A stretch of DNA of 64,000 nt from Leptothermofonsia sichuanensis E412 (GTDB lineage Bacteria; Cyanobacteriota; Cyanobacteriia; Leptolyngbyales; Leptolyngbyaceae): positions 5,580,001-5,644,000 of the forward strand of contig NZ_CP072600.1 of assembly GCF_019891175.1 (NCBI RefSeq). The letters run 5' to 3'. The notes beneath the pieces were generated by a model. The model was given only the letters and a program-made list of their open reading frames with translations. It was not told the DNA's origin and did not search any database. How positions within the stretch are numbered: position 1 is the first letter of the stretch; the number at the start of each line of letters is the position of its first letter. Positions 1 to 64,000 of the stretch are shown piece after piece. Both the position numbers and the translations under genes were made by a program.

Positions 1-854
1 TCTGATACCTGAACAGTAACTTTTGCCTGACTGAAGTCTCCCAGTTTCAACAGTTCTGTACCGGGTTGCACCAGGTTCCCAATTTCAGTGGTACGGGCAA
101 TCACCGACCCGGTCAGGGGAGAGTTGACCATTGCATAGGAACGACGTTCTCGTGCCTGGGCAACCAGTGCTCGCTGGGCATTTACCCGACGCTCGGCAGC
201 GACAATCGCTTCCTGCTGGTTTCGGACCTGTTCCTGCGCTGATCGCAACACTTGAGCGGCTGTCCTCGCTTCCGTGCGTGCCTGCTCTGCCCGTTGCTGA
301 CTGGAGACTCCATCCTGGGCCAATCCTTCCAAACGGGCAGCATCGGCTTCTGCCTGCTGGAGTTGCAGCCTTGCCTGCTCAACCCGTGTGGTTGCTTCGC
401 TGACCTGGGTCTTCAGGCGAGATACTTCTGACTGACGGGCAGCCAGTTCAGCCTCTGCATTGGCAACCAGTGCCCGTGGTATCGCATCATCAATTTGAAC
501 CAGGGTTTGTCCCTGACGGATGCGATCGCCCACATCCACAGTCAAGCGTAATACCTGCCCGTCAATTTGAGCGCGAAGGGAAACCTCCCGCAGGGGTTGA
601 GTTGTGCCGGTATATTCGCGAACCTGGCTGAGCGGAGCAGGTCTGGCGATTGCCACATCCACAGGGGTTGGTCCCGGATTGCGGGCGGCTCCTGCTTGCC
701 GGGCATCCGCTCCTCCCTCAGGCAATGACCCGCAACTTGAAAGGGTAGCCAGTGCCACCCCTCCCAAAATAAATGGAACCACTATCTGTAAGCCTGACTG
801 ACCGTGGGCAAGTAAATCTGATAAGGTTTGTGCAGAAGTCTTGGAAGAAGACAT
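1..854 (-). CDS. RND efflux membrane-fusion (HlyD/AcrA-type) lipoprotein, C-terminus cut by window edge
   Basis: Read on the minus strand from ATG at 854; the frame stays open to base 1, so only about 284 N-terminal residues are present. Residues 22-41 form a hydrophobic segment ending in a lipobox (LSSC, Cys41), suggesting a lipoprotein held in the periplasm. After a short Gly/Ala-rich linker comes the usual order of a periplasmic adaptor: a first half-barrel/lipoyl part (REVSLRAQIDGQV, then DVGDRIRQGQTL), a long Gln/Ala/Glu-rich coiled-coil hairpin, and the returning lipoyl half (YAMVNSPLTGSVIARTTEIG). Such proteins join an inner-membrane RND pump to an outer-membrane channel. The pump gene would be expected beyond the left edge; it is not visible, so the substrate cannot be told. 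Confidence 0.88.
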   Translation of the reverse strand, partial: MSSSKTSAQTLSDLLAHGQSGLQIVVPFILGGVALATLSSCGSLPEGGADARQAGAARNPGPTPVDVAIARPAPLSQVREYTGTTQPLREVSLRAQIDGQVLRLTVDVGDRIRQGQTLVQIDDAIPRALVANAEAELAARQSEVSRLKTQVSEATTRVEQARLQLQQAEADAARLEGLAQDGVSSQQRAEQARTEARTAAQVLRSAQEQVRNQQEAIVAAERRVNAQRALVAQARERRSYAMVNSPLTGSVIARTTEIGNLVQPGTELLKLGDFSQAKVTVQVS

Positions 855-1176
855 AGAAGTGAATTCCTCGATCAGGGGAGGTGGAGCCATTTCATGGGAG
901 AAGTGGATTCGCCATTATTGTAATGGTGTCTCACCGCTGAAGGAAGATCTGGAATTCAGGCAGGGTGTACAGACTGCTTAACCCTCTTTAATCACTCTTG
1001 AAGTAGATAAATTCTGAAAATACCTCGTTTCCACGGCTCTGCCTGGAAATGGCAAATCCGAGGCTCTGCCTCCTTTCAGGTTTACTTGAGGCAGAGCCTC
1101 TGAACCTCCATTCCAGGCTGGAAGCCTGGAACGAGGGCTGGTTATAAATTTTTCCAGCGGAAGTGATAGAAGAAGG
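855..1176. other. Intergenic region with a palindromic repeat, no gene seen
   Basis: Nothing convincing is coded here. The stretch 1023-1137 is a repeat of the type described separately; the rest is the upstream region of the membrane-fusion gene. Confidence 0.5.
1023..1137. repeat. Interspersed palindromic repeat (CTCGTTTCC ... GGAACGAG type), copy 1
   Basis: The ends CTCGTTTCCA and TGGAACGAG are inverted repeats, and between them GAGGCTCTGCCTC and GAGGCAGAGCCTC form a second nested pair. A relative with the same ends lies at 51210-51319, and the same GGCTCTGCC and GGGAACGAG blocks recur in the repeats at 36.1, 39.2 and 50.8 kb. It contains no open frame and looks like a non-autonomous mobile or structured intergenic repeat. 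Confidence 0.6.
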
Positions 1177-1425
1177 TTAAAGTTGACTGGAGGTATCTGG
1201 AGCGATAATAACGCCCTGGTCAGGTCCACTTTCCGACAGTTTAACCAGGGCATCAAAGCTGTGAAACTCAACCCCAATCGAGTCGCAGGCTTGCTTTAAT
1301 GCGTGCTGAAACTGGTCAATATCGTCATAGCCAGAGCGTTGTGCTGCCACTTCAATGCCAAAACTGCCGTTTGCTCTGGCACAGTCAATCAATTCTGCGC
1401 CTTTGAGGGGTGTTGATGCTGCCAT
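1177..1425 (-). CDS. Small conserved-looking protein of unknown function (82 aa)
   Basis: The ATG at 1425 (MAASTPLKGAELIDC) is preferred over an upstream start because the 20 extra residues are Arg-rich and unlike the rest. The 82-residue product is acidic and soluble, with no signal or membrane segment, and reads as two or three helices (AELIDCARANGSFGI, then DDIDQFQHALKQAC). The composition is typical of a real protein and the codon use matches the neighbours. I do not recognise the family. It is monocistronic, with repeats on one side and another small gene on the other. Confidence 0.5.
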   Translation of the reverse strand: MAASTPLKGAELIDCARANGSFGIEVAAQRSGYDDIDQFQHALKQACDSIGVEFHSFDALVKLSESGPDQGVIIAPDTSSQL

Positions 1426-1588
1426 TGGGTGTCGTCTCCTACGCCATCTTTTATCCTGCACTATAGTCATCCTAAACCGAAGCAACAGGATGCTGACTCA
1501 CACTACAGGTAGAGACTCCTGGTAGAACTATCTGCCTGAGAACTGTTGCGATCGCCGGAACCTGGTATCTAACTCGTCTGGCATCCAT

Positions 1589-1870
1589 CTACCAGCCACC
1601 TGGGATCGGTCGTAATGGCCGGGCAGGTGTCCCATCCTGCCCCGTTCCACTGTTTCCAGGGGAGGGTGGGGAAGGTTGGGGCAAGGCGGGCACTGTCGGC
1701 GTGGACTGGTCAATATCGGTGGGAACCGTGGTATTGAAACCGGTCGTCTGGGTGGGGGGAGCGCCTCCCATCTGGTTAGAAATCCACTGCCGGAAACCAG
1801 GAGTGTTGATGACTCGCAGTCCCAGCAACAGAGCAATTAGAATTACAATCGCCAGCACCAATCGGTTCAT
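1589..1870 (-). CDS. Small single-pass membrane protein with Pro-rich tail (93 aa), unknown
   Basis: The start is taken at ATG 1870, where an AGGGAGAA ribosome-binding site lies just upstream; a longer frame to 2077 has no such site and a non-protein-like N-terminus. Residues 3-19 (RLVLAIVILIALLLGLR) form one membrane anchor with the rest outside or in the cytoplasm. The remainder is a Pro/Thr/Ser-rich, probably disordered tail. Function unknown; single-anchor proteins with such tails occur widely in cyanobacteria. Confidence 0.55.
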   Translation of the reverse strand: MNRLVLAIVILIALLLGLRVINTPGFRQWISNQMGGAPPTQTTGFNTTVPTDIDQSTPTVPALPQPSPPSPGNSGTGQDGTPARPLRPIPGGW

Positions 1871-2281
1871 CAGTTTCTCCCTGCTGCTGTCAGCCCTCTT
1901 GTTGTGAGTACCCGATGGGCTGACGGTTACGTTTAAATTAAATCTGACAGATTTTGCCCTACTTCTGTCACTTCTGCTGGAAAAAATTCTAACCAACCTT
2001 CCTTCCAGACAGTGCCCTAAACAAGGTAGGGGAAACAAGATAGGGGCAGAGTTTATTGCGTTTCGACTATGATTCAATCAAAAGGGTTAAAGAGGATTCC
2101 AGCGGGTTAAGTTTCGACGAATTTAAGTTCTAAACGCTTGATTTTGAGAGATTTATTAAGTTTGACAGACTTTGCGATCGCAGGATTTCTTTCGATTAGG
2201 GCTGCAAGCCTTTCCCTACAATGAAGAATTACTGCCTGCATTGATCCAAATTCATCCAAATTTTTTTGACGCCTCACTTCC
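1871..2281. other. Divergent intergenic region upstream of cimA, no gene seen
   Basis: About 400 bases between two divergent genes, AT-rich near 2100-2280. It holds a HIP1 octamer near 2175 and a TTGACA at 2162-2167, but no good -10 box at the expected distance, so I do not call a promoter. Confidence 0.4.
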
Positions 2282-4042
2282 ATGATCTCAAATAATAGTC
2301 GTCCGATCTGGATTTATGACACAACCCTGCGTGATGGTGCCCAGCGGGAGGGACTGTCACTGTCCATTGAAGACAAGCTGAGGATTGCTCGCCAGCTTGA
2401 TAAGCTTGGAATCCCCTTTATTGAAGGCGGTTGGCCCGGTGCCAATCCTAAAGATGTGCAGTTTTTCTGGCAGATTCAAGAAGAGCCACTAACCCAGGCA
2501 GAACTGGTTGCCTTTTGCTCCACCCGCCGACCAGGAACCACTGCCGCCGCCGACCCGATGCTGCAACCCATTCTGGCAGCCGGAACTCGATGGGTCACGA
2601 TTTTTGGTAAATCCTGGGATTTGCATGTCACGGAAGGACTGAAAACCACCTTAGATGAAAATCTGGCCATGATCCGTGACACGATTGAGTACCTGCGGTC
2701 CCAGGGTCGCCGGGTAATTTATGATGCAGAACACTGGTTTGACGGCTATAAGCAAAACCCGGTCTATGCCCTGGAGACCTTGCAAGCCGCGATCGCAGCA
2801 GGAGCCGAATGGCTGGTCTTTTGCGATACCAATGGCGGTACCCTGCCCCACGAAATCAGCCAGATTGTCGGGGATGTAATGGCTCACTTTAACCTGTCAG
2901 GGGAAGAGCAGGCGTTGAAGATGGGGCACGGGGGACCGGGGATCGGGAACAGGAAACAGGGGAATAACCAGTTCCCTACCGCTCGACTTCCGCTCTCCAA
3001 CTCCCGCTTTCCGATCCCCCAATTCGGCATCCACACTCACAACGACGCTGACACAGCGGTTGCCAATGCCCTGGCAGCCGTCATGCAAGGGGTGAGCATG
3101 GTTCAGGGCACCATCAACGGCTATGGGGAACGGTGTGGAAACGCGAATCTATGCTCCCTGATCCCTAACTTGCAAGCAAAGTTGGGGTTTGCCTGCATCA
3201 GCGATGAGCAACTGGCAACCCTGACCGAAACCAGCCGGTTTGTCAGCGAAGTGGTCAACCTGGCTCCCGATGACCATGCCCCGTTTGTGGGGATGTCTGC
3301 TTTTGCCCATAAGGGAGGCATCCACGTCAGTGCCGTTGAACGAAATCCGCTGACCTACGAGCACCTTCGTCCAGAACAGGTTGGCAATCGCCGCCGGATC
3401 GTGATTTCAGACCAATCTGGCTTGAGTAACATCCTGGCAAAAGCCCGCACCTTTGGCATTGAACTGGATAGACAGGATCCCACCTGTCGTCAAATTTTGC
3501 AGCGGCTTAAAAGCCTGGAAAGTGAAGGATATCAGTTTGAGGCAGCGGAAGCCAGCTTTGAGTTACTGATGCGGGAGGCATTGGGGCAGCGGCAGTCCCC
3601 GTTTGAAATCAAAGGTTTCCAGGTTCACTACGATATGGTGCCTGGAAAGGATGCAAACCAGGCGACTTCCCTGGCAACGGTCAAAGTCGCTGTTGATGGC
3701 AGAGATATTCTGGAAGCGGCGGAGGGAAACGGTCCAGTTTCAGCTCTGGATGCCGCATTGCGTAAGGCATTAATTAATTTTTATCCAGAAATTGAAACCT
3801 TTTACCTGACCGATTACAAAGTCCGAATTCTGGATGGAAAAGCTGGAACCTCTGCCAAAACCCGTGTCCTGGTAGAATCGAGCAACGGTCATCAACGCTG
3901 GACTACCGTAGGAGTTTCCGGCAACATTCTGGAAGCTTCTTACCTGGCAGTTGTGGAAGGGCTGGAATATGGCTTATTCCTGCATAATCCAACCAAGCCT
4001 CCCCTTTTCTGCCTTCTGACCCCACCGCCTCACTCAGGATGA
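2282..4042 (+). CDS. cimA: (R)-citramalate synthase, with an in-frame repeat-derived insert
   Basis: Condenses pyruvate with acetyl-CoA to (R)-citramalate, the first step of the threonine-independent isoleucine route. The HMG-CoA-lyase-like barrel begins with WIYDTTLRDGAQREG (residues 10-24), where the DTTLRDG motif carries the catalytic Arg and Asp; the GIHTHND metal-binding motif has His251 and His253; the C-terminal third (about 390-560) is a LeuA regulatory dimer domain, expected to bind isoleucine. Residues about 213-248, immediately before GIHTHND, form a Gly/Arg/Asn/Pro-rich stretch that has no counterpart in the family as I know it and whose DNA resembles intergenic G-rich repeats. 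The last 15 or so residues (PPLFCLLTPPPHSG) also look like run-on into such DNA. Length 586 against roughly 530-540 usual. 2-Isopropylmalate synthase is less likely given the N-terminal sequence. Confidence 0.93.
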   Translation: MISNNSRPIWIYDTTLRDGAQREGLSLSIEDKLRIARQLDKLGIPFIEGGWPGANPKDVQFFWQIQEEPLTQAELVAFCSTRRPGTTAAADPMLQPILAAGTRWVTIFGKSWDLHVTEGLKTTLDENLAMIRDTIEYLRSQGRRVIYDAEHWFDGYKQNPVYALETLQAAIAAGAEWLVFCDTNGGTLPHEISQIVGDVMAHFNLSGEEQALKMGHGGPGIGNRKQGNNQFPTARLPLSNSRFPIPQFGIHTHNDADTAVANALAAVMQGVSMVQGTINGYGERCGNANLCSLIPNLQAKLGFACISDEQLATLTETSRFVSEVVNLAPDDHAPFVGMSAFAHKGGIHVSAVERNPLTYEHLRPEQVGNRRRIVISDQSGLSNILAKARTFGIELDRQDPTCRQILQRLKSLESEGYQFEAAEASFELLMREALGQRQSPFEIKGFQVHYDMVPGKDANQATSLATVKVAVDGRDILEAAEGNGPVSALDAALRKALINFYPEIETFYLTDYKVRILDGKAGTSAKTRVLVESSNGHQRWTTVGVSGNILEASYLAVVEGLEYGLFLHNPTKPPLFCLLTPPPHSG

Positions 4043-4191
4043 TGGATTTATAACCTGGTAATTCGATAGTCCCGTCGGGGGATTCTCTGGGGCCTGCGCC
4101 CCTACCCACCCCTCACTTCACCCTGAGGGAACGCCAACGGCAAACACTCCACCCCTCATCTTTCACCCCCTCACCCCGCTCCGCCTCCCCC

Positions 4192-5217
4192 ATGTCCCGC
4201 TCCACTGCCCTGCGCTATTACATTGCGGCCCGTCTGCTTCTGGCTCCCCTGATGCTGTGGGTCATCACAACGGTTGTGTTTCTGTTGCTGCGGGCAACGC
4301 CAGGAGATCCGGTGGATGCGTTGCTGGGTCCGCGGGCACCCCAGACAGCTAAAGACGAAATTCGGCAACAGTTGGGGTTGGGCAAGCCTCTGTGGGAACA
4401 GTATGTCGATTACATGGAGTCACTGTTGCGTCTGGATCTGGGCAAATCCCTGATCAGTCAGGGGCAGTCTGTATGGCAGATTATCCAGGATTTTTTCCCG
4501 GCAACAGCGGAACTGGCACTTTTCAGCATGGCGATCGCCCTTGTGGTGGGAATTTCAGTTGGTATCCTGTCTGCTTCCAGACCTGATACCTGGATGGATG
4601 CAGGCGGCAGGTTGTTTGGCATTCTCACGTACTCAGTCCCCCTGTTCTGGTTTGGGATGCTGTTACAGCTAATCTTTTCGGTTCAATTGGGCTGGTTTCC
4701 CTTGGGGACGCGCTTCCCAATCACCCTGCCAGCCCCCGACGGTCCGACTGGACTTTACACGGTAGATAGTTTGCTGCGCGGCAACTTGAATCAGTTTTTC
4801 ATCGCCCTGTACTACCTGGCATTACCCTGCCTCAGTCTGGGAGTTTTGATCAGCGGTATTTTTGAACGGATTGTGCGGATCAATTTGAAACAGACGCTCC
4901 AGTCAGATTATGTGGAAGCTGCCAGAGCCAGGGGAATTCCCGAATCCAAGATTCTGATCAACCACGGGCTGCGCAATGCCCTGATTCCGGTGGTCACCAT
5001 TCTGGGGTTGACCTTTGCGGCATTGCTGGGCGGGGCAATTTTGACGGAAGTGACGTTTTCCTGGCCCGGACTGGCAAACCGACTTTATCGGGCGATCGCC
5101 CAGCGTGATTACCCCACGGTGCAGGGAATTGTCGTCTTCTTTGCAGCGATTGTTGCGGTTGCCAGTATTGCGATCGATATTCTCAATGCCTACATTGACC
5201 CCCGAATTCGCTATTAG
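4192..5217 (+). CDS. ABC transporter permease, dipeptide/oligopeptide (DppB/OppB) family
   Basis: Inner-membrane permease of a peptide- or nickel-type importer. The N-terminus has the family pattern RLLLAPLMLWVITTVVFLLL followed by ATPGDPVDALLG, then a QLGLGKPLWEQY segment and about six membrane helices. The EAA loop contacting the ATPase is seen as DYVEAARARGIPESKI near residues 239-254. The C-terminus RDYPTVQGIVVFFAAIV...DPRIRY is typical. The gene stands alone: no binding protein, second permease or ATPase is adjacent, as often in cyanobacteria where these parts are scattered. The 149 bases from cimA are C-rich repeat-like DNA, so co-transcription with cimA is uncertain. Confidence 0.9.
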   Translation: MSRSTALRYYIAARLLLAPLMLWVITTVVFLLLRATPGDPVDALLGPRAPQTAKDEIRQQLGLGKPLWEQYVDYMESLLRLDLGKSLISQGQSVWQIIQDFFPATAELALFSMAIALVVGISVGILSASRPDTWMDAGGRLFGILTYSVPLFWFGMLLQLIFSVQLGWFPLGTRFPITLPAPDGPTGLYTVDSLLRGNLNQFFIALYYLALPCLSLGVLISGIFERIVRINLKQTLQSDYVEAARARGIPESKILINHGLRNALIPVVTILGLTFAALLGGAILTEVTFSWPGLANRLYRAIAQRDYPTVQGIVVFFAAIVAVASIAIDILNAYIDPRIRY

Positions 5218-5243
5218 GATAGCCAGCAACCCGATGTGTCATA

Positions 5244-5335
5244 TAGTGTTAGCCATCCAGGTCAGAACAAATTAGAACCCTCAATCCCGGATCCCGTTAT
5301 CCTTCCTTCCCTGTCTCCTACTATAAAACCTGAAG
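5244..5335. repeat. Dispersed repeat (GTCAGRACAAATTAGAA type), copy 1
   Basis: Carries TATAGTGTTAGCCATCCAGG followed by the core GTCAGAACAAATTAGAAC and a C/T-rich tail ending in TATAAA. Related sequences lie at 16291-16425, 54341-54425 and 62057-62145, all intergenic. Confidence 0.5.
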
Positions 5336-5385
5336 GAGCAATAAAATTCCGGGTAACTACTGTTTAACCGCCTGTGAGGAGGGGC

Positions 5386-5844
5386 ATGAATTACTGGTTG
5401 ATGAAGTCTGAACCCAGTGTTTACAGCATTGAGGATTTACAGCGCGATCGCACCACCATCTGGGATGGGGTTCGTAATTACCAGGCGCGAAATTTTTTGC
5501 GATCGATGCAGGTCGGCGATCTGGCGTTTTTCTACCATTCCAATGCAGAACCACCGGGCATTGTTGGGTTGATGAAAGTTTCCCAACCCAATATCATAGA
5601 CCCGACTCAATTTGACCCTAAAAGTAAGTACTACGACGCCAAATCCCCAAAGGACAATCCCCGCTGGCAGACGGTGGAAGTGGAATTTGTCGAAGCATTT
5701 CCCAGAATCATTTCCCTAGCCAACCTGCGCCAGCACTTTAGCCCAGAGGAATTAACCGTAGTCAAGCAGGGAAATCGCCTGTCTGTCATGCCAGTTACAG
5801 ACGTTGTGGCCAAGAAGATTCTGAAAATGGCGAATTCAACCTGA
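5386..5844 (+). CDS. EVE domain-containing protein
   Basis: The start is ATG 5386, seven bases behind a strong GAGGAGG site; an upstream in-frame GTG would swallow that site. The 152-residue product opens with MNYWLMKSEPSVYSIEDL, the hallmark of the EVE domain, followed by WDGVRNYQARNFLR and FFYHSN. EVE domains share the PUA/YTH-like fold and bind modified bases in nucleic acids; bacterial stand-alone members have been linked to RNA or modified-DNA recognition. The whole protein is one domain of normal length. No neighbour suggests a specific pathway, and the gene may be co-transcribed with nothing else. Confidence 0.93.
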   Translation: MNYWLMKSEPSVYSIEDLQRDRTTIWDGVRNYQARNFLRSMQVGDLAFFYHSNAEPPGIVGLMKVSQPNIIDPTQFDPKSKYYDAKSPKDNPRWQTVEVEFVEAFPRIISLANLRQHFSPEELTVVKQGNRLSVMPVTDVVAKKILKMANST

Positions 5845-5995
5845 AAAGGAACCCTGGTATGGACTCCACCACCACACATAATCAAACTATTCCGACCTCC
5901 CCGGTCTCAACGGGTCATCTGCCACCATTCGCGATCGCTGTAGTTTCCGATCCAGGGTAGGATGGGGCAACCACTGTTCAGTCCATCCCTTTGCT

Positions 5996-7408
5996 ATGAG
6001 CAATCATGAGCCGTTAACAGGAGTTCGCCTTGAAACCGATAGTCTGGGAGCGGTAGAAGTTCCCGCTGATCGCCTGTGGGGGGCACAAACCCAGCGATCG
6101 CAACAGAACTTTGCGATTGGAGTAGAGCGGTTTGGCTGGGGGCGTCCGGTAATTCGGGCGCTGGGAATTTTGAAAAAGTGCGCGGCGATCGCCAATGGTG
6201 AACTCGGTCAACTGTCCCCTGAAATTGTCAACCTGATTGTGCAGGCAGCGGATGAAGTCATTGCAGGGCAATGGGACAGGGAGTTTCCTCTGGTGGTGTT
6301 TCAAACGGGATCGGGAACCCAGACAAACATGAATGTGAATGAGGTGATCTCCAATCGGGCCATCCAACTGGCAGGCGGTATTGTTGGCTCCAAGCAACCG
6401 ATTCATCCCAACGATCATGTCAACCGTAGCCAATCTTCAAATGATACATTTCCCACCGTCATGCACATTGCAACGGTTGAACAATTGGAGAATATATTGA
6501 TTCCAGTTGTCACTGATTTACGCAACGTTCTGGAAGCAAAATCACAAGCCTATTCTGATGTGGTTATGATTGGTAGGACCCATCTCCAGGATGCCACTCC
6601 CTTAACCCTGGGACAGGTAATTTCGGGTTGGGTAGCCCAGCTTGATCAGGGAATTGCCATCATTCGGAGTACATTACCGGGAGTGTATGAGCTGGCGATC
6701 GGCGGAACTGCTGTTGGTACAGGTTTGAATGCCCATCCTCAATTTGGTGAACTCACCGCTCAAAAAATTGCCGAGGAAACTGGCAAACCCTTCATCTCTG
6801 CTCCCAACAAATTCGCTGCCCTCTCTGCTCACGAGGCAATGGTCAACGTCAGTGCTTCCCTCCGCACACTGGCTGGGGCATTAATGAAAATTGCGAACGA
6901 TGTCCGCTGGTATGCCTGCGGTCCGCGAGCTGGAATTGGTGAAATCAAAATTCCTGAAAATGAGCCGGGTTCCTCCATCATGCCGGGAAAGATCAACCCG
7001 ACCCAGAGTGAAGCCCTCACAATGGTTGCTGTTCAGGTATTTGGTAATGACGCAGCAGTAGCATTTGCCGGTTCTCAGGGGAACTTTCAACTCAATGTTT
7101 TCAAGCCTGTGATGCTGCACAATGTTCTGGAATCCATCACCCTGCTTGCCGATGCCTGCCAATCTTTTAATGACCACTGTGCTAAAGGTATTGAACCAAA
7201 TAAAAAGCGGATTCAACAAAACCTGAACAACTCGCTGATGCTGGTCACTGCACTCAACCCCCACATTGGCTACGAAAAGGCTGCCAAAATTTCCCTGCTT
7301 GCTTACCACGAAGATATCAGCCTGCGGGAAGCCGCCCTCAAGCTGGGCTATGTTACCCCCGAACAATTCGATACCTGGGTGAAACCAGAGGACATGATTC
7401 ATCCTTGA
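5996..7408 (+). CDS. fumC: Fumarate hydratase, class II
   Basis: Catalyses reversible hydration of fumarate to malate in the oxidative branch of the cyanobacterial TCA cycle. The 470-residue length is normal. Family landmarks: the N-terminal [22 protein letters not shown], the substrate loop [16 protein letters not shown], the [18 protein letters not shown] segment, [15 protein letters not shown] with the catalytic-region His, and the superfamily signature [11 protein letters not shown] near residue 325, whose first serine is the catalytic base in this group. Starts at ATG 5996. No operon partner is adjacent; the gene is followed by about 150 bases and a convergent gene. Confidence 0.97.
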
Positions 7409-7564
7409 GGAATGGGAATTTTTTTTAAGTAGGGGATGGGGCGTTGCTGAAAAGCGGGATGAATTGCGATACTCTGCCTCCAGTGCATCTGGAAGGCGAT
7501 TCTGCCTTGAACAAGAAGCTGTTAGTTGTTATACGGAAGGCGATGGGTTCTCTGTGCTTGAGGT

Positions 7565-8353
7565 TTATTCATCTGATTGGGGAACCCAGGGGGCGATCGC
7601 GGATGCATCCAGACCCGTGACCCGCACAACCTGTTCTACGTCCATTCCTGCCAATAATAAGTTGCGTGCAGTTTGAAGTAACTGTTCTTCTGCTCTGTCG
7701 GCTCGCTGGCGTTCCTGTTCTGCTCGCTGGCGTTCCTGTTCTTCAGGGGTGGGGAGTAACTCTCCTGTTGGGGTTGCCCAGCGTAGCCAGGTGGCCTCAA
7801 TTCCTTTGTAATTTCCCTGCCAGCGCTGCAAAGCTAACCCTAAGGATTCACTCAGTAGTTGATTGCGTTCATTGGGCAGGAGAGGCTGGTAAACCCGCTG
7901 TTGAATCGAAAACCCTGCCCAATCTTCTGGGTTGAAGGGGTCATACCAGAAATACTCTGGTACGCGCATCTGGTTTTGATAGATCAACTTTTTTTCGGTC
8001 TTGTCAACCGTAGCCGTACTTTCGGAGAGCAATTCAATTACAACATCGGGAGCTTTGCCTTCTTCCCAAACTACCCAACTTTTGCGTTCCCCCTTGGGTA
8101 CGCCTAATACGACGAAGAAATCGGGACCTTTGAAGTCCTGGTTCCGAATCTGCGCCAGACTATAGTAGACAAACATATTGCCACCAACAAACCCATCCTC
8201 TCGCTCTGACAACCAGGGAATTAAGCCATCAATCAGCAAGTCCATCTGAGCCTTGTGCCGTGCTGTTTCCATAGGCACCCCATCATCACAGGGAAGTTCT
8301 GCCTGCGTCGGTGGGAGTGTCGTTAAGGTGGGAGGTAAGGTGGTTTCTGACAT
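7565..8353 (-). CDS. Uma2-family (DUF820) PD-(D/E)XK nuclease-like protein
   Basis: One of the many Uma2 proteins that are greatly expanded in cyanobacteria. The fold core is visible as KGPDFFVVLGV, APDVVIELLSEST and the following KTEKKLIYQ, where Asp, Glu and Lys correspond to PD-(D/E)XK metal-site residues; then PEYFWYDP and a GLALQRWQG strand. After residue 205 there is a charged helical tail in which EQERQRA is repeated (the DNA shows two copies of a 21-bp unit), ending in a helix resembling those of Rpn-type proteins (RNLLLAGMDVEQVVRVTGL). Cellular role is not established for this family; some are thought to be related to mobile DNA. Full length, 262 residues. Confidence 0.88.
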   Translation of the reverse strand: MSETTLPPTLTTLPPTQAELPCDDGVPMETARHKAQMDLLIDGLIPWLSEREDGFVGGNMFVYYSLAQIRNQDFKGPDFFVVLGVPKGERKSWVVWEEGKAPDVVIELLSESTATVDKTEKKLIYQNQMRVPEYFWYDPFNPEDWAGFSIQQRVYQPLLPNERNQLLSESLGLALQRWQGNYKGIEATWLRWATPTGELLPTPEEQERQRAEQERQRADRAEEQLLQTARNLLLAGMDVEQVVRVTGLDASAIAPWVPQSDE

Positions 8354-8444
8354 GACGATTCATCCATTAGGATTACCCACAGAGGCTATTCCTATCCTAC
8401 TGGAAGGTTCCATGACACTGGACGGTATCGGCTGTAATGACAGA

Positions 8445-9398
8445 TCACCAGTCTAGGGTGACAAAGCGATCGCCTGCTTCAATCAAGGCACTGCGAATTC
8501 CAGGTTCAGACATGGAGTGTCCAGCATCAGGGACTACAATCCATTCGGCTTCGGGCCATGCCTGGTGCAGTTCCCAGGCGGTAATCATAGGGCAAACCAC
8601 GTCATAGCGTCCCTGCACAATCACAGCAGGCAGATGGCGAATGCGATCGACCTGCTTCAGTAACTGGTCTTCTGATTGCAGAAATCCTCCGTTGACGAAG
8701 TAGTGGCACTCGATCCGGGCAAAGGCATCGGCAAACTGATCGGTGCCAAACCGGGCAATTAAACCGGGGTCTTGCAGGAGTCTGCTGGTGCTGCCTTCCC
8801 ACACAGACCAGGCGCGGGCAGCTTCTAACCGGGTTGGCTGATCGGGACTGGTTAAGCGTTTGTAGTAAGCCGTTAAGAGATCATGCCGTTCTTCCGGGGG
8901 AATCGGCTTGAGGTACTCTTCCCAGGCATCGGGAAAGATATAGCTGGCACCTTCCTGGTAGAACCAGCGCAGTTCTTTGCGGCGCAACATAAAAATTCCC
9001 CGCAAAATCAGCCCCAAACAGCGATCGGGGTGGGTCTGGCTATAGCCAAGGGACAGTGTGCTGCCCCAGCTACCGCCAAACACCACCCATTGATCGATGC
9101 CGAGGTGCGATCGCAACCGCTCAATATCTGCCACCAGATCCCAGGTTGTATTTTCTCGTAGCTCTGCATAGGGCTTGCTTTTTCCACAACCCCGCTGGTC
9201 AAACAGAACAATCCGCCACCTAGCTGGATCAAAGTACTGACGATAGAAAGGCGGGCTACCCCCACCTGGACCTCCATGCAGAACCACCACTGGCTTGCCC
9301 ACTGGATTACCTGATACCTCAAAGTAAATTTGGTGCAGCTCCGAAACCTGAAGCATACCAGTCTGATAGGGTTCAATCGGTGGATAAAGCTCTCTCAT
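8445..9398 (-). CDS. pip: Proline iminopeptidase (alpha/beta hydrolase)
   Basis: Releases N-terminal proline from peptides in the cytoplasm. ATG 9398 gives MRELYPPIEPYQTG, the usual N-terminus; a TTG four codons earlier directly behind AAGGG is possible. Seen in order: oxyanion strand VVVLHGGPGGGSPP, FDQRGCGKSKPY, the nucleophile elbow GGSWGSTLSL (Ser near residue 110), the cap domain with WEGSTSRLL, and the C-terminal GRYDVVCP and PDAGHSM loops carrying the catalytic Asp and His. Length 317 is normal. The gene is alone; the 3' end comes within about 90 bases of the Uma2 gene on the same strand. Confidence 0.95.
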   Translation of the reverse strand: MRELYPPIEPYQTGMLQVSELHQIYFEVSGNPVGKPVVVLHGGPGGGSPPFYRQYFDPARWRIVLFDQRGCGKSKPYAELRENTTWDLVADIERLRSHLGIDQWVVFGGSWGSTLSLGYSQTHPDRCLGLILRGIFMLRRKELRWFYQEGASYIFPDAWEEYLKPIPPEERHDLLTAYYKRLTSPDQPTRLEAARAWSVWEGSTSRLLQDPGLIARFGTDQFADAFARIECHYFVNGGFLQSEDQLLKQVDRIRHLPAVIVQGRYDVVCPMITAWELHQAWPEAEWIVVPDAGHSMSEPGIRSALIEAGDRFVTLDW

Positions 9399-9479
9399 CT
9401 TGGCGGGCAACCCTTATTCCTTATATATCGATGAAAACAGAAACCCTGTTGGCCCTATGCTACGCCCACCAGAACGCCG

Positions 9480-9560
9480 GTACAGAAATCAGATTTCTTA
9501 TACCGGATACCCAGGTTTCGTTGAGTTTCTCACCAGAAATCGGATTTCTTGAAATTCTGA
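9480..9560 (-). repeat. Dispersed palindromic repeat (AGAAATCNGATTTCTT type), copy 1
   Basis: Contains AGAAATCAGATTTCTT and AGAAATCGGATTTCTT around a TTCGTTGAGTTTCTCACC segment. The reverse complement matches the element at 14630-14765 (GTGAGAAATTCAACAAAACT and the GGATTTCTT arms). Confidence 0.5.
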
Positions 9561-9703
9561 ACCGATACTCTCGTGAGTGATCAACCTTAATTTTGGGCTT
9601 CTGGATTGAATGAAATGGATTGAATGAAATTGCCTATTTTGTGAATTGAAACCTCATAAGAATAAGTCCTGACAGACTACTGACGCGAAGTATCACAATC
9701 CTC

Positions 9704-9790
9704 GGATCCCCGGTGTCTGGGGAGGTTGGCCAGTCAATTCGATTGAAGTCTACGAGACAGCGGGGATCTTGGCTTCCAGGTTGCATATGG
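9704..9790 (+). repeat. Dispersed repeat (CCGGTGTCTG...CAGTCAATTCGATTGAAG type), copy 1
   Basis: Core GTCAATTCGATTGAAGTC flanked by GGATCCCCGGTGTC and GACAGCGGGGATC as imperfect inverted ends, followed by a TTGGCTTCCAGGTTGCATA tail. Other copies: 36332-36430 (same orientation) and 56082-56186 (inverted). Confidence 0.6.
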
Positions 9791-9814
9791 CGTTAGCAGC
9801 CTGTAAAAATTTCC

Positions 9815-10765
9815 TTAGTAGCCTTCCTCTTCGTACTCAGGGGCTTTCTGCTTCTCAGGGATATTGACCCGAGGCGGCTGGTAAGCCTTTTGCTCCTGAT
9901 CCGCCCAGGCATCTTCGTAATCTTCTTCGTACTGGTCTTCAGGATAGGGCTGGGGTTCTACATAGCGATCGTATTTTTCTTCGTACTGACTGGTTTCGCT
10001 GGCTTCACTCCAGTTCTCTTCCTCGTCCTGATAGTAAAGAGGTTCTGCTCGACGCTGCTGAAGCTGGCGAGGTTCTGGCTCACCCCAGTTATCATCATCC
10101 CAGGTCTGTTGAACCGGCTCCCTGGTCTTGACAGGGGTGGCAATGGGTTGACGCACTCCACTTGGAAGCTGATTGTCAGGGCGAACAGTTGCCACATACC
10201 CTTCATCAAATTCATCCCGCTCCCAGGGTGCCCGACCAATGCCCAGGCGCTCCATCACCCCTACGGATAGCTGAATCAACCGTTCTTCTGCGCCTTCAAA
10301 CACAATCAGGCGATCAGGTCCGCTACTGACAATTTCTTCGATGGGAAGTTCATAGGTGCTGACGACCTGATCGGGAATCAGGGGCAGACCCAGAGAGGCA
10401 ATGATCAAGGACGTCAATCTACCATTATCGACATCAAACTTGTAGCCTCGAACCTTGCCCAGTAACTCCCCGGTTTCGGTAATCACCTCGCACCCAATCA
10501 GGCTGGTATAGGATTCGACATCAATGTCTTCGATTACATTCTCGTCATCAACCAGAATAACGTCTCCAATCTGGCGGATGCTGCTTAACAGCATGGGTTG
10601 AGGTGTGCCGTAGAGGAGGTTTGGACGCAAACTAAGCGCCACAACTTCTCGCTGGTCAATATCGACCCACAGTTGACTAACGACCCCCAACTTTTTACCC
10701 GTGTCACGGGTGACGACGAGGGTGCCAAGGAGGTCAGAGCGTTGGCGGATTTCTTCAGATGCCAT
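9815..10765 (-). CDS. PRC-barrel domain protein with acidic, Tyr/Glu-rich tail
   Basis: Two PRC-barrel-like units (residues about 8-75 and 85-165: GTLVVTRDTGKKLGVVSQLWVD and GCEVITETGELLGKVRGY) as in photosynthetic reaction-centre H-subunit-type barrels, followed from about 200 by a low-complexity tail rich in Asp, Glu, Gln and Tyr (YEEDYEDAWADQEQ). It is probably cytoplasmic, with no signal peptide. It lies 48 bases downstream of smc on the same strand, an arrangement I recall from other cyanobacteria, so it is likely co-transcribed with smc. PRC barrels often act as protein-protein or RNA-processing adaptors; the job of this one is unknown. Confidence 0.85.
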   Translation of the reverse strand: MASEEIRQRSDLLGTLVVTRDTGKKLGVVSQLWVDIDQREVVALSLRPNLLYGTPQPMLLSSIRQIGDVILVDDENVIEDIDVESYTSLIGCEVITETGELLGKVRGYKFDVDNGRLTSLIIASLGLPLIPDQVVSTYELPIEEIVSSGPDRLIVFEGAEERLIQLSVGVMERLGIGRAPWERDEFDEGYVATVRPDNQLPSGVRQPIATPVKTREPVQQTWDDDNWGEPEPRQLQQRRAEPLYYQDEEENWSEASETSQYEEKYDRYVEPQPYPEDQYEEDYEDAWADQEQKAYQPPRVNIPEKQKAPEYEEEGY

Positions 10766-10813
10766 TTTTTTTATTGCCGAATCCTGATTCGCGAATCCTA
10801 ACTCAATATCAAA

Positions 10814-13800
10814 TCACATAGAGGCACTTTGGGGCAGCAAGTCAATCCCCAGGACTTGAGTATAAGCCCCTCGCGCTTGAGTAACCCCAATTGTGCGCTG
10901 GGCAGATTCAATCATGGGACGCCGGAGGCTAACGACAATAAATTGCGCTTGCTGCGCCTGCTGTTTGATCATTCTAGCTAATCGTTCCACATTTGCCCCA
11001 TCCAGGAACATATCGACCTCGTCGAAAGCATAGAAGGGCGATGGACGATAGCGCTGGAGGGCAAAGATGAAACTGAGGGCTGTCAGGGATTTTTCGCCTC
11101 CAGACATGGAAGCAAGACGTTGAACAGGTTTGCCTTTGGGGTGTGCCACCAGATTAAGACCGCCATTAAATGGGTCCTGAGCATCTTCCAATTGCAGGTG
11201 ACCGTCGCCTTCAGACAGGGTAGCGAAAATTGCCTGAAAGTTAAGGTTGACCGCGTCAAAAGCTTCCTTAAAAGCTCGCTGGCGCAGGGTAGTGAAGTTT
11301 TCAATCCGGAGTAAGAGTTCGGTGCGCTCCTCTTCCAGGGTTTTGAGTTTGTCTGTCAGTTCTTCCAGGCGCTTTTGAGTGCGATCGTATTCTTCCAGGG
11401 CCAGCATGTTGACAGGTTCCATTGACTGGATCCGCTTCTGGAGAGAACGCAGTTCATGCTGCAAGGAGGCAAGATCCCGGCTTTCTATATCGGGGGGAAG
11501 CTCTGGTAGGGGATCGGGAAGTTCCTGCCGTTCTGCTTCCAGTTGTGCCTGCAAGGCTGCCAGTTCTTCCCGACAGGTCTGCTGGGTTTCCTGAAGTTTT
11601 TGCTGCTCCCAGGTCAGTTGTTGCTGGCGTGTGTGGCGTTCTCGCAACTGGCGATCGCAGCGATCGCGTGCCTGTTTCTCTGCCCCCAACTGGCATTCCA
11701 GTTCTGCCAGGGCAGTCCGGGTTGCTTCCATCTGCCTCTGAAGATCGGCTTGCTGATCCCGGAGGGCAGACTGCTGGTTGAGGCAGGTTGCTTGCTGAGT
11801 ACGGAACTCCTGCAAGCGCTCCTGCCCCTGCTGAATTTTCTCCTGAATGCGCTGACGCTGGTTTTCCAGGTCTTGAATCCGCTGTTCGGTCGTTCGGACT
11901 GCCAGTTCCTGTTGATTCAGTTCAGATTCCTGGGTTCGCAGGGTTGCCTGAATTTGCTGCCATTCACTGTGGGTCTGGGACTGTTCCATCTCAGCGAGGG
12001 TCTGGCGCAGATCCTGGAGCTGGCATTCCTGCTGAGGCAGTTCAGATTCCAATGTTTGCAGGCGATCGCGGGTGCCGGCAAGCTCCTCAGCATTCTGATC
12101 TCGCTGGGTTTGCAGTTGAGTCAGGGAGGTTTGGAGTGCCTGTAGCTCTCTCTCCAGTTGAGTTCCTTGCAGTTGGGCTTCCCGGTGCTGCTGTCGAGCT
12201 TCGGCCAGTTCCTGGGTGTACTCCTTCACCCGGCTGGTTGCCCGATCAATGCTGTTCTGGCAATGGTCCAGAATGCGGTCAATCTCCTGGAGGCGATCGC
12301 GCAGTTGGGCAACCTCTGCCGACTCGGCAGGAGCAACCGTTCCAAAGTGAATGGATTGGCGCGTGCTGCTGCTACCGCCTGTCATCGCACCGCTGGTTTC
12401 CAGCAGTTCACCCTCTAACGTGACGATGCGATACTCACCCAGGTGGCGGCGGGCATCCCGCAGCGTTTCAAACACAACCGTTGTGCCAAACACATAGGCA
12501 AACACATCCCGGTAGCGCCGGTCAAACTCAACCAGATTGATGGCATAGTCGATGCAGCCGGGGCGCGATCGCAGGCTATCCCCAGAGGGGATGCGGCCAG
12601 GCTGGAGCTTGTTGAGCGGCAGAAAGGTGGCTCGTCCAGCTTTGCGTTGCTTTAGCAGTTCAATACCGGCAGCAGCGATCGCGTCATCTTCGACCACGAG
12701 ATGTCCCAGCCTTGCCCCAGCCGCCGTTTCTAAGGCCAGTTGATAGCGAGGATCTACCTTGCCCAGTTGAGCCACCAGTCCACAGACCCCCGGCAGATCC
12801 GATTTCAGGATCATCTGAGCCGCATGGGTTCCCTGAGCTTCCTGGATTGCCTGGGTTTGAGCTTCCAACCGATCTAATCGACGCTGTTTATCCCGTTGTT
12901 CATTCAGCAGGCGAGTCTGGGTCTCGTGCTGAATCTGAAGTTCTTGCTCGGCAGCCGCCAGATCCTGTGCCAGGATCTGAACCCGCTGCATGGAGGTGTC
13001 CTGCCGGATGACAGTAGTCCTGTGCTGTTCCTGTTTCTCAGCAATTTGTCTCTCCAGGGCTTGCAGGCTCTGCGCCTGCTCCTGGAGCTGACGTTCTAAC
13101 TGGCGAGTTCGTTCTTGTAGCTGGGCCTGTTCAGCGCGTTGAGGTTCCAGGGTGTGGAGCAGGGCCTCAATCTGATGATGGAGGGCTGCCTGTTCCTGGA
13201 CGGAGGTTTCAGCACTGGCCGCGATCGCATCAGCCAGTTCTCGCGTTTGCTGCAAGCGGTGCCTTGCCTGGTCACGCTGGTGCTGGAGAGCCACCCTATT
13301 TTCTGCTTCCTTTGCCTGTGCTTGGGTCAGAGATTCCAGCACTTGCAGGTGTTCTTGAATTTCCTGCTGAGTTTGGGTCAGACGGGTCGTGACTTCACGG
13401 CTGGCAGTCTGTAAATCCTGTTCCTGACGCTGAAGCTGGCGGAGTTCAGCTTCACGGGTTGCCAGGGTGGACTGGAGGGCAAGCTGCTCCTCTTCCCCCA
13501 GTGACCGAACGCGGGCATTTAATTGCTCCAGTTCAATCGTTGTCTGATGAATGTCAGCCGCCAGCGTGGCCAGTTGCTCGGTGATCTCGCCCGCTTCGCG
13601 ATCGCCCGCTTCAATTCGCTGGCGCAGTTTCTCAACCGCAGAGACAGACTGACGATAGCGGATGACAATTTCCCACTGTTCCCTGGCTTGCAGTTCAGAC
13701 CGGAGTTTCTGGTATTTCTCTGCCTTGATCCGATCCTGGGCGAGGCGATCTCGCTGGTCAATTAACTCCCGTTCAACAATGTGATAGCGATCCTCTCGTT

Positions 13801-14524
13801 CCTTCACCGCATTCAGCTTGTCCTTTGCCTGGTTAATCTTGCGGTCAAAGGTGGCAACCCCCGCCAGTTCATCAATAATTTCTCGCCGCTCCCGGGAGTT
13901 CATCGAAATAATCCGCGTCACGTCGCCTTGCAGCACCACGTTGTAACCTTCCGGGTAAACCCGCAGCCGGTTCAACTCTTCATGAAGCTCGGTCAGCGTA
14001 CAGGGAATTCCATTGATGTAATAGTTAGAGGTGTAAGTGCCTTGCTGGGTCACCCGCAGCTTACGGGTGACACTCCATTCTTTCAACATCGGCGACTTTC
14101 CATTTCCGCCCTCAGAGTATCCATTTTCTGAGTGTCCATTTTCTGAGTTCCCATTCTGGCTGATCGCCTCGTCCGCCACCACGGTGAAAGGGGCTGCATG
14201 TTCACCCGGTTGATCGTTCACCTGGCGCTCAATCACATCATCCAGTCGCTCCGGCTCATCTGAAAGGTCAAAGGTGACGGTTACACTGGCTTCCACCGCT
14301 GAACGGTTACGACTGATCTGGTTGTGGTTGACCAGGTCTGGTAATCGCTCTGCCCGCATCCCCTTAGAGCCTGCCAGACCCAGGCAGAACAGGAGGGCAT
14401 CAATCAGGTTAGACTTCCCAGACCCATTCGGACCAGAAACCACTGTAAAGCCTGGCAACAACGGAATCGGTGTTGTGCCGCCAAAGGATTTGAAGTTAGT
14501 TAGCTCCAGGCGTTTAATGTACAC
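10814..14524 (-). CDS. smc: Chromosome segregation protein SMC
   Basis: ATPase that, with ScpA and ScpB, forms the bacterial condensin that compacts and separates chromosomes. Starts at GTG 14524 (MYIKRLELTNFKSFGG). Walker A is GPNGSGKSN at residues 31-39; long Gln/Glu/Leu-rich coiled coils run about 260-520 and 680-1010; the hinge between them is recognised by LPGVCGLVAQLGKVD and ARLGHLVVEDD; the C-terminal head has the ABC signature SGGEKSLTALSF and Walker B FYAFDEVDMFLD. Length 1,236 is normal to slightly long. Near residues 118-135 an 18-bp unit is repeated about three times, giving an NGNSENGHSENGYSE stretch in the head insert. scpA is 2 kb upstream on the same strand. Confidence 0.97.
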   Translation of the reverse strand: MYIKRLELTNFKSFGGTTPIPLLPGFTVVSGPNGSGKSNLIDALLFCLGLAGSKGMRAERLPDLVNHNQISRNRSAVEASVTVTFDLSDEPERLDDVIERQVNDQPGEHAAPFTVVADEAISQNGNSENGHSENGYSEGGNGKSPMLKEWSVTRKLRVTQQGTYTSNYYINGIPCTLTELHEELNRLRVYPEGYNVVLQGDVTRIISMNSRERREIIDELAGVATFDRKINQAKDKLNAVKEREDRYHIVERELIDQRDRLAQDRIKAEKYQKLRSELQAREQWEIVIRYRQSVSAVEKLRQRIEAGDREAGEITEQLATLAADIHQTTIELEQLNARVRSLGEEEQLALQSTLATREAELRQLQRQEQDLQTASREVTTRLTQTQQEIQEHLQVLESLTQAQAKEAENRVALQHQRDQARHRLQQTRELADAIAASAETSVQEQAALHHQIEALLHTLEPQRAEQAQLQERTRQLERQLQEQAQSLQALERQIAEKQEQHRTTVIRQDTSMQRVQILAQDLAAAEQELQIQHETQTRLLNEQRDKQRRLDRLEAQTQAIQEAQGTHAAQMILKSDLPGVCGLVAQLGKVDPRYQLALETAAGARLGHLVVEDDAIAAAGIELLKQRKAGRATFLPLNKLQPGRIPSGDSLRSRPGCIDYAINLVEFDRRYRDVFAYVFGTTVVFETLRDARRHLGEYRIVTLEGELLETSGAMTGGSSSTRQSIHFGTVAPAESAEVAQLRDRLQEIDRILDHCQNSIDRATSRVKEYTQELAEARQQHREAQLQGTQLERELQALQTSLTQLQTQRDQNAEELAGTRDRLQTLESELPQQECQLQDLRQTLAEMEQSQTHSEWQQIQATLRTQESELNQQELAVRTTEQRIQDLENQRQRIQEKIQQGQERLQEFRTQQATCLNQQSALRDQQADLQRQMEATRTALAELECQLGAEKQARDRCDRQLRERHTRQQQLTWEQQKLQETQQTCREELAALQAQLEAERQELPDPLPELPPDIESRDLASLQHELRSLQKRIQSMEPVNMLALEEYDRTQKRLEELTDKLKTLEEERTELLLRIENFTTLRQRAFKEAFDAVNLNFQAIFATLSEGDGHLQLEDAQDPFNGGLNLVAHPKGKPVQRLASMSGGEKSLTALSFIFALQRYRPSPFYAFDEVDMFLDGANVERLARMIKQQAQQAQFIVVSLRRPMIESAQRTIGVTQARGAYTQVLGIDLLPQSASM

Positions 14525-14629
14525 AGCCTGCCCAGGATATTAAGGGTAGGAAAGGTCAGAGTTCAGTGTAGCTGTTGAATAACAGTTTGAGCAGAAATCT
14601 CGCAATTTTCTAATTCATAGCATATTTTA

Positions 14630-14765
14630 GAACAGACGTTCTAGGTCATTGATTCAGAATTCTAAGACATCGGATTTCTTGTGAGAAATTCAACAAAACT
14701 TGAATATCTGGTAGAAGAAATCCGATGTCTGGACTGACGTTCTAGATCTGACTGTTCTAAATCTG
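14630..14765 (+). repeat. Dispersed palindromic repeat (AGACATCGGATTTCTT arms), copy 2
   Basis: Perfect 16-bp inverted arms at 14665-14680 and 14715-14730 with a 34-base middle, flanked by GACGTTCTAG/ACGTTCTAG blocks. It fills most of the 290-base gap between smc and the pyrophosphorylase gene. A relative lies at 9480-9560 in the other orientation. Confidence 0.6.
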
Positions 14766-14817
14766 ACGAAGCTGGCGCTTTGCAACCAGGGGAGTACAGT
14801 CAGTTTTTAACTGGCTC

Positions 14818-15999
14818 TTACACCCCAATAGTCTTATTCTCAGCCCCCAGAAGTTCTGCGATCGCCTGTCGTTCGGCAGGTGCCTGGACAGGGGGAACCT
14901 GGCGGGCATCTGTAATCAGCCAGTCCAGAGAGGCTGCCTGGACATCAATCGTGGCACCTGTTTTATCCACACAATAGCGACCGAATACCAGCTTATCGAC
15001 CAGGCGCACCCCTGGCCCTAGTCGGGAGTATTCAAAAATGACGCTGTTAATCACTTCGGCACCGCTGCATACCCAGCAGTTTGGACCAATCATGGTCGGA
15101 CCAATGATGGTTGCACCGTCTTCAATATGGGTCATGCCGCCAATATAAACGGGTCCCTGAATCTTGACCTTGTCCCAGTTCACTGCTACGTTCAATCCGG
15201 TATAAATTCCAGGAGCAACCTGCTTACCGGGGATCTGGACATTTTTGATTTCCCCAGTCAAGACGCCACGAATGGCCTGCCAGTAGTCAGGCACCTTGCC
15301 AATGTCCACCCATTCAAAGTCCATCGCAATCCCGTAAAAGGGCGCACCCACTTCAACCAGTTTTGGGAAAAGCTGGCTGCCGATATCGTACTCAACCCCC
15401 GACGGGATAAAGTTGAAAATCTCTGGCTCAAAAATATAAATTCCGGTATTGATGCAGGTGCTTAATGCTTTTTCAACAGAGGGTTTCTCCTGAAAAGCCT
15501 GAATTTTACCGTCTTCGTCCGTGACAATGACCCCATAGCTGGACACATCTTCGCGGGGAACCTCTCGCATCACAACAGTGGCGATCGCCCCCTTTTCCCG
15601 GTGCCATTTCACTGCCGCCGTCAGGTCCAGGTCAATCAGGGCATCCCCACAGAGGACAATAAATGTGTCATCAAAAAAGGGCGAGAAGTCCTGGATTTTC
15701 CGCATCCCACCGGCAGAACCCAATGCTTCCCCAACCAACTCACCATTCTCATTAATTCGCCCTTCAAACGAATAGGCAATTTCCACGCCAAACCGTTGGC
15801 CATCCCGAAAGTAACTCTCAATTTCATTCGCCAGGTGGCTGACGTTGACCATCACTTCGGTAAACCCATGCTGTCGCAGTAGTTCAAGCAGAAACTCCAT
15901 CACTGGCTTTTGCAGGATGGGGATCATGGGTTTGGGAATGGTGTAAGTAATTGGACGCACACGAGTTCCCTTGCCGGCTGCCAGAATCATGGCTTTCAT
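14818..15999 (-). CDS. NDP-sugar pyrophosphorylase (mannose-1-P guanylyltransferase / glucose-1-P thymidylyltransferase-like)
   Basis: Nucleotidyltransferase making an activated sugar for surface polysaccharide. ATG 15999 follows GGGGAGAT at good distance; the upstream TTG would include that site. The N-terminal domain has the signature MILAAGKGTRVRPITYTIPKP (as AAGKGTRVRP), the LCGDALIDLDL metal site and the EKPSVEKALS loop; from about residue 260 there are hexapeptide left-handed-helix turns (IQGPVYIGGMTHIEDGATIIG). About 393 residues; cyanobacterial two-domain members of this group often continue with a phosphomannomutase domain (about 840 aa), which is absent here. The exact nucleotide and sugar cannot be read from sequence. 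Confidence 0.9.
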   Translation of the reverse strand: MKAMILAAGKGTRVRPITYTIPKPMIPILQKPVMEFLLELLRQHGFTEVMVNVSHLANEIESYFRDGQRFGVEIAYSFEGRINENGELVGEALGSAGGMRKIQDFSPFFDDTFIVLCGDALIDLDLTAAVKWHREKGAIATVVMREVPREDVSSYGVIVTDEDGKIQAFQEKPSVEKALSTCINTGIYIFEPEIFNFIPSGVEYDIGSQLFPKLVEVGAPFYGIAMDFEWVDIGKVPDYWQAIRGVLTGEIKNVQIPGKQVAPGIYTGLNVAVNWDKVKIQGPVYIGGMTHIEDGATIIGPTMIGPNCWVCSGAEVINSVIFEYSRLGPGVRLVDKLVFGRYCVDKTGATIDVQAASLDWLITDARQVPPVQAPAERQAIAELLGAENKTIGV

Positions 16000-16525
16000 A
16001 GACGTATATCTCCCCAACCCTTCACCATTAATAGTTTGTAATTCGTTGTCGTGCCATTAACCATCCAGATGCTAGAAGACTCTCTGAATAAATAAAAGTA
16101 AAACTTCAGATTCTTCGTCAATCCCTGCCAGTCCTTAAGACTTTCTTCATAACATTTACATCTAAACATCTATTCAAGTCTATTGGAAACTCCTGGGACA
16201 GAATACGGCAATCCGTCTCTGGTTAAATTTAGTCCCTCAGGGCCTGTCATCCGCAAGCTTCCCAGGGTGAGGAGCAGACTTCTGGATAGATATAGCGATC
16301 GCCATGACGGTCAGGGCAAATTAGCAAACGCGAACCCTGAGCGTCTGAATCTTTCTCACCCTCTTTTCTGTCCTCTGTTCCCTATCCCCTGCCCCCTGTC
16401 CCCTGCCATAGCTCAGGTTTTCAGATAGGGCATTGCTGAATCTGGGGGTGAAAAAAGTGCTGGATAGTTGAAACTTCGTTGCAATTCACCCTGCCTTTCA
16501 GTAGCGCTCGTTTTCAGATAGATTT
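16000..16525. other. Intergenic region with C-rich heptamer-like repeats, no gene seen
   Basis: Short overlapping frames exist but read as repeat DNA. 16291-16425 belongs to the GTCAGRACAAATTAGAA family; 16376-16412 is a run of CCCCTGT/CCCCTGC/CCCTATC-like heptamers. Confidence 0.5.
16291..16425. repeat. Dispersed repeat (GTCAGRACAAATTAGAA type), copy 2, with heptamer run
   Basis: TATAGCGATCGCCATGACG precedes GTCAGGGCAAATTAGC, then a C/T-rich tail with degenerate 7-base units (CCCTATC, CCCTGCC, CCCTGTC). The reverse complement of that tail is the kind of G-rich sequence seen inside cimA. Confidence 0.5.
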
Positions 16526-17416
16526 CTAATCCGGCAGGGCATGGGATTTGGGGATAGGAGGGGCAGCACCAGGCTCATGGAAGCCAGGCTGATGGGCACC
16601 AGGCTCGTTGGGAACAGACCCATCGTGCAGCAACCGAATTTTGAGATCCTGATAAAACTCCGTCTGTTCGAGTTCAACCTTCGACTGGGACGTTAGCAGG
16701 AGAAGTGCCCAGAAGACACCCACCCGGTCATGGTTGGGAGAGGGCTGGGTCGTAGATTCTGGTGCAGAATTGAGGGACTTGATTTGAGTCCAGAATTCCA
16801 GCAGCAGTTCAAAGTCCAGCCAGTCTTGCTTTTGGGTAATGGTTGCCCAGTTTTCCTGGAAAAAATGCTCCAGAGCGATCGCCATCTCTGACAGATTTTC
16901 CTGGTGAGCCAGTTGGGCGATCGCCCGCACAGCCTGACTTCGAGATTGGGGACGGGGGCGACGGATACGACTGCGGGGTGCCTTTTCTTCCAAAGCCGCC
17001 GCAATGCTACGAATCTGGTCAATCAGTTCTTTCAGCGTAACTCGCCGACGTTGGGGCGGTTGGGCGACTGCCCGGCGACGTAGCCGACGCTCCAGGAAAG
17101 GCGGTAAGGCAGACTCACCCAATTCACCCAGTTCTTGAAATGCGCCATCTTCTTGCATTTCAGAGGTTTCCTCCTCAACCTCCGTCTGAGATAAACTTTC
17201 TGCCTTCAGCAGGACCAGCATGGATGCATACAAAAATGCCTGACCTGACTGGGACAGCGTTGCCTCATAGGGCTTTCCTGCCACATTCTGGGGAGTGAGT
17301 TCACTCAAAAACCGATCAATGACATCAATCACCTTGACATCCCAGGGGTCAATTTCGCCCCGCTCTGCCAGATCAATCAGAAAGGCGATCGCGTCCTGCG
17401 CCAGGGAAAGGGTCAT
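16526..17416 (-). CDS. scpA: Segregation and condensation protein A
   Basis: Kleisin subunit bridging the SMC heads. ATG 17416 gives MTLSLAQDAIAFLIDLAERG; the longer frame adds Arg/Ser-rich residues that overlap the upstream small gene. Typical features are LIDLAERGEIDPWDVKVIDV, corresponding to the kleisin LL..I..GKIDPWDI motif, the Ala/Ser-rich helix QAFLYASMLVLLKAE, an Arg-rich middle (LERRLRRRAVAQPPQRRR), and a C-terminal winged-helix part with VGVFWALLLLTSQSKVELEQ. About 296 residues; the last 30 (PNEPGAHQPGFHEPGAAPP) are a degenerate repeat and probably disordered. Lies only 10 bases downstream of a 38-residue membrane peptide gene, so the two are probably translated from one message. 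Confidence 0.92.
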   Translation of the reverse strand: MTLSLAQDAIAFLIDLAERGEIDPWDVKVIDVIDRFLSELTPQNVAGKPYEATLSQSGQAFLYASMLVLLKAESLSQTEVEEETSEMQEDGAFQELGELGESALPPFLERRLRRRAVAQPPQRRRVTLKELIDQIRSIAAALEEKAPRSRIRRPRPQSRSQAVRAIAQLAHQENLSEMAIALEHFFQENWATITQKQDWLDFELLLEFWTQIKSLNSAPESTTQPSPNHDRVGVFWALLLLTSQSKVELEQTEFYQDLKIRLLHDGSVPNEPGAHQPGFHEPGAAPPIPKSHALPD

Positions 17417-17426
17417 GGAAAAAGAC

Positions 17427-17543
17427 CTATCGGATCGAAATTCGGACAAAAAAAAACGCTGCCGCCAGAATCAGCCCCAAAAGCAGCAGAGGCACCCAGA
17501 GGCTCCAGAGATTAAGCGGAGTAACCAGCGCTGACCAATCCAT
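17427..17543 (-). CDS. 38-residue single-span membrane peptide upstream of scpA
   Basis: ATG 17543 behind AGGATACACAGA gives a 38-residue product starting MDWSALVTPLNLW with one long hydrophobic helix (VPLLLLGLILAAAFFFV) and a basic end (RISIR). Its stop is 10 bases before the scpA start. The size and shape fit the very small membrane subunits of cyanobacterial photosystem or NDH-1 complexes, but I cannot assign it to one. A longer frame to 17615 exists but lacks a ribosome-binding site and runs through repeat-like DNA. Confidence 0.6.
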   Translation of the reverse strand: MDWSALVTPLNLWSLWVPLLLLGLILAAAFFFVRISIR

Positions 17544-17721
17544 TCTGTGTATCCTAACGCACCTGTGAAAGGATGAAGGGGAAAGGCAAAAAGCAAAATA
17601 ATTTTCATCCTTCATCCTTTTTACTTGCTGACATTGCTGATTTCGGATGCCAATTGAAGGTTGGATGAATTGCAGATGTTCAATTCATCCGGCCATTCAA
17701 CACCACCTTTTACCTATCCGG

Positions 17722-18087
17722 CTACTGGGCTGTCAGCACCTCTGCATCGGTATCTTCAACCGTCTGCTTGGCAGCCGGAAGCAAGCGTTGTTGCTCCTGA
17801 ATCTCTGCCCGATAGCGCTGCACGTCTTCCTCCAGTTCCTGAATGCGGGTGTCTTTGACACGAATTTCCTGACTCGTTTCTAACATTTTCTGCAATTGCG
17901 TCCAGACGCTGAACACCCAGGCCAAAACCGCCCCAATCCCCATGGCCAGAATCAACTCAATGGAAAGGGGAGCCTGTAGCTGCACTCCTTTCACAACATG
18001 GATCACCGCAGGTTCAGTGTTCTCAATCCCAAATAGAACGAGAGCCAGAGAGAACACGAAAATGATGACGAAATTAACTTGTCGCAT
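17722..18087 (-). CDS. LapA-domain (DUF1049) membrane protein
   Basis: ATG 18087 follows an AAAGGTG site. The 121-residue protein has two membrane helices (VNFVIIFVFSLALVLFGIEN and LILAMGIGAVLAWVFSVWT) joined by a short loop with NTEPAVIHVV, then a cytoplasmic coiled coil (about 60-105: KDTRIQELEEDVQRYRAEIQ). This two-helix plus coiled-coil plan matches LapA/YciS proteins, in E. coli linked to lipopolysaccharide assembly. In cyanobacteria the role is unknown. Single gene between two same-strand genes. Confidence 0.85.
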   Translation of the reverse strand: MRQVNFVIIFVFSLALVLFGIENTEPAVIHVVKGVQLQAPLSIELILAMGIGAVLAWVFSVWTQLQKMLETSQEIRVKDTRIQELEEDVQRYRAEIQEQQRLLPAAKQTVEDTDAEVLTAQ

Positions 18088-18307
18088 AAAAATTTTCACC
18101 TTTACAGGTCACTTGCTGATGGTTCCAGAGACGACCATCTCAAAATAGCCGCTCCCGGACATGCTGATCAAAGTTGTAGCAGAGGGAGGGAGCAAATGAT
18201 GAATGTCCGGAGATTGTTTTGAGATTTTTGGGGAGAGGCAGATTAAAATTTCATCCGAAAAGTCCAAATTTGGGAAACCTGCCATCCAACCGTTTGCAGT
18301 TTAACTC

Positions 18308-19408
18308 TCAACCTTCATCCCCCAATTCCCCCTCCAGGGGTTGTTCAGGAATGGATTCTTTCCCCAATTCCTGGGACTGAATTCCTAAAATGACCTCCAG
18401 CGTGCCTTTAATGGTTCCGGCGATGGGAACTGCAATGACGACCCCCAGAAACCCTGCAATCTGAAGTCCGACCAGAAGGGCAATCACAATCCAGATGGGG
18501 TTGAGTCCAATGAAGTCTCCCATCATGCGAGGAGCCAGAATGTTGTCCCGGATCTGATGCAGAATGGTGGCAGCAATCCCGACCTGTAATCCTAATCCCA
18601 CATCTTGTAGCATCACGACCAGGGTTACCAGACCAATTCCTAATGCCGCACCAATAAAGGGGATGAGTTCTGAAATCCCAATCAGAATGGCAAACAGCAA
18701 TGCAAAAGGCACCTGCATGGATATAAATATGGGGATCAGGGCGATCGCCATAAAAATTGCCAGCAGGATCTGGGTGATGAAAAAGTTCTGAAAGTTTAGA
18801 CGCAGGGATTCACTCAGGGGGATTCCAATCTGGGGTGGGAACAAATTGATTGAGCCTTGCCAGAGACGACCACCATAAAGCAGCATGTAAAATGCCAGCA
18901 CCAGCACCAGAATCGTGTCTATGATCCCGCTTAGGGTGCCCAGCGCCAGTCCAACTGCCTGACTTGCCAGGGTTTGTAGCTGGCTTTCAATCTGAGTATT
19001 AATCCGACCACTGAAACCTTTCAAATCCAGGGGCAGGTTATGTCTTTTTGCCCAAAAATCGAAGGCATCCAGGTTTTGGCGACTGGCTTCCAACCATTCG
19101 GGAATTTTATTGACAAGCTGGGTGGTCTGGATTGTAACCAGGGGAACCAGGGTCAACCCGGCCAGCACCAGCACCGCGAAGGTAACCAGCAACACGACGG
19201 TGACTGCCTGTGACCGGCTCAAGCGGAGATATTGAAACAGGCGCACGGGATAGTTGAGCAGAAAAGCCAGAATCGCCGCAATTACCAGCAACGTAATCAG
19301 ATGCTCAAAGTAGCGAAAGATTTGACTCAGCAGCCAGACGTTAAGAGCCACGATTGGACCGATCAGACCTAAAACTAGCAGACGTTGGGGCTTGACTGAA
19401 CGGTGCAT
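18308..19408 (-). CDS. AI-2E family (UPF0118/PerM) transporter
   Basis: Polytopic inner-membrane protein with about eight helices, a soluble extracellular-loop region after helix 3 (NKIPEWLEASRQNLDAF), and the conserved late part FFITQILLAIFMAIALIPIF, ISELIPFIGAALGI and the signature LAPRMMGDFIGLNPIWIV. Members export autoinducer-2 or act as sodium/proton antiporters; without a quorum context here the substrate is open. Length 366 is normal. The last 20 residues are Gly/Glu/Pro-rich. Confidence 0.9.
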   Translation of the reverse strand: MHRSVKPQRLLVLGLIGPIVALNVWLLSQIFRYFEHLITLLVIAAILAFLLNYPVRLFQYLRLSRSQAVTVVLLVTFAVLVLAGLTLVPLVTIQTTQLVNKIPEWLEASRQNLDAFDFWAKRHNLPLDLKGFSGRINTQIESQLQTLASQAVGLALGTLSGIIDTILVLVLAFYMLLYGGRLWQGSINLFPPQIGIPLSESLRLNFQNFFITQILLAIFMAIALIPIFISMQVPFALLFAILIGISELIPFIGAALGIGLVTLVVMLQDVGLGLQVGIAATILHQIRDNILAPRMMGDFIGLNPIWIVIALLVGLQIAGFLGVVIAVPIAGTIKGTLEVILGIQSQELGKESIPEQPLEGELGDEG

Positions 19409-19482
19409 CTTAAACTCTGGACGATGTTTAATAGCGATCTATAGTCTAATACCTCAATGGGTAAACACATCAGGTTAATACA

Positions 19483-20310
19483 TCAGGTTAATACATTTGG
19501 TTTAGAACTGGCAGTTTGAGTTGGGGATGGTGATTTTCCATAAAACCGCTGGGGATAGCGGAGATAAATGCCCGTAATCACCAGCAGGGCAATCACCAAG
19601 GCACCAATTCCGAGGGGACTGGGCAGCCAGAAGACTGCTTCTAAATGATTTAGCTCCCCAGGAACCAGTTGCCAGACAAGTTCTTTTCCTCCCTGACGCA
19701 CTTCAGGTTGAATTGACGGGTAGCTGGCACTGCGAGCACCCCAGGGAGTGTTGAGGCGAAACTCCACGTCAATCAGGGAGCCAGGACTCAGAATCAGGTC
19801 GCCTCTGGCGGAGAGGATGCCCAGCGATCGCAGGTCCAGATCGTACTGGAGCCAGTTCCGTTCAACCAGCAAAAAGTTGCTACGGCTGGCCTGTAAGCGG
19901 GACTCTACCTGAGGCAGATCCTTAACTGGAAGCGCTGACCCACGCTCTTCCAGCGGATTAAAGAACTCGTTGAACCTGGCTTCCAACTCATGCTGGTTAC
20001 TGAAAGGAATGGTCACCATCAGAGCCTGCCCCGGAAGCCGTTCCACCCGTCCTCCCAAATGGCGGCTGCGTCGCTCGATTTCTGCTAACCACTGTTGAGT
20101 GGTCGCACCACCAGACGGATTCAAGCGTTCTGACACCTGAACCCGTTGCACAATTCTGCCCTGGCTGGCGTGGTCAAACTGAATGGCAATATCACACTGC
20201 ACACAACCAGACAGAACCAGTGAAACCAGAAGAATGATGACCAGCAGGGGCAATTGCAGAGCCTGGCTGACAGAGCCGTGCTTCCGAAACCAGTGGATAG
20301 GTTGAACCAT
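19483..20310 (-). CDS. DUF3153 domain lipoprotein
   Basis: ATG 20310 (MVQPIHWFRKHG) gives 275 residues. A hydrophobic N-terminal segment ends in a lipobox LSGC (in VSLVLSGCVQC), so the protein is likely lipid-anchored, facing the periplasm or thylakoid lumen. The body (FDHASQGRIVQRVQVSERLNP, HLGGRVERLPG, VTIPFSNQHELEARFNEFF) is the cyanobacterial/plastid DUF3153 domain. Near the C-terminus a second membrane helix (LGIGALVIALLVITGIYL) is followed by a short basic tail. Function unknown. Same strand as the TPR gene about 90 bases upstream. Confidence 0.82.
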   Translation of the reverse strand: MVQPIHWFRKHGSVSQALQLPLLVIILLVSLVLSGCVQCDIAIQFDHASQGRIVQRVQVSERLNPSGGATTQQWLAEIERRSRHLGGRVERLPGQALMVTIPFSNQHELEARFNEFFNPLEERGSALPVKDLPQVESRLQASRSNFLLVERNWLQYDLDLRSLGILSARGDLILSPGSLIDVEFRLNTPWGARSASYPSIQPEVRQGGKELVWQLVPGELNHLEAVFWLPSPLGIGALVIALLVITGIYLRYPQRFYGKSPSPTQTASSKPNVLT

Positions 20311-20396
20311 ACATCTCGTGAGGCAGAGCATGGCAGGTTGAAGATGGGATAAAAGTTTTCTAAAAGAAACGAGGTATTATTTCCCACCCTACCCCT

Positions 20397-20921
20397 TTAT
20401 GTCAGCCAGAGCAAACTTCCCAATAGCAACCCTGTGGCTGCCAGAGCCACCCAGACAAAACGATTGTCTTCTGTATTAACCTGACCCGGACTGATTGGCT
20501 CTAGCTGAAAACCCGGTTTTACAGGCTGACTACGGGGTGAGGCGGTAGAAAATCCTTTGCGATCCTGGTGATCGCTCTCTGCCAGGTTGGTCAAATCAGG
20601 AATCTGGGTTAGCCATTCAGGGCGACTCTTGAGCCTGGGTGCCTCCAGGATGTAAAGTAACCGCTTTCCCTGTTTGCGCGTGTTCAAATCTGGGTGACGG
20701 CTGATCACACGACAGAGGGCGATCGCCTCCGAACGCTGCCCGGCAGCTTCGTAAGCAGTGACCAGCCAGGTTTGTATTTCTCCGCCCAATCGGGTTCCAG
20801 CCTCAGCTAAGGCATCGGCTTTCTCCAGATGCCGCACTGATTTACGATAGTCGCCCCGTTCAAATGCCGTTTTACCTGCCTGATATTCGGCTTGAACAGC
20901 CTCGATATTATCCGCACTCAC
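20397..20921 (-). CDS. TPR-repeat, tail-anchored membrane protein
   Basis: I start at GTG 20921 (GTG-SADNIEAVQAEYQ), with GGAA eight bases upstream; a TTG at 21008 would add 29 residues of unrelated composition. The 174-residue product has one or two tetratricopeptide-like helix pairs (EYQAGKTAFERGDYRKSVRHL and VTAYEAAGQRSEAIALCR), a conserved-looking RLLYILEAPRLKSRPEWLTQIPDL, a disordered spacer and a C-terminal membrane helix (FVWVALAATGLLLGSLLWL). Probably a scaffold at a membrane; specific role unknown, though the pattern is one I associate with cyanobacteria and chloroplasts. Confidence 0.75.
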   Translation of the reverse strand: MSADNIEAVQAEYQAGKTAFERGDYRKSVRHLEKADALAEAGTRLGGEIQTWLVTAYEAAGQRSEAIALCRVISRHPDLNTRKQGKRLLYILEAPRLKSRPEWLTQIPDLTNLAESDHQDRKGFSTASPRSQPVKPGFQLEPISPGQVNTEDNRFVWVALAATGLLLGSLLWLT

Positions 20922-21057
20922 AGTAAAGTTCCGAAATTCACTGCCTTTGCCTATGATAAGGGAATTGAGCCTTGAGTGCCGGTCGGAGCCAACAGTGCCC
21001 TGCCCCAATCGGATTCAAACGAGCTAATCTGAAGAGGAAGACTCAAGTTACTCGATT

Positions 21058-21156
21058 GTTATAGCAGTCCTGAATTCAGTTGTGAGAGTGAGAGGCTTTG
21101 TGAGCAACGATTCCCCAGGAATCCTTGCTCACAATCCAGATAGGATCGCTATAGCT
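21058..21156. repeat. Palindromic intergenic repeat between TPR gene and secreted-protein gene
   Basis: Outer inverted ends TATAGCAGTCCT and AGGATCGCTATA enclose an inner hairpin of 15-base arms (GTGAGCAACGATTCC and GGAATCCTTGCTCAC, one mismatch) with a three-base loop. No coding frame. Looks like a miniature inverted-repeat element, and occupies a third of the 320-base gap. Confidence 0.6.
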
Positions 21157-21242
21157 CAATTGATTTTTCTGGCTGGATTTCCGCTCGTTTCACAGGGTCC
21201 TGCTCCATGCGTGTCTGGTCCTCACAATCCTGGAGTTAAACT

Positions 21243-21824
21243 ATGGCTATAGAAAACTTGCACTTTTGCTCCTCTGGGGTCCGGTGGGCATCACCGCTGG
21301 CCTTGGGGGCAATCGCATCCTTAATAACATTCTCTCCAGCCAGCGCCATTCCGATTCAGTTACAAATCAATACCTATCCCAATCCCGGTTATTCTGTATA
21401 CAGTCAGCCGGTAGGTCAGCCGGTATATGGCACCACCCTCTACGGCGGCCAGACCTCCTATTCCTCTACCTATCGCTCCGGCGGATTTGGCATTTCAATC
21501 GGCGGCTACTCCAGGGAATACCCCTATACCTATCCCTCCTACTACCCGTCTGGATACCCATCCAGTTCGGTCATCCTCCAGTCAGGGTATACATCCTATC
21601 CCTCCGGGATCAATCACTCTATCCTGGTCAATCCCACCCTGGTTAACACCCCAATTTATAACTCAACCCTGATTAACCCCAGAATTATTAACCAGTCCAG
21701 ACACCCCAGAAACCGTTATAGAAGTACAACAACCATCATTCGTTATTCAGTTCCCCTGGGAGCGTCCGGCGTGACGATTCCCCTCACTCCTCACCATCCC
21801 CAAAAGCGCCACTTCCCAAACTAA
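21243..21824 (+). CDS. Secreted Tyr/Ser/Pro/Gly-rich protein, unknown
   Basis: ATG 21243 has GGAG eight bases upstream. Residues 1-35 look like a signal peptide (hydrophobic SPLALGAIASLITF, cleavage after SPASA). The mature part is low-complexity, rich in Tyr, Ser, Pro, Gly and Asn (YPNPGYSVYSQP, PYTYPSYYPSGYP, then STLINPRIINQS), with no Cys after the signal region. Such proteins occur often in cyanobacteria as periplasmic or surface proteins of unknown role. Its last 78 bases overlap the 3' end of holB on the other strand. Confidence 0.75.
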   Translation: MAIENLHFCSSGVRWASPLALGAIASLITFSPASAIPIQLQINTYPNPGYSVYSQPVGQPVYGTTLYGGQTSYSSTYRSGGFGISIGGYSREYPYTYPSYYPSGYPSSSVILQSGYTSYPSGINHSILVNPTLVNTPIYNSTLINPRIINQSRHPRNRYRSTTTIIRYSVPLGASGVTIPLTPHHPQKRHFPN

Positions 21825-22754
21825 CCGGGGTTGGACATAGCGGCGCAGATGTTCGCGGGCTTTCTCCAGTTGTTGCAATGGTCCAAAATTGGGGAGGGCG
21901 CAGGTTTCCAATTCCTGCCGGATCTGCTGCCAGTAATTTTGTTGAAGGTAATCAACCAGCCAGAGTTGGGCCTCTGTATCGATCGCCCGATCAATCTGCC
22001 GCGCCAGTTCCAGGGCAGCCCGGGGAGAACGGGGGAGGCGCGTCACAGCGTCCAGTAAATCGGGGGGAATCTCTTGAAGTTGTTGCCAGTGGGCGATCGC
22101 GTCTCCCGGACTGCCCGCGGCTAACTGTAATAGCTGGGGATGCTCCAGGATGTCTGCCTGGCCCACCTGACGAAGAACTTCCGCGATCGCTTCATTAGAC
22201 AATCGATAGAAGGGGATTCGCTGACAGCGCGAAACCAGGGTAGGCAACAGGGCTTCTACCCCCGGTGCAATCAAAATCAGAGTTGCCTGCCCCGGTTCCT
22301 CCAGGGTTTTTAACAAACCATTTGCCGGTGCCTCTGCCATTGTCTCTGCCTGCTCAATCACCACCACCGATCGAGGCGCCTCCAGGGGTGAGCGAGCCAG
22401 AAAGTGAGTGATCTCCCGCACCTGCTCCAACCGGATTAAGGGTGGAGACTTGCGCTTTATCCCTGCGGCAGTAGCTTCTGCCGCTGATAGACGCTTCCCC
22501 TGGTGCAGATAGGTTGGTTCCACCCAGAGCAGATCGGGATGGTTGCGCTGACAAATCCGACTTTTCAGGGTTTTGCTGGAACCTGCCAGACCTGCCCCAA
22601 ACAATAACTCAATAAAACAGGCTGCTGCCAGCCCCCGCCCCACCCCGGACGGTCCCGCAAACAGGTAAGCGGGGGCAATTTTGTTCCGCCTGACTGCCTG
22701 GGTTAATAGTTCGACAGCCTGAGGCTGCCCAATTAGTGAATTGAAGGGAGACAT
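21747..22754 (-). CDS. holB: DNA polymerase III subunit delta'
   Basis: Clamp-loader subunit. The AAA+ core shows NSLIGQPQAVELLTQAV, a degenerate Walker A GPSGVGRG in which Arg replaces the catalytic Lys (expected for the non-hydrolysing delta'), HPDLLWVEPT, EAPRSVVVIEQAETM (Walker B region), LLKTLEEPGQATLILI and the SRCQRIPF sensor motif. About 335 residues. The last 16 residues extend past the usual end (after VQPRLVWEVALL) and overlap the secreted-protein gene tail to tail. tmk lies about 125 bases upstream on the same strand, an order I know from other cyanobacteria. Confidence 0.93.
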   Translation of the reverse strand: MSPFNSLIGQPQAVELLTQAVRRNKIAPAYLFAGPSGVGRGLAAACFIELLFGAGLAGSSKTLKSRICQRNHPDLLWVEPTYLHQGKRLSAAEATAAGIKRKSPPLIRLEQVREITHFLARSPLEAPRSVVVIEQAETMAEAPANGLLKTLEEPGQATLILIAPGVEALLPTLVSRCQRIPFYRLSNEAIAEVLRQVGQADILEHPQLLQLAAGSPGDAIAHWQQLQEIPPDLLDAVTRLPRSPRAALELARQIDRAIDTEAQLWLVDYLQQNYWQQIRQELETCALPNFGPLQQLEKAREHLRRYVQPRLVWEVALLGMVRSEGNRHAGRSQGN

Positions 22755-22878
22755 TGGCAGATGTCAGGGGTCAGGGGCAGGTGACAGATTTTGCCGTGAG
22801 CTTCAGCCCCATAGTGTCAGGGGGCAAAGGAGGGTGGGACAGGTTTTTTCCCTTATACATTTGTTCGGATTCTGATGG

Positions 22879-23571
22879 CTATCGCCTGGCTTTCATGCCA
22901 TACCATGCCTCAAACCGTTGACTCAGAACCGTCTGAATTTGTCCAGCCACCTCGAATTCTGGGCGGCTGGCATCAATCCGAACAATGCGCTGGGGATAGG
23001 TCTGGGCCAGGATCGCAAATCCCTGCTGAACACGTTGATGAAAAGCAAGATCTGCCTGTTCCATGCGATCGCAGGTTCCCCTCTGGCGTGTCCTGGCCAA
23101 TCCGACGGCGGCATCCAGATCTAGCCAGAGGGTGAGGTCGCTTTCCAGCCCACGGGTAGCAATTTGATTCAGCCGGTGGATGAGGTCCAGATCCAGTCCC
23201 CGACCATAGCCCTGATAGGCAACTGTGGAATCAGTATAGCGATCGCACAGGATAATCGCACCCTCTGCCAGCCCAGGTTTGAGCAACCCATCCACATGTT
23301 GTGCCCGATCCGCTGCATACAACAGTAACTCTGCCCGGTCTTGCATGGGTTCCTGAGTCTGGTCCCCCAACAATAGCTGGCGAATCCTGGAACCCAGCTC
23401 AGTTCCTCCCGGCTCACGGGTAAGGATCAGCCGCGGGCAATGCCCGGCTGCGTTCAACAACCGTTGCCATCCGCTATCGATGAACCATTGCTGCAATCGC
23501 CGCAGTTGGGTAGACTTGCCACTACCTTCAACCCCCTCAAACACAATCAGTCTGCCTTGCTTTTCTTTCAT
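22879..23571 (-). CDS. tmk: Thymidylate kinase
   Basis: Phosphorylates dTMP to dTDP with ATP. The P-loop is GVEGSGKST (residues 14-22); LTREPGGTELG carries the DR-/EP-type substrate loop; LLYAADRAQHV and ILCDRYTDSTVAYQG are the other family motifs; LID region RQRGTCDRMEQADLAFHQRV. 230 residues is slightly long but normal for cyanobacteria. Transcribed toward holB. A hairpin with a T-run on the opposite strand lies just upstream of the start. Confidence 0.96.
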   Translation of the reverse strand: MKEKQGRLIVFEGVEGSGKSTQLRRLQQWFIDSGWQRLLNAAGHCPRLILTREPGGTELGSRIRQLLLGDQTQEPMQDRAELLLYAADRAQHVDGLLKPGLAEGAIILCDRYTDSTVAYQGYGRGLDLDLIHRLNQIATRGLESDLTLWLDLDAAVGLARTRQRGTCDRMEQADLAFHQRVQQGFAILAQTYPQRIVRIDASRPEFEVAGQIQTVLSQRFEAWYGMKARR

Positions 23572-23587
23572 GCCACTAATTGATTAG

Positions 23588-23615
23588 AAAATCTCCCTGT
23601 TCGGGGGATTTTTTT
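23588..23615 (+). terminator. Possible rho-independent terminator, plus strand, just upstream of tmk
   Basis: AATCTCCC and GGGGGATT can pair around a short TGTTC loop, followed by a run of seven T on the plus strand. No plus-strand gene ends here, so if it works it would stop antisense or unannotated transcription before the gene at 23730; otherwise it may be chance. Confidence 0.35.
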
Positions 23616-23729
23616 ACGCTTATTTAAGCTGTACCAGCATCTATTGATACTTTAGACTGAGGATAACCATGCCATGCTTAAAGAAAGCTATGATGGCTAG
23701 AGACTTGATGTCACGCGCTGAGGTTGGTC

Positions 23730-24077
23730 ATGGCTCGTTACACCTGTTTAGTCACCGTTGAAGCGTCTGAGAGCGGTATCAAGCAACCGTTGGGTCAAAC
23801 GCTGGAATCCTGCAATTTTGACATCATCTACGAAGGACAGGACTATCTGGTCGCTCGTGAAGTGCCTGGAGGAGTTGCCTACCCCCAGTTGGTGACTGTT
23901 GAAGTTCTGATCGATGATACGCCGGTCGAGGATCGGGGGGTTAGAATGAACTTTGTAATGAAAAATGAAGAACTGCCACTTCAAACCAATAACCATTGCC
24001 GCCGCATGTTTGACCGTGTGAATCAGGCGATCGCCGAAAATAGCCAGTGGCAATTGATTGAAGCGGTTGCCGGATAA
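23730..24077 (+). CDS. Small conserved cyanobacterial protein, unknown (115 aa)
   Basis: ATG 23730 (MARYTCLVTVEASESG) with GAGG at a good distance; a TTG two codons earlier is less likely. Soluble 115-residue protein with alternating strands (TCLVTVEA, FDIIYEGQDYLVAREVPG, LVTVEVLIDDT) and a C-terminal helix (RRMFDRVNQAIAENSQWQLIEA). It has one predicted domain and no catalytic motif I recognise. Normal codon use, so very likely a real gene; family unknown to me, probably cyanobacteria-specific. Confidence 0.75.
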   Translation: MARYTCLVTVEASESGIKQPLGQTLESCNFDIIYEGQDYLVAREVPGGVAYPQLVTVEVLIDDTPVEDRGVRMNFVMKNEELPLQTNNHCRRMFDRVNQAIAENSQWQLIEAVAG

Positions 24078-24231
24078 GCCAGTTTTGCAGGGTTTGCAGC
24101 CTTTCAAAATCTCCCTGGCAGGGCATACAGCACTCTACAGTACAGGATGGCAGGGCCTATGAGGGAACCAGATTTCAGAATCCAGGAGTCAGAAGTGGAC
24201 GTTGCGTTTGCGCCGGGCGCTAAGAGGCTCC

Positions 24232-24654
24232 TCAATCTTCGGGATCGCCCACCATACCAGGGTGAATCAGAGTAATGTCAAATTCATCTGGTGGAACCGT
24301 CAAAATGGCATCCCGCTTCAAGAGATAGTAGATTGCTCGAACCTGAGGACCAAATACAATTTCATCTTCATTCTGGAGATCATGGGCCTGCAATTTGCGC
24401 CCATTGATCAGTAGCCCATTCGCACTGGGCTTGCCTTTCAAGTTACCATCGACGATTCGGTAATAGTAAGTACCGTCTTCATTAAGAAGCTGTACCAGCG
24501 TCGCATGACGCCGCGAAACAAACTGGGAGACCAGGCGGATGTCACACTTCGGGTCTCTACCGATGGAGTAGACAGAACGATCAAGAATGTATTCCCGCCG
24601 TCCTTTGTCATCCTCAATAATGAGCAGGTGGTTCAGGTGCGGTTCGGAGGGCAT
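24232..24654 (-). CDS. FHA domain protein (first of a tandem pair)
   Basis: ATG 24654 (MPSEPHLNHLLIIEDD) matches the paralogue's second Met; a TTG ten codons upstream is possible. The single forkhead-associated domain binds phospho-threonine: SIGRDPKCDIRL, VSRRHATLVQL, NGLLINGRKLQAHDLQNEDEIVFG with the Gly-Arg, Ser-x-x-His and Asn residues of the phosphopeptide site all present. The C-terminus is a short acidic tail (PPDEFDITLIHPG). No kinase is adjacent. It is a close paralogue of the next gene upstream. Confidence 0.88.
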   Translation of the reverse strand: MPSEPHLNHLLIIEDDKGRREYILDRSVYSIGRDPKCDIRLVSQFVSRRHATLVQLLNEDGTYYYRIVDGNLKGKPSANGLLINGRKLQAHDLQNEDEIVFGPQVRAIYYLLKRDAILTVPPDEFDITLIHPGMVGDPED

Positions 24655-25105
24655 TGAATGGTTGGGTAACACAGTTGAGTTCAAGTAACCAATCCTGATA
24701 AGTGAACAGTTGACCTAAATAATGTTGTTTTACATTTCAGGTGAGTGTGAACGGAAACCAGGTGGTTATTAGAGCAGGAAAGCCATACAGCACTGCTGCC
24801 AGACTACTGCCATCATAGCGTTAGCGGCTATAGTTCCGTTTGAACCTCAGAGAAACATCCATTGAGTCATGTCCATACCGTCCAGCCAACATCTTTGCAG
24901 AAACCTACACTGTAAAAACCTGCACTGTAGAAACCTGCGCTGTGAGAATCTACAGAGTCATGGATATGAAAGCCCTGTACGAACCTTACAGATTCTATGA
25001 GATTATTACCTGGTTTAACCAATTAATATTACACTGTTTCCCTGGTGATGGCGAATCAGGATAATTGAGGCTATTGGGCAATGATTGGACAGGGATTATC
25101 CGTAA
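24655..25105. other. Gap between FHA paralogues, with a 15-base tandem repeat
   Basis: No gene. 24901-24945 holds three near-identical 15-base units (AAACCTRCRCTGTRR). Flanking sequence is AT-rich and may include the promoter of the downstream FHA gene. Confidence 0.45.
24901..24945 (+). repeat. Three tandem 15-base units
   Basis: Units AAACCTACACTGTAA, AAACCTGCACTGTAG and AAACCTGCGCTGTGA in direct succession, followed by a partial fourth (AATCTACAGAG). Noncoding on both strands as far as I can see. Confidence 0.7.
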
Positions 25106-25699
25106 TTATTGCGATCGCTCACTTCTGAACCGCAGTCGTTCCTCGCGATTGAGGTTCAAGAACCCCAGGAGAGACTGGACTCGTCTGCGAATTAGGTTAA
25201 GCTGCCGTGGCGGTCTGCTCAGGGGAATCTCCAGAGAGTCCAGAGGGCGGGACTTATCAGCGGTTCTGGGATTAATGAGCGTAACATCATCAAAAATGCC
25301 GTCAGGCGGTTCAGTCGGGGCGGGATCTCGACTCAGATAAAAGTAGGTGAACTGAACTCGAGGTCCAAACACGACCTTGTCTTCATTTTGCAAGTCGTGA
25401 GACTGAAGTTGTTTGCCATTGATTAAAAGACCATTGGCACTGCGCTGTCCGTCCAGATCGCCATCTACAATTCGGTAAGTATAGTCCCCATCACCCATTG
25501 ATACCCGCACCAGTGTGGCATGGCGACGAGAAACGAATAGAGAGGCTAAACGAATATCACAATCCAGATCTCGCCCAATTGAGTAGACAGGTTCATCCAG
25601 GACTAATTGACGACTGCCTTTGTCGTCTTCAATAATTAGCAGGTGCTTTTGGCTCGGTTCTGGAGGCATTCGCTGAGCATTACGAGGGGCTTGAGACAT
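25106..25699 (-). CDS. FHA domain protein (second of a tandem pair)
   Basis: Starts at ATG 25699; Met11 (25669) aligns with the start chosen for the paralogue. FHA motifs SIGRDLDCDIRL, VSRRHATLVRV and NGLLINGKQLQSHDLQNEDKVVFG are nearly the same as in the downstream paralogue, marking a gene duplication. Unlike it, this copy continues for about 45 residues with a basic tail (RQLNLIRRRVQSLLGFL, then EERLRFRSERSQ) that could contact nucleic acid or membrane lipid. Likely a phosphothreonine reader for a Ser/Thr kinase encoded elsewhere. Confidence 0.88.
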   Translation of the reverse strand: MSQAPRNAQRMPPEPSQKHLLIIEDDKGSRQLVLDEPVYSIGRDLDCDIRLASLFVSRRHATLVRVSMGDGDYTYRIVDGDLDGQRSANGLLINGKQLQSHDLQNEDKVVFGPRVQFTYFYLSRDPAPTEPPDGIFDDVTLINPRTADKSRPLDSLEIPLSRPPRQLNLIRRRVQSLLGFLNLNREERLRFRSERSQ

Positions 25700-25842
25700 T
25701 AGAAAGGGTTTGGAAATACAATGAAAGCTCTCTTGATTAACTCAACTACACCGAGAAGACCGCTCTATCCGGTACACCCATTTACAGACATTCCATCAGG
25801 AATGAAATTAGACAAATTACGAAATTCATAGCGCTATGAATT

Positions 25843-28503
25843 TCATAGCGAGTGGGTGTCCGGCGAGGCAAAGGTCAGATAAAGCAACAGGGAATTCATC
25901 ACAACACTAATCGAACTCAAGGCCATCATAGCGCCTGCGGCAGCAGGACTCAACAGAATACCCCAGGTAGGCAATAGCACACCGGCAGCCAGAGGAATTC
26001 CCACAAAGTTATAGGCAAATGCCCAGAACAGATTTTGACGAATTTTGTTGAAAGTAGCACGACTCAGGCGAATGGCTTCAACCACATCATGCAGGCGATC
26101 GCGCATCAGAATAATTCCAGCCGTTTCAATGGCAACATCGGTACCAGAGTGAAGCGCCAGTCCAACATCCGCTTGAGCCAGAGCAGGGGCATCGTTGATC
26201 CCATCTCCCACCATTGCGACTTTGCTGCCCTGAGCCTGAAGGTGGGCAATGGTCTTTGCTTTGCCATCGGGTGGTATGTCTGCCAGGACTGATTCAGGCG
26301 GTAACCCCAGGGAATGGGCGATCGCCTGAGCCACTTCTTGCCGGTCACCTGTCAGTAACAAAACCTTAAGCCCCATCCGCTGCAACGCCTGCACGGTAAT
26401 GGCGGCATCGGGGCGGAGGGCATCTGCCACTGCAATCAGCCCAATCAGTTTTCCCTCAGCCGCCATGTAAATTACCGTTTTCCCAGCCCTGGCAATGGCG
26501 GCTGCCTGCTCTGTGGCCGGTTCGCCCACCGTGACTCCATTTTGCGCCAGCCATCCAGGAGTGCCCAGAACTATACGAATTTCTGCCGCTGGTTCAGTCA
26601 GCCTGACGGTGGCGGCTACTCCAAACCCAGGCTCCGTGACAAAGTTTTTGGCGGGTAGAAGAGACAGCCCTTCCCGTTCCGCCTGTTGCCCAATGGCAAG
26701 AGCAAGGGGGTGGCGTGTGCCACTCTCAACGCTGGCAGCAAGCTGGAGCAGCGCAGCCGGAGTGGAGGGGTAAAGGGGCGAAGCGGAGAGGGAATGGGAG
26801 GGAGCAGGTTGATCCGGCATCGGGGCAGCCGGGTCCAGGGGGATACAGTCTGTGACCGAGGGCTGACCTGATGTCAGCGTGCCAGTTTTGTCCAGAATAA
26901 TCGTATCGAGGGCATGAACCCGCTCTAAAATGTCGCCCCCGCGGATCAGAAGTCCCCGTTCCGCTCCAATCCCTGAACCGACCAGGATCGCCGTGGGAGT
27001 TGCCAGTCCTAAAGCGCAGGGGCAGGCAATGACGAGGACCGCGATCGCCAGTTTAAGACTCAACAACAGGGGGGAGAGGTGAGGAGTCAGGGGTGAGGAG
27101 TCAGGGAGGAGGTGATGTGCCAGGGCATGATCAGCTCCAATTGCCCACTGCCCAGTGGAGAGCACCCCTGGGGACCAGAGACGAGTACCAACCAGGTACC
27201 AGAAACAAAATGTGAGGGCAGCGATCGCCATCACGCCATAGGTAAAATATCCGGCGACCCTATCTGCTAACGCCTGAATTGGGGCTTTGCGGGTCTGGGC
27301 GCTTTCCACCATGGCAATAATTTGTGCCAGGGTCGTGTCCTTGCCAGTCCGGGTGGCTTGCAGGATGACCGTACCCGTTTGATTTAACGTGCCTGCGGCA
27401 ACCCGATCGCCTGCCTGCTTCAAAACCGGCAAAGGTTCCCCCGTCAGCATAGACTCATCCACTGTCGTCTGCCCTGCAACAATCTGCCCATCTACTGGGA
27501 TCTTGTCACCAGGAAGAATCTGTAACCATTCACCGATGCAGACGCGATCGGCAGGAATCTCAACCCAGTTTTGGGTAGGCAGAGGGGAGTTGGAAGCCCA
27601 CGGCTGTTCCTCTGCCTGGTCTGGCATCTGACTCCCGATTCCTGGCGGCAGAAATTCCTGCCTGGCCGGTGGGTTTAATGCTTCTGAGGGTTGCCCTCCC
27701 CCTGGAATCCGTCTTGCCACTTTCGGCTGAAGCGACAACAGCGCCTGAAACGCAGATGCCGCCCGATTTTTTGCCTTCTGTTCCAGCGTCCGCCCCAGGA
27801 GGATGAACCCAACCAGCATCACTGGCTCATCAAAGAAGCATTCCCAGCCCAGTTGGGGGAACAGAAGCGCCACCAGACTGGTTGTGTAAGCGGTCAACGT
27901 CCCCAGGCTGACAAGCGTATTCATATTGGGGGCCTGCTGGCGCAATCCGCGCCAGCCATCTGCCAGCATGGAACGCCCCGGTCCCACCAGGGCAGCCGTT
28001 GCCAGCCCACAGTGCAACCAGATATTGTTGAGTCCAGGAATGGTAAAACCACCCAGTTGTCCAATGTGGCCAAGCGAAGAAAAGACCAGCAGGAGGGCGG
28101 AGATCGCCAGCCTGCCCATCTGCTGCTGAGACTCCAACCGCCGCTTTGCTTCCAGATCCGTGAAAACGGGTTCTTCTGAAGCAGATTCTTCTGCGCATGG
28201 AGCATTCGGATACCGGGGTTGAGCCGGAAAGCCTGCTGCCGTTAAGGTTTCTGCCAGCACCTCTGGGCTGACCAGCCTGGCGTCGTATTCCACAACGGCG
28301 ACTTCTGTGACCAGATTAACCGAGGCAGAAATCACGCCCGATTGTTGATGTAGTCGTTTTTCCACCGCCCTGACACAACCGGCACACTTCATACCGCTGA
28401 CATCCAGAGTCGTGCTTGCCGCAGGTCTATCTGGAGCCTGTGTATCTGAAGTCTGTGTATCTGGAGCCAGGGGAACAAGGGGAGTTTCTGGGATGGGTGG
28501 CAT
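25843..28503 (-). CDS. copA: Copper-translocating P-type ATPase (CopA/PacS/CtaA group)
   Basis: P1B-type pump moving Cu(I) across the plasma or thylakoid membrane. An N-terminal heavy-metal domain has GMKCAGC (CxxC) near residue 40; eight membrane helices; CPC in [13 protein letters not shown] near residue 494; phosphorylation motif DKTGTLTSG with Asp near 537; HP motif in [27 protein letters not shown] near the end. At 886 residues it is about 100 longer than usual. The excess is in low-complexity inserts: about 270-310 (Pro/Gln/Glu-rich, between the A-domain strands), about 465-478 just before the CPC helix ([12 protein letters not shown]) and about 555-585 after DKTGT (Pro/Ser/Ala-rich). 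Exact role (CtaA import versus PacS/CopA) is not decidable from the single gene. Confidence 0.92.
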
Positions 28504-28621
28504 GAAATCTCAAAACGTGAACGGGTGGAGTTGTTCTTAACAGTTGCCCTTGTGCGTGAGGGTAGACCTTGTGTCAGAGTAGATGGGGCGAAGGGCAATC
28601 CGCTGGAATTTCATTCTGTCG

Positions 28622-28843
28622 TCAAAACTCATCTTCCTGCCGCTGTTTCTGATACCGCGAAGTTCCCTTGAACCGTCCACTCCAGTAGAGGTAAATCAGA
28701 TAGAGGCAGGCTACCGTCTGGAAGGCAAGAATTACCCAGGCACTCAGAAAAAAATGGGTTTCCAGACTGGAGTAAGCACTGAAGTAAGCACCGCCTGCGA
28801 TCGCCAGTAGAGTAGCCAGAACGAGTTTCTTGTGTTTGAGCAT
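28622..28843 (-). CDS. Small two-helix membrane protein, unknown (73 aa)
   Basis: ATG 28843 (MLKHKKLVLATLLAIAGG) is preferred to an upstream TTG. Two hydrophobic helices (LVLATLLAIAGGAYFSAYSS and WVILAFQTVACLYLIYLYW) joined by a short loop, then a very charged C-terminus (KGTSRYQKQRQEDEF). No family recognised. Lies 37 bases downstream of the CPBP protease gene on the same strand, so probably co-transcribed. Confidence 0.65.
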   Translation of the reverse strand: MLKHKKLVLATLLAIAGGAYFSAYSSLETHFFLSAWVILAFQTVACLYLIYLYWSGRFKGTSRYQKQRQEDEF

Positions 28844-28880
28844 TGTCAATTCAAGCAATGATTTGGGGGTATGACAGAAA

Positions 28881-30407
28881 TCAGCCCGTATTCCCCAAAA
28901 TAATCAGGCTGAGCAGGGTACCACTGTTCCACAGTCCGTGGAGCAGCATGGAGGCAAGCAAATTGCGCGATCGCACGTAAACAAAACCCAACACCATTCC
29001 CAGTGTAGTCAGCGGCAGCACCTCTGAGAGATTGAGGTGGGCAACTGCGAAGACGAGTGCACTGAGGGCGATCGCCCCCCATATCGAGAAATAGCGGGTC
29101 AGAGAAGGGAGCAGAAAACCACGAAACAGGGTTTCCTCAAACAGGGGAGCCGCCACCCCCGCCGTCAGGAAAAAAATGAAGAGCGCCACATTGTCTCTGC
29201 TTTCCAGGGCGATCGGTAACAGCGGATTGCTGCCTCCCTGCCCTTTCCAGATTGCCTGATTCACCAGCGACACCACAATCACCAGGGGTAAGGCTGCAAA
29301 ATAGCCCCCCAGCCCCCACCAGAACCAATTGCCCTTGAAGTTGAACCGGAACCAGCCCTCCGGCAGCGGGAAAAAAGGCTGGATCAGAAAGTAAAGAACG
29401 CCCAGCCCGCCGATGGTCAGCAAAATGTAGTCCATCAGGATGTAGACAGCTTTTCCTCGCACACTCAAAAGAGCCAGATTAAACCCGGATGCCCCCTGTA
29501 CCAGCTGCAACACAAGGGGTAACAAAATTTGCCCAACCAGGAAAAACCCAAAAATTAACACCTCCCAGATCAACTCCCTCTCCCAGGGGACTGTCCAGGC
29601 TGCCATCCCGGCAGGAGAGAGGAGTGACTGTTTCCGCTGTACCAGCCATTGTCCCAGCAGAAACAACAAAATCCCTCCCCCAATCAAACAACCCAGGACA
29701 GGAATTCCCCCCACCAATGCCAGGCTCCTGTACGCCCGTCCGGCTGCCTGCTGTTGCTCCAGTTGGAGGGCAGCCAGAGCATCCTGACGTTGTTGTAACT
29801 GATAAAGCTGGGATAGTGCCTGATAACGAAACCACCCATCCAGATTTTTTTTCAGCCGTGATTCGGCGTCAGGCATAAGCTGGGGAGGCTGATTCCACAA
29901 ACCAGCGAGAGTTCCGGCTGTTTTACTCAGCGATTCCAGATCTGGTTCAGAGCCTGCCGGTTGAATCACCTCTGCCCAGGTTTGTTGGGCTTCCTTTGTT
30001 TGCCCCTGACTGACCTGCAAAATGCCCAGTCTCAAATCCAGTTCCAGTGCCAGTTGTTGCTGCCTTGATCGGGTTAACTGAAGCGTTTCTGATCCACCAG
30101 GGGATGCCGCCAGTAAAGATTGGGTCTGATCTAAATTCTTTACCACCGATTGGCGAAAAGTCTGGTACTCTTTGGCTGCAATCTTAATCGGTTCGGCTCC
30201 CAGCAAAGCTCTGCGAGCAGAATCCAGATTGGGATCATCTCCCTGATAGGTGGATGCCTGGAGCACCAGATTCGTTTGAAAAAGCTCCAATCGACTCTGA
30301 AATTGAGGCTGACTCCAGCTTTGCCATAGCCTTAAGCCAACGGAGAACACCACGCCCACCGTTAGCACAATCAAAATTAATCGCTTGAATGTCATGACCC
30401 CTTCCAT
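28881..30407 (-). CDS. CPBP-family intramembrane glutamic endopeptidase (CAAX-protease-like)
   Basis: Starts at ATG 30407 region with an N-terminal membrane helix, followed by about 200 residues of periplasmic or lumenal helical domain (LGILQVSQGQTKEAQQTWAEV resembles a TPR) and then about eight membrane helices. The protease motifs lie late: PLFEETLFRGFL (EExxxR, metal- or acid-catalytic pair), FAVAHLNLSEVLPL (FxxxH) and ASMLLHGLWNS (HxxxN/D). 508 residues is the long cyanobacterial form. CPBP enzymes process prenylated or membrane peptides and bacteriocin precursors; the substrate here is unknown. Confidence 0.9.
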   Translation of the reverse strand: MEGVMTFKRLILIVLTVGVVFSVGLRLWQSWSQPQFQSRLELFQTNLVLQASTYQGDDPNLDSARRALLGAEPIKIAAKEYQTFRQSVVKNLDQTQSLLAASPGGSETLQLTRSRQQQLALELDLRLGILQVSQGQTKEAQQTWAEVIQPAGSEPDLESLSKTAGTLAGLWNQPPQLMPDAESRLKKNLDGWFRYQALSQLYQLQQRQDALAALQLEQQQAAGRAYRSLALVGGIPVLGCLIGGGILLFLLGQWLVQRKQSLLSPAGMAAWTVPWERELIWEVLIFGFFLVGQILLPLVLQLVQGASGFNLALLSVRGKAVYILMDYILLTIGGLGVLYFLIQPFFPLPEGWFRFNFKGNWFWWGLGGYFAALPLVIVVSLVNQAIWKGQGGSNPLLPIALESRDNVALFIFFLTAGVAAPLFEETLFRGFLLPSLTRYFSIWGAIALSALVFAVAHLNLSEVLPLTTLGMVLGFVYVRSRNLLASMLLHGLWNSGTLLSLIILGNTG

Positions 30408-30647
30408 AAAGCCGCCTGACTGGATTATGACACTGTATGGATGAAGGATGAAGGATAACGAATGAAGGATGACGAATGAGATTAAGGGTTAAAGGTTGGG
30501 AGTTGAAAATAACTCAGGATCCAGTCACCAGCTTTCATGGCAGCAGCAAATGCTTTGAGCAGTCTTTTGCCAGGGGGATTGTCTGCCCCGATGCCTGGAG
30601 CGGGTCACTGAACAGGTTAAAATTCTTAGTGTTTTAACACTTTTTCT
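30408..30647. other. Divergent intergenic region with GAAGGAT/GACGAAT heptamers
   Basis: 30442-30480 is a run of degenerate 7-base units (GAAGGAT, AACGAAT, GACGAAT), a short tandem repeat type common in filamentous cyanobacteria. A promoter for the histidine-phosphatase gene may lie near TTAAAATTCTTAGTG at 30617, but boxes are weak. Confidence 0.4.
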
Positions 30648-32012
30648 ATGCCTACTAAACCTTCCCCCACCCGTGTCATTCTCGTCCGTCATGGCGAGAG
30701 CAGTTTTAATCTGGAGCGACGAGTCCAGGGGCATTGGGACAAGTCCACTCTGACCGAAACGGGCAAAATATCCGCCCGCCAGGTTGGGGATGCGCTCAGT
30801 GAAATGAAGTTTGATGCGGTTTACAGTAGTCCCCTGAGTCGGGCAAAAGATACAGCAGATATTATTCTTTCGCGTCTCAAAACGCCCCCTGCCAGTCCAA
30901 TTCAGGTTACGGATAGCCTGAAGGAGATTAATCTGGTGTTGTGGGAAGGGATGTTGTTTACTGAAGTCGCAGCACAATATCCAGAGGAATATCGCAACTG
31001 GCAGGAGGCTCCAGACCGGGTGCGGATGGTCATTCCTGGGGATGACGGACAGCCCATAGATTTTTACCCGGTTCTGGCTTTGTTTGAGCAAGCCAGGGAT
31101 TTCTGGAAAGAATTGTTACCGCGCCATGCCGGACAAACCATCCTGTTAGTTGCCCATAGTGGGATCAACCGGGCATTAGTCAGTACGGCTGTGGGATTGC
31201 CCCCCGATCGCTACCAATCTATTCATCAGTCCAACTGTGGTATCAGTGTTCTCAACTTTTCTGGTAGTTGGGACGATCCTGTACAGTTAGAGTCCCTGAA
31301 CTTGACTGCCCATCTGGGAGAACCCTTACCCCCAATGAAACAGGGGCGAACGGGCCATCGGTTACTTCTGGTTCGTCATGGGGAAACCAACTGGAACCGG
31401 GACAAACGGTTTCAGGGTCAGATCGACGTGCCGCTGAATGAAATGGGACGGGTGCAATCGGGGCAGGCAGCGGAGTTCCTTAAACCAGTGCCAATCCGCT
31501 ATGCGGTTACCAGCCCCATGCTACGCCCAAAGGAAACCGCTGAGATCATCCTGCAACATCATCCTGATGTGGACCTGGAGTTGGAGGATAACTTAAGGGA
31601 AATCAGTCATGGGTTGTGGGAAGGCAAACTGGAAACCGAGATTGAGCAGGAATATCCGGGGATGCTTGAGCAGTGGCAGAATGCTCCTGAAACCGTGCAA
31701 ATGCCCGAAGGTGAAAATTTACATCAGGTGTGGGAACGGGCGATCGCTGCCTGGGATGGCATTGTACAGTCCGCTTACCAGCGGCAGGAACCGGGAATCA
31801 CGCTGGTAGTTGCCCATGATGCGATTAATAAGGCAATTCTTTGCTACGTCCTGGGACTGGGACCCAATTATTTCTGGAGCTTTAAGCAGGGTAACGGTGC
31901 TGTCAGCGTGATTGACTACTCTCAAGGGTCGGAAAAGCCTGTTTTAACCGCCATGAACATTACCAGCCATTTAGGTGGAGTGTTGGACAAAACCGCCGCA
32001 GGAGCGCTGTAG
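30648..32012 (+). CDS. Two-domain histidine phosphatase (phosphoglycerate-mutase-like)
   Basis: Two complete dPGM-type domains in tandem. Domain 1 (residues about 8-210) has LVRHGESSFN, SSPLSRAKDTADI, EINLVLWEGML and VAHSGINRAL; domain 2 (about 238-440) has LVRHGETNWN, SPMLRPKETAEI, EISHGLWEGKL and VAHDAINKAIL. In each, the first His is the phospho-acceptor and the Glu and second His complete the site; both sites are intact. Cyanobacterial members of this superfamily include true phosphatases, for example for phosphoserine, rather than mutases, so the substrate should not be assumed. ATG 30648; 454 residues. Confidence 0.9.
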   Translation: MPTKPSPTRVILVRHGESSFNLERRVQGHWDKSTLTETGKISARQVGDALSEMKFDAVYSSPLSRAKDTADIILSRLKTPPASPIQVTDSLKEINLVLWEGMLFTEVAAQYPEEYRNWQEAPDRVRMVIPGDDGQPIDFYPVLALFEQARDFWKELLPRHAGQTILLVAHSGINRALVSTAVGLPPDRYQSIHQSNCGISVLNFSGSWDDPVQLESLNLTAHLGEPLPPMKQGRTGHRLLLVRHGETNWNRDKRFQGQIDVPLNEMGRVQSGQAAEFLKPVPIRYAVTSPMLRPKETAEIILQHHPDVDLELEDNLREISHGLWEGKLETEIEQEYPGMLEQWQNAPETVQMPEGENLHQVWERAIAAWDGIVQSAYQRQEPGITLVVAHDAINKAILCYVLGLGPNYFWSFKQGNGAVSVIDYSQGSEKPVLTAMNITSHLGGVLDKTAAGAL

Positions 32013-32253
32013 AGGAGTGAGGAGTGAGAAGTGAGGAGAAGAAATGGGCAAGGGGAAAAGAATTCAGGAATGGAAATTCAATTGAGTTGGGTGATTGGGT
32101 AGGAGTTGGTTCTGTCCCAGAAACTGCCCGTTCAGGGTTGTCAGGTTCAACCTGCTGGACAGGTTGCCTGGTTATTTAATCCATAATCTTTAACCTTTAG
32201 AGTCAGGAATTTTGGAGTCAAGCGTTGGGCATGAGTGCCGTACCAGCAAACCC

Positions 32254-33573
32254 ATGACGTGTGAGTTATTACAACAGGTACGGGTGCTCGATCCAGTGGC
32301 AGGGAGTGATCGAGTCGCAGATGTTTTGATTGAGGATGGGGTTGTGGGGGCGATCGCAGATGCCCTGACTGACTATCCGGCGGATACATCCATCCACAAC
32401 TGCCAGGGACTCATTCTGGGACCCGGGTTGATTGACCTTTACAGTCACGCCAGTGAACCTGGCTTTGAGGCGCGAGAAACCCTGGAATCCTTAATGCAAG
32501 CGGGGGCAGCCGGTGGATTCACGCAGATTGCTGTGTTGCCTGCAACGGCTCCGCCACTGGATAACCCTGCCACCATATCCTGGCTGATGGAAAAGGTAAC
32601 TCACCTCAGGCAAAGGAAACAACCCGGTCATCACTCCTCTCGCCTGACGCCGCCTGCCTCACCTTCCGCCTTGCCCCATCTCCACTGCTGGGCAGCACTC
32701 ACCACAGAAGCCAGAGGACAGCAAATGACAGACCTGGCAGACCTGGCAACCGCTGAGATTGTGGGTTTTGCCGATGGGAACCCGGTGAACAACCTGCTCC
32801 TGCTGCGTCGGTTACTGGAATATCTAAACCCGCTTGGTAAGCCGATCGCCCTCTGGGCCTGCGACCTGGAACTGGCAGGAAATGGGGTCATGCGGGAAGG
32901 TCCAGAAGCCATCCGGTTTGGCCTGGCTGGGGTCCCGGCCATGGCAGAAACTGTCGCCCTATCTGCCTTACTGGAGTGTGTTGAAACCACAGGTACACCC
33001 GTCCATCTGATGCGGGTATCAACCGCCCGTAGCGTAGACCTGATCCGGCTGGCAAAGGCACGGGGTTTGCCCATCACCGCCAGCACATCCTGGATGCACC
33101 TGCTCCTGAACAGCGAAGCCGTGGGCAGCTACGACCCAAACCTGCGCTTAAATCCGCCTTTAGGCAACTCAGCCGATCAGGAAGCCCTGATTAACGGACT
33201 TCAGACTGGCATCCTGGATGCGATCGCCATCGATCACACCCCCTACACCTACGAGGAAAAAACGGTCGCTTTTGCCGAAGCTCCCCCTGGGGCGATTGGA
33301 CTGGAACTGGCATTACCACTCCTCTGGCAGGCACTGGTGGAAACCAACCGCTGGACACCACTGGAACTATGGCGCTGTCTCAGCCTCCATCCTGCCAGAT
33401 GCCTGCATCAACAACCAGGCGCGATCGCAGTCGGTGAACCAGCAGAACTGACCCTCTACGATCCCCACTACCCCTGGGTCATTGATGGGCAATCATTGCG
33501 ATCGCTGTCCAGGAACACCCCCTGGTTTGAACAACCAGTGACCGGGCGTGTGCTTAAAACCTGGTGCGACTGA
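32254..33573 (+). CDS. Dihydroorotase-family protein with degenerate active site
   Basis: Amidohydrolase fold related to PyrC. ATG 32254 (MTCELLQQVRVLDPVAG) is chosen over the upstream start. The N-terminal sandwich and PGLIDLYSHASEPG correspond to the usual D-x-H-x-H-x-R-E-P-G metal site, but the first His is Tyr, and the Arg is Ser. The later TASTSWMHLLL lacks the His pair of the usual EVxPHH motif, whereas IAIDHTPY keeps the Asp-His. A 20-residue Ser/Pro/His-rich insert near residues 125-147 resembles translated intergenic DNA. With three metal or substrate residues missing it is probably not an active dihydroorotase; a partner role for aspartate transcarbamoylase, as reported for inactive PyrC-like proteins in other bacteria, is possible. 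Confidence 0.8.
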   Translation: MTCELLQQVRVLDPVAGSDRVADVLIEDGVVGAIADALTDYPADTSIHNCQGLILGPGLIDLYSHASEPGFEARETLESLMQAGAAGGFTQIAVLPATAPPLDNPATISWLMEKVTHLRQRKQPGHHSSRLTPPASPSALPHLHCWAALTTEARGQQMTDLADLATAEIVGFADGNPVNNLLLLRRLLEYLNPLGKPIALWACDLELAGNGVMREGPEAIRFGLAGVPAMAETVALSALLECVETTGTPVHLMRVSTARSVDLIRLAKARGLPITASTSWMHLLLNSEAVGSYDPNLRLNPPLGNSADQEALINGLQTGILDAIAIDHTPYTYEEKTVAFAEAPPGAIGLELALPLLWQALVETNRWTPLELWRCLSLHPARCLHQQPGAIAVGEPAELTLYDPHYPWVIDGQSLRSLSRNTPWFEQPVTGRVLKTWCD

Positions 33574-33823
33574 CCAAAACTTTTCCCTCAACCATTTCCT
33601 GCAAATCGAGTTATTTCGATTTATAACGACACTTAATTAATGTTTAACTCTTCCTTAAGACAAACCGCGATTTTTCAGCCCAGCCATTGGGACAGACAGA
33701 GAATCTACTTACCAGATCTCAGTGATCTGGGATACAAAATGACTGGCTAGCACTAAGCGGTCTAGCAAGCTTTTCGTGTTTTAGCCAGCCAGGTGTCGTT
33801 TAGCTAATTGCTGGCGAGGAACT

Positions 33824-35872
33824 ATGAGCGAAAAAGTTTTGTCGGGTACCCGAAACGTGGCGATCGTGGGTCCCTATCTGAGTGGAAAAACTACACTGCT
33901 GGAAAGCATTTTGTCTGTGACCGGCGCGATTACCCGCAAGGGCAAAGTGCAAGATAAAAATACAGTTGGTGACAGTGCCCCAGAAGCCCGCGATCGCCAG
34001 ATGACTGTGGAAATTAACGCCGCCTGCACCGAGTATGGCGGCGTTCGTTTTACATTTCTAGATTGTCCTGGTTCGATTGAATTTATTCAGGAAACCTTTA
34101 ATGCCCTGATTGGGGTGGATGCCGTTGTCATTGTCTGTGAACCTGTTGCTGATCGCGTGATGACCCTGGCACCCCTGTTTAAGTTTCTGGATAACTGGGA
34201 AATTCCACATCTGGTTTTTGTCAATAAGATGGACCGGGCCGATGGAGACATTAACGATGTCTTGCAAGCTTTGAAAACCGTCTCCAGTCGTCCTTTAGTT
34301 GCACACCAGTATCCTATTGGGGTAGGAGAAAACCTGGTTGGGTTTATTGATCTGGTGAGTGAGCAAGCTTACCATTACCATCCGGGGGCACCGGCTGACC
34401 CTGTCCCACTTCCCGACTCGCTTCGAGAACAGGAAAAAGCTGCCCGCAACGAAATGTTAGAAACCCTGGCAGATTTTGACGATCATCTATTAGAAGAACT
34501 CCTGGAAGACATTGACCCACCTCAAGAAGAAATTCTGAAGGATTTGAAAATGGAGTTGGGGGCTGATCAGATAGTGCCCGTTTTCTTTGGGGTTACCGAT
34601 CAGGATTATGGTGTGCGTCCCCTTCTGGAAGCCCTGTTGCGGGAAGCGCCTGAACCGGAAGTGACGGCTGAAAACCGGGGAATTACCCTCAGCGACAGTA
34701 CCCCCCTGGCGCAGGTGTTGAAAACCTATTACACTCCCCAGGGCGGCAAGCTTTCCCTGGTTCGAGTCTGGCAGGGCACCCTGACAGACGGGATGACATT
34801 GAATGGCGTTCGTGTCGGTGGCATCTATCGCCTCATGGGACAGCAGCAGCAAACCCTGAACACGGCTGAAGCCGGTGAAATTGTTGCGCTGGGTCGGATG
34901 GATGGCGTCAAAACCGGAGATACCCTGACAACCCATTCTGCGACCGTCAACGAATTGCCCAAAGCTGAACATCTGGATCCCGTGTTTGCCCTGGCCATCA
35001 CGGCTGAGGTCCGCAGTGACGAGGTCAAACTCAGCAGTGCCATGGCAAAATTGCTGGAAGAAGATCCCTCCCTGGACTGGGAACAGCATGGCGATACCCA
35101 CGAAGTCATTCTCTGGGGACAGGGGGATATCCACCTCCAGGTCGCCCTGGATCGGTTGCGGCGTAAGTACAATCTGCCAATGAGTACCCATCTGCCTCAG
35201 ATTCCTTACAAGGAGACGATTCGCAAGCCTGCTTCCTCCATTCATGGCCGTTACAAACGCCAGACAGGTGGGCATGGTCAGTTTGGTGATGTCTACCTGG
35301 ATATTAAACCGCTGCCCCGTGGAGAAGGGTTCAGCTTCCATGAGACGATTGTGGGCGGTGTCGTCCCCCGGCAGTATATTCCAGCCGTGGAAACCGGGGT
35401 GCGGGAATACCTGGTTCACGGTCCACTGGGTTTCCCGGTGGTGGATGTGGATGTTACCCTGACCAATGGCTCCTATCACACGGTCGATAGTTCTGAACAG
35501 GCATTTAAGCAGGCAGCCCGGATTGCCATGCAGGAGGGGATGGCAAAGTGCCAGCCTACGCTGCTGGAACCGATTCTGAATGTCACGATCTCGGTACCCT
35601 CAGACTTTACCTCAAAGGTGCTGCGACTGGTCAGTGGTCGGCGTGGTCAGATCCTGGGTTACGATGCCAAACCCGATTGGACAGGTTGGGACCAGGTGTC
35701 TGCCCAAATTCCGCAGGCAGAGATGCACGACCTGATTGTGGAGTTGCGATCGCAAACAATGGGGGTCGGCTTCTTCAACTGGGAATATGACCATCTGCAA
35801 GAGGTACCCGAAAAGCTCGCTGAACGAGTAATTGCTACCACAGGCAATGGGAATGGTAATTCCAGCAAATAG
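33824..35872 (+). CDS. Divergent elongation-factor-G-like GTPase
   Basis: ATG 33824 behind GAGGAA. Five-domain EF-G architecture over 682 residues: G1 GPYLSGKTTL (16-25), switch II DCPGSIE (about 80-86) and G4 NKMD (about 135); domain II with GGKLSLVRVWQGTL; domains III-V ending in SGRRGQILGYDAKP and the usual QTMGVGFFNWEYDHLQEVP. It differs from translational EF-G in that the switch II His of DTPGH is Ser, and the P-loop lacks AHVDHGKT. It therefore belongs to the EF-G-like paralogues (FusA2 type) with unclear role in translation. A second, canonical fusA is expected elsewhere. Confidence 0.88.
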   Translation: MSEKVLSGTRNVAIVGPYLSGKTTLLESILSVTGAITRKGKVQDKNTVGDSAPEARDRQMTVEINAACTEYGGVRFTFLDCPGSIEFIQETFNALIGVDAVVIVCEPVADRVMTLAPLFKFLDNWEIPHLVFVNKMDRADGDINDVLQALKTVSSRPLVAHQYPIGVGENLVGFIDLVSEQAYHYHPGAPADPVPLPDSLREQEKAARNEMLETLADFDDHLLEELLEDIDPPQEEILKDLKMELGADQIVPVFFGVTDQDYGVRPLLEALLREAPEPEVTAENRGITLSDSTPLAQVLKTYYTPQGGKLSLVRVWQGTLTDGMTLNGVRVGGIYRLMGQQQQTLNTAEAGEIVALGRMDGVKTGDTLTTHSATVNELPKAEHLDPVFALAITAEVRSDEVKLSSAMAKLLEEDPSLDWEQHGDTHEVILWGQGDIHLQVALDRLRRKYNLPMSTHLPQIPYKETIRKPASSIHGRYKRQTGGHGQFGDVYLDIKPLPRGEGFSFHETIVGGVVPRQYIPAVETGVREYLVHGPLGFPVVDVDVTLTNGSYHTVDSSEQAFKQAARIAMQEGMAKCQPTLLEPILNVTISVPSDFTSKVLRLVSGRRGQILGYDAKPDWTGWDQVSAQIPQAEMHDLIVELRSQTMGVGFFNWEYDHLQEVPEKLAERVIATTGNGNGNSSK

Positions 35873-35900
35873 CTGAAGTGATTTCAGCGCTGCTTATCAA

Positions 35901-35960
35901 AATCCCCGACTTCTCTAACCTACTCGATCCCGATTGAGTGGTTCCCAGAAGTCGGGGATC
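35901..35960 (+). repeat. Inverted repeat AATCCCCGACTTCT ... AGAAGTCGGGGAT
   Basis: Arms of 13-14 bases (35901-35914, 35947-35959) around a 32-base middle. It sits 30 bases behind the EF-G-like gene and could also act as a terminator-like structure, though no T-run follows. Confidence 0.55.
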
Positions 35961-36032
35961 TGGTCGTTCGAGGCAGAGTTGCTTTCCAGGTGCCCTGGAA
36001 GCAGAACTTCTGCCCCCCTACCAAACCACTAG

Positions 36033-36336
36033 CCTGAATCATTCATCAGCAAGGATAGCCCTGGTGTCGAGGCTCTGCCTGGACACTGTTAAAAGCCTAT
36101 CCGAAAACTTCCTCAGTCTGGATTTGAGCGTTGTCCATTAGGGCTTTTCGGATAGGCTTTAATGCAGTTCTGCCGCTGATACGGAAGGCGGAGCCTCCAG
36201 AACGCATTCCCACGCAGAGCATGGGAACGAGAACAGCATCCAAACATCCCCTGTCGAACCTGAGCAATCGCTCAAAGCTTCTCCAGGTAAAGAATCTAAG
36301 CATTTTTCAGAAAAGTCATGAATAATGCAGGCTAGA
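36033..36336 (+). repeat. Composite interspersed repeat A, carrying a nested hairpin element
   Basis: Matches, over its outer parts, the reverse complement of 50748-50953 almost base for base (GGATAGCCCTGGTGTC ... GCTGATACG ... GGGAACGAGAACAGC ... AAAAGTCATGAATAATGCAG). Compared with that copy it has 95 extra bases, 36080-36174, containing the hairpin element 36090-36162. Confidence 0.7.
36090..36162 (+). repeat. 73-base hairpin element (AAAAGCCTATCCGAAAA ends), copy 1
   Basis: Inverted ends TAAAAGCCTATCCGAAAA and TTTTCGGATAGGCTTTAA surround a 37-base middle. Copies: 39234-39306, same orientation, and 55678-55750, inverted and more diverged. Confidence 0.7.
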
Positions 36337-36430
36337 AGCCAAGATCTCCGGTGTCTGAGGAGATTAGCCAGTCAATTCGATTGAAGTCCACAAGACACCG
36401 GAAATCTGAAGGTTGTTGCACTTCGCATAA
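36332..36430 (+). repeat. Dispersed repeat (CAGTCAATTCGATTGAAG type), copy 2
   Basis: GCTAGAAGCCAAGATCTCCG and GGTGTCTGAGGAGATTAGCC lead into GTCAATTCGATTGAAGTCC, CAAGACACCGGAAATC and GTTGTTGCACTTCGCA. Same core as 9704-9790 and, inverted, 56082-56186. Confidence 0.6.
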
Positions 36431-36521
36431 CGTTCCGGTTGAGCGGCTGCTAGTAACCTTTAAATCACCGCCAAGACTCTCAACAGTCCGCTCCAACCGG
36501 GTTGTTATGCAGCACTGCTCA

Positions 36522-37133
36522 CTATTCATTAGTATCTACTTGCTTCAATTGTGGTGATAGATGTACAAGCTGCTTTGTATTAAAGTTAGCAACAAAGATA
36601 TCTGTGACTTCAATAGTGGTTCTATCCAAATCCCTCTCTTGGAGAGGCGAAATTGCCTCCTGAAGATCAGAAATATTCTGGACAAGACGACCGGTTTGGC
36701 AGGACTGTAGATGCTGATAAAATGCTCCCCAGTGGTAATAGGGACCTAAACTTCCAACATCTAGCTTATTAACATAAGGAAACGCTGAACTTAGAATTCT
36801 GAGATAATGAAGACCATTACGACCATCAGAAACGCTCTGTAAATCCGACAAACCATAGTAAATCCAGGGAAAGTGGATTAAACGACAGTGTTGGCGTTGG
36901 TCGAGTTTCCAGTAATTTACTGAATTGTGGTACAACGCTTTGTACTGTATTCCAAACAACTTAACCAAAGCTTTATCAACCCCAAATATATGATCTGCTG
37001 GTAAATAACGCTCTATTCTTTGTTCTACGGGATAGACAACAATATTGAAACCAGCATTGAGAAAAAACTCCTCTATTTGTCGGCTTGTCCAATATTCAAC
37101 TTGACGTTCATAGACAAAGGTTTTGGCTACCAT
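36522..37133 (-). CDS. Unknown protein directly behind brnA; possible PD-(D/E)XK-like nuclease
   Basis: ATG 37133 lies four bases after the brnA stop codon, giving a 203-residue protein. I do not recognise the family. Near residues 47-67 the pattern DHIFGVDKALVKLFGIQYK resembles the central hairpin of PD-(D/E)XK nucleases, with Asp on one strand and Gln-x-Lys on the next (the QxK variant), preceded by a helix (SRQIEEFFLNAG) and a strand (NIVVYP) and followed by LIHFPWIYYGL, which would be the next strand. The remainder is mixed. Codon use is more AT-rich than in the housekeeping genes, as for brnTA, suggesting they arrived together. A frame extending upstream to 37283 lies within brnA and is unlikely. 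Confidence 0.6.
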   Translation of the reverse strand: MVAKTFVYERQVEYWTSRQIEEFFLNAGFNIVVYPVEQRIERYLPADHIFGVDKALVKLFGIQYKALYHNSVNYWKLDQRQHCRLIHFPWIYYGLSDLQSVSDGRNGLHYLRILSSAFPYVNKLDVGSLGPYYHWGAFYQHLQSCQTGRLVQNISDLQEAISPLQERDLDRTTIEVTDIFVANFNTKQLVHLSPQLKQVDTNE

Positions 37134-37137
37134 ACAA

Positions 37138-37416
37138 CTACCGCTGATGTGCTTCCATATAAGCCCGCAACAACTGATTGATTTGAGTTTGATAGCCACG
37201 TCCCTGAGACTTAAACCAATCCAAAACATCGCTATCGATACGGAGTGTAACCTGGGTCTTTGCTTTTGCAACGGGTAAACCACGTCGCACTATTGCTTTT
37301 GCAAACATCTCTGGTGTAACTTCTGGGCAGTCTGAGAAATCAATATCTTCGTCCGTCATAGCATCTAATCGCTGCCAATCAGTTTGAGAGTTGCTCGAAG
37401 TAGGCTCTCTGTTCAT
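37138..37416 (-). CDS. brnA: BrnA-type antitoxin
   Basis: ATG 37416 (MNREPTSSNSQTDW), 92 residues, overlapping the brnT 3' end by 38 bases as usual for this pair. Acidic N-terminal part that should wrap the toxin (DEDIDFSDCPEVTPEMF), then a ribbon-helix-helix DNA-binding domain: KTQVTLRIDSDVLDWFKSQG and YQTQINQLLRAYMEAH. BrnA neutralises BrnT by direct binding, and the complex represses its own promoter. Some family proteins are annotated as BrnA or CopG-like. Confidence 0.92.
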   Translation of the reverse strand: MNREPTSSNSQTDWQRLDAMTDEDIDFSDCPEVTPEMFAKAIVRRGLPVAKAKTQVTLRIDSDVLDWFKSQGRGYQTQINQLLRAYMEAHQR

Positions 37417-37654
37417 ATTTCGTTGCCTTTCTTGCGGAAATAATACGGGTATAATCCTCTTGTTCGGTATGGACAACAGCAATCACTCGCCCTTGCAACA
37501 AGCCAAATGTGATAAACCGCTGCTCCCCATAGCTATAGCGATCATCCTCAACAGTTACAGTGTCGCCACCAAATATGGCTGGGACATCAATAAAGTCAAT
37601 TCCATGCTTACGAAGATTGGCGAGACGCTTTGCTTCATCCCATTCGTATTCCAT
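37379..37654 (-). CDS. brnT: BrnT-type ribonuclease toxin
   Basis: ATG 37654 gives 91 residues that start with the family pattern MEYEWDEAKRLANLRKHGIDF. Strands and motifs follow in order: VPAIFGGDTVTVED, YGEQRFITFGLLQGRVIAVVH, TRIISARKATKYEQRAYFE. BrnT is a RelE-like-fold ribonuclease that blocks translation; the Arg, Glu and Lys residues near the C-terminus are consistent with an active enzyme. First gene of a toxin-first operon with brnA, and possibly with the third gene at 36522. Confidence 0.93.
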   Translation of the reverse strand: MEYEWDEAKRLANLRKHGIDFIDVPAIFGGDTVTVEDDRYSYGEQRFITFGLLQGRVIAVVHTEQEDYTRIISARKATKYEQRAYFEQLSN

Positions 37655-37665
37655 GAGTGGCGATC

Positions 37666-37686
37666 GTTACAATAACCAATTGTAAC
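37666..37686 (-). promoter_or_regulatory. Palindromic operator candidate upstream of brnT
   Basis: GTTACAAT-AACCA-ATTGTAAC: 8-base arms with a 5-base spacer, 12 bases upstream of the toxin start. On the minus strand it includes TACAAT, a good -10 box. A second small palindrome (ACAAATTGT) follows at 37688-37696. Placement fits autoregulation by the BrnA ribbon-helix-helix domain; this is inferred. Confidence 0.55.
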
Positions 37687-37917
37687 TACAAATTGTCGTT
37701 ATAGCCATTCTTGCTGGCAAACATATCCTCAAACGCCTAATCACGCCTAATCAATATCTTTTACTTGCGTCTCCACCGAAGACTAAGCAGCATAACTAAC
37801 AACTTCTCCTCTTTCCTCTCTCCTGCTGTGCCCAGCACCTTGACTCCATCCCCTTTTTCTCTGACACCTGACGCCTGCTGTGTGAGAATATAAAAGATTG
37901 TCAACAGCGATCAATAA

Positions 37918-38892
<975 letters not shown>

Positions 38893-39177
38893 TGCCTCAG
38901 GCTGCCTTGCCCTCTTGTTGCAGAATTCTGCAAAGATAGCCTGCCCGCCTGTTGGGGGTATTTGATTAGGGTGTGCTGGTAACGGTACATGAAAGCTCCA
39001 GCTTCCAGAGTATCCGGGCAAGTAGAGAGGTGGACAGAACGACAGGCAAGTGGAAGCTGGGGTTCCTTTCTGGCGTTGCTTTTCTGGTATGTCTACCGGG
39101 CTTTAGCAAGAGCCTGACAATGAATGTAATGGCAATCTCAACCGCAGATTTCTGGCAAGACTCGCCAGAAGGTTAAC

Positions 39178-39390
39178 CGAATAATTCATTGGAAGGATAG
39201 CTCTGGGGTCCAGGCAGAGCCTGGACACCGCTCTAAAAGCCTATCCGAAAACTTCCTCAGTCTGGATTTGAGCGTTGTCCATTGGGGCTTTTCGGATAGG
39301 CTTTAATGGGGCTCTGCCGCTGATATGGGAGGCGGAGCCTCCAGAATGCATTCCCACGCGGAGCATGGGAACGAGAACCGAGCAGAGGCT
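39178..39390 (+). repeat. Composite interspersed repeat B, carrying a nested hairpin element
   Basis: Shares with 36033-36336 the GATAGC, TGGACAC, GCTGATA, GGCGGAGCCTCCAGAA and GCATGGGAACGAGAAC blocks in the same order and orientation, and likewise contains the 73-base hairpin element. It lacks the last third of copy A. Confidence 0.65.
39234..39306 (+). repeat. 73-base hairpin element, copy 2
   Basis: Differs from copy 1 (36090-36162) by one base that I can see (ATTGGGG in place of ATTAGGG). The pairing ends TAAAAGCCTATCCG and CGGATAGGCTTTA are intact. Confidence 0.7.
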
Positions 39391-39406
39391 GAAGTTGGCC
39401 TTAGCT

Positions 39407-39688
39407 TCATTCCATTAACAACCAGAGGCGCTTTAAGGAATTCGCAGGAGACTGGCTGCTTTGACCGAACTCGTCCAACGACCAACAGCGCTTGATGTAT
39501 TCGACTTGCTGCTCTTTATCCACCAACTCGTCAGTTAATAATTTAATGAACCCACGCCAGCACCAGTTGATGATGGAGGTGAAGGGGGGAATGCCGCGAT
39601 CGTTACGGACGGAATCGGAAATTAGTTCCTGTCTTTTGTAGTTTTGCCAGCGATAATCTTCTACCAGGTTATGGCTTAAAAATCTCAT
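39407..39688 (-). CDS. Small unknown protein with strong ribosome-binding site (93 aa)
   Basis: ATG 39688 lies five bases after GAGGAGGTT, the best ribosome-binding site in this area. The product is 93 residues, soluble, rich in Trp, Arg and Leu (NLVEDYRWQNYKRQELISDS, INWCWRGFIKLLTDELVDKE), ending LKRLWLLME. No domain recognised and no partner in the same direction. Stands between a composite repeat and a palindromic element, so it may be lineage-specific. Confidence 0.6.
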   Translation of the reverse strand: MRFLSHNLVEDYRWQNYKRQELISDSVRNDRGIPPFTSIINWCWRGFIKLLTDELVDKEQQVEYIKRCWSLDEFGQSSQSPANSLKRLWLLME

Positions 39689-39862
39689 GATGAACCTCCT
39701 CAATCTTGAACATTGCGGAGGCACTTCAAAACCAGTCACCAAACCCTCATACTCAAATAATCAGAGAGAAAAGAAATAATTCAAAGAGGGTATGTTCGAA
39801 TCTTTTTCTGTGCCATTCAATACCATTTTAGAAACATCTCAAAATTTATGCAACTTCAGGGT

Positions 39863-39957
39863 TATAGCGTTTTTCAATTGAGTAAAGTACGGGAGTGTGA
39901 AGTACAGTGGGGTGCTCCGCACCCCACTGTACTTCACACCCTTGAAAAGGGCTATAC
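39863..39957 (+). repeat. 95-base palindromic element (TTATAGCGTTTTTCAATTGAG), copy 1
   Basis: Begins TATAGCGTTTTTCAATTG and ends CTTGAAAAGGGCTATA; the centre is a perfect 21-base-pair stem with a three-base loop (39895-39915, 39919-39939). A second copy is at 50583-50678. No coding frame. Confidence 0.8.
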
Positions 39958-40044
39958 AACCTCTGGTAATTGTGCAATCATGAACCCTGCCTTACTTTGG
40001 AAGATATCCAATCACACTGACGATGCCAGATCAGCCATTGATGA

Positions 40045-40716
40045 ATGCCAAATCCTCAAACCAGTGAACTTTTTTACAGTAGCGTAGTGATTGAGCACAT
40101 TGTGCCCAGGGGCAAAGGACTTGCCTTTCGCCTGTGGCACGCCCGCCTGGTTCGCACTGCCCGGTCCTATGAAGGCTTTGTTCGAGCAGACTTGTGTACA
40201 CCGTTGAAATGCAAGGATGGAGTGGTTAAGTGGTATTCCATCATCCACTTTGATACGCCGGATCGCCTGAATCACTGGTTAGCTTCCGACGATCGCCGCT
40301 ATTTGCTGGAGTCGGGACAGGAAATCTTTAAGGCTTACCGATTCAAATCATTTACGACCGGGTTGGAAGGCTGGTTTGCCCTGGAAGCTGGTTCAGAACG
40401 TGCCGGGCTGGGACCTCCAGCCTGGAAGCAAACCCTGTCCGTGGTGTTGGGACTATATCCCACCGTCATGACTCAATCCATAATCTTTGCTTCCCTGGGC
40501 ATCATGCAATCCTGGTCACCAGCCAGTTTCATGCTGGTCAACAATTTGATTACATCCTGCATTCTGACCTGGATAGTGATGCCTGTAGTCAGGCGGTTGA
40601 TGGGCTTCTGGTTACAACCTTCCTACAAACTTTTTTCCGTGAAAACGGATGTGATTGGGGCAGTCACGATTGCGATCGCCCTTGGATTGCTGGTTATGGT
40701 ATTTGATCGCTTATAG
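40045..40716 (+). CDS. Antibiotic-biosynthesis-monooxygenase (ABM) domain membrane protein
   Basis: Residues 10-105 form a dimeric alpha/beta-barrel ABM domain ([48 protein letters not shown]). It is followed by three membrane helices ([56 protein letters not shown]). This domain plan recurs in proteobacteria and cyanobacteria; function unknown, presumably a small-molecule or redox enzyme at the membrane. Two in-frame ATGs start near 40041-40045; I use 40045. A Crp-type regulator lies about 140 bases downstream. Confidence 0.85.
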
Positions 40717-40852
40717 CAAGGGATAAGAACATATCCAGTTCCCCCCGCCCTGCTTTCTCCACTCTCCTTAACCTGAAGCCAACCTGTTAATTAACAGACC
40801 TTGAAATTGACAGGCTAAACTGCCGCTATGGCTCCTATCACAAGGTATCCGT

Positions 40853-41485
40853 ATGCTTCAATCTCCAGTCTCCAGAACTACCCAGCAGCCTACTCTGAGG
40901 CAGCTTTTGGAGGAACTGTACCAGGGACGGAATCTTTGTGCCTATCGTGCGGGGCAACCAATTCCGATGGCGACCCAGGACATTTGGATCGTCTGCCGCG
41001 GAGTGGTTCAATTGAGTACTCTCTATCCCAGTGGAGATGAAGCTTTATTAGGTCTTGCAGGTCCATCAATGCCATTTGGGATGCCTCTAACGCTCATTCA
41101 TCCCTATCAGGCAACGGCTCTATCAGATGTCGATTTAATGAGCTTTTCGATGGCAGAAATTGAACAATCGCCAACGCTGGCACGGGAAATCTTTCATCAC
41201 CTGGGTCGCCGATTAAGGCAAACGGAAGCGATGCTGGCAATGGTGGGGTGTCGCAGGGTGGAGGATCGGTTGCGTCAGTTGCTGCTGCTACTCCAGATGG
41301 AAGTGGGTCAGCCTGTTGCTGAAGGTACGCGCCTGAGTGTTCGCTTAACCCATCAGCACTTAGCCAGCGCAATTGGAACCACTCGAGTAACCGTGACTCG
41401 TCTTCTGGGTCAACTTCGGGAAGAAGGCCGGTTGATTATTGATGATAACCGCCACATTATCCTGCCCCTGGGGGCAAACCTATAG
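40853..41485 (+). CDS. Crp/Fnr-family transcriptional regulator
   Basis: 210 residues: an N-terminal cyclic-nucleotide-type beta-roll (QDIWIVCRGVVQLSTLYPSGDEALLGLAGPSMPFG), dimer helix (AREIFHHLGRRLRQTEAMLAM) and a winged helix whose recognition part is LTHQHLASAIGTTRVTVTRLLGQLREEG. The recognition helix is close to that of NtcA (TRVTVTRLLG), but the roll differs and the effector is not evident, so it is not called NtcA. ATG 40853. Its last bases overlap the 3' end of the RlpA gene on the other strand. Confidence 0.9.
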   Translation: MLQSPVSRTTQQPTLRQLLEELYQGRNLCAYRAGQPIPMATQDIWIVCRGVVQLSTLYPSGDEALLGLAGPSMPFGMPLTLIHPYQATALSDVDLMSFSMAEIEQSPTLAREIFHHLGRRLRQTEAMLAMVGCRRVEDRLRQLLLLLQMEVGQPVAEGTRLSVRLTHQHLASAIGTTRVTVTRLLGQLREEGRLIIDDNRHIILPLGANL

Positions 41486-42700
41486 CTTTGAATTGGCAAC
41501 CGTTTGGGATGCCTGAACCGGCCTGGGTTTCATAATGACGGCTTCGACGGGCACAACCCCTGATGTTTCACTATCAAGATAGCGGGCTGCTTCGCGGGAA
41601 AGGTCGAGGGTGCGATCATCAATGTAGGGTCCCCGGTCATTGATGCGAACAATGACTGATTTATCGTTGAGCTGATTGGTTACTTTTAAGTAGGTATCAA
41701 ACGGCAACGATGGATGAGCTGCTGTGAAGTCGTTTTGATCATAGACTTCGCCAGTGGCCGTCTGCCGCCCGTGAAAGTAGGGACCATACCAGGAAGCCAG
41801 TCCCTGAATAACTTCTCCGGTGGCTTCCAGCCCATAAATCCGTTCCTGCGCTTCTACTAAAGTTAAAGGAGGTTCCGACAGAGCCGTCCTCAGGTTGTTG
41901 GCCCACTGAATTGCCAGCATTTCGAGGTTGCAGTGTTCGTTTTGAACCAGGGCGCGGTTCAGGCTGAAGAGAACGCGATCGCCCAGCTTCACGGCAGGCA
42001 TACCATCCACTAACCCCGGTTGTAGCTGGGTTCGCTCCAGGTCTGGATCAGCCAGCCATTGCTCCAGTTGTTGAGCAATTAACTGCGCCTGTTGCTGATC
42101 TGGCGCTTCACCTACAATCCGCCCTTTGAACCTGACCTGAAAATGCTCTGGCGGTTTGGCAACAGGAGATTTGCCTGAGTCTGGTATGAGAGCACATCGC
42201 TCGGAACCAGACTGCCTGGTATCCGTTAACCTGCCTGAAACAGCACGACGCGCAACCACAGCGACTGCCACTTGAGGAGAGTCTGAAATCTTGAAAGAAG
42301 CCTGTACCCCTGACAATAGATTCCTGAAGGTGAGCAATAAATGGCTTGATTCCAGGGGTGATTGAACCTGGGATGTTTGCGAGAAATTTCTGACCGAAGA
42401 TACGGATCTGGTCGGCAGGAATCCTTTCGGTGTTGAGGTTTGAGCCGTCCCATGACGCCCCGTTCTGGCAGAATTAGGGACCATTTTCTGCCTCTTCGCC
42501 TGAGGAAGAGATGCAGGATTAACGACTGGTTGAAGTTTTGCAGTCAGTGAAACTGGCTGCTTCAAGGAACGATTGGGGCTATCCGCAGGCTGAGCCGACA
42601 GAACACAGGCTGGATAGCTGGGTGGCTGAAGCATTTCCTGACTGGATGGGAAGAAACATCCTACCCAGGAGGCAACCCACACAAGTCCAAAAATTGGCAT
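41480..42700 (-). CDS. rlpA: RlpA-family septal ring lytic transglycosylase-like protein
   Basis: 406 residues. Hydrophobic N-terminus (MPIFGLVWVASWVGCFF) consistent with a signal; the -3 position of a lipobox is not ideal. Residues about 30-290 are a poorly conserved Ser/Gln/Pro-rich region with a possible sporulation-like module (FKGRIVGEAPDQQQAQLIAQQLEQWL). The double-psi beta-barrel at the C-terminus (ASWYGPYFHGRQTATGEVYD, LPFDTYLKVTNQLNDKSVIVRINDRGPY, LDLSREAARYL) is typical of RlpA, which cleaves peptidoglycan glycan strands at division sites. Convergent with the Crp gene; their ends overlap by six bases. Confidence 0.88.
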   Translation of the reverse strand: MPIFGLVWVASWVGCFFPSSQEMLQPPSYPACVLSAQPADSPNRSLKQPVSLTAKLQPVVNPASLPQAKRQKMVPNSARTGRHGTAQTSTPKGFLPTRSVSSVRNFSQTSQVQSPLESSHLLLTFRNLLSGVQASFKISDSPQVAVAVVARRAVSGRLTDTRQSGSERCALIPDSGKSPVAKPPEHFQVRFKGRIVGEAPDQQQAQLIAQQLEQWLADPDLERTQLQPGLVDGMPAVKLGDRVLFSLNRALVQNEHCNLEMLAIQWANNLRTALSEPPLTLVEAQERIYGLEATGEVIQGLASWYGPYFHGRQTATGEVYDQNDFTAAHPSLPFDTYLKVTNQLNDKSVIVRINDRGPYIDDRTLDLSREAARYLDSETSGVVPVEAVIMKPRPVQASQTVANSKL

Positions 42701-43015
42701 AGTTTATAGCTGCTTCGATGAGATGCACAACAAATCGTTGAAAAAGCTGTGTTAAATACTACAATGCCCGAAATCTTTGTTAATTTACCACAAGATAGAT
42801 TTCCTTGAAGGCTACTTGCCCCGATCGAAAAGGCTGAAAGTACCACCAGGAGCGGGATTAAAACACTTCAGAAAAAATTTAAAGTAGTTTGATTCCAGAG
42901 ACACGACTCCTCAGGCGTCCAAAGCTTAAGGATCGTGGATTACAGCCGTTATTGATTGAGTAAGCCACATTCTGGTAGGCTAAAACAACTATCAAAAGCT
43001 AGGAGCTAGCTGCTT

Positions 43016-43375
43016 ATGCCCGCCCCTCTGTCAGTTGATCTACGGCAACGAATCATGGCAGCCTATGAAGCTCAAGAAGGATCACAACGGCAACTGGCAG
43101 AGCGCTTCAAGGTGAGCTTATCGTTCATTCGAGATCTAAGGCGACACTATTGTGAGACAGGCACCGTGGAGCCTAAAGCGCACGGAGGAGGAGCCATTGC
43201 CAAGTTGGGCAAAGAGCAGTTGCCCATCGTTGAAGCCCTAGTCACGGCTCAACCGGATGCCCTACTCAAGGAGTTGTGTGAACGCTTTGCCCAACAAAGT
43301 GGAGTGGAGGTGAGTATATCAACCATGCAACAGGCTGTGTCTAAGCTCAAGCTCAGCGTCAAAAAAAAACACTGA
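43016..43375 (+). CDS. IS630 transposase, N-terminal frame (copy 1)
   Basis: 119 residues before a stop codon. Helix-turn-helix domain: LSVDLRQRIMAAYEAQEGSQRQLAERFKVSLSFIRDL. The AAAAAAAAA run at 43361-43369 lies just before the TGA; slipping back by one base gives KKKTLIASQQDTQRVKDLRF, the usual linker into the catalytic half. Without slippage only this DNA-binding part is made and it may act as an inhibitor, as in related elements. Confidence 0.9.
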   Translation: MPAPLSVDLRQRIMAAYEAQEGSQRQLAERFKVSLSFIRDLRRHYCETGTVEPKAHGGGAIAKLGKEQLPIVEALVTAQPDALLKELCERFAQQSGVEVSISTMQQAVSKLKLSVKKKH

Positions 43376-43401
43376 TTGCCTCCCAGCAAGATACTCAAAG
43401 G

Positions 43402-43971
43402 GTGAAGGATTTGCGGTTTGCTTATCGCCTGTGGAGTTTTACAATCGACCCGCGCAACTTGGTTTTCATTGATGAAACGGGCATCCATCTGGCAATGACT
43501 CGTTTGTCTGGTCGTGCCCCCATCGGTGAACGCTTGTATGACACTGAGGCTCCTGGCGATGGGGGCAAGAATATCTCGTTGATTGGTGGCATGAGTATTG
43601 ATGGGTTGATTGCTAGCATGAGTATTGTTGGCAGTGTCAATACTGACGTGTTCTTGTTCTACATCCAGGAGATTCTGATTCCGCAATTGTGGGTAGGGGC
43701 GATCGTGCTGATGGATAATCTACCCGTGCATCATGCTTCAGTCGTGCAAGCGGCAATTGAATCGGTTGGAGCCAAGGTTGTGTTTCTGCCGCCTTATTCC
43801 CCAGACCTTTCACCGATTGAACTATGTTGGTCAAAACTCAAGCAGCTCCTGCGTTCAGCCAAGGCTCGAACGCAGGAAGCGCTCGACCAAGCTTTAACCA
43901 GGATTATCAACGAGTGTATTTCTGCTGACGATGCCCTTGGCTGGTTCAATCACTGTGGCTTATTCATCTGA
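43402..43971 (+). CDS. IS630 transposase, catalytic DDE frame (copy 1)
   Basis: Catalytic half of the transposase, probably reached only by -1 frameshifting from the upstream frame. The DDE triad is seen as FIDETGIH, LMDNLPVHH and SPDLSPIELCWSKLK. Start codon position is only nominal. Confidence 0.88.
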   Translation: MKDLRFAYRLWSFTIDPRNLVFIDETGIHLAMTRLSGRAPIGERLYDTEAPGDGGKNISLIGGMSIDGLIASMSIVGSVNTDVFLFYIQEILIPQLWVGAIVLMDNLPVHHASVVQAAIESVGAKVVFLPPYSPDLSPIELCWSKLKQLLRSAKARTQEALDQALTRIINECISADDALGWFNHCGLFI

Positions 43972-44146
43972 GAACCGCTGTAAGTAAACCGAAAAACTCA
44001 GGGTTCTACCATAGAGACCCAGAGGCCGGGGAATTGCTCTGTGTTCTCCGTGCCTCTGTGGTAAAGTTTCAGGCTACAAAATCCTCATCCCTGAGGGAGG
44101 GTGCGAAGGCTGTGTGTCTTTAGTGTTCTCACAGTTCCCTGATGGT

Positions 44147-44851
44147 TCATTCTTCCCCCCCTTCACCGAAGGAGCCTAAACGATATCCTCTGCCATAGAC
44201 GGTATTAATCAGGGGAGGTTCACCTTTTGCTTCCACTTTTCGGCGTAACAGGCGGATCTGAGCGGCGAGGGCATTGCTGGTTGGCTTCTCGTTGCTATCA
44301 CCCCAAAGGTACTGATGAATCTGGTCATGGGTAAGCAGTTGGTTGGGGTGACGCATCAAATATGCCAGCAATTGGGTTTCTTTCTCGGATAGCTCAATGG
44401 TCCGCCCATGCCGATATGCCAGTTGATTGACTGTATCCAGTTCCAGATCATCCACCCGCAGACGGCGGGGCAAAGCCACAGACTCCAGCGTAGGTGGACG
44501 GCGGAGCAAGGCCCGCACCCTGGCAAGCAACTCCCGCAGTTCAAACGGTTTGACCAGATAATCGTCTGCTCCAGCATCAAGTCCCTCTACCCGATCATCC
44601 AGCGTGTCTTTTGCTGTCAGGAAAAGAACAGGGGTGGTATCGCCCCGCGATCGCAACTGCTGGCAAATCTCCAACCCTGAAAATTTAGGCAACATCCAGT
44701 CTAGAATCAACAGGTCGTAATGGTTCTCTTGTGCCAACTGGCTTCCCCGACCACCATCGTAAGCGACATCAACCTCATACCCCTGCTGACTCAAAACATG
44801 GCTCAGCGGGTTTGCCATTTCAGCTTCGTCATCAACTAAAAGAATTCGCAT
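44147..44851 (-). CDS. OmpR/PhoB-type response regulator, RppA-like
   Basis: 234 residues. Receiver domain with LLVDDEAEM, phospho-acceptor Asp in LLILDWMLPKFSG, and LVKPFELRELLARV; then an OmpR winged helix (LRVDDLELDTVNQLAYRHGRTIELSEKETQLLAYLMRHPNQLLTHDQI as successive segments, ending INTVYGRGYRLG). It resembles the cyanobacterial RppA/NrsR group, which governs redox- or metal-dependent gene expression, but that is a similarity call. No intact histidine kinase is adjacent; a degenerate one lies upstream on the same strand, separated by mobile DNA (45093-46368). Confidence 0.88.
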   Translation of the reverse strand: MRILLVDDEAEMANPLSHVLSQQGYEVDVAYDGGRGSQLAQENHYDLLILDWMLPKFSGLEICQQLRSRGDTTPVLFLTAKDTLDDRVEGLDAGADDYLVKPFELRELLARVRALLRRPPTLESVALPRRLRVDDLELDTVNQLAYRHGRTIELSEKETQLLAYLMRHPNQLLTHDQIHQYLWGDSNEKPTSNALAAQIRLLRRKVEAKGEPPLINTVYGRGYRLGSFGEGGEE

Positions 44852-45092
44852 ATCAACCGTGATGGGGCATTAGCACCCTGTGCAACCATCTCCAGATCCC
44901 CAGTGCAGGTTAGCAGACATAACCGTACAGTGCCTTGATGCTCAACTTCAGAATTTATCGGGATTTCGCCTTCATCCTTCTGTCTGCTGCGCACGGGCAT
45001 AGCCCTACATCCTTCTGCCTTCTTGCACTTTCTTGCACTAGTGTCTGGGAAGATGACTCAACCAGTTATAAGCCATCCTGAATCAGTTATAA
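44852..45092. other. Upstream region of the response regulator, no gene seen
   Basis: C-rich stretches (CATCCTTCTGCC, GCACTTTCTTGCACT) resembling other intergenic repeats precede the mobile-element remnant at 45093. The regulator's promoter should be here. Confidence 0.35.
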
Positions 45093-45206
45093 GGCTTTGT
45101 TGCACGAATGCCTCAAGTCACTGTGCACCAGGAGTCGTCATACCGATTTAAATTGGATATAGGGCAAATAGAGTAGACTGAGAGGGTAGTTTAGATTCCC
45201 TCTGCA

Positions 45207-45719
45207 ATGGCTGGAGTCACCTCGGTTAAAGTCAAAGAAAGTCTCGATGAGCTAGTCCAACAATTGCAACAAGTGGAAACACCAAAGGACAAGGAACGCC
45301 TGCAAGTGCTGTACTGGCTCAAACAGGAAAAGCCACCCAGCATTGGTGCGATTGCCAAGGCGATCGGGAAACATCGCAATACAGTAGGGAGATGGTTATT
45401 GCAGTATCGGGAAGGTGGGGTGAGTGCCATGCTGGAACGTAAAGTGTCGTCTGGCGGTGTCCGCAAGATTCCACAATGGGCGGAAGAGGCACTGGCTAAG
45501 CGATTAAAGAACTCGGAACATGGATTTGCCAGTTATGGAGCTGTGCAACAGTGGTTAGCGGAGGAGTTGGGTGTCGAAGCGGAGTATCATGCGGTATACC
45601 AAATGACGCGCTATCGCCTCCAAGCGAAGCTGAAAGTGGCTCGTCCGCAAAATATCAAGCAGGATTGTGAACGGCGCGAATCATTTAAAAAAACCTTGCA
45701 GATGACCTGGAGTTGTTGA
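45207..45719 (+). CDS. IS630-type transposase, N-terminal frame
   Basis: Begins MAGVTSVKVKESLDEL. Helix-turn-helix region PPSIGAIAKAIGKHRNTVGRWLLQYREGG and a second DNA-binding part (GFASYGAVQQWLAEELGVEAEYHAVYQM). At 45687-45693 seven A's (TTTAAAAAAACC) would allow a -1 shift to SFKKNLADDLELLSQY, joining the catalytic frame. Reading on without a shift ends at TGA 45719. Confidence 0.88.
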   Translation: MAGVTSVKVKESLDELVQQLQQVETPKDKERLQVLYWLKQEKPPSIGAIAKAIGKHRNTVGRWLLQYREGGVSAMLERKVSSGGVRKIPQWAEEALAKRLKNSEHGFASYGAVQQWLAEELGVEAEYHAVYQMTRYRLQAKLKVARPQNIKQDCERRESFKKTLQMTWSC

Positions 45720-46282
45720 GCCAGTATGCTCGGCAAGTCATCCAGGAGGAGCGTCCTATCCGTTATTTTGCTCAGGATGAAAGTCGCTTTGGACTCAAAA
45801 CCCTGATTGGGCGCTTGATTACTGCTTGTGGTATCAAACCGATTGGGCAATGGCTATGGTTGTTCAAAGCGTTTTGGCTCTATGGGGCCGTCGAACCAGC
45901 AACCGGAGAGTCGTTTTTCTTGCAATTCTCCCATGTGGATACTGCTTGCTATCAAGCGTTCCTCGAGGAGTTCTCCAAAGCCTACCCCGATAGTCTCAAC
46001 ATTCTACAAGTGGATAACGGGCGTTTTCACAGCAGTAAAGATTTAGTGGTGCCAGAGAATGTGATTTTATTGTTTCAACCTGCTTACTGCCCAGAGTTAA
46101 ATCCGATTGAAAGGTTGTGGGAATACCTCAAGGCAGATTTGAAGTGGGCTTCGTTCAAAACGCTAGAGCAACTCCAAGCGAAGGTCGATCAACTCCTGGC
46201 TCAATTGACTCCAGAAGTTATTGCTTCGATCACAGGATATTCCTTCATCCTGAATGCCCTATCTGCCCTGAACCCCATTTAA
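45713..46282 (+). CDS. IS630-type transposase, catalytic DDE frame
   Basis: Catalytic half in the -1 frame. Triad residues lie in RYFAQDESRFGLK, LQVDNGRFHSS and CPELNPIERLWEYLK. Complete to its C-terminus (LNALSALNPI). A full enzyme would need the frameshift. Confidence 0.87.
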   Translation: MLSQYARQVIQEERPIRYFAQDESRFGLKTLIGRLITACGIKPIGQWLWLFKAFWLYGAVEPATGESFFLQFSHVDTACYQAFLEEFSKAYPDSLNILQVDNGRFHSSKDLVVPENVILLFQPAYCPELNPIERLWEYLKADLKWASFKTLEQLQAKVDQLLAQLTPEVIASITGYSFILNALSALNPI

Positions 46283-46468
46283 ATTGGTGTCAATTAGACG
46301 GTCTTATTGATAGAGCCTTGCTCAGCGAGGCTTTCAGACGCAAGCTGGAGTAATTATGCAACAAAGCCCTTTTGGGCCAAGAACTGCTAGAGTCAAACCC
46401 TACGAGCAGCGCTTTTTAGAAATTAGTCTAAATGATTAGTCTAAATGCCAGCCATACATGGCTATCAA

Positions 46469-47176
46469 TTACTCACTGACCGGAAGAGAGACAACAACCG
46501 TTTGCAAACCATTGGTGTGATGTTTGCAGGAAACCTGGCCATTCTGAATTTCAATCTGGCGGCAGCAAAGAAGGACTTCAGTGGCAAAGTCACGATCGCC
46601 CTGGGGGGCAAACCGCTGAGCCGTGATGCGTAAAAGCACCTGCCCTGCAACAGACTCTACCGCCAATACCACCGGAGAGTCCGGATCAGAATACTTCATA
46701 CTTCTGGCTAACAACTCAGTTAAGACGGATTCTGTCAATTCCCGATCCGCCAGAATCGAAGGTAGGGGTGGAGTGGTTTCGCAGATCAGGCGGGCGGTAC
46801 TGCCATCCTTTGTAGCAAGTAAGTGGCGCGTGACCGATGCCAGCAATGAATCAAGAGCAATCGACTCAAGCCGAATATCCACTTTGCCAGCTTCCAACTT
46901 TTGCAACAACATGGCATCCGCCATTAAATCGCACAAACTGCTGATCTCATGTTGCATCAAATTCAAATAGGTCTGCCAGTTGTCGTGCGCTTCCAGAGAA
47001 CCATCAATCGGACTGAGATAATGCTGAATAGCCTGTAGCGATCGCCCAACCCGGCGTTCCAGAGATTCAATCACAGACCGTTGAGCAGAAGAATATTTCT
47101 GAAGCTCAAGATTTTCAGCTTGCAGTTGTTGCAAGATTGCTGAGAGCGTTTTAACTGAGAGAGCCTGCTGGGACAT
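46469..47176 (-). CDS. Degenerate histidine-kinase-like protein
   Basis: 235 residues starting MSQQALSVKTLSAILQQL. A coiled N-terminus leads to a dimerisation-like helix pair (RRVGRSLQAIQHYLSPIDG, then LCDLMADAMLLQKLEAGKVDI) in which the phospho-accepting His-Glu of the H-box is missing. The ATPase-like part keeps the fold (PSILADRELTESVLTELLARSMKYSDP) but the N-box Asn is replaced and the DxGxG and following G-boxes are absent. It can neither bind ATP normally nor phosphorylate itself, so it is probably a pseudokinase, perhaps a scaffold or sensor. Divergent from the AAA+/ferredoxin fusion gene. Confidence 0.75.
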   Translation of the reverse strand: MSQQALSVKTLSAILQQLQAENLELQKYSSAQRSVIESLERRVGRSLQAIQHYLSPIDGSLEAHDNWQTYLNLMQHEISSLCDLMADAMLLQKLEAGKVDIRLESIALDSLLASVTRHLLATKDGSTARLICETTPPLPSILADRELTESVLTELLARSMKYSDPDSPVVLAVESVAGQVLLRITAQRFAPQGDRDFATEVLLCCRQIEIQNGQVSCKHHTNGLQTVVVSLPVSE

Positions 47177-47507
47177 ATGCCCAAAAATTGTAAAGGGATA
47201 TGCTAATAGTTATAACCTGTCCTGTTAAGGAAAGTAACAAATTTTCAGGTTCTCTCCAGGATTTTTATATTTCCTTAAGATTTTTAATGGTTTGTCCGCA
47301 ATCATGCAAGTAGACCAGCACGGTTTGTTAGATAGGCTTTATAGCAGGGGAGAGGGAAGAGAGAAGAGAGGCAAAAGGACGGTATGACACGAAGTTGTGA
47401 TCGCTAACTTATCCGGACCTGTATGGCTATCGCTAATGGCTATCACTATTAATTAAGTGATAAGTGAGTGGGTTTGTATCGTTTGTAGAAGAGGTGGGGT
47501 TGGCAGG
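47177..47507. other. Divergent promoter region between pseudokinase and AAA+/polyferredoxin genes
   Basis: About 330 bases, AT-rich in 47200-47300 (CCTTAAGATTTTTAATGG). TAGATAGGCTTTATAGC at 47330 resembles one end of the 73-base hairpin element. TATGGCTATCGC and TAATGGCTATCAC near 47422-47450 are a short direct repeat. Confidence 0.4.
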
Positions 47508-50051
47508 GTGGAACAGGCAGAACAAATCGCATGGCTCAGACAAAACACCAGCCTGGAATCTTTATCTGAAGAAACATTAAGGGCGATCGCCGCCGTCATT
47601 CAGGAAGAACCATTTCAGGAAAACCGCCGCCTCCTGCTGGAGGATACGGTACCGGAGGCGCTGTATATCCTCAAAACAGGTCGGCTGGAAAGTTACCGTA
47701 CCAGCAAAACCAGCCTTGCCCAGGCCGTCAGTCTTCTACCTGGCAGCATTTTGAATCTGAAAGAATTGCTGTTGAACCAGTCCGTTGAGCAGACGGTCAT
47801 CACCTTGAGTGATGGGGTATTGTGGGTGATTCCGAAAGCAACATTTCTGGCGATCGCCCAACAATATCCTGAAATCAGTCAAATTTTTTCGCGCCAGTTA
47901 GCCACCGAACTGGATCAGGTTTCTGCCCAACTCGTCTATGAACGGGAACGGCAAACCGCCCTCCGTCCCTACCTGGTGCCCAAAGTGAAACGGGGCATTA
48001 TTGGCACCAGCCGTTATGCCGTACGGCTACGTCAGGAGATTCGCAAAGCATCTCAAGATCGGCAATCGGTTCTTATCTTTGGGGAACCAGGATTGGGAAA
48101 AGACAATGTAGCGGGGTTAATTCACTTTGGTTCCAGCGATCGCCATGAGCCGATGATTAAAATTAACTGCGACACCATTCAAGCCAGCGGAGCAGAACTA
48201 TTTGGGCGGGCCGGGGGCAGGCCTGGACTGATTGAGTGGCTGGGGGGAGGCACCCTCTTGTTGAACAATGTTCAAGAACTGACCACGGAGCTTCAGGAAA
48301 AACTGGTGACCCTGCTGGAAACAGGTGAATACACGCCAGTGGAGCGGCAGGGCGAACCCCCGCCTACTCCCCGCCAGTGTCAGGCACGTATCCTGATGAC
48401 TTCTGAGAAAGTATTACCCGTTCTGGAACGTAAAGGGCTGGTAGGGCATGTCATTAAAGTGCCCCCCCTGCGAGTGCGCAAAGCTGATATCAGTGCCCAG
48501 GTTGAGTATTATCTGAGCCTGACCTGTCGGGCCAGAGGATTTCCAAAACCTGAGGTGACTCCCGAAGCCATCCGTCGGCTTCAAGGCTATGACTTTCCCG
48601 GCAACCTGACTGAGTTAGAGAGCATGGTGGAACGGGCGCTGTTACAGGCAAATGGAGCTACTGAACTGACCGAAGAAGTGTTCTGGTCCGTGGATACCAA
48701 GGGCAGACGATTTCGGGTGAATCTCCTGAATCTTTACCCCAACCTGCGCAAGTTTCTCCGGAGTCCCTGGTATCCCGATCGCATCAACTATGGCTTCACC
48801 CTGGGCTTCTTTGCTGTAGTGGTCGCAGTCCTGATGCTGGGACCCCAAAGCCGGGATAGCAACTTTGCCCTGAATCTCTTCTGGGCATGGTGGTGGCTTT
48901 TAATTCTGGTAGTTTTTCCATTTCTGGGACGCATCTGGTGTGCCTTTTGCCCGTTTATGATCTATGGCGAACTGGCGCAGAAAGTATCCCTCTGGCTTTA
49001 TCCCCGTAAACTGCTGCCCTGGAATCGTCAGGCAGCCGAAAAGTGGGGTGGCTGGTTTCTGTTCAGTCTGTTCAGCCTGATTTTGTTGTGGGAAGAACTG
49101 TGGAATCTGGAAAATACGGCCTATTTATCGGGATGCCTGCTGCTGTTGATTACGGCAGGAGCAGTTATTTTTTCCCTGCTGTTTGAACGCCGGTTCTGGT
49201 GCCGTTACCTCTGCCCCATTGGAGGCATGAATGGGCTGTTTGCCAAGCTATCGATGACCGAACTGCGGGCACAGCAGGGCATTTGTTCCGCCACCTGCAC
49301 CACCTACCAGTGCTATAAGGGAGGACCGCAGAAGGGCGAAGGCATGGAAACAGGTGGCTGTCCCCTCTACTCCCATCCCGCCCAACTGGAAGACAACCGG
49401 GACTGTGTTCTCTGCATGACCTGCCTCAAAGCCTGTCCCCACCGTTCAGTTGAATTTAATTTGCGCCCACCCGGAATCGAACTGTGGACAACCCACACGC
49501 CCACCTATCCTGAAGTTTGCCTCCTGTTTCTGCTGTTTGGGGCGGTGTTTCTCCATCGCTTACCTGAAATTGAAGCCGAATTTGGCTGGGACCTGTATCT
49601 GGACCATTTTGCCATTCATGCTGGAGTGTCGCTGCTGGCGTTGCTGGTGCCCGCTGCGATCGCCCTCCTTGCCGATACGCTGATTCGACTGATTCATACC
49701 CTGCGCCACCACGTCTTTCCCCGCCCCTTTCTGGAACTTGCCTACGGCTATCTGCCCCTGGTTTTAGCTGCGAATCTGGCCCATTATCTGCGCCTGGGAT
49801 TGACCGAAATGGGGCGAATCATCCCGGTTACCTTTGCTACCTTTGGGTTTGGCACTGCCAATCTTCCGGTTGCCATTGCCCATCCTGCTGTCATTGCCTT
49901 TTTGCAGGCAGTTACACTGATTTTGGGTTTCTGGTTGAGTGTGTTTCTAACTCAAAAAATTGCCCGCCAGTCTTTCTGGAACCTGCTACCTCAACACCTG
50001 GCAATGGTTGTGATCGGCTCCTTACTGTGGAAGGTGATCGTAGGGTGGTAA
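47508..50051 (+). CDS. Membrane fusion protein: cNMP-binding-like + enhancer-binding AAA+ + NapH-type polyferredoxin
   Basis: I take GTG 47508 (MEQAEQIAWLRQ) behind GAGGTGGGG; a GTG at 47457 also fits. About 847 residues. First about 150: Crp-like beta-roll (LYILKTGRLESYRTSKTS). Then an AAA+ domain like NtrC: Walker A GEPGLGKDN, KINCDTIQASGAELFG, LGGGTLLLNNVQELT, PPLRVRKADI. The GAFTGA sigma-54 loop is deleted and Walker B Asp-Glu are Asn-Asn, so ATP hydrolysis and polymerase contact are unlikely; cyanobacteria lack sigma-54. Then about nine membrane helices with NapH-type motifs WCAFCPF and FWCRYLCPIGG, and a ferredoxin cluster CVLCMTCLKACPH. Probably a membrane redox or electron-transfer sensor. 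An SRPBCC gene follows 25 bases downstream. Confidence 0.88.
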   Translation: MEQAEQIAWLRQNTSLESLSEETLRAIAAVIQEEPFQENRRLLLEDTVPEALYILKTGRLESYRTSKTSLAQAVSLLPGSILNLKELLLNQSVEQTVITLSDGVLWVIPKATFLAIAQQYPEISQIFSRQLATELDQVSAQLVYERERQTALRPYLVPKVKRGIIGTSRYAVRLRQEIRKASQDRQSVLIFGEPGLGKDNVAGLIHFGSSDRHEPMIKINCDTIQASGAELFGRAGGRPGLIEWLGGGTLLLNNVQELTTELQEKLVTLLETGEYTPVERQGEPPPTPRQCQARILMTSEKVLPVLERKGLVGHVIKVPPLRVRKADISAQVEYYLSLTCRARGFPKPEVTPEAIRRLQGYDFPGNLTELESMVERALLQANGATELTEEVFWSVDTKGRRFRVNLLNLYPNLRKFLRSPWYPDRINYGFTLGFFAVVVAVLMLGPQSRDSNFALNLFWAWWWLLILVVFPFLGRIWCAFCPFMIYGELAQKVSLWLYPRKLLPWNRQAAEKWGGWFLFSLFSLILLWEELWNLENTAYLSGCLLLLITAGAVIFSLLFERRFWCRYLCPIGGMNGLFAKLSMTELRAQQGICSATCTTYQCYKGGPQKGEGMETGGCPLYSHPAQLEDNRDCVLCMTCLKACPHRSVEFNLRPPGIELWTTHTPTYPEVCLLFLLFGAVFLHRLPEIEAEFGWDLYLDHFAIHAGVSLLALLVPAAIALLADTLIRLIHTLRHHVFPRPFLELAYGYLPLVLAANLAHYLRLGLTEMGRIIPVTFATFGFGTANLPVAIAHPAVIAFLQAVTLILGFWLSVFLTQKIARQSFWNLLPQHLAMVVIGSLLWKVIVGW

Positions 50052-50076
50052 AGTCTTGGCATGGGAGTCAGGAAAT

Positions 50077-50544
50077 ATGTCAGATCAGAGAGTTTTCGAG
50101 CAATCCGTCCAGATTAATGCCAGTGCCACCATCGTCGAGCGGTGCATTACCGATCGCACCCTGATGCATCGCTGGTTAAACCCTGCCCTCCGATGCGAAC
50201 CCATTGGTGACTGGTCAACGGAACTGGGCAGTCAGAGTCGCTTCATCATTCAAGTACCGTTGTTGCAGCCCAGCTTAAAGAGCGTGGTGGTGGAACGAGA
50301 ACCGGGACTGGTTGTTTGGGAATTTAACGGCTTTTTCAAGGGGCGCGATCGCTGGGAGTGCAACCCGGAACCGACAGGGACTCGCCTGCTGAACCGATTT
50401 GAGTTTGAAATTCCCAACCCCTTTGTTCGGTTTGGCTTTAATACGTTTGCCTCCTCCTGGACTCAAACCGATATGCAGGCACAGTTACAGCGGCTGAAAC
50501 AGGTTGCTGAGGAAGTTTACCAGCGAGAAGGGGTTGCTGGATAG
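50077..50544 (+). CDS. SRPBCC (START/polyketide-cyclase-like) family protein
   Basis: ATG 50077 with AGGAA just upstream; the TTG at 50056 would overlap the site. 155 residues with the hydrophobic-cavity fold: FEQSVQINASATIVERCITDRTLMHRWLNPALRC, RFIIQVPLLQPSLKSVVVEREPGLVVWEFNGFFKG, TRLLNRFEFEIPN, and a long C-terminal helix that closes the pocket. Such proteins bind lipids, pigments or other hydrophobic ligands. It lies 25 bases behind the AAA+/polyferredoxin gene, so the two are very likely one operon and it may serve or sense a membrane cofactor. Confidence 0.82.
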   Translation: MSDQRVFEQSVQINASATIVERCITDRTLMHRWLNPALRCEPIGDWSTELGSQSRFIIQVPLLQPSLKSVVVEREPGLVVWEFNGFFKGRDRWECNPEPTGTRLLNRFEFEIPNPFVRFGFNTFASSWTQTDMQAQLQRLKQVAEEVYQREGVAG

Positions 50545-50582
50545 CTGTATGAATTGAAACTCAGTTTCAATTCACACAACCC

Positions 50583-50678
50583 TTATAGCGTTTTTCAATT
50601 GAGTAAAGTACGGAAGTGTGAGGCACAGTAGGGTGCTCTGCACCCTCACTGTACCTCACACCCTTGAAAAGGGCTATA
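50583..50678 (+). repeat. 95-base palindromic element, copy 2
   Basis: Same ends as 39863-39957 (TATAGCGTTTTTCAATTG ... CCTTGAAAAGGGCTATA). Stem arms 50616-50636 and 50640-50661 pair with one mismatch and one bulge. One stem pair is changed on both sides relative to copy 1. Confidence 0.8.
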
Positions 50679-50747
50679 ACTCATACCCGGAGTCAGCAAC
50701 CCCACCAATGAGAACGATATAGCGTCGCCATCCAGACCGGGACAGGT

Positions 50748-50953
50748 TAGCCTGCATTATTCATGACTTTTCTGAAAAATGCTTCGATTCTTTACCTGGA
50801 AAAGCTTTGAGCGATTGCTCAGGTTCGGCAGGGTGTTTTTGAAGGCTGTTCTCGTTCCCATGCTCTGCGTGGGAATGGGTTCTGGAGGCTCCGCCTCCCG
50901 TATCAGCGGCAGAGCCTGGACACCAGGGCTATCCTTCTGATGAATTATTCAGC
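50748..50953 (-). repeat. Composite interspersed repeat C, without the nested hairpin
   Basis: Reverse complement of the outer parts of 36033-36336; CAGGCTCTGCC runs straight into GCTGATACGGGAGG, with no 73-base element between. It is the uninterrupted, or deleted, state. Confidence 0.7.
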
Positions 50954-51209
50954 TTAGAAAGCTTAAACTCTGATCCCGCCACTTTTCCCTCCTTATACTC
51001 GTCCCCTGTACTCTGCTATAAAAGAAATCTGATTGGCTTCCTGTACCCATACTCTCTGCGTTTAGCCTGGTTTGCCCCTGGGAACTCTAGAGATAAATGC
51101 CTTCAAAATCCTGAACCAGGGGTTTCCAGGTTGTAGTCATGCTGCATAGCCTGTGGCTAATAACCTGTGGCTAATAATTGCGATGTGCAACTTTCTTAAG
51201 GAAAAATCT

Positions 51210-51319
51210 TCTCGTTTCCAGACAGGGCCTGGAAATGTCCCTGGTGAGGTGCTGCCTCATGCTGGACCTGGAGGCAGTGCCCTTCTGTCGTTCGTTACAC
51301 GGAGCTTCGTAACGAGGGA
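51210..51319. repeat. Interspersed palindromic repeat (CTCGTTTCC ... AACGAG type), copy 2
   Basis: TTCTCGTTTCCAGACAGGG at one end and TTCGTAACGAGGGAAAGCC at the other, with GAGGTGCTGCCTC and GGAGGCAGTGCC inside. Relative of 1023-1137. Confidence 0.5.
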
Positions 51320-51426
51320 AAGCCCCAAATTTGAGCTTCCCTGAAGGAGAATTCAGGAGTTTTAGCCAATAAGTTGCACGTCTGTGTCTCCACTGTTCTC
51401 TACACCGAATCACCAAATTTTCTTCC

Positions 51427-53007
51427 ATGAGTAAGCGTACTGAGCCAGCCCTGATTCTGGCATTTTTGATTACAGCTGGTTTGAGCGTTGGGGGACTCTG
51501 GCTATTGAACAGGGTTTCACCTGGCTTGATTCCCGGTTTGTCCAGCCAAACGGCTCCACTGGCAGATGGCAACTCAACTGACTCGCAGCAAAAGGTTCAG
51601 CTAACCATCTTAGGAGACACCTTTAGCGGTTACAGTACCTTTCGTAGTGCTACGTTTCAGGATGCCCTGAAAGAGTCTGGAATCAGCCTCCGCTATGAGG
51701 ATGAATTTGATCAGGCAAAGCGAGTTACGCGCCTTAATCAGGGACAGGCAGACCTGATCGTAACAACACTGGATCAGTTTCTGAAGCAGAAGCCAGCAGG
51801 CAAAATTGTGGGATTAATTGACCGCACCGTGGGAGCTGACGCTGTGGTGCTGAATACGCGGAAATATCCCTCGCTCAAGTCTTTGCTGGATCTGAACCAG
51901 GTGGTCAACCAGGCGCGGGCAAATGGGCGATCGCTGGGCATGACCTTTGCTGGGGATACCCCCAGTGAATATCTGGCACTGGTGCTGGATACAAAGTTTG
52001 AGGCTTTTAATCTGCAAGATTTTCAGATCAACAAGGTCGAAGATGCTTCAGAAGCCTGGAAACAGTTACAGGATCCCAATCAAGATGTTGCCATTGCCAT
52101 CATCTGGGAGCCATTTGTGACCCAGGCGCGGCAACAGGGGTATACCGTAGTCCTCTCCAGTAAAGATGCCCCAGAGGCGATTGTGGATGTGGTCATTGCC
52201 TCGAATCGTCTGCTCCAATCTCAGCCTCAAGTGATCTCTGAATTTCTGGAAGCCTACTACCGTCGCATAGATAGCAACGTTCGGGATGGTTCTCAACTCC
52301 AGGCGCAAATTGCCGAAGATGGCAAATTGTCTGCCAGTGATGCTGCTGCCGTTTTACAGGGAATTGATTTTTTCACAGCAGCGGAAGCACAGGAATGGAT
52401 GACCAGTGGCACACTAACCCGACGGATTAACTCAACCGCAGCGGTGTTAGCCCTGACCGGGCGACTGAACCAGGTGCCTCAGAAGCCAGAAGCCCTGTTC
52501 ACCAGCCAGTTCATTGCCAGAGCAGCCAATAACACGAAAACCCTGGTTGATCTGGTGCGGGCAGACAACCCGGCCCTGGCAGATCGACTTTCTGGTAAGG
52601 GGAGAGCGATCGCCCCGACCCAAAAGCTGACAGTCAGCCAGGTCAAAGCGGCTCCGGCCATTGGCAATCTACAGGTACGGGGTGAAGTCAGTTTTGGGGT
52701 AGGCTCAGCCGACTTAACGCCTGCTGGCGAAAAAACACTGAATCAACTGGTGCAGGAGATCAACGAGTTCAATACCCAGACCGTTGCTGTGCGTGTGATT
52801 GGACACACCTCGCGCACTGGCTCCGCCAGCATCAACCAGACGCTCAGTCAACAACGGGCACAGGTTGTGGTGAACTATCTGCGGGGGAAAGGGATTCGGC
52901 ACAACATCACAGCAGAGGGCAAAGGCTTCAACGAACCCATTCCCGGAATTTCCCCCGAAAACTCCCGCAACCAGCGTACTGAGATTCGTCTGGTCAGGAT
53001 TAATTAA
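51427..53007 (+). CDS. Periplasmic substrate-binding protein fused to an OmpA domain
   Basis: 526 residues. N-terminal membrane helix (LILAFLITAGLSVGGLWLL) acting as signal or anchor. Residues about 55-330 are a solute-binding fold of the NMT1/SsuA type (TILGDTFSGYSTFRSATFQDAL, RLNQGQADLIVTTLDQFL, MTFAGDTPSEYLALVLDTKF, IAIIWEPFVTQARQQG). After about 405, an OmpA C-terminal peptidoglycan-binding domain: GEVSFGVGSADLTPAGEKTLNQL, VRVIGHTSRTGSASINQTLSQQRAQVVVNYL, GKGFNEPIPG, RNQRTEIRLV, with the Asp/Arg-type meso-DAP site replaced by Thr/Arg variants in the GHTS loop. The combination would tether a ligand-binding module to the cell wall. No ABC permease is adjacent. Confidence 0.88.
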   Translation: MSKRTEPALILAFLITAGLSVGGLWLLNRVSPGLIPGLSSQTAPLADGNSTDSQQKVQLTILGDTFSGYSTFRSATFQDALKESGISLRYEDEFDQAKRVTRLNQGQADLIVTTLDQFLKQKPAGKIVGLIDRTVGADAVVLNTRKYPSLKSLLDLNQVVNQARANGRSLGMTFAGDTPSEYLALVLDTKFEAFNLQDFQINKVEDASEAWKQLQDPNQDVAIAIIWEPFVTQARQQGYTVVLSSKDAPEAIVDVVIASNRLLQSQPQVISEFLEAYYRRIDSNVRDGSQLQAQIAEDGKLSASDAAAVLQGIDFFTAAEAQEWMTSGTLTRRINSTAAVLALTGRLNQVPQKPEALFTSQFIARAANNTKTLVDLVRADNPALADRLSGKGRAIAPTQKLTVSQVKAAPAIGNLQVRGEVSFGVGSADLTPAGEKTLNQLVQEINEFNTQTVAVRVIGHTSRTGSASINQTLSQQRAQVVVNYLRGKGIRHNITAEGKGFNEPIPGISPENSRNQRTEIRLVRIN

Positions 53008-53011
53008 GGCT

Positions 53012-53155
53012 TCAGTAGCGGTTGCCGCGCTTGTTCAACGATGCCAGCAATAGGGGTCTGACCTGTTTTGCCCAGACCTCAAAATTAAATTCTGGCGTAC
53101 TATCAGCGGCTACTGGTTGGGTGGACTGATACTCATTTCCTCTCTTTGCGTTCAT
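53012..53155 (-). CDS. 47-residue unknown protein next to the second IS630 copy
   Basis: ATG 53155 has AGGGGG seven bases upstream. The product begins MNAKRGNEYQSTQPVAADST and ends with LLLASLNKRGNRY, with FNFEVWAKQV between. The composition is hydrophilic and normal for a protein, so I think it is a true gene although very short. It is convergent with the substrate-binding/OmpA gene (four bases between the stops). The IS630 copy begins 27 bases upstream of its start codon, so it probably lost its native promoter. Confidence 0.55.
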   Translation of the reverse strand: MNAKRGNEYQSTQPVAADSTPEFNFEVWAKQVRPLLLASLNKRGNRY

Positions 53156-53255
53156 GCAAACCCCCTAACTGTTCATCATTTACAGCCGTTATTGATTGAG
53201 TAAGCCACATTCTGGTAGGCTAAAACAACTATCAAAAGCTAGGAGCTAGCTGCTT

Positions 53256-53615
53256 ATGCCCGCCCCTCTGTCAGTTGATCTACGGCAACGAATCATGGCA
53301 GCCTATGAAGCTCAAGAAGGATCACAACGGCAACTGGCAGAGCGCTTCAAGGTGAGCTTATCGTTCATTCGAGATCTAAGGCGACACTATTGTGAGACAG
53401 GCACCGTGGAGCCTAAAGCGCACGGAGGAGGAGCCATTGCCAAGTTGGGCAAAGAGCAGTTGCCCATCGTTGAAGCCCTAGTCACGGCTCAACCGGATGC
53501 CCTACTCAAGGAGTTGTGTGAACGCTTTGCCCAACAAAGTGGAGTGGAGGTGAGTATATCAACCATGCAACAGGCTGTGTCTAAGCTCAAGCTCAGCGTC
53601 AAAAAAAAACACTGA
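53256..53615 (+). CDS. IS630 transposase, N-terminal frame (copy 2)
   Basis: Identical at protein level to the frame at 43016-43375, ending at the stop after the nine-A run (53601-53609). Helix-turn-helix DNA-binding half. Confidence 0.9.
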   Translation: MPAPLSVDLRQRIMAAYEAQEGSQRQLAERFKVSLSFIRDLRRHYCETGTVEPKAHGGGAIAKLGKEQLPIVEALVTAQPDALLKELCERFAQQSGVEVSISTMQQAVSKLKLSVKKKH

Positions 53616-53641
53616 TTGCCTCCCAGCAAGATACTCAAAGG

Positions 53642-54211
53642 GTGAAGGATTTGCGGTTTGCTTATCGCCTGTGGAGTTTTACAATCGACCCGCGCAACTT
53701 GGTTTTCATTGATGAAACGGGCATCCATCTGGCAATGACTCGTTTGTCTGGTCGTGCCCCCATCGGTGAACGCTTGTATGACACTGAGGCTCCTGGCGAT
53801 GGGGGCAAGAATATCTCGTTGATTGGTGGCATGAGTATTGATGGGTTGATTGCTAGCATGAGTATTGTTGGCAGTGTCAATACTGACGTGTTCTTGTTCT
53901 ACATCCAGGAGATTCTGATTCCGCAATTGTGGGTAGGGGCGATCGTGCTGATGGATAATCTACCCGTGCATCATGCTTCAGTCGTGCAAGCGGCAATTGA
54001 ATCGGTTGGAGCCAAGGTTGTGTTTCTGCCGCCTTATTCCCCAGACCTTTCACCGATTGAACTATGTTGGTCAAAACTCAAGCAGCTCCTGCATTCAGCC
54101 AAGGCTCGAACGCAGGAAGCGCTCGACCAAGCTTTAACCAGGATTATCAACGAGTGTATTTCTGCTGACGATGCCCTTGGCTGGTTCAATCACTGTGGCT
54201 TATTCATCTGA
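53642..54211 (+). CDS. IS630 transposase, catalytic DDE frame (copy 2)
   Basis: Same as 43402-43971 except that His replaces Arg in QLLHSAK near the last catalytic acid (Glu in SPIELCW). Both copies could still be active if frameshifting works. Confidence 0.88.
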   Translation: MKDLRFAYRLWSFTIDPRNLVFIDETGIHLAMTRLSGRAPIGERLYDTEAPGDGGKNISLIGGMSIDGLIASMSIVGSVNTDVFLFYIQEILIPQLWVGAIVLMDNLPVHHASVVQAAIESVGAKVVFLPPYSPDLSPIELCWSKLKQLLHSAKARTQEALDQALTRIINECISADDALGWFNHCGLFI

Positions 54212-54220
54212 GAACCGCTG

Positions 54221-54661
54221 TAATTCACAATTCAATATTCTGAGACACCTTCTGATTCCAGTCTTATACCTGGAGGTCGAACCCTGCCTGACGAAATGCG
54301 TGTACTGCATTCAGTCAATGCAATTCAGGCATGGCTATCACTATAGCCGTGGGGTCAGGACAAATTAGAACTTGAACGTTGGCCATCTGGTCTTTCTCAC
54401 CCTGTTCCCTGTCCCCTGCCATAGCAGCCTGTCACTCATAATGCATCCAACACCATGCCTAATTTAAATAACCCCGCATTGGACTGTGGTTAAGCCTCGA
54501 TGAAGGTTGGATAAATTCACAGTCGGCAGGTGGAGGCCGGAGTTTCCTGCCTGGCAACGAGTATGAATGGTGCTAATCCCATACATAACCTGCCAACAAG
54601 CTGGTTAACAAGCTGGTTACATGAGGATATTGGGTTTCAGACGTTTTGTCAGTCGCGCAGT
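54221..54661. other. Intergenic region with a dispersed repeat, no gene seen
   Basis: 54341-54425 belongs to the GTCAGRACAAATTAGAA repeat family (GGGTCAGGACAAATTAGAAC then TTTCTCACCCTGTTCCC). AAGCTGGTTAACAAGCTGGTTA at 54598-54618 is a small tandem repeat. Confidence 0.45.
54341..54425. repeat. Dispersed repeat (GTCAGRACAAATTAGAA type), copy 3
   Basis: ATAGCCGTGGGGTCAGGACA, then AATTAGAACTTGAACG and a C/T-rich end with TCCCTGTCCCCTGCCATAGC, matching 16291-16425 at both ends. Confidence 0.5.
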
Positions 54662-55609
54662 TCAGGTGCCTGGATCCGGTTCTAACAGCATCTTGTGAAG
54701 TTGCCAGCGAAATGCCGGATCTAGATATTTCTGTCGCACCGTTTCCCAGTCTGCCATAGCCTCATCCTGAGCCTGGCGGATCGAGGCTTCCAGTCTAGGT
54801 AGGGTTGCCCGCGCAGGCAGGTGTTCTGCCAGCAGTTCAAGTAAAACCTGACCGTCATGCACCTTGCCCAGCGAGTCCTGAATTGCTTTCACATCTCCAA
54901 TCCACTCCTTAAAAGATTCCCCATAGAGGGGCAGGAAAAACTCTGCCTGGTAGCGGGCATGTTTGCAGGCTTTCCGCAGATCGTGGAGGATCCGGTTGGC
55001 TTCGTCAGAAATGTCTGTTGCTGGAATCAGCCAACCGGGATGGAGCAACAGCGTTGAAAGCAAGGGACTGAGCAGGTCTGGCAGTAATGGTTGCAGGGAC
55101 AGTTGTGCCAGGATGGTGTATCGAGGTTCACTCAGCCAGACATCATAGGCGGTTTTCAATTCTTGATAGCGCGATCGCGTCAGGGCATCCTCAACGGCGT
55201 CAAAAGCACGGCGGCGATCGCGCTGGAGAGAGGTAATCACATCATCCAGCAACGCTTGCTCTGACTTGCTTAAGCACGGGCGGTAAACCGTCTCTAAATC
55301 ACCAATTTGAACATCTAAATCCCGTAAATCACCCAGAATGCGTGCCAGCGCACCAATTCGTTTTGCCTGAGCAGCTTTTGGGAGTTCTACAACCTGACCA
55401 AATACCTGTAAAGCCGTGCGGAGTCTGCGAGTACCGACCCGCATGTGGTGGAGATGTTCAGGGTCTTTATCTGCCAGAACCTTCTTTTCCAGCTTCATGA
55501 ATGAGTGATATTGCTCTTTGATGACGGTATAGGCAAAATCACCCAGGGTGAGGGATTGCAGGCTGGAAGTCGATTGCTGTTTACTCTTTTTCGCAGTTTT
55601 CGTAGCCAT
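54662..55609 (-). CDS. CHAD domain protein
   Basis: 315 residues: basic Lys/Ser-rich N-terminus (MATKTAKKSKQQSTSS), then a helical CHAD domain. The family pattern is clear: EHLHHMRVGTRRLRTALQVF near the start (conserved His and Arg that bind phosphate), RIGALARILGDLRDLDVQ, and again ILHDLRKACKHARYQAEFF and SLGKVHDGQVLLELL in the second half. CHAD proteins bind inorganic polyphosphate and locate to polyphosphate granules. phoU is 1.9 kb away on the other strand, which is only suggestive. Complete. Confidence 0.92.
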   Translation of the reverse strand: MATKTAKKSKQQSTSSLQSLTLGDFAYTVIKEQYHSFMKLEKKVLADKDPEHLHHMRVGTRRLRTALQVFGQVVELPKAAQAKRIGALARILGDLRDLDVQIGDLETVYRPCLSKSEQALLDDVITSLQRDRRRAFDAVEDALTRSRYQELKTAYDVWLSEPRYTILAQLSLQPLLPDLLSPLLSTLLLHPGWLIPATDISDEANRILHDLRKACKHARYQAEFFLPLYGESFKEWIGDVKAIQDSLGKVHDGQVLLELLAEHLPARATLPRLEASIRQAQDEAMADWETVRQKYLDPAFRWQLHKMLLEPDPGT

Positions 55610-55677
55610 TGAATTTCACCGAAGTTACAACCATTACTAAGGACTTTAGTTAAGATGTCGTACTGAAACAGAACCAC

Positions 55678-55750
55678 TAAAAGCCAATTTGAAAAGCCCA
55701 AACTGTCAACGTCCAAATCCAGATAGAGGAAGGTTTTGGATAGGCTTTAA
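55678..55750 (-). repeat. 73-base hairpin element, copy 3 (inverted, diverged)
   Basis: TAAAAGCCAATTTGAAAAGC to GGTTTTGGATAGGCTTTAA; its reverse complement aligns along the full length with 36090-36162, including the GATTTGGACGTTGACAG middle. One arm has mutated (CCAATTTG), weakening the hairpin. Here it is not inside a composite repeat. Confidence 0.65.
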
Positions 55751-56081
55751 GACCCATTGACGCAGCCTGCCCGGAGTGCATAGAGCATCAGGAGTTTGCT
55801 TTGTGTCCTTTGTGCCTTTGTGGTGAGGTTTACAGGTTATTACATTCTCGCTCCCAAAGCTGAGTAGGACACTGTCCAGTAACCATTGGGGTGAAGTAAC
55901 ACAAGCATTCGATTGAAAGTGCAGTCACAGCAGGAAATGAGGTGCTTTCCAGATCAAAAAGCAACCTTTACCCGCACACCGTTACTCCCACACTGTGGGA
56001 AATCGCAATGCAGGAAATTATATCTAATTCCAGCTTACCGAAAACTTTACTTAAGACCCATCGATCCTTGCTTTTATTAAC

Positions 56082-56186
56082 GCCATGTGCAACCTGGAAG
56101 CTGAGATCTCCGGTGCTTCGTGGACTTCAATCGAATTGACTGGCTAACCTCCCCAGACACCAGGATCTAAAGTTTGTTGCACTTCG
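56082..56186 (-). repeat. Dispersed repeat (CAGTCAATTCGATTGAAG type), copy 3
   Basis: GCCATGTGCAACCTGGAAGC at one end and GTTTGTTGCACTTCGAAT at the other; TGCAAC/GTTGCA are inverted ends. The core ACTTCAATCGAATTGACTGG is the reverse of copies 1 and 2. Confidence 0.6.
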
Positions 56187-56265
56187 AATTGTTAACTGGC
56201 CTGATTGCTTTTTATAGCCCTTTTCATCGGTATAGGAACCTGGGCTACAAACCACTGGTCGTTCC

Positions 56266-57087
56266 TTACGCTCCAGTCTGGGAGGGCAATGCCCGCAGGT
56301 AGTGAAGAAATTCCAGCAATTGATCCTCATTTAATTCAGCCCGGGTCTGCTTACCGTAGATCCGTTTCAAGTGGCTCTGACCCCGCTTTTTACCCCACCC
56401 AATGCGTTCCATTTCCACATCGGTCAGGGCAATTAATTCTGAAAGATCTACCGGCTCACTGGTCAAAGAATCCTCGATTTCCTGAACCTCATCCAGGCTG
56501 GGGGCATCTGGTTGGGCAAAGACTGGATTATCCAGCGGGGTTTCGATTGGATCGGGGTCCACGGGGGCTGAAACGGGTACCGAAACGGGAGAGCGTTCTT
56601 GCAGGGGTTGAAGATCCGGAGAACCGGGTTTGGCTGGACCGGGTTGGGGTCGAGGGACCGGGTTGGAAACTGGTGGTGTTTCCAACGGCGATGGTGGAAT
56701 GGCTGTCGAGGGAAGCGGTAGACCCAATCCAGTATCCTGTGGAGGGGGCTGCATGGGTTCAATGGGTGGAATCCCCCCATTTTGTAAAGGGGAGGTGGAC
56801 AACCCTGATGGCTGGGTGAATCTAGAAACGGGGAACGAGACTGGAGAACCCCCGATCGCACCAATCCCCAACACATGCAGGGCACGCAGCCGTGCCTGAT
56901 CCTCTGCTTGCTCGATGGTTGCCGCTGCTGCCATCCCTGTTGCCAGAGTTACCCCACCCAGTTGCACTAGCGCCCGCACAATGAAGCGATCGCCATAAAC
57001 CTGAACCAGTTCAGAGACAAGGCTACTGGTGGGATAGCGAGTTTGCAACTGGGTAAATAAAAGGTGAACATTAGCCGTGTCAGTCAT
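56266..57087 (-). CDS. Unknown protein: conserved ends around a Pro-rich linker
   Basis: ATG 57087 (MTDTANVHLLFTQLQTRY), 273 residues. An N-terminal domain to about residue 75 (SSLVSELVQVYGDRFIVRALVQLGGVTLATGMAAAATIEQAEDQARLRAL) has a strand-strand-helix look that recalls small DNA/RNA-annealing proteins, though I cannot prove it. Residues 80-200 are Pro/Ser-rich and likely disordered. The C-terminal 50 (DLSELIALTDVEMERIGW, SHLKRIYGKQTRAELNEDQLLEFLHYL) look like a compact helical domain. No partner; function unknown. Confidence 0.7.
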   Translation of the reverse strand: MTDTANVHLLFTQLQTRYPTSSLVSELVQVYGDRFIVRALVQLGGVTLATGMAAAATIEQAEDQARLRALHVLGIGAIGGSPVSFPVSRFTQPSGLSTSPLQNGGIPPIEPMQPPPQDTGLGLPLPSTAIPPSPLETPPVSNPVPRPQPGPAKPGSPDLQPLQERSPVSVPVSAPVDPDPIETPLDNPVFAQPDAPSLDEVQEIEDSLTSEPVDLSELIALTDVEMERIGWGKKRGQSHLKRIYGKQTRAELNEDQLLEFLHYLRALPSQTGA

Positions 57088-57470
57088 AAATATCACAGGC
57101 TTACTGAATGGAATGGAGCGCAAACAAAGAATCCTGGGGAAAGACGGAATTGCTTTGAGAGCATAAATTTGGGGGCAGACCTGGTGAACATATTACAGAA
57201 TAGAAATGCCTCTTTTGCCTTCTTTTTTGTCTCTAAAGCTACCGTTTAATGAGGGGATTTAGTGATGATAATCTACCCCCGGAATTTTGATAAATTGAGC
57301 TTAATCGAATGTTTGCATAAACTCCCTGTTACCCTCAAAAAGGGTCGCTATACTTAGATCATTTGCAGTCTGTTGAATGCCGTTTCTTTAAAGTTATCTC
57401 TTGAAGTTATCTATTAGTGCTATCTATTGAACGTCATCTGACGGGCTGCTATGTAAGTGTATTAATCTGA
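57088..57470. other. Divergent region upstream of phoU, no gene seen
   Basis: AT-rich, about 380 bases. CTGTTGAATG/CTATTGAACG near 57372-57430 and several repeats of TTATCT(C/A)TT could form Pho-box-like direct repeats, but I see no clean 8-base pattern (CTTAACCT type). Confidence 0.35.
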
Positions 57471-58139
57471 ATGTATGCTCCGTTGAATAGACCCAAGCAA
57501 ACCACACGAACGCATTTTGAACGCCAGCTCAAACGCATCCAGCAGGATGTTTTGCGGATGGGTGCCCTGGTAGAGAACTCTTTCTTGCTGGCGCGTCAGG
57601 CATTGTTTGAACGCAATCTGGAAGCCCCCCCTCAGATCGCCCTCCAGGATAAGCAGATCGATCATTACTACCGTCAAATTGAGCAGGACTGCGTTAGCCT
57701 GATTGCTTTGCAAGCTCCGGTTGCCCAGGATCTGCGTCTGTTGAGTGCCATTATGCAACTGGTGCGCGATCTGGAACGGATTGGAGATTACGCCGAGGAT
57801 CTCGGAGAAATCGCCGTGCGGCTGTTTCCCTACCCCGTTCCTCCCTACATGGGGCAAGTGCTGATGATGTGCGATCGCTGCCGGGCAATGCTGGCAATGA
57901 GTTTAGCGGCCCTGTCTGACCTGGACGCTGAATCAGGGCTGGCAATTAAGATTCGGGATGATGCCGTTGACCTGGACTATGAAACCCTCTATAACGCCCT
58001 GGCTCAGCAGCGGGATGTGCCTGGTGTGCTTGAACCAATCATCCTGATGGTCCTGGTTATTCGCCACATGGAACGAATGGCAGATCATGCCACGAATATT
58101 GGTAAGCGAGTGGCATACATTGTGACCGGGCATCGGTAG
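57471..58139 (+). CDS. phoU: Phosphate signalling protein PhoU
   Basis: Two PhoU helical bundles in 222 residues. RTHFERQLKRIQQDVLRMGALVENSFLLA opens the first; the metal-binding motif appears as LIALQAPVAQDLRLLSAIMQLVRDLERIGDYAEDL and again as PIILMVLVIRHMERMADHATNIGKRVAYIV near the end. PhoU controls the PhoR/PhoB (SphS/SphR in cyanobacteria) response and Pst uptake from the cytoplasm. No pst genes are adjacent here. ATG 57471. Confidence 0.95.
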   Translation: MYAPLNRPKQTTRTHFERQLKRIQQDVLRMGALVENSFLLARQALFERNLEAPPQIALQDKQIDHYYRQIEQDCVSLIALQAPVAQDLRLLSAIMQLVRDLERIGDYAEDLGEIAVRLFPYPVPPYMGQVLMMCDRCRAMLAMSLAALSDLDAESGLAIKIRDDAVDLDYETLYNALAQQRDVPGVLEPIILMVLVIRHMERMADHATNIGKRVAYIVTGHR

Positions 58140-58176
58140 GGAGGGCATTGGATATCGGGTATCGGGTATCGAGTAG

Positions 58177-58256
58177 GGTGCTGCAAAATAGCGGTATGAA
58201 TTGAACGGCTTCAATTCATACACTGCTCAATTCATCCCCAAAATCAGCAATGCCGT
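58177..58256 (+). repeat. Dispersed repeat (GAATTGAACGGCTT type), copy 1
   Basis: GGTGCTGCAAAATAGCGGTA, then TGAATTGAACGGCTTCAATTC and CCCCAAAATCAGCAATGCC; outer GTGCTG/CAGCA blocks are inverted. Also at 60246-60321. Similar fragments occur near 7440, 17640 and 50548. Confidence 0.6.
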
Positions 58257-58273
58257 TGAGTAAACAGTACTGG

Positions 58274-59959
58274 TTAGGATGACATCGCATAATGCACCAA
58301 TTGCCCTAATCGCAGCCGGAGGGTTTCCAGACCCAGGCGATCGCTGGCAGAAATGAAAACCGCCTGGGGATACTCTTCCTGAGCATGGGCGAGGCGATCG
58401 CCCTCTACCTGGTCAATTTTGTTAAAGGCAAGCAGGAGGGGACCGGGGGCGATCGGCATTTCAGCCAGAATGGTCATCACAGACTGGATCTGGTTTTTCC
58501 ATGCCGGATGGGAAAGGTCAACAACGTGCAGCAGGGCATCGGCTTCTGTGACTTCCTCCAGGGTTGCCCGGAAAGCATCCACCAGAGAAGGTGGCAGTTC
58601 ATGGATAAACCCAACCGTATCGGTCAGCAAAATCGATCGGGGTTCCTGGGTCAGTGCGTCCGGAATCATCAGGCGACGGGTTGTTGGATCAAGGGTCGCA
58701 AACAACTGGTCTGCCGTATAGACTTCCGCATTGGTCAACACATTCAGAAGCGTCGATTTACCGGCGTTGGTATAGCCCACCACAGCTACAGAAGGAACTT
58801 CCTGATGCTGCCGCCGCTGCCGCAAACGGGCACGATGGGCCTGCAACTGGTTTACCTCTTGCTGTAACCGGGAGATTCGCCGCTGAATTGCCCGCCGTTC
58901 TGTTTCTAATTTCGTTTCCCCGGGACCCCTGGTACCGATCCCACCCCCCAGTCGAGACATTGCCTGCCCTCGCCCTGCCAGACGGGGCAGTCGGTACTCC
59001 AGTTGGGCCAGCTCTACCTGCAACTTTCCAGCTCCGGAGCGTGCCCGCTGCGCAAAAATATCTAGGATGACCTCCGTCCGGTCAACCACCCGTGTCCCGA
59101 TCTGACCTTCCAGGTTTCTCACTTGAGCCGGGGACAGATCCCGGTCAAATACCACCAGGGTTGCCCCAATGGTTTGGGCAGTCAGGGCAATTTCCTGTAC
59201 CTTGCCCTCCCCCACTACGGTTTGAGGATGGGGGCGAGGACGGCGCTGTTGCAGAGTTTGCAGCACTTCGCCTCCGGCTGTTTCGACCAGGCGTGCCAGT
59301 TCCATCAGCCCGTCCTGAAATTGTTGGGGCGTCTCTTTATCTGTCATTAACCCAACAATTAAAACCTGATCCTGATCCCGATCAACCTGACGGGCAACGT
59401 ATTCCCGGCGAAACTCTTCCTCCAGCCCTTCCACCAGCCGCAGAAAATCCTGATTGACCAGCACATCTAAACTTAATGGTGGTGATACGGTCCAGGCAGT
59501 TTCAGGATGGGGCAGGAGATGGGCCAGGTACGTGGCTTTGACATAACCCGTGGCTCCCCCACCCCGCCGCTCAAACCCTCCACCACTGAGAGCCAACGTC
59601 ACCAGTGTATCCAACCGCTGGATTGCCATTGCCGTCAAAATCGGTTCGCTGGGCGGTTCCAGTTTTAACTGGGTAGAAATACACCGAATGCCGCTCAGCC
59701 GCTCAGCCCCATAGCGGGGCAATTCAATCGGTGGAATCTGGGTCTGACGAAGGGTTCCAACCCCTACGCGAATGACCTGCCCGCGTCGATTGACATAAAC
59801 ACAGACAGGTTGATGCAGATCGGTACTGATGGCAGCAAGCCGCTGGGCAAATTCGGGTGTGGTGAGGCGATCGCCCGGAAGCCGCTGATGGTAAAGCCGC
59901 TGTAGCTGCTTGAGTTGACTGGTTTTTAACCCCTGAAGGTTGCCATAAACCGTCTCGAT
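58274..59959 (-). CDS. hflX: GTPase HflX, apparently starting at ATC
   Basis: Ribosome-associated GTPase that splits stalled or stressed 70S ribosomes. Domains: cyanobacterial N-terminal extension (about 1-190), HflX N-terminal domain (TVVGEGKVQEIALTAQ, VFDRDLSPAQVRNLE, DRTEVILDIFAQRA), Gly-rich GGGIGTRGPGETKLETERR, coiled hairpin, and G domain: G1 GYTNAGKST, G3 DTVGFI, G4 NKID, G5 SASD. No ATG, GTG or TTG lies in frame ahead of a TTG at 59722, which is 79 codons inside the family's usual N-terminus. But GAGGAGG followed by ten bases and then ATC at 59959 gives IETVYGNLQGL, where homologues that I recall read METIYGNLQGL; a TGA in frame lies just upstream of the site. So the start is ATC, or a mutation of ATG. 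Confidence 0.88.
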   Translation of the reverse strand: METVYGNLQGLKTSQLKQLQRLYHQRLPGDRLTTPEFAQRLAAISTDLHQPVCVYVNRRGQVIRVGVGTLRQTQIPPIELPRYGAERLSGIRCISTQLKLEPPSEPILTAMAIQRLDTLVTLALSGGGFERRGGGATGYVKATYLAHLLPHPETAWTVSPPLSLDVLVNQDFLRLVEGLEEEFRREYVARQVDRDQDQVLIVGLMTDKETPQQFQDGLMELARLVETAGGEVLQTLQQRRPRPHPQTVVGEGKVQEIALTAQTIGATLVVFDRDLSPAQVRNLEGQIGTRVVDRTEVILDIFAQRARSGAGKLQVELAQLEYRLPRLAGRGQAMSRLGGGIGTRGPGETKLETERRAIQRRISRLQQEVNQLQAHRARLRQRRQHQEVPSVAVVGYTNAGKSTLLNVLTNAEVYTADQLFATLDPTTRRLMIPDALTQEPRSILLTDTVGFIHELPPSLVDAFRATLEEVTEADALLHVVDLSHPAWKNQIQSVMTILAEMPIAPGPLLLAFNKIDQVEGDRLAHAQEEYPQAVFISASDRLGLETLRLRLGQLVHYAMSS

Positions 59960-60426
59960 AAGCGAAAGACCTCCTCAGAATTCTATATCGCCTATTTTAG
60001 GCATCTGGGTTCAGCATGATGGAGGGAACTGAAACGGTTGTAACCTCGCCCCAGTCTGCCAGAAACCCCAGAGACAATCCTATTCTACCGCACATCCCAT
60101 ATTCCGCACTCCATATCCCACACACACTTCTCAACCAGCTATCCATCACCTACAGCAGGTATGAATTGATTTCGCCACACCCAGTACCTGGTACCCAAAG
60201 CCCCAGGAATGTGGCTTACGCATCTGAAAATCGCTGTATATCAGGTGGCGCTGAATAGCCGGATGAATTGAACGGCTTTAACTCATACAACGCTCAATTC
60301 ACACCCAAAATCAGCAACGCCTCACCTGTATCGAGAATTGCTATATCATGCGGGGGGGGTTGCGTCGATGGGGAGCGGAATAGTTGCCAGTAGAGCCGTT
60401 ATCTGCCGTTATCTAAGGAATATTTC
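59960..60426. other. Divergent region between hflX and GH57 genes, no gene seen
   Basis: Repeat at 60246-60321 and C/A-rich filler. GGGGGGGG at 60353 is a homopolymer run. 60016-60258 has an open frame with no ribosome-binding site. Confidence 0.45.
60246..60321 (+). repeat. Dispersed repeat (GAATTGAACGGCTT type), copy 2
   Basis: TGGCGCTGAATAGCCGGA, TGAATTGAACGGCTTTAAC, and CACCCAAAATCAGCAACGCC; same order as 58177-58256, with substitutions. Confidence 0.6.
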
Positions 60427-61926
60427 ATGATTACAACAGCACCCTCTCCAAAGCTTCCTGAACTGGAAGAGATCCGCTCAGGACTGCCCAATATCTGTGG
60501 TTGGGAAACCGTGGTTCAACTGGTTGCGAATCATAATGAACCGGTCTTTCTACCTCAGGCCTCTCTCCATCTGGAGCATATTTCAGCCGGGTTTGCCTGT
60601 GCCCTGCACATGCATCAACCCACCATTCCAGCCGGGGCAAACGGCGAACTCATTGGTAATCTCCAGCATATGTTCGAGCATCCGGGGGAAGGAGATAACC
60701 ACAATGCCGGCATTTTTGCCTGGTGCTACTCCCGCATGGGAGATTTCATTCTTGAGCTGGTAGGTAACGGTTGCCACCCACGCATCATGCTGGACTATTC
60801 GGGTAACCTGCTCTGGGGGCTGCGCCAGATGGGACGAGATGACATTCTCGATAACCTGAAACGTCTTGCCTGCGATCCACGCTATCAACCCTATGTTGAA
60901 TGGTTGGGAACAATGTGGAGTCATGCTGTGGTACCGTCCACCCCCATTCCCGACATCAAGCTCCATATTCAGGCGTGGCAACATCATTTTGCAGCCATCT
61001 TTGGCTATGAGGCGCTGAAGCGAGTCAAGGGCTTTTCCCCTCCAGAAATGCACATGCCCAACCACCCAGATACTTTATACGAGTACATCAAAGCACTGAA
61101 AGACTGTGGCTATCGCTGGTTAATGGTGCAGGAACATTCCGTTGAGCAGTTGGACGGTTCCGGGTTGACCCATGACCAGAAGTACATTCCCAATCGTCTG
61201 ATTGCCCGCAACTCTTGTGGTGAAGTAATTCACATGACCGTCCTGATTAAAACTCAGGGATCAGATACAAAACTGGTCGCTCAGATGCAACCCTATCACG
61301 AAGCGAAAAGTCGCGATAGACAGCGGATTGGGGAACAGTGGGTTCCTGCCTGCGTCACCCAGATCGCTGATGGAGAGAATGGTGGCGTCATGATGAATGA
61401 GTTTCCCCGTGATTTTCAGCCGGTCTGGTATGAGATCAAAGAAAATGGTCGTCGGGCAACGGGGGTTGTTGGTTTGAATGGGACTGAGTATATTGAGTTA
61501 ATCGAAGCAGCGGGGGTTAACCCGGAGGATTACCCTGAAATTCAGGCGGTACAGCAGCATAAGATCTGGCAACGGGTGGATCCTGAAAATGCCACTCCAG
61601 AAGCCGTGGAACAGGCAATCACTGAACTGAAAGAAATTGACCATCAGTTCCACATGGATGGTGCATCCTGGACAAATGATCTGAGTTGGGTCAGAGGTTA
61701 CGAAAACGTCCTGGAACCCATGACCCAACTCAGCGCCGCCTTCCATCAAAAGTTTGACCCATTAGTCCAGGCAGATCCTTCTGTCACCCAGCAGGCAGAG
61801 TACCAGCAAGCGCTGCTGTATAATCTCCTGTTGCAAACAAGCTGCTTCCGCTATTGGGGGCAGGGTACCTGGACCAATTATGCCCATGAGCTTTACCGGC
61901 GAGGGAAAGCAGCTATAGGAGAATAG
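60427..61926 (+). CDS. Glycoside hydrolase family 57 protein
   Basis: ATG 60427 with AAGGA upstream; 499 residues. The GH57 barrel is recognised by FACALHMHQPTIPAG near residue 60, EHPGEGDNHNAGIFAWCYSRMGDFI, LDYSGNLLWGLRQMG, GTMWSHAVVPSTPIPDIKLHI, EMHMPNHPDTLYEYI and MDGASWTNDLSWVRG. Members include alpha-amylases and 4-alpha-glucanotransferases. The usual nucleophile Glu motif is not certain here: PPEMHMP may supply it. It probably handles glycogen or a related alpha-glucan in the cytoplasm. No glycogen genes are adjacent. Confidence 0.88.
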   Translation: MITTAPSPKLPELEEIRSGLPNICGWETVVQLVANHNEPVFLPQASLHLEHISAGFACALHMHQPTIPAGANGELIGNLQHMFEHPGEGDNHNAGIFAWCYSRMGDFILELVGNGCHPRIMLDYSGNLLWGLRQMGRDDILDNLKRLACDPRYQPYVEWLGTMWSHAVVPSTPIPDIKLHIQAWQHHFAAIFGYEALKRVKGFSPPEMHMPNHPDTLYEYIKALKDCGYRWLMVQEHSVEQLDGSGLTHDQKYIPNRLIARNSCGEVIHMTVLIKTQGSDTKLVAQMQPYHEAKSRDRQRIGEQWVPACVTQIADGENGGVMMNEFPRDFQPVWYEIKENGRRATGVVGLNGTEYIELIEAAGVNPEDYPEIQAVQQHKIWQRVDPENATPEAVEQAITELKEIDHQFHMDGASWTNDLSWVRGYENVLEPMTQLSAAFHQKFDPLVQADPSVTQQAEYQQALLYNLLLQTSCFRYWGQGTWTNYAHELYRRGKAAIGE

Positions 61927-62414
61927 GGTATAGGGGATAGGAAGTATAGGGGGTTGGGGGTTAGAGCCAGCCACTAACCCCCGGCAGTCAGCAACCCAAC
62001 TTCTTACTGCTCACTCCTCACCTCTCTCTCACTTCTCCTATCGCAATAACCATTTAGTCCAGGACAAATTAAAAAGCTCAAAGCCTGATTTCGTCATCCT
62101 TCTTTCTCTGTACCCCGTTCCCTGCCTGTGCCAGATAGCCCTTTCTTCCGTGCTATCCAGGCGCTTTTGGGTATGATGGGGATAATCAGAAACTTGCTGC
62201 CTAGCGATCGCTAGTGTTAAGAATGAAGTCGGCGGATCGGTCTATTTGAATGAAAATGACTGTTACTTCCGGTGTTTCAGAATCTGGTGGAATTGTCTGC
62301 AAATAAATTCGTTTGTAAAAATTCCGCAAACTTTTCTGATCAAAGTGTCGTTCGCTTGCATTCAGTACAATAAGCTGACTGATGCAATTGCGCATTTAGC
62401 CTGAGCTAAAGCCT
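61927..62414. other. Intergenic region with a dispersed repeat; doubtful small frame
   Basis: 62057-62145 is a copy of the GTCAGRACAAATTAGAA family. A 64-codon minus-strand frame at 62201-62395 has fair composition but no ribosome-binding site, so I do not call it. Confidence 0.4.
62057..62145. repeat. Dispersed repeat (GTCAGRACAAATTAGAA type), copy 4
   Basis: GTCCAGGACAAATTAAAAAG followed by a C/T-rich stretch (TTCTTTCTCTGTACCCCG, TTCCCTGCC), as in the other copies. Confidence 0.45.
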
Positions 62415-63581
62415 ATGAGTCCCTTGCCTGATCGTTTTCTCCAGCCCCCCCAGTCCCCCTTGCCCAAGCCCATTCCTTCGGATGAGCAACTTTCTGCTGC
62501 ATCTGATTCTGTTGCATCTGATTCCACAAAAGGTGTGCCATTGAGTAACTCGTCTAATGGTGAATCTCCCGATGCCGCCCCAGAGCATGAGTCGGCATCG
62601 ACTCCCCTTGTCCCCAAGCGTCCCTTAATGCGTCCTGTCAGTCGTCCGCAACCGCCCGCCCCACCTGCCAGCCCACCGAAGCCTGCGGCTTCCCCTGTAA
62701 CCAGTGTGAAAGCTGAATCGTCTAAGCCAGTAGAGCCAGTGACAATGCCAGCGGCGACCCAACTTTCAGATGAGCAGGCGGCTCTGCGGCAGCAACCGAT
62801 TCCACCCCCCAGTGAACCGAAGCAGTATCGGGCGATCGGGTTACTTCGAGGACGGTATTCACCGTCAGAGGAACAGTTTACTCGCGGAGAAATGACAACG
62901 GCTGACGGTACCGTAATTGAAGCTGTCCTTTTGGGGCGAGTCATGAGCCTGGTGCGCAACCATTTAGACTTGGCGGAAAATCACCTCTGGGTGGTGTATC
63001 CGCGTACCCGTGAAACGCAGGACAACCTGCATGTGCAAATCGTTGGGGTATGGGAACCCGAAAAACTGAGCAAGGGTAAAGAGCAGCAGGATGTTGAATC
63101 TGCGGATGATGCTGAGGACGGAACTCAGTCTGAGGCTGAAACCGTTGATCAGGATCTTTCTCCTGGCTATGACGATGATTACTTCTCAATTCGCGGAGAG
63201 GTTGTGTTTTTCTCTCCTGAAGAGAAGCAGGTGGTGGTCAAGATTCAGCAGGCAGCTCGAAAGAGTTCCAGTAAGGCAAAAGCATTTAAACTGAAGCTGG
63301 AAGGAACCCTACCCAGTCCCAAAACCCTGGGATATTTCTGGGATTTGCATGTCAAGCGGGTTGGTGCCGCTCTGGTCATTACGGAGGGAACAGCGGTTGG
63401 TCTGGTTCCGCCCCGGAAGAAACCCAAGTCTGAACTCAAAAAAGGACGGCGACCGTTTAAGCCAAGAGATCAGCGTCCAGGAGGTCACCCCAAGGGAGTG
63501 GGTGCTTCTTCTGCGCCACCCACCCGGCGTGAACCACCACCAAAACCTGTGAAGCGGAGTGAGCAGGGGAGCGAGGGTTAA
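62415..63581 (+). CDS. Unknown protein: Pro/Ser-rich N-terminus, conserved middle, basic tail
   Basis: 388 residues. Residues 1-135 are low-complexity (PSDEQLSAASDSVASDST, where a 15-bp unit is repeated, and PPAPPASPPKPAAS). A structured middle, about 136-320 (QYRAIGLLRGRYSPSEEQFTRGEM, HLDLAENHLWVVYPRT, DYFSIRGEVVFFSPEEKQVVVKI, GYFWDLHVKRVGAALVI), reads as beta-rich and could be an OB-like barrel. The end is Lys/Arg/Pro-rich (KKPKSELKKGRRPFKPRD) and may bind nucleic acid. I believe such proteins are cyanobacteria-specific; function unknown. Confidence 0.78.
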   Translation: MSPLPDRFLQPPQSPLPKPIPSDEQLSAASDSVASDSTKGVPLSNSSNGESPDAAPEHESASTPLVPKRPLMRPVSRPQPPAPPASPPKPAASPVTSVKAESSKPVEPVTMPAATQLSDEQAALRQQPIPPPSEPKQYRAIGLLRGRYSPSEEQFTRGEMTTADGTVIEAVLLGRVMSLVRNHLDLAENHLWVVYPRTRETQDNLHVQIVGVWEPEKLSKGKEQQDVESADDAEDGTQSEAETVDQDLSPGYDDDYFSIRGEVVFFSPEEKQVVVKIQQAARKSSSKAKAFKLKLEGTLPSPKTLGYFWDLHVKRVGAALVITEGTAVGLVPPRKKPKSELKKGRRPFKPRDQRPGGHPKGVGASSAPPTRREPPPKPVKRSEQGSEG

Positions 63582-63599
63582 TTTCAGGAACGGATTCTA

Positions 63600-64000
63600 T
63601 TAATCGATCGCAATTTGAGATCCCCAGGCATCCTGGGAGAGAAACACCTGATCGGTTGGGATTGGAGCAACTGGCTCACTCAATAAAAACTTGCCCGCTT
63701 CAATCCACTGTTTGAGTATCTGGGCAACCTGGCGGGACAGATAAATACTGGCGAGGGGCGCAACTCGAACGGTTTTGCCGTCAATTACAATTCGCCCCGA
63801 TTTCAGTTGAGCATAGCTGACCAGCCCAAAGGTTGGACGAACCCGACGGGGAATCGAAAAATCTACGACAGGTGCTGCCAATTCCTGATCCTGAACCGCA
63901 CACTTGGCCACAACTTCCTCATTTAGGACTGGTAGGGGAATGCCAACACCCAGCATCAGTGAGGGACCATAGTTTTTGAAGTAACACCCTCTCACCCATC
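63600..64000 (-). CDS. Homocysteine-biosynthesis-type (HcyBio/DUF39) protein, N-terminus cut by window edge
   Basis: The frame is open through base 64000 (codons before GTG 63995 continue in frame), so about 133 C-terminal residues are visible. RGCYFKNYGPSLMLGVGIPLPVLN, VDFSIPRRVRPTFGLVSYAQLKSGRI and the end LLSEPVAPIPTDQVF fit the DUF39 family, whose members take part in sulphide incorporation into homocysteine in anaerobes and occur in cyanobacteria. The family is about 390 residues long, so two thirds lie outside the window. Confidence 0.75.
   Translation of the reverse strand, partial: WVRGCYFKNYGPSLMLGVGIPLPVLNEEVVAKCAVQDQELAAPVVDFSIPRRVRPTFGLVSYAQLKSGRIVIDGKTVRVAPLASIYLSRQVAQILKQWIEAGKFLLSEPVAPIPTDQVFLSQDAWGSQIAID

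Follow-up and report, generated by a model that had tools for sequence, protein, structure and literature searches.

Enhancer-binding proteins such as NtrC, NtrX, PspF and NifA (PF00158 and PF25601) place an AAA+ domain and its lid after an N-terminal sensor module. Their AAA+ domain carries a Walker A Lys, an ELFG motif, a GAFTGA loop, a Walker B Asp-Glu pair and arginine fingers, and is accompanied by a helix-turn-helix DNA-binding domain. TyrR, DhaR, VpsR and YplP are soluble DNA-binding regulators. In these four sigma-54-independent proteins GAFTGA was lost and the domain was reused (PMC3162934), and sigma-54 and its activators were reported to be absent from 29 cyanobacteria in the same study (PMC3162934). 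The polyferredoxins of the NapH/MauN and NosR type (TIGR02163, PF12801) combine membrane helices with CxxCP, CxxxCP and CxxCxxCxxxCP ferredoxin motifs, and NapH-like proteins were proposed to accept electrons from quinol or similar donors and to move them through Fe-S centres to the other side of the membrane (PMC8238504).

Features of these systems are united in a single protein encoded in the window, a stretch of 64,000 nucleotides from the genome of Leptothermofonsia sichuanensis E412. The protein and its relatives share the AAA+ fold, the lid, the Walker A Lys and ELFG with the enhancer-binding proteins, and their AAA+ domain likewise follows an N-terminal sensor module. However, GAFTGA, the Walker B Asp-Glu, the arginine fingers and the helix-turn-helix are missing, the organism is devoid of sigma-54, and a membrane Fe-S domain replaces the DNA-binding domain. 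Loss of GAFTGA and reuse of the domain are shared with TyrR, DhaR, VpsR and YplP, none of which is joined to a membrane Fe-S protein. The membrane helices and Cys motifs are those of the NapH/MauN and NosR-type proteins, but the fusion family differs from them in a score far below the NapH cut-off (54 versus 213 bits), in an extra C-terminal membrane domain and in a cytosolic AAA+ head in place of a flavinylated extracytosolic domain. In the stand-alone relatives from Deinococcus ficus and Halobaculum the chain carries neither an AAA+ nor a Crp-like head. A literature search for this domain architecture found no report. Judged from sequence, from which its mechanism is also proposed here, this is a real, widespread, uncharacterised and misannotated family that brings known domains into a new combination.

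Gene and domain organization

The fusion gene starts with a GTG codon at position 47508, is preceded by a plausible ribosome-binding site and stays open over 847 residues (47508-50051, forward strand) without an internal stop. It is present in a single copy in the 6.43-Mb genome. Pfam matches above cut-off were obtained for cNMP_binding (residues 35-120), Sigma54_activat (164-301), AAA_lid_14 (322-384) and Fer4_5 (545-581). Along the chain, a Crp-like roll is followed by an NtrC-type AAA+ domain with its lid and then by a NapH-type membrane Fe-S domain; another helical membrane domain forms the C-terminus. The features are, in window coordinates:

47508-50051 (+), fusion-protein gene, 847 aa, stop codon included (open frame, Pfam, same frame in 265 of 390 Cyanobacteriia genomes)
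47610-47867 (+), Crp-like roll, residues 35-120 (PF00027, 43.7 bits)
47871-47972 (+), long helix linking roll to AAA+, residues 122-155 (AlphaFold2 model)
47997-48410 (+), NtrC-type AAA+ core, residues 164-301 (PF00158, 70.7 bits; Foldseek to NtrX, NtrC1, FlrC, PspF)
48081-48104 (+), Walker A GEPGLGKD, residues 192-199 (alignment; K198 and D199 each in 133 of 133 main-clade rows)
48207-48224 (+), site of the missing L1/GAFTGA insert, RAGGRP, residues 234-239 (alignment to PspF/NifA)
48264-48269 (+), Walker B acids changed to Asn-Asn, residues 253-254 (each in 132 of 133 main-clade rows)
48471-48659 (+), AAA+ lid, residues 322-384 (PF25601, 42.4 bits)
48906-49457 (+), NapH-like membrane Fe-S region with 12 invariant Cys, residues 467-650 (TIGR02163, 52-54 bits; cut-off 213)
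49473-50048 (+), C-terminal helical membrane domain, residues 656-847 (sequence relatives, AlphaFold2 model)
50077-50544 (+), SRPBCC (Polyketide_cyc2) gene, 25 bp downstream of the fusion gene (Pfam)

The open frame and the Pfam domains verified the initial annotation, which had placed roll, AAA+ and NapH-type domain in one chain. Two genes joined by a sequencing error can be excluded because the fused long frame recurs in 265 of the 390 Cyanobacteriia genomes.

The phosphate-binding cassette of the roll, which canonically contains Glu and Arg, is non-canonical in the window protein (GSILNLKELLLNQSVEQT) and has no Arg of the RxA motif. Among the aligned relatives the conserved cassette Glu is kept in main-clade rolls, and the clade-2 cassette is altered further. 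The roll has been lost in several lineages, the AAA+ head has not. Without a canonical cassette and absent from several lineages, the roll is therefore not the constant part of the family.

The altered AAA+ head and the membrane Fe-S part

The AAA+ core is of the Sigma54_activat type (PF00158, 70.7 bits against a cut-off of 20.2). In the AlphaFold2 model, confidence is fair to high for the roll, the linking helix and the AAA+ core and poor for the Fe-S loop. Foldseek matched the AAA+ model to structures of NtrX, NtrC1, FlrC and PspF, nucleotide-bound ones among them. Motif states were read from an alignment of the family rows to PspF and NifA. As had been claimed from the sequence at the outset, the Walker A Lys (K198 in GEPGLGKD) and ELFG are kept and the GAFTGA loop is deleted. 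Within the family as sampled no row with an intact GAFTGA was found, and a GAFTGA-like pattern occurs in none of the 110 loci-derived proteins. Every family row examined has lost both this insert and the catalytic Glu of Walker B. The further claim that both Walker B acids are lost holds for the main clade (TLLLNN instead of TLFLDE in the window protein; N253 and N254 each in 132 of 133 main-clade rows), but not for clade 2 and clade f2, in which the first Asp is mostly kept. The arginine-finger segment FRxDLxxRL is deleted in the family rows, the only exception being a tandem protein whose first domain has an altered version. In the window protein the Sensor I Asn (ATN changed to SE) and the Sensor II Arg are both lost; across the family the former is replaced and the latter is kept inconsistently. 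On these motifs the head is a pseudo-ATPase, in which the catalytic and sigma-54-contacting parts are gone and the nucleotide-binding Lys is kept.

Whether such a head would still bind nucleotide is the point at which two readings part. The main-clade Walker A is GEPGL(G/E)KD, with the Lys and the following Asp present in all 133 rows and a Glu before the Lys in 86 of them (GxxGLEKD). As the Mg-binding Asp is also changed to Asn, the predicted nucleotide affinity is perhaps low or nil. The head could then be a scaffold that binds no nucleotide and holds the Fe-S membrane units together as an oligomer or docks a partner; the loss of most catalytic positions, the unusual Walker A and a Crp-like roll without a canonical ligand cassette agree with this. 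Nevertheless, all 150 aligned sequences, whatever their clade, have the P-loop Lys, and a pure scaffold is not expected to retain phosphate-binding residues. Also gone are the arginine fingers that make contacts between subunits in the rings of enhancer-binding proteins, which likewise speaks against an oligomeric scaffold. This alternative is thus rated as somewhat unlikely, and a head that binds nucleotide is preferred in what follows.

All 12 Cys of the Fe-S motifs (C478, C481, C565, C569, C593, C597, C602, C618, C633, C636, C639 and C643) are invariant in the 150 aligned sequences and include two membrane-edge CP motifs and a ferredoxin-like motif. The region has membrane helices, paired CP motifs and a [4Fe-4S] ferredoxin motif and matches PF12801 above cut-off, and its score against the NapH/MauN profile TIGR02163 (54.4 bits) lies below its curated cut-off of 213. 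A stand-alone protein of Deinococcus ficus (WP_027463891) is 31.8% identical over 98% of the membrane part, C-terminal domain included, and one of the haloarchaeon Halobaculum (WP_179171393) is a weaker match (26% over 88%). Stand-alone relatives thus share the C-terminal membrane domain as well, the Deinococcus protein more strongly than the haloarchaeal one. Sequence searches for solved relatives of the membrane part returned none beyond short ferredoxin-like stretches, and Foldseek with the low-confidence membrane model gave no match with E < 0.001. Given conserved His residues in the C-terminal helices, a putative b-heme was considered there.

Distribution, constraint and the regulator annotation

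Relatives were found in 265 of 390 Cyanobacteriia genomes and 126 of 160 genera, about two thirds of the sampled cyanobacteria, mostly with the same long frame. The best 80 loci of a contig scan were all cyanobacterial. When 194 cyanobacterial genomes were searched with the membrane part alone, it was not found as a stand-alone protein; the matches listed were long frames of the fused kind, apart from a few short ones that were split or cut. Nor was a head of this kind found apart from the membrane part in cyanobacteria. In the phylum no NapH domain fused to an AAA+ domain with intact GAFTGA was found, the GAFTGA-bearing chains of other classes lying outside the NapH-part search. Those chains (L172-L175, 393-778 aa) contain ordinary enhancer-type AAA+ domains, some in tandem; L172-L174, from another class of the same phylum, are tandem pairs with mostly GAFTGA-like loops and Asp-Glu Walker B motifs. 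The fusion gene is absent from a genome of the window's own genus that was scored 100% complete (G122), so that loss occurs within the genus.

In the tree the family forms one clade apart from the true enhancer-binding proteins (SH-aLRT 99). Clade 2 is about 41% identical to the main clade and has the same layout in about 900 aa, a GxxGxGKT Walker A and a mostly Asp-Asn Walker B. Clade f2 comes from a single cyanobacterial family with mostly small genomes; its members no longer have the roll but keep the first Walker B Asp. One genus carries a tandem version with two AAA+ domains in a chain of 1134 aa (L185, 4104-7505, in G025; also in G040 and G054). The first of these has a Walker B VLDH, lacks GAFTGA, is less altered and branches basal to the main clade and f2. 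This position, taken from one short-search tree, suggests that the loss of GAFTGA and the catalytic Glu preceded that of the Asp.

About 40 close pairs gave a median dN/dS of 0.17 for the roll, 0.08 for the AAA+ domain, 0.036 for the NapH region and 0.10 for the C-terminal membrane domain. The AAA+ domain is hence under strong purifying selection, and this constraint together with the constant fusion identifies the head as a functional altered module and not a relic. The loss of catalytic motifs is all that could be said for a decaying relic or an assembly artefact, a reading that is refuted by the recurrence of the frame and by the dN/dS of the AAA+ domain and carries practically no weight.

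The initial annotation had described the AAA+ domain as freed from its sigma-54 task in organisms without this factor. Sigma54_DBD (PF04552) was above cut-off in none of 59 Cyanobacteriia, the genome of the window included, while control genomes were positive. This agrees with the published survey and bears out the absence of sigma-54. No Pfam match to a helix-turn-helix or other DNA-binding domain was found in the fusion protein, in which membrane helices come after the lid. The description of the domain is thus supported by the lack of Sigma54_DBD, GAFTGA and helix-turn-helix and by the NapH-type fusion. Other Sigma54_activat hits among the matches listed for the window's genome were weak (3.8e-7 and poorer) and fell in frames of 885-966 aa that are Clp-like by size, which leaves the fusion protein as its only strong enhancer-type AAA+ domain. 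In a fragmented cyanobacterial assembly, a very strong single sigma-54 activator domain (1.4e-74) was seen in a 495-aa frame (G056:C856:542-1042), possibly on a contaminant contig.

A clade-2 member bears the product name 'nitrogen assimilation regulatory protein', which is also the annotation of Synechocystis slr1529 (PMC3516471, PMC4182526). Because this name is shared and strong enhancer-type AAA+ domains were otherwise hardly seen in the cyanobacteria searched, slr1529 is likely a member of the family. The gene was named ntrX and falls to a ratio of 0.29 in high copper (PMC4182526); under iron deprivation its transcript change was negative at the first time points (PMC3516471). In a knock-out study that treated it as a transcriptional regulator, its mutant was not one of the four strains whose growth in BG11 differed but was among the most metabolically changed at 72 h by PCA (PMC5318462). 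The product name and this treatment of slr1529 are what recommends a transcription regulator of NtrC/NtrX type. Such a role is nonetheless very unlikely: sigma-54, GAFTGA, the ATPase residues and a DNA-binding domain match are all missing, and a membrane protein sits where the DNA-binding domain would be. Missing motifs, retained Lys and Cys, constraint and the lack of sigma-54 and of a DNA-binding domain together identify a pseudo-ATPase/Fe-S fusion that is spread through the class and wrongly annotated as a regulator.

Genomic context and proposed function

The SRPBCC gene is probably co-transcribed with the fusion gene in this genome. It was rejected as a functional partner as no homolog was detected in any other family locus examined. 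The hydrophobic ligand or cofactor proposed from this tight linkage was consequently not borne out, the SRPBCC gene being private to this genome among these loci. No conserved neighbor was found among 81 main-clade loci. A cysK-like gene was seen in only two main-clade loci, more than 7 kb upstream. The genome of the window has three cysK-like genes elsewhere and no clade-2 copy.

Other elements near the locus were recorded. Two copies of a 1044-bp insertion sequence (42940-43983 and 53180-54223; 99.9% identical, same orientation) flank about 9 kb with the fusion gene in a composite-transposon-like layout, yet the gene is widespread in the class. A transposase-like gene split over two frames (45207-46282) lies beside the locus. 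A short histidine-kinase-like protein (46469-47176, reverse strand), perhaps a truncated or altered sensor, gave weak kinase-model matches and no Pfam kinase domain above cut-off. A chain with an NMT1/THI5-like substrate-binding domain and a C-terminal OmpA domain is encoded at 51427-53007.

In 21 of 28 distinct clade-2 loci (a Pseudanabaena plasmid met twice was counted once) the fusion gene is followed directly or almost directly by a cysteine-synthase gene on the same strand, which is the very next gene in 16; the Aulosira neighbor is above the TIGR01139 cut-off for cysteine synthase. Because of this pairing, the partner pathway of clade 2 is probably sulphide/cysteine metabolism. Near some clade-2 loci there are genes for rhodanese, DsrE, DUF2892, CydB (cytochrome bd), Rieske proteins, psbA variants, an ArsR regulator, a weakly SQR-like flavoprotein and an HdrB-like CCG protein, and by this gene context the surroundings look like a sulphide or low-oxygen island. 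Clade 2 is partly plasmid-borne, with two plasmid copies in Aulosira laxa and Pseudanabaena galeata. The plasmids AP018309.1 (L191) and NZ_CP112877.1 (L192) hold the clade-2 gene with cysteine synthase, Rieske, psbA variant and rhodanese genes, the latter island also a DsrE gene; these islands are candidates for a mobile sulphide/low-oxygen module. The terms looked for were not mentioned in the report of Grim and Dick on a sulphide-using cyanobacterium (PMC5061849). Since the main clade has no conserved neighbor, a sulphur link for it would be carried over from clade 2, with its identity of about 41%: context argues for a sulphur role in clade 2, and for the window's clade such a role is only suggested.

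The pairing with cysK could also mean that signals run in the reverse direction, with the membrane Fe-S part sensing redox state or sulphide and the AAA+/roll head recruiting a cytosolic partner, for example the clade-2 cysteine synthase. The sensor-like head and the redox and sulphur genes of the islands fit such a scheme. On the other hand, 12 invariant Cys with two CP motifs and a ferredoxin-like motif resemble a conduit more than a single sensor site, and the main clade lacks a conserved partner, making this direction improbable.

A motor domain that has shed its catalytic and sigma-54 parts, kept the Lys and been joined to an Fe-S carrier points to a likely energy- or redox-controlled electron valve. 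The product would be a membrane-bound NapH-kind Fe-S electron-transfer protein with a cytosolic pseudo-ATPase head that derives from the AAA+ domain of enhancer-binding proteins and usually follows a Crp-like roll. The head would bind nucleotide without turnover, probably in oligomeric form. Depending on what it has bound, it would open or close the path for electrons that links the quinone pool to a partner in the cytosol, for example ferredoxin or a sulphur compound. That a nucleotide-binding, non-hydrolyzing head gates NapH-kind membrane electron transfer, with the sulphur link confined to clade 2, is the reading that we tentatively favor, at slightly less than an even chance; gating of electron flow in response to a nucleotide had already been suggested in the initial annotation. 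Its most specific form, a class-wide Fe-S membrane oxidoreductase between plastoquinone and ferredoxin or thiol/sulphide partners that is gated by a non-hydrolyzing, nucleotide-sensing head of sigma-54-activator origin, is considered doubtful.

In a phylum without sigma-54, the family exemplifies an enhancer-binding AAA+ domain that has moved fully out of transcription and has long been preserved, now a frozen pseudo-ATPase, as part of an electron-transfer protein. As about two thirds of the sampled cyanobacteria carry it under the label of a nitrogen regulator, knock-out and expression data have been read under the wrong heading. The pairing with cysteine synthase in clade 2 provides a first testable role for the fusion family. 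If the valve proved true, it would represent a new coupling of adenylate state to photosynthetic or sulphur electron flow.
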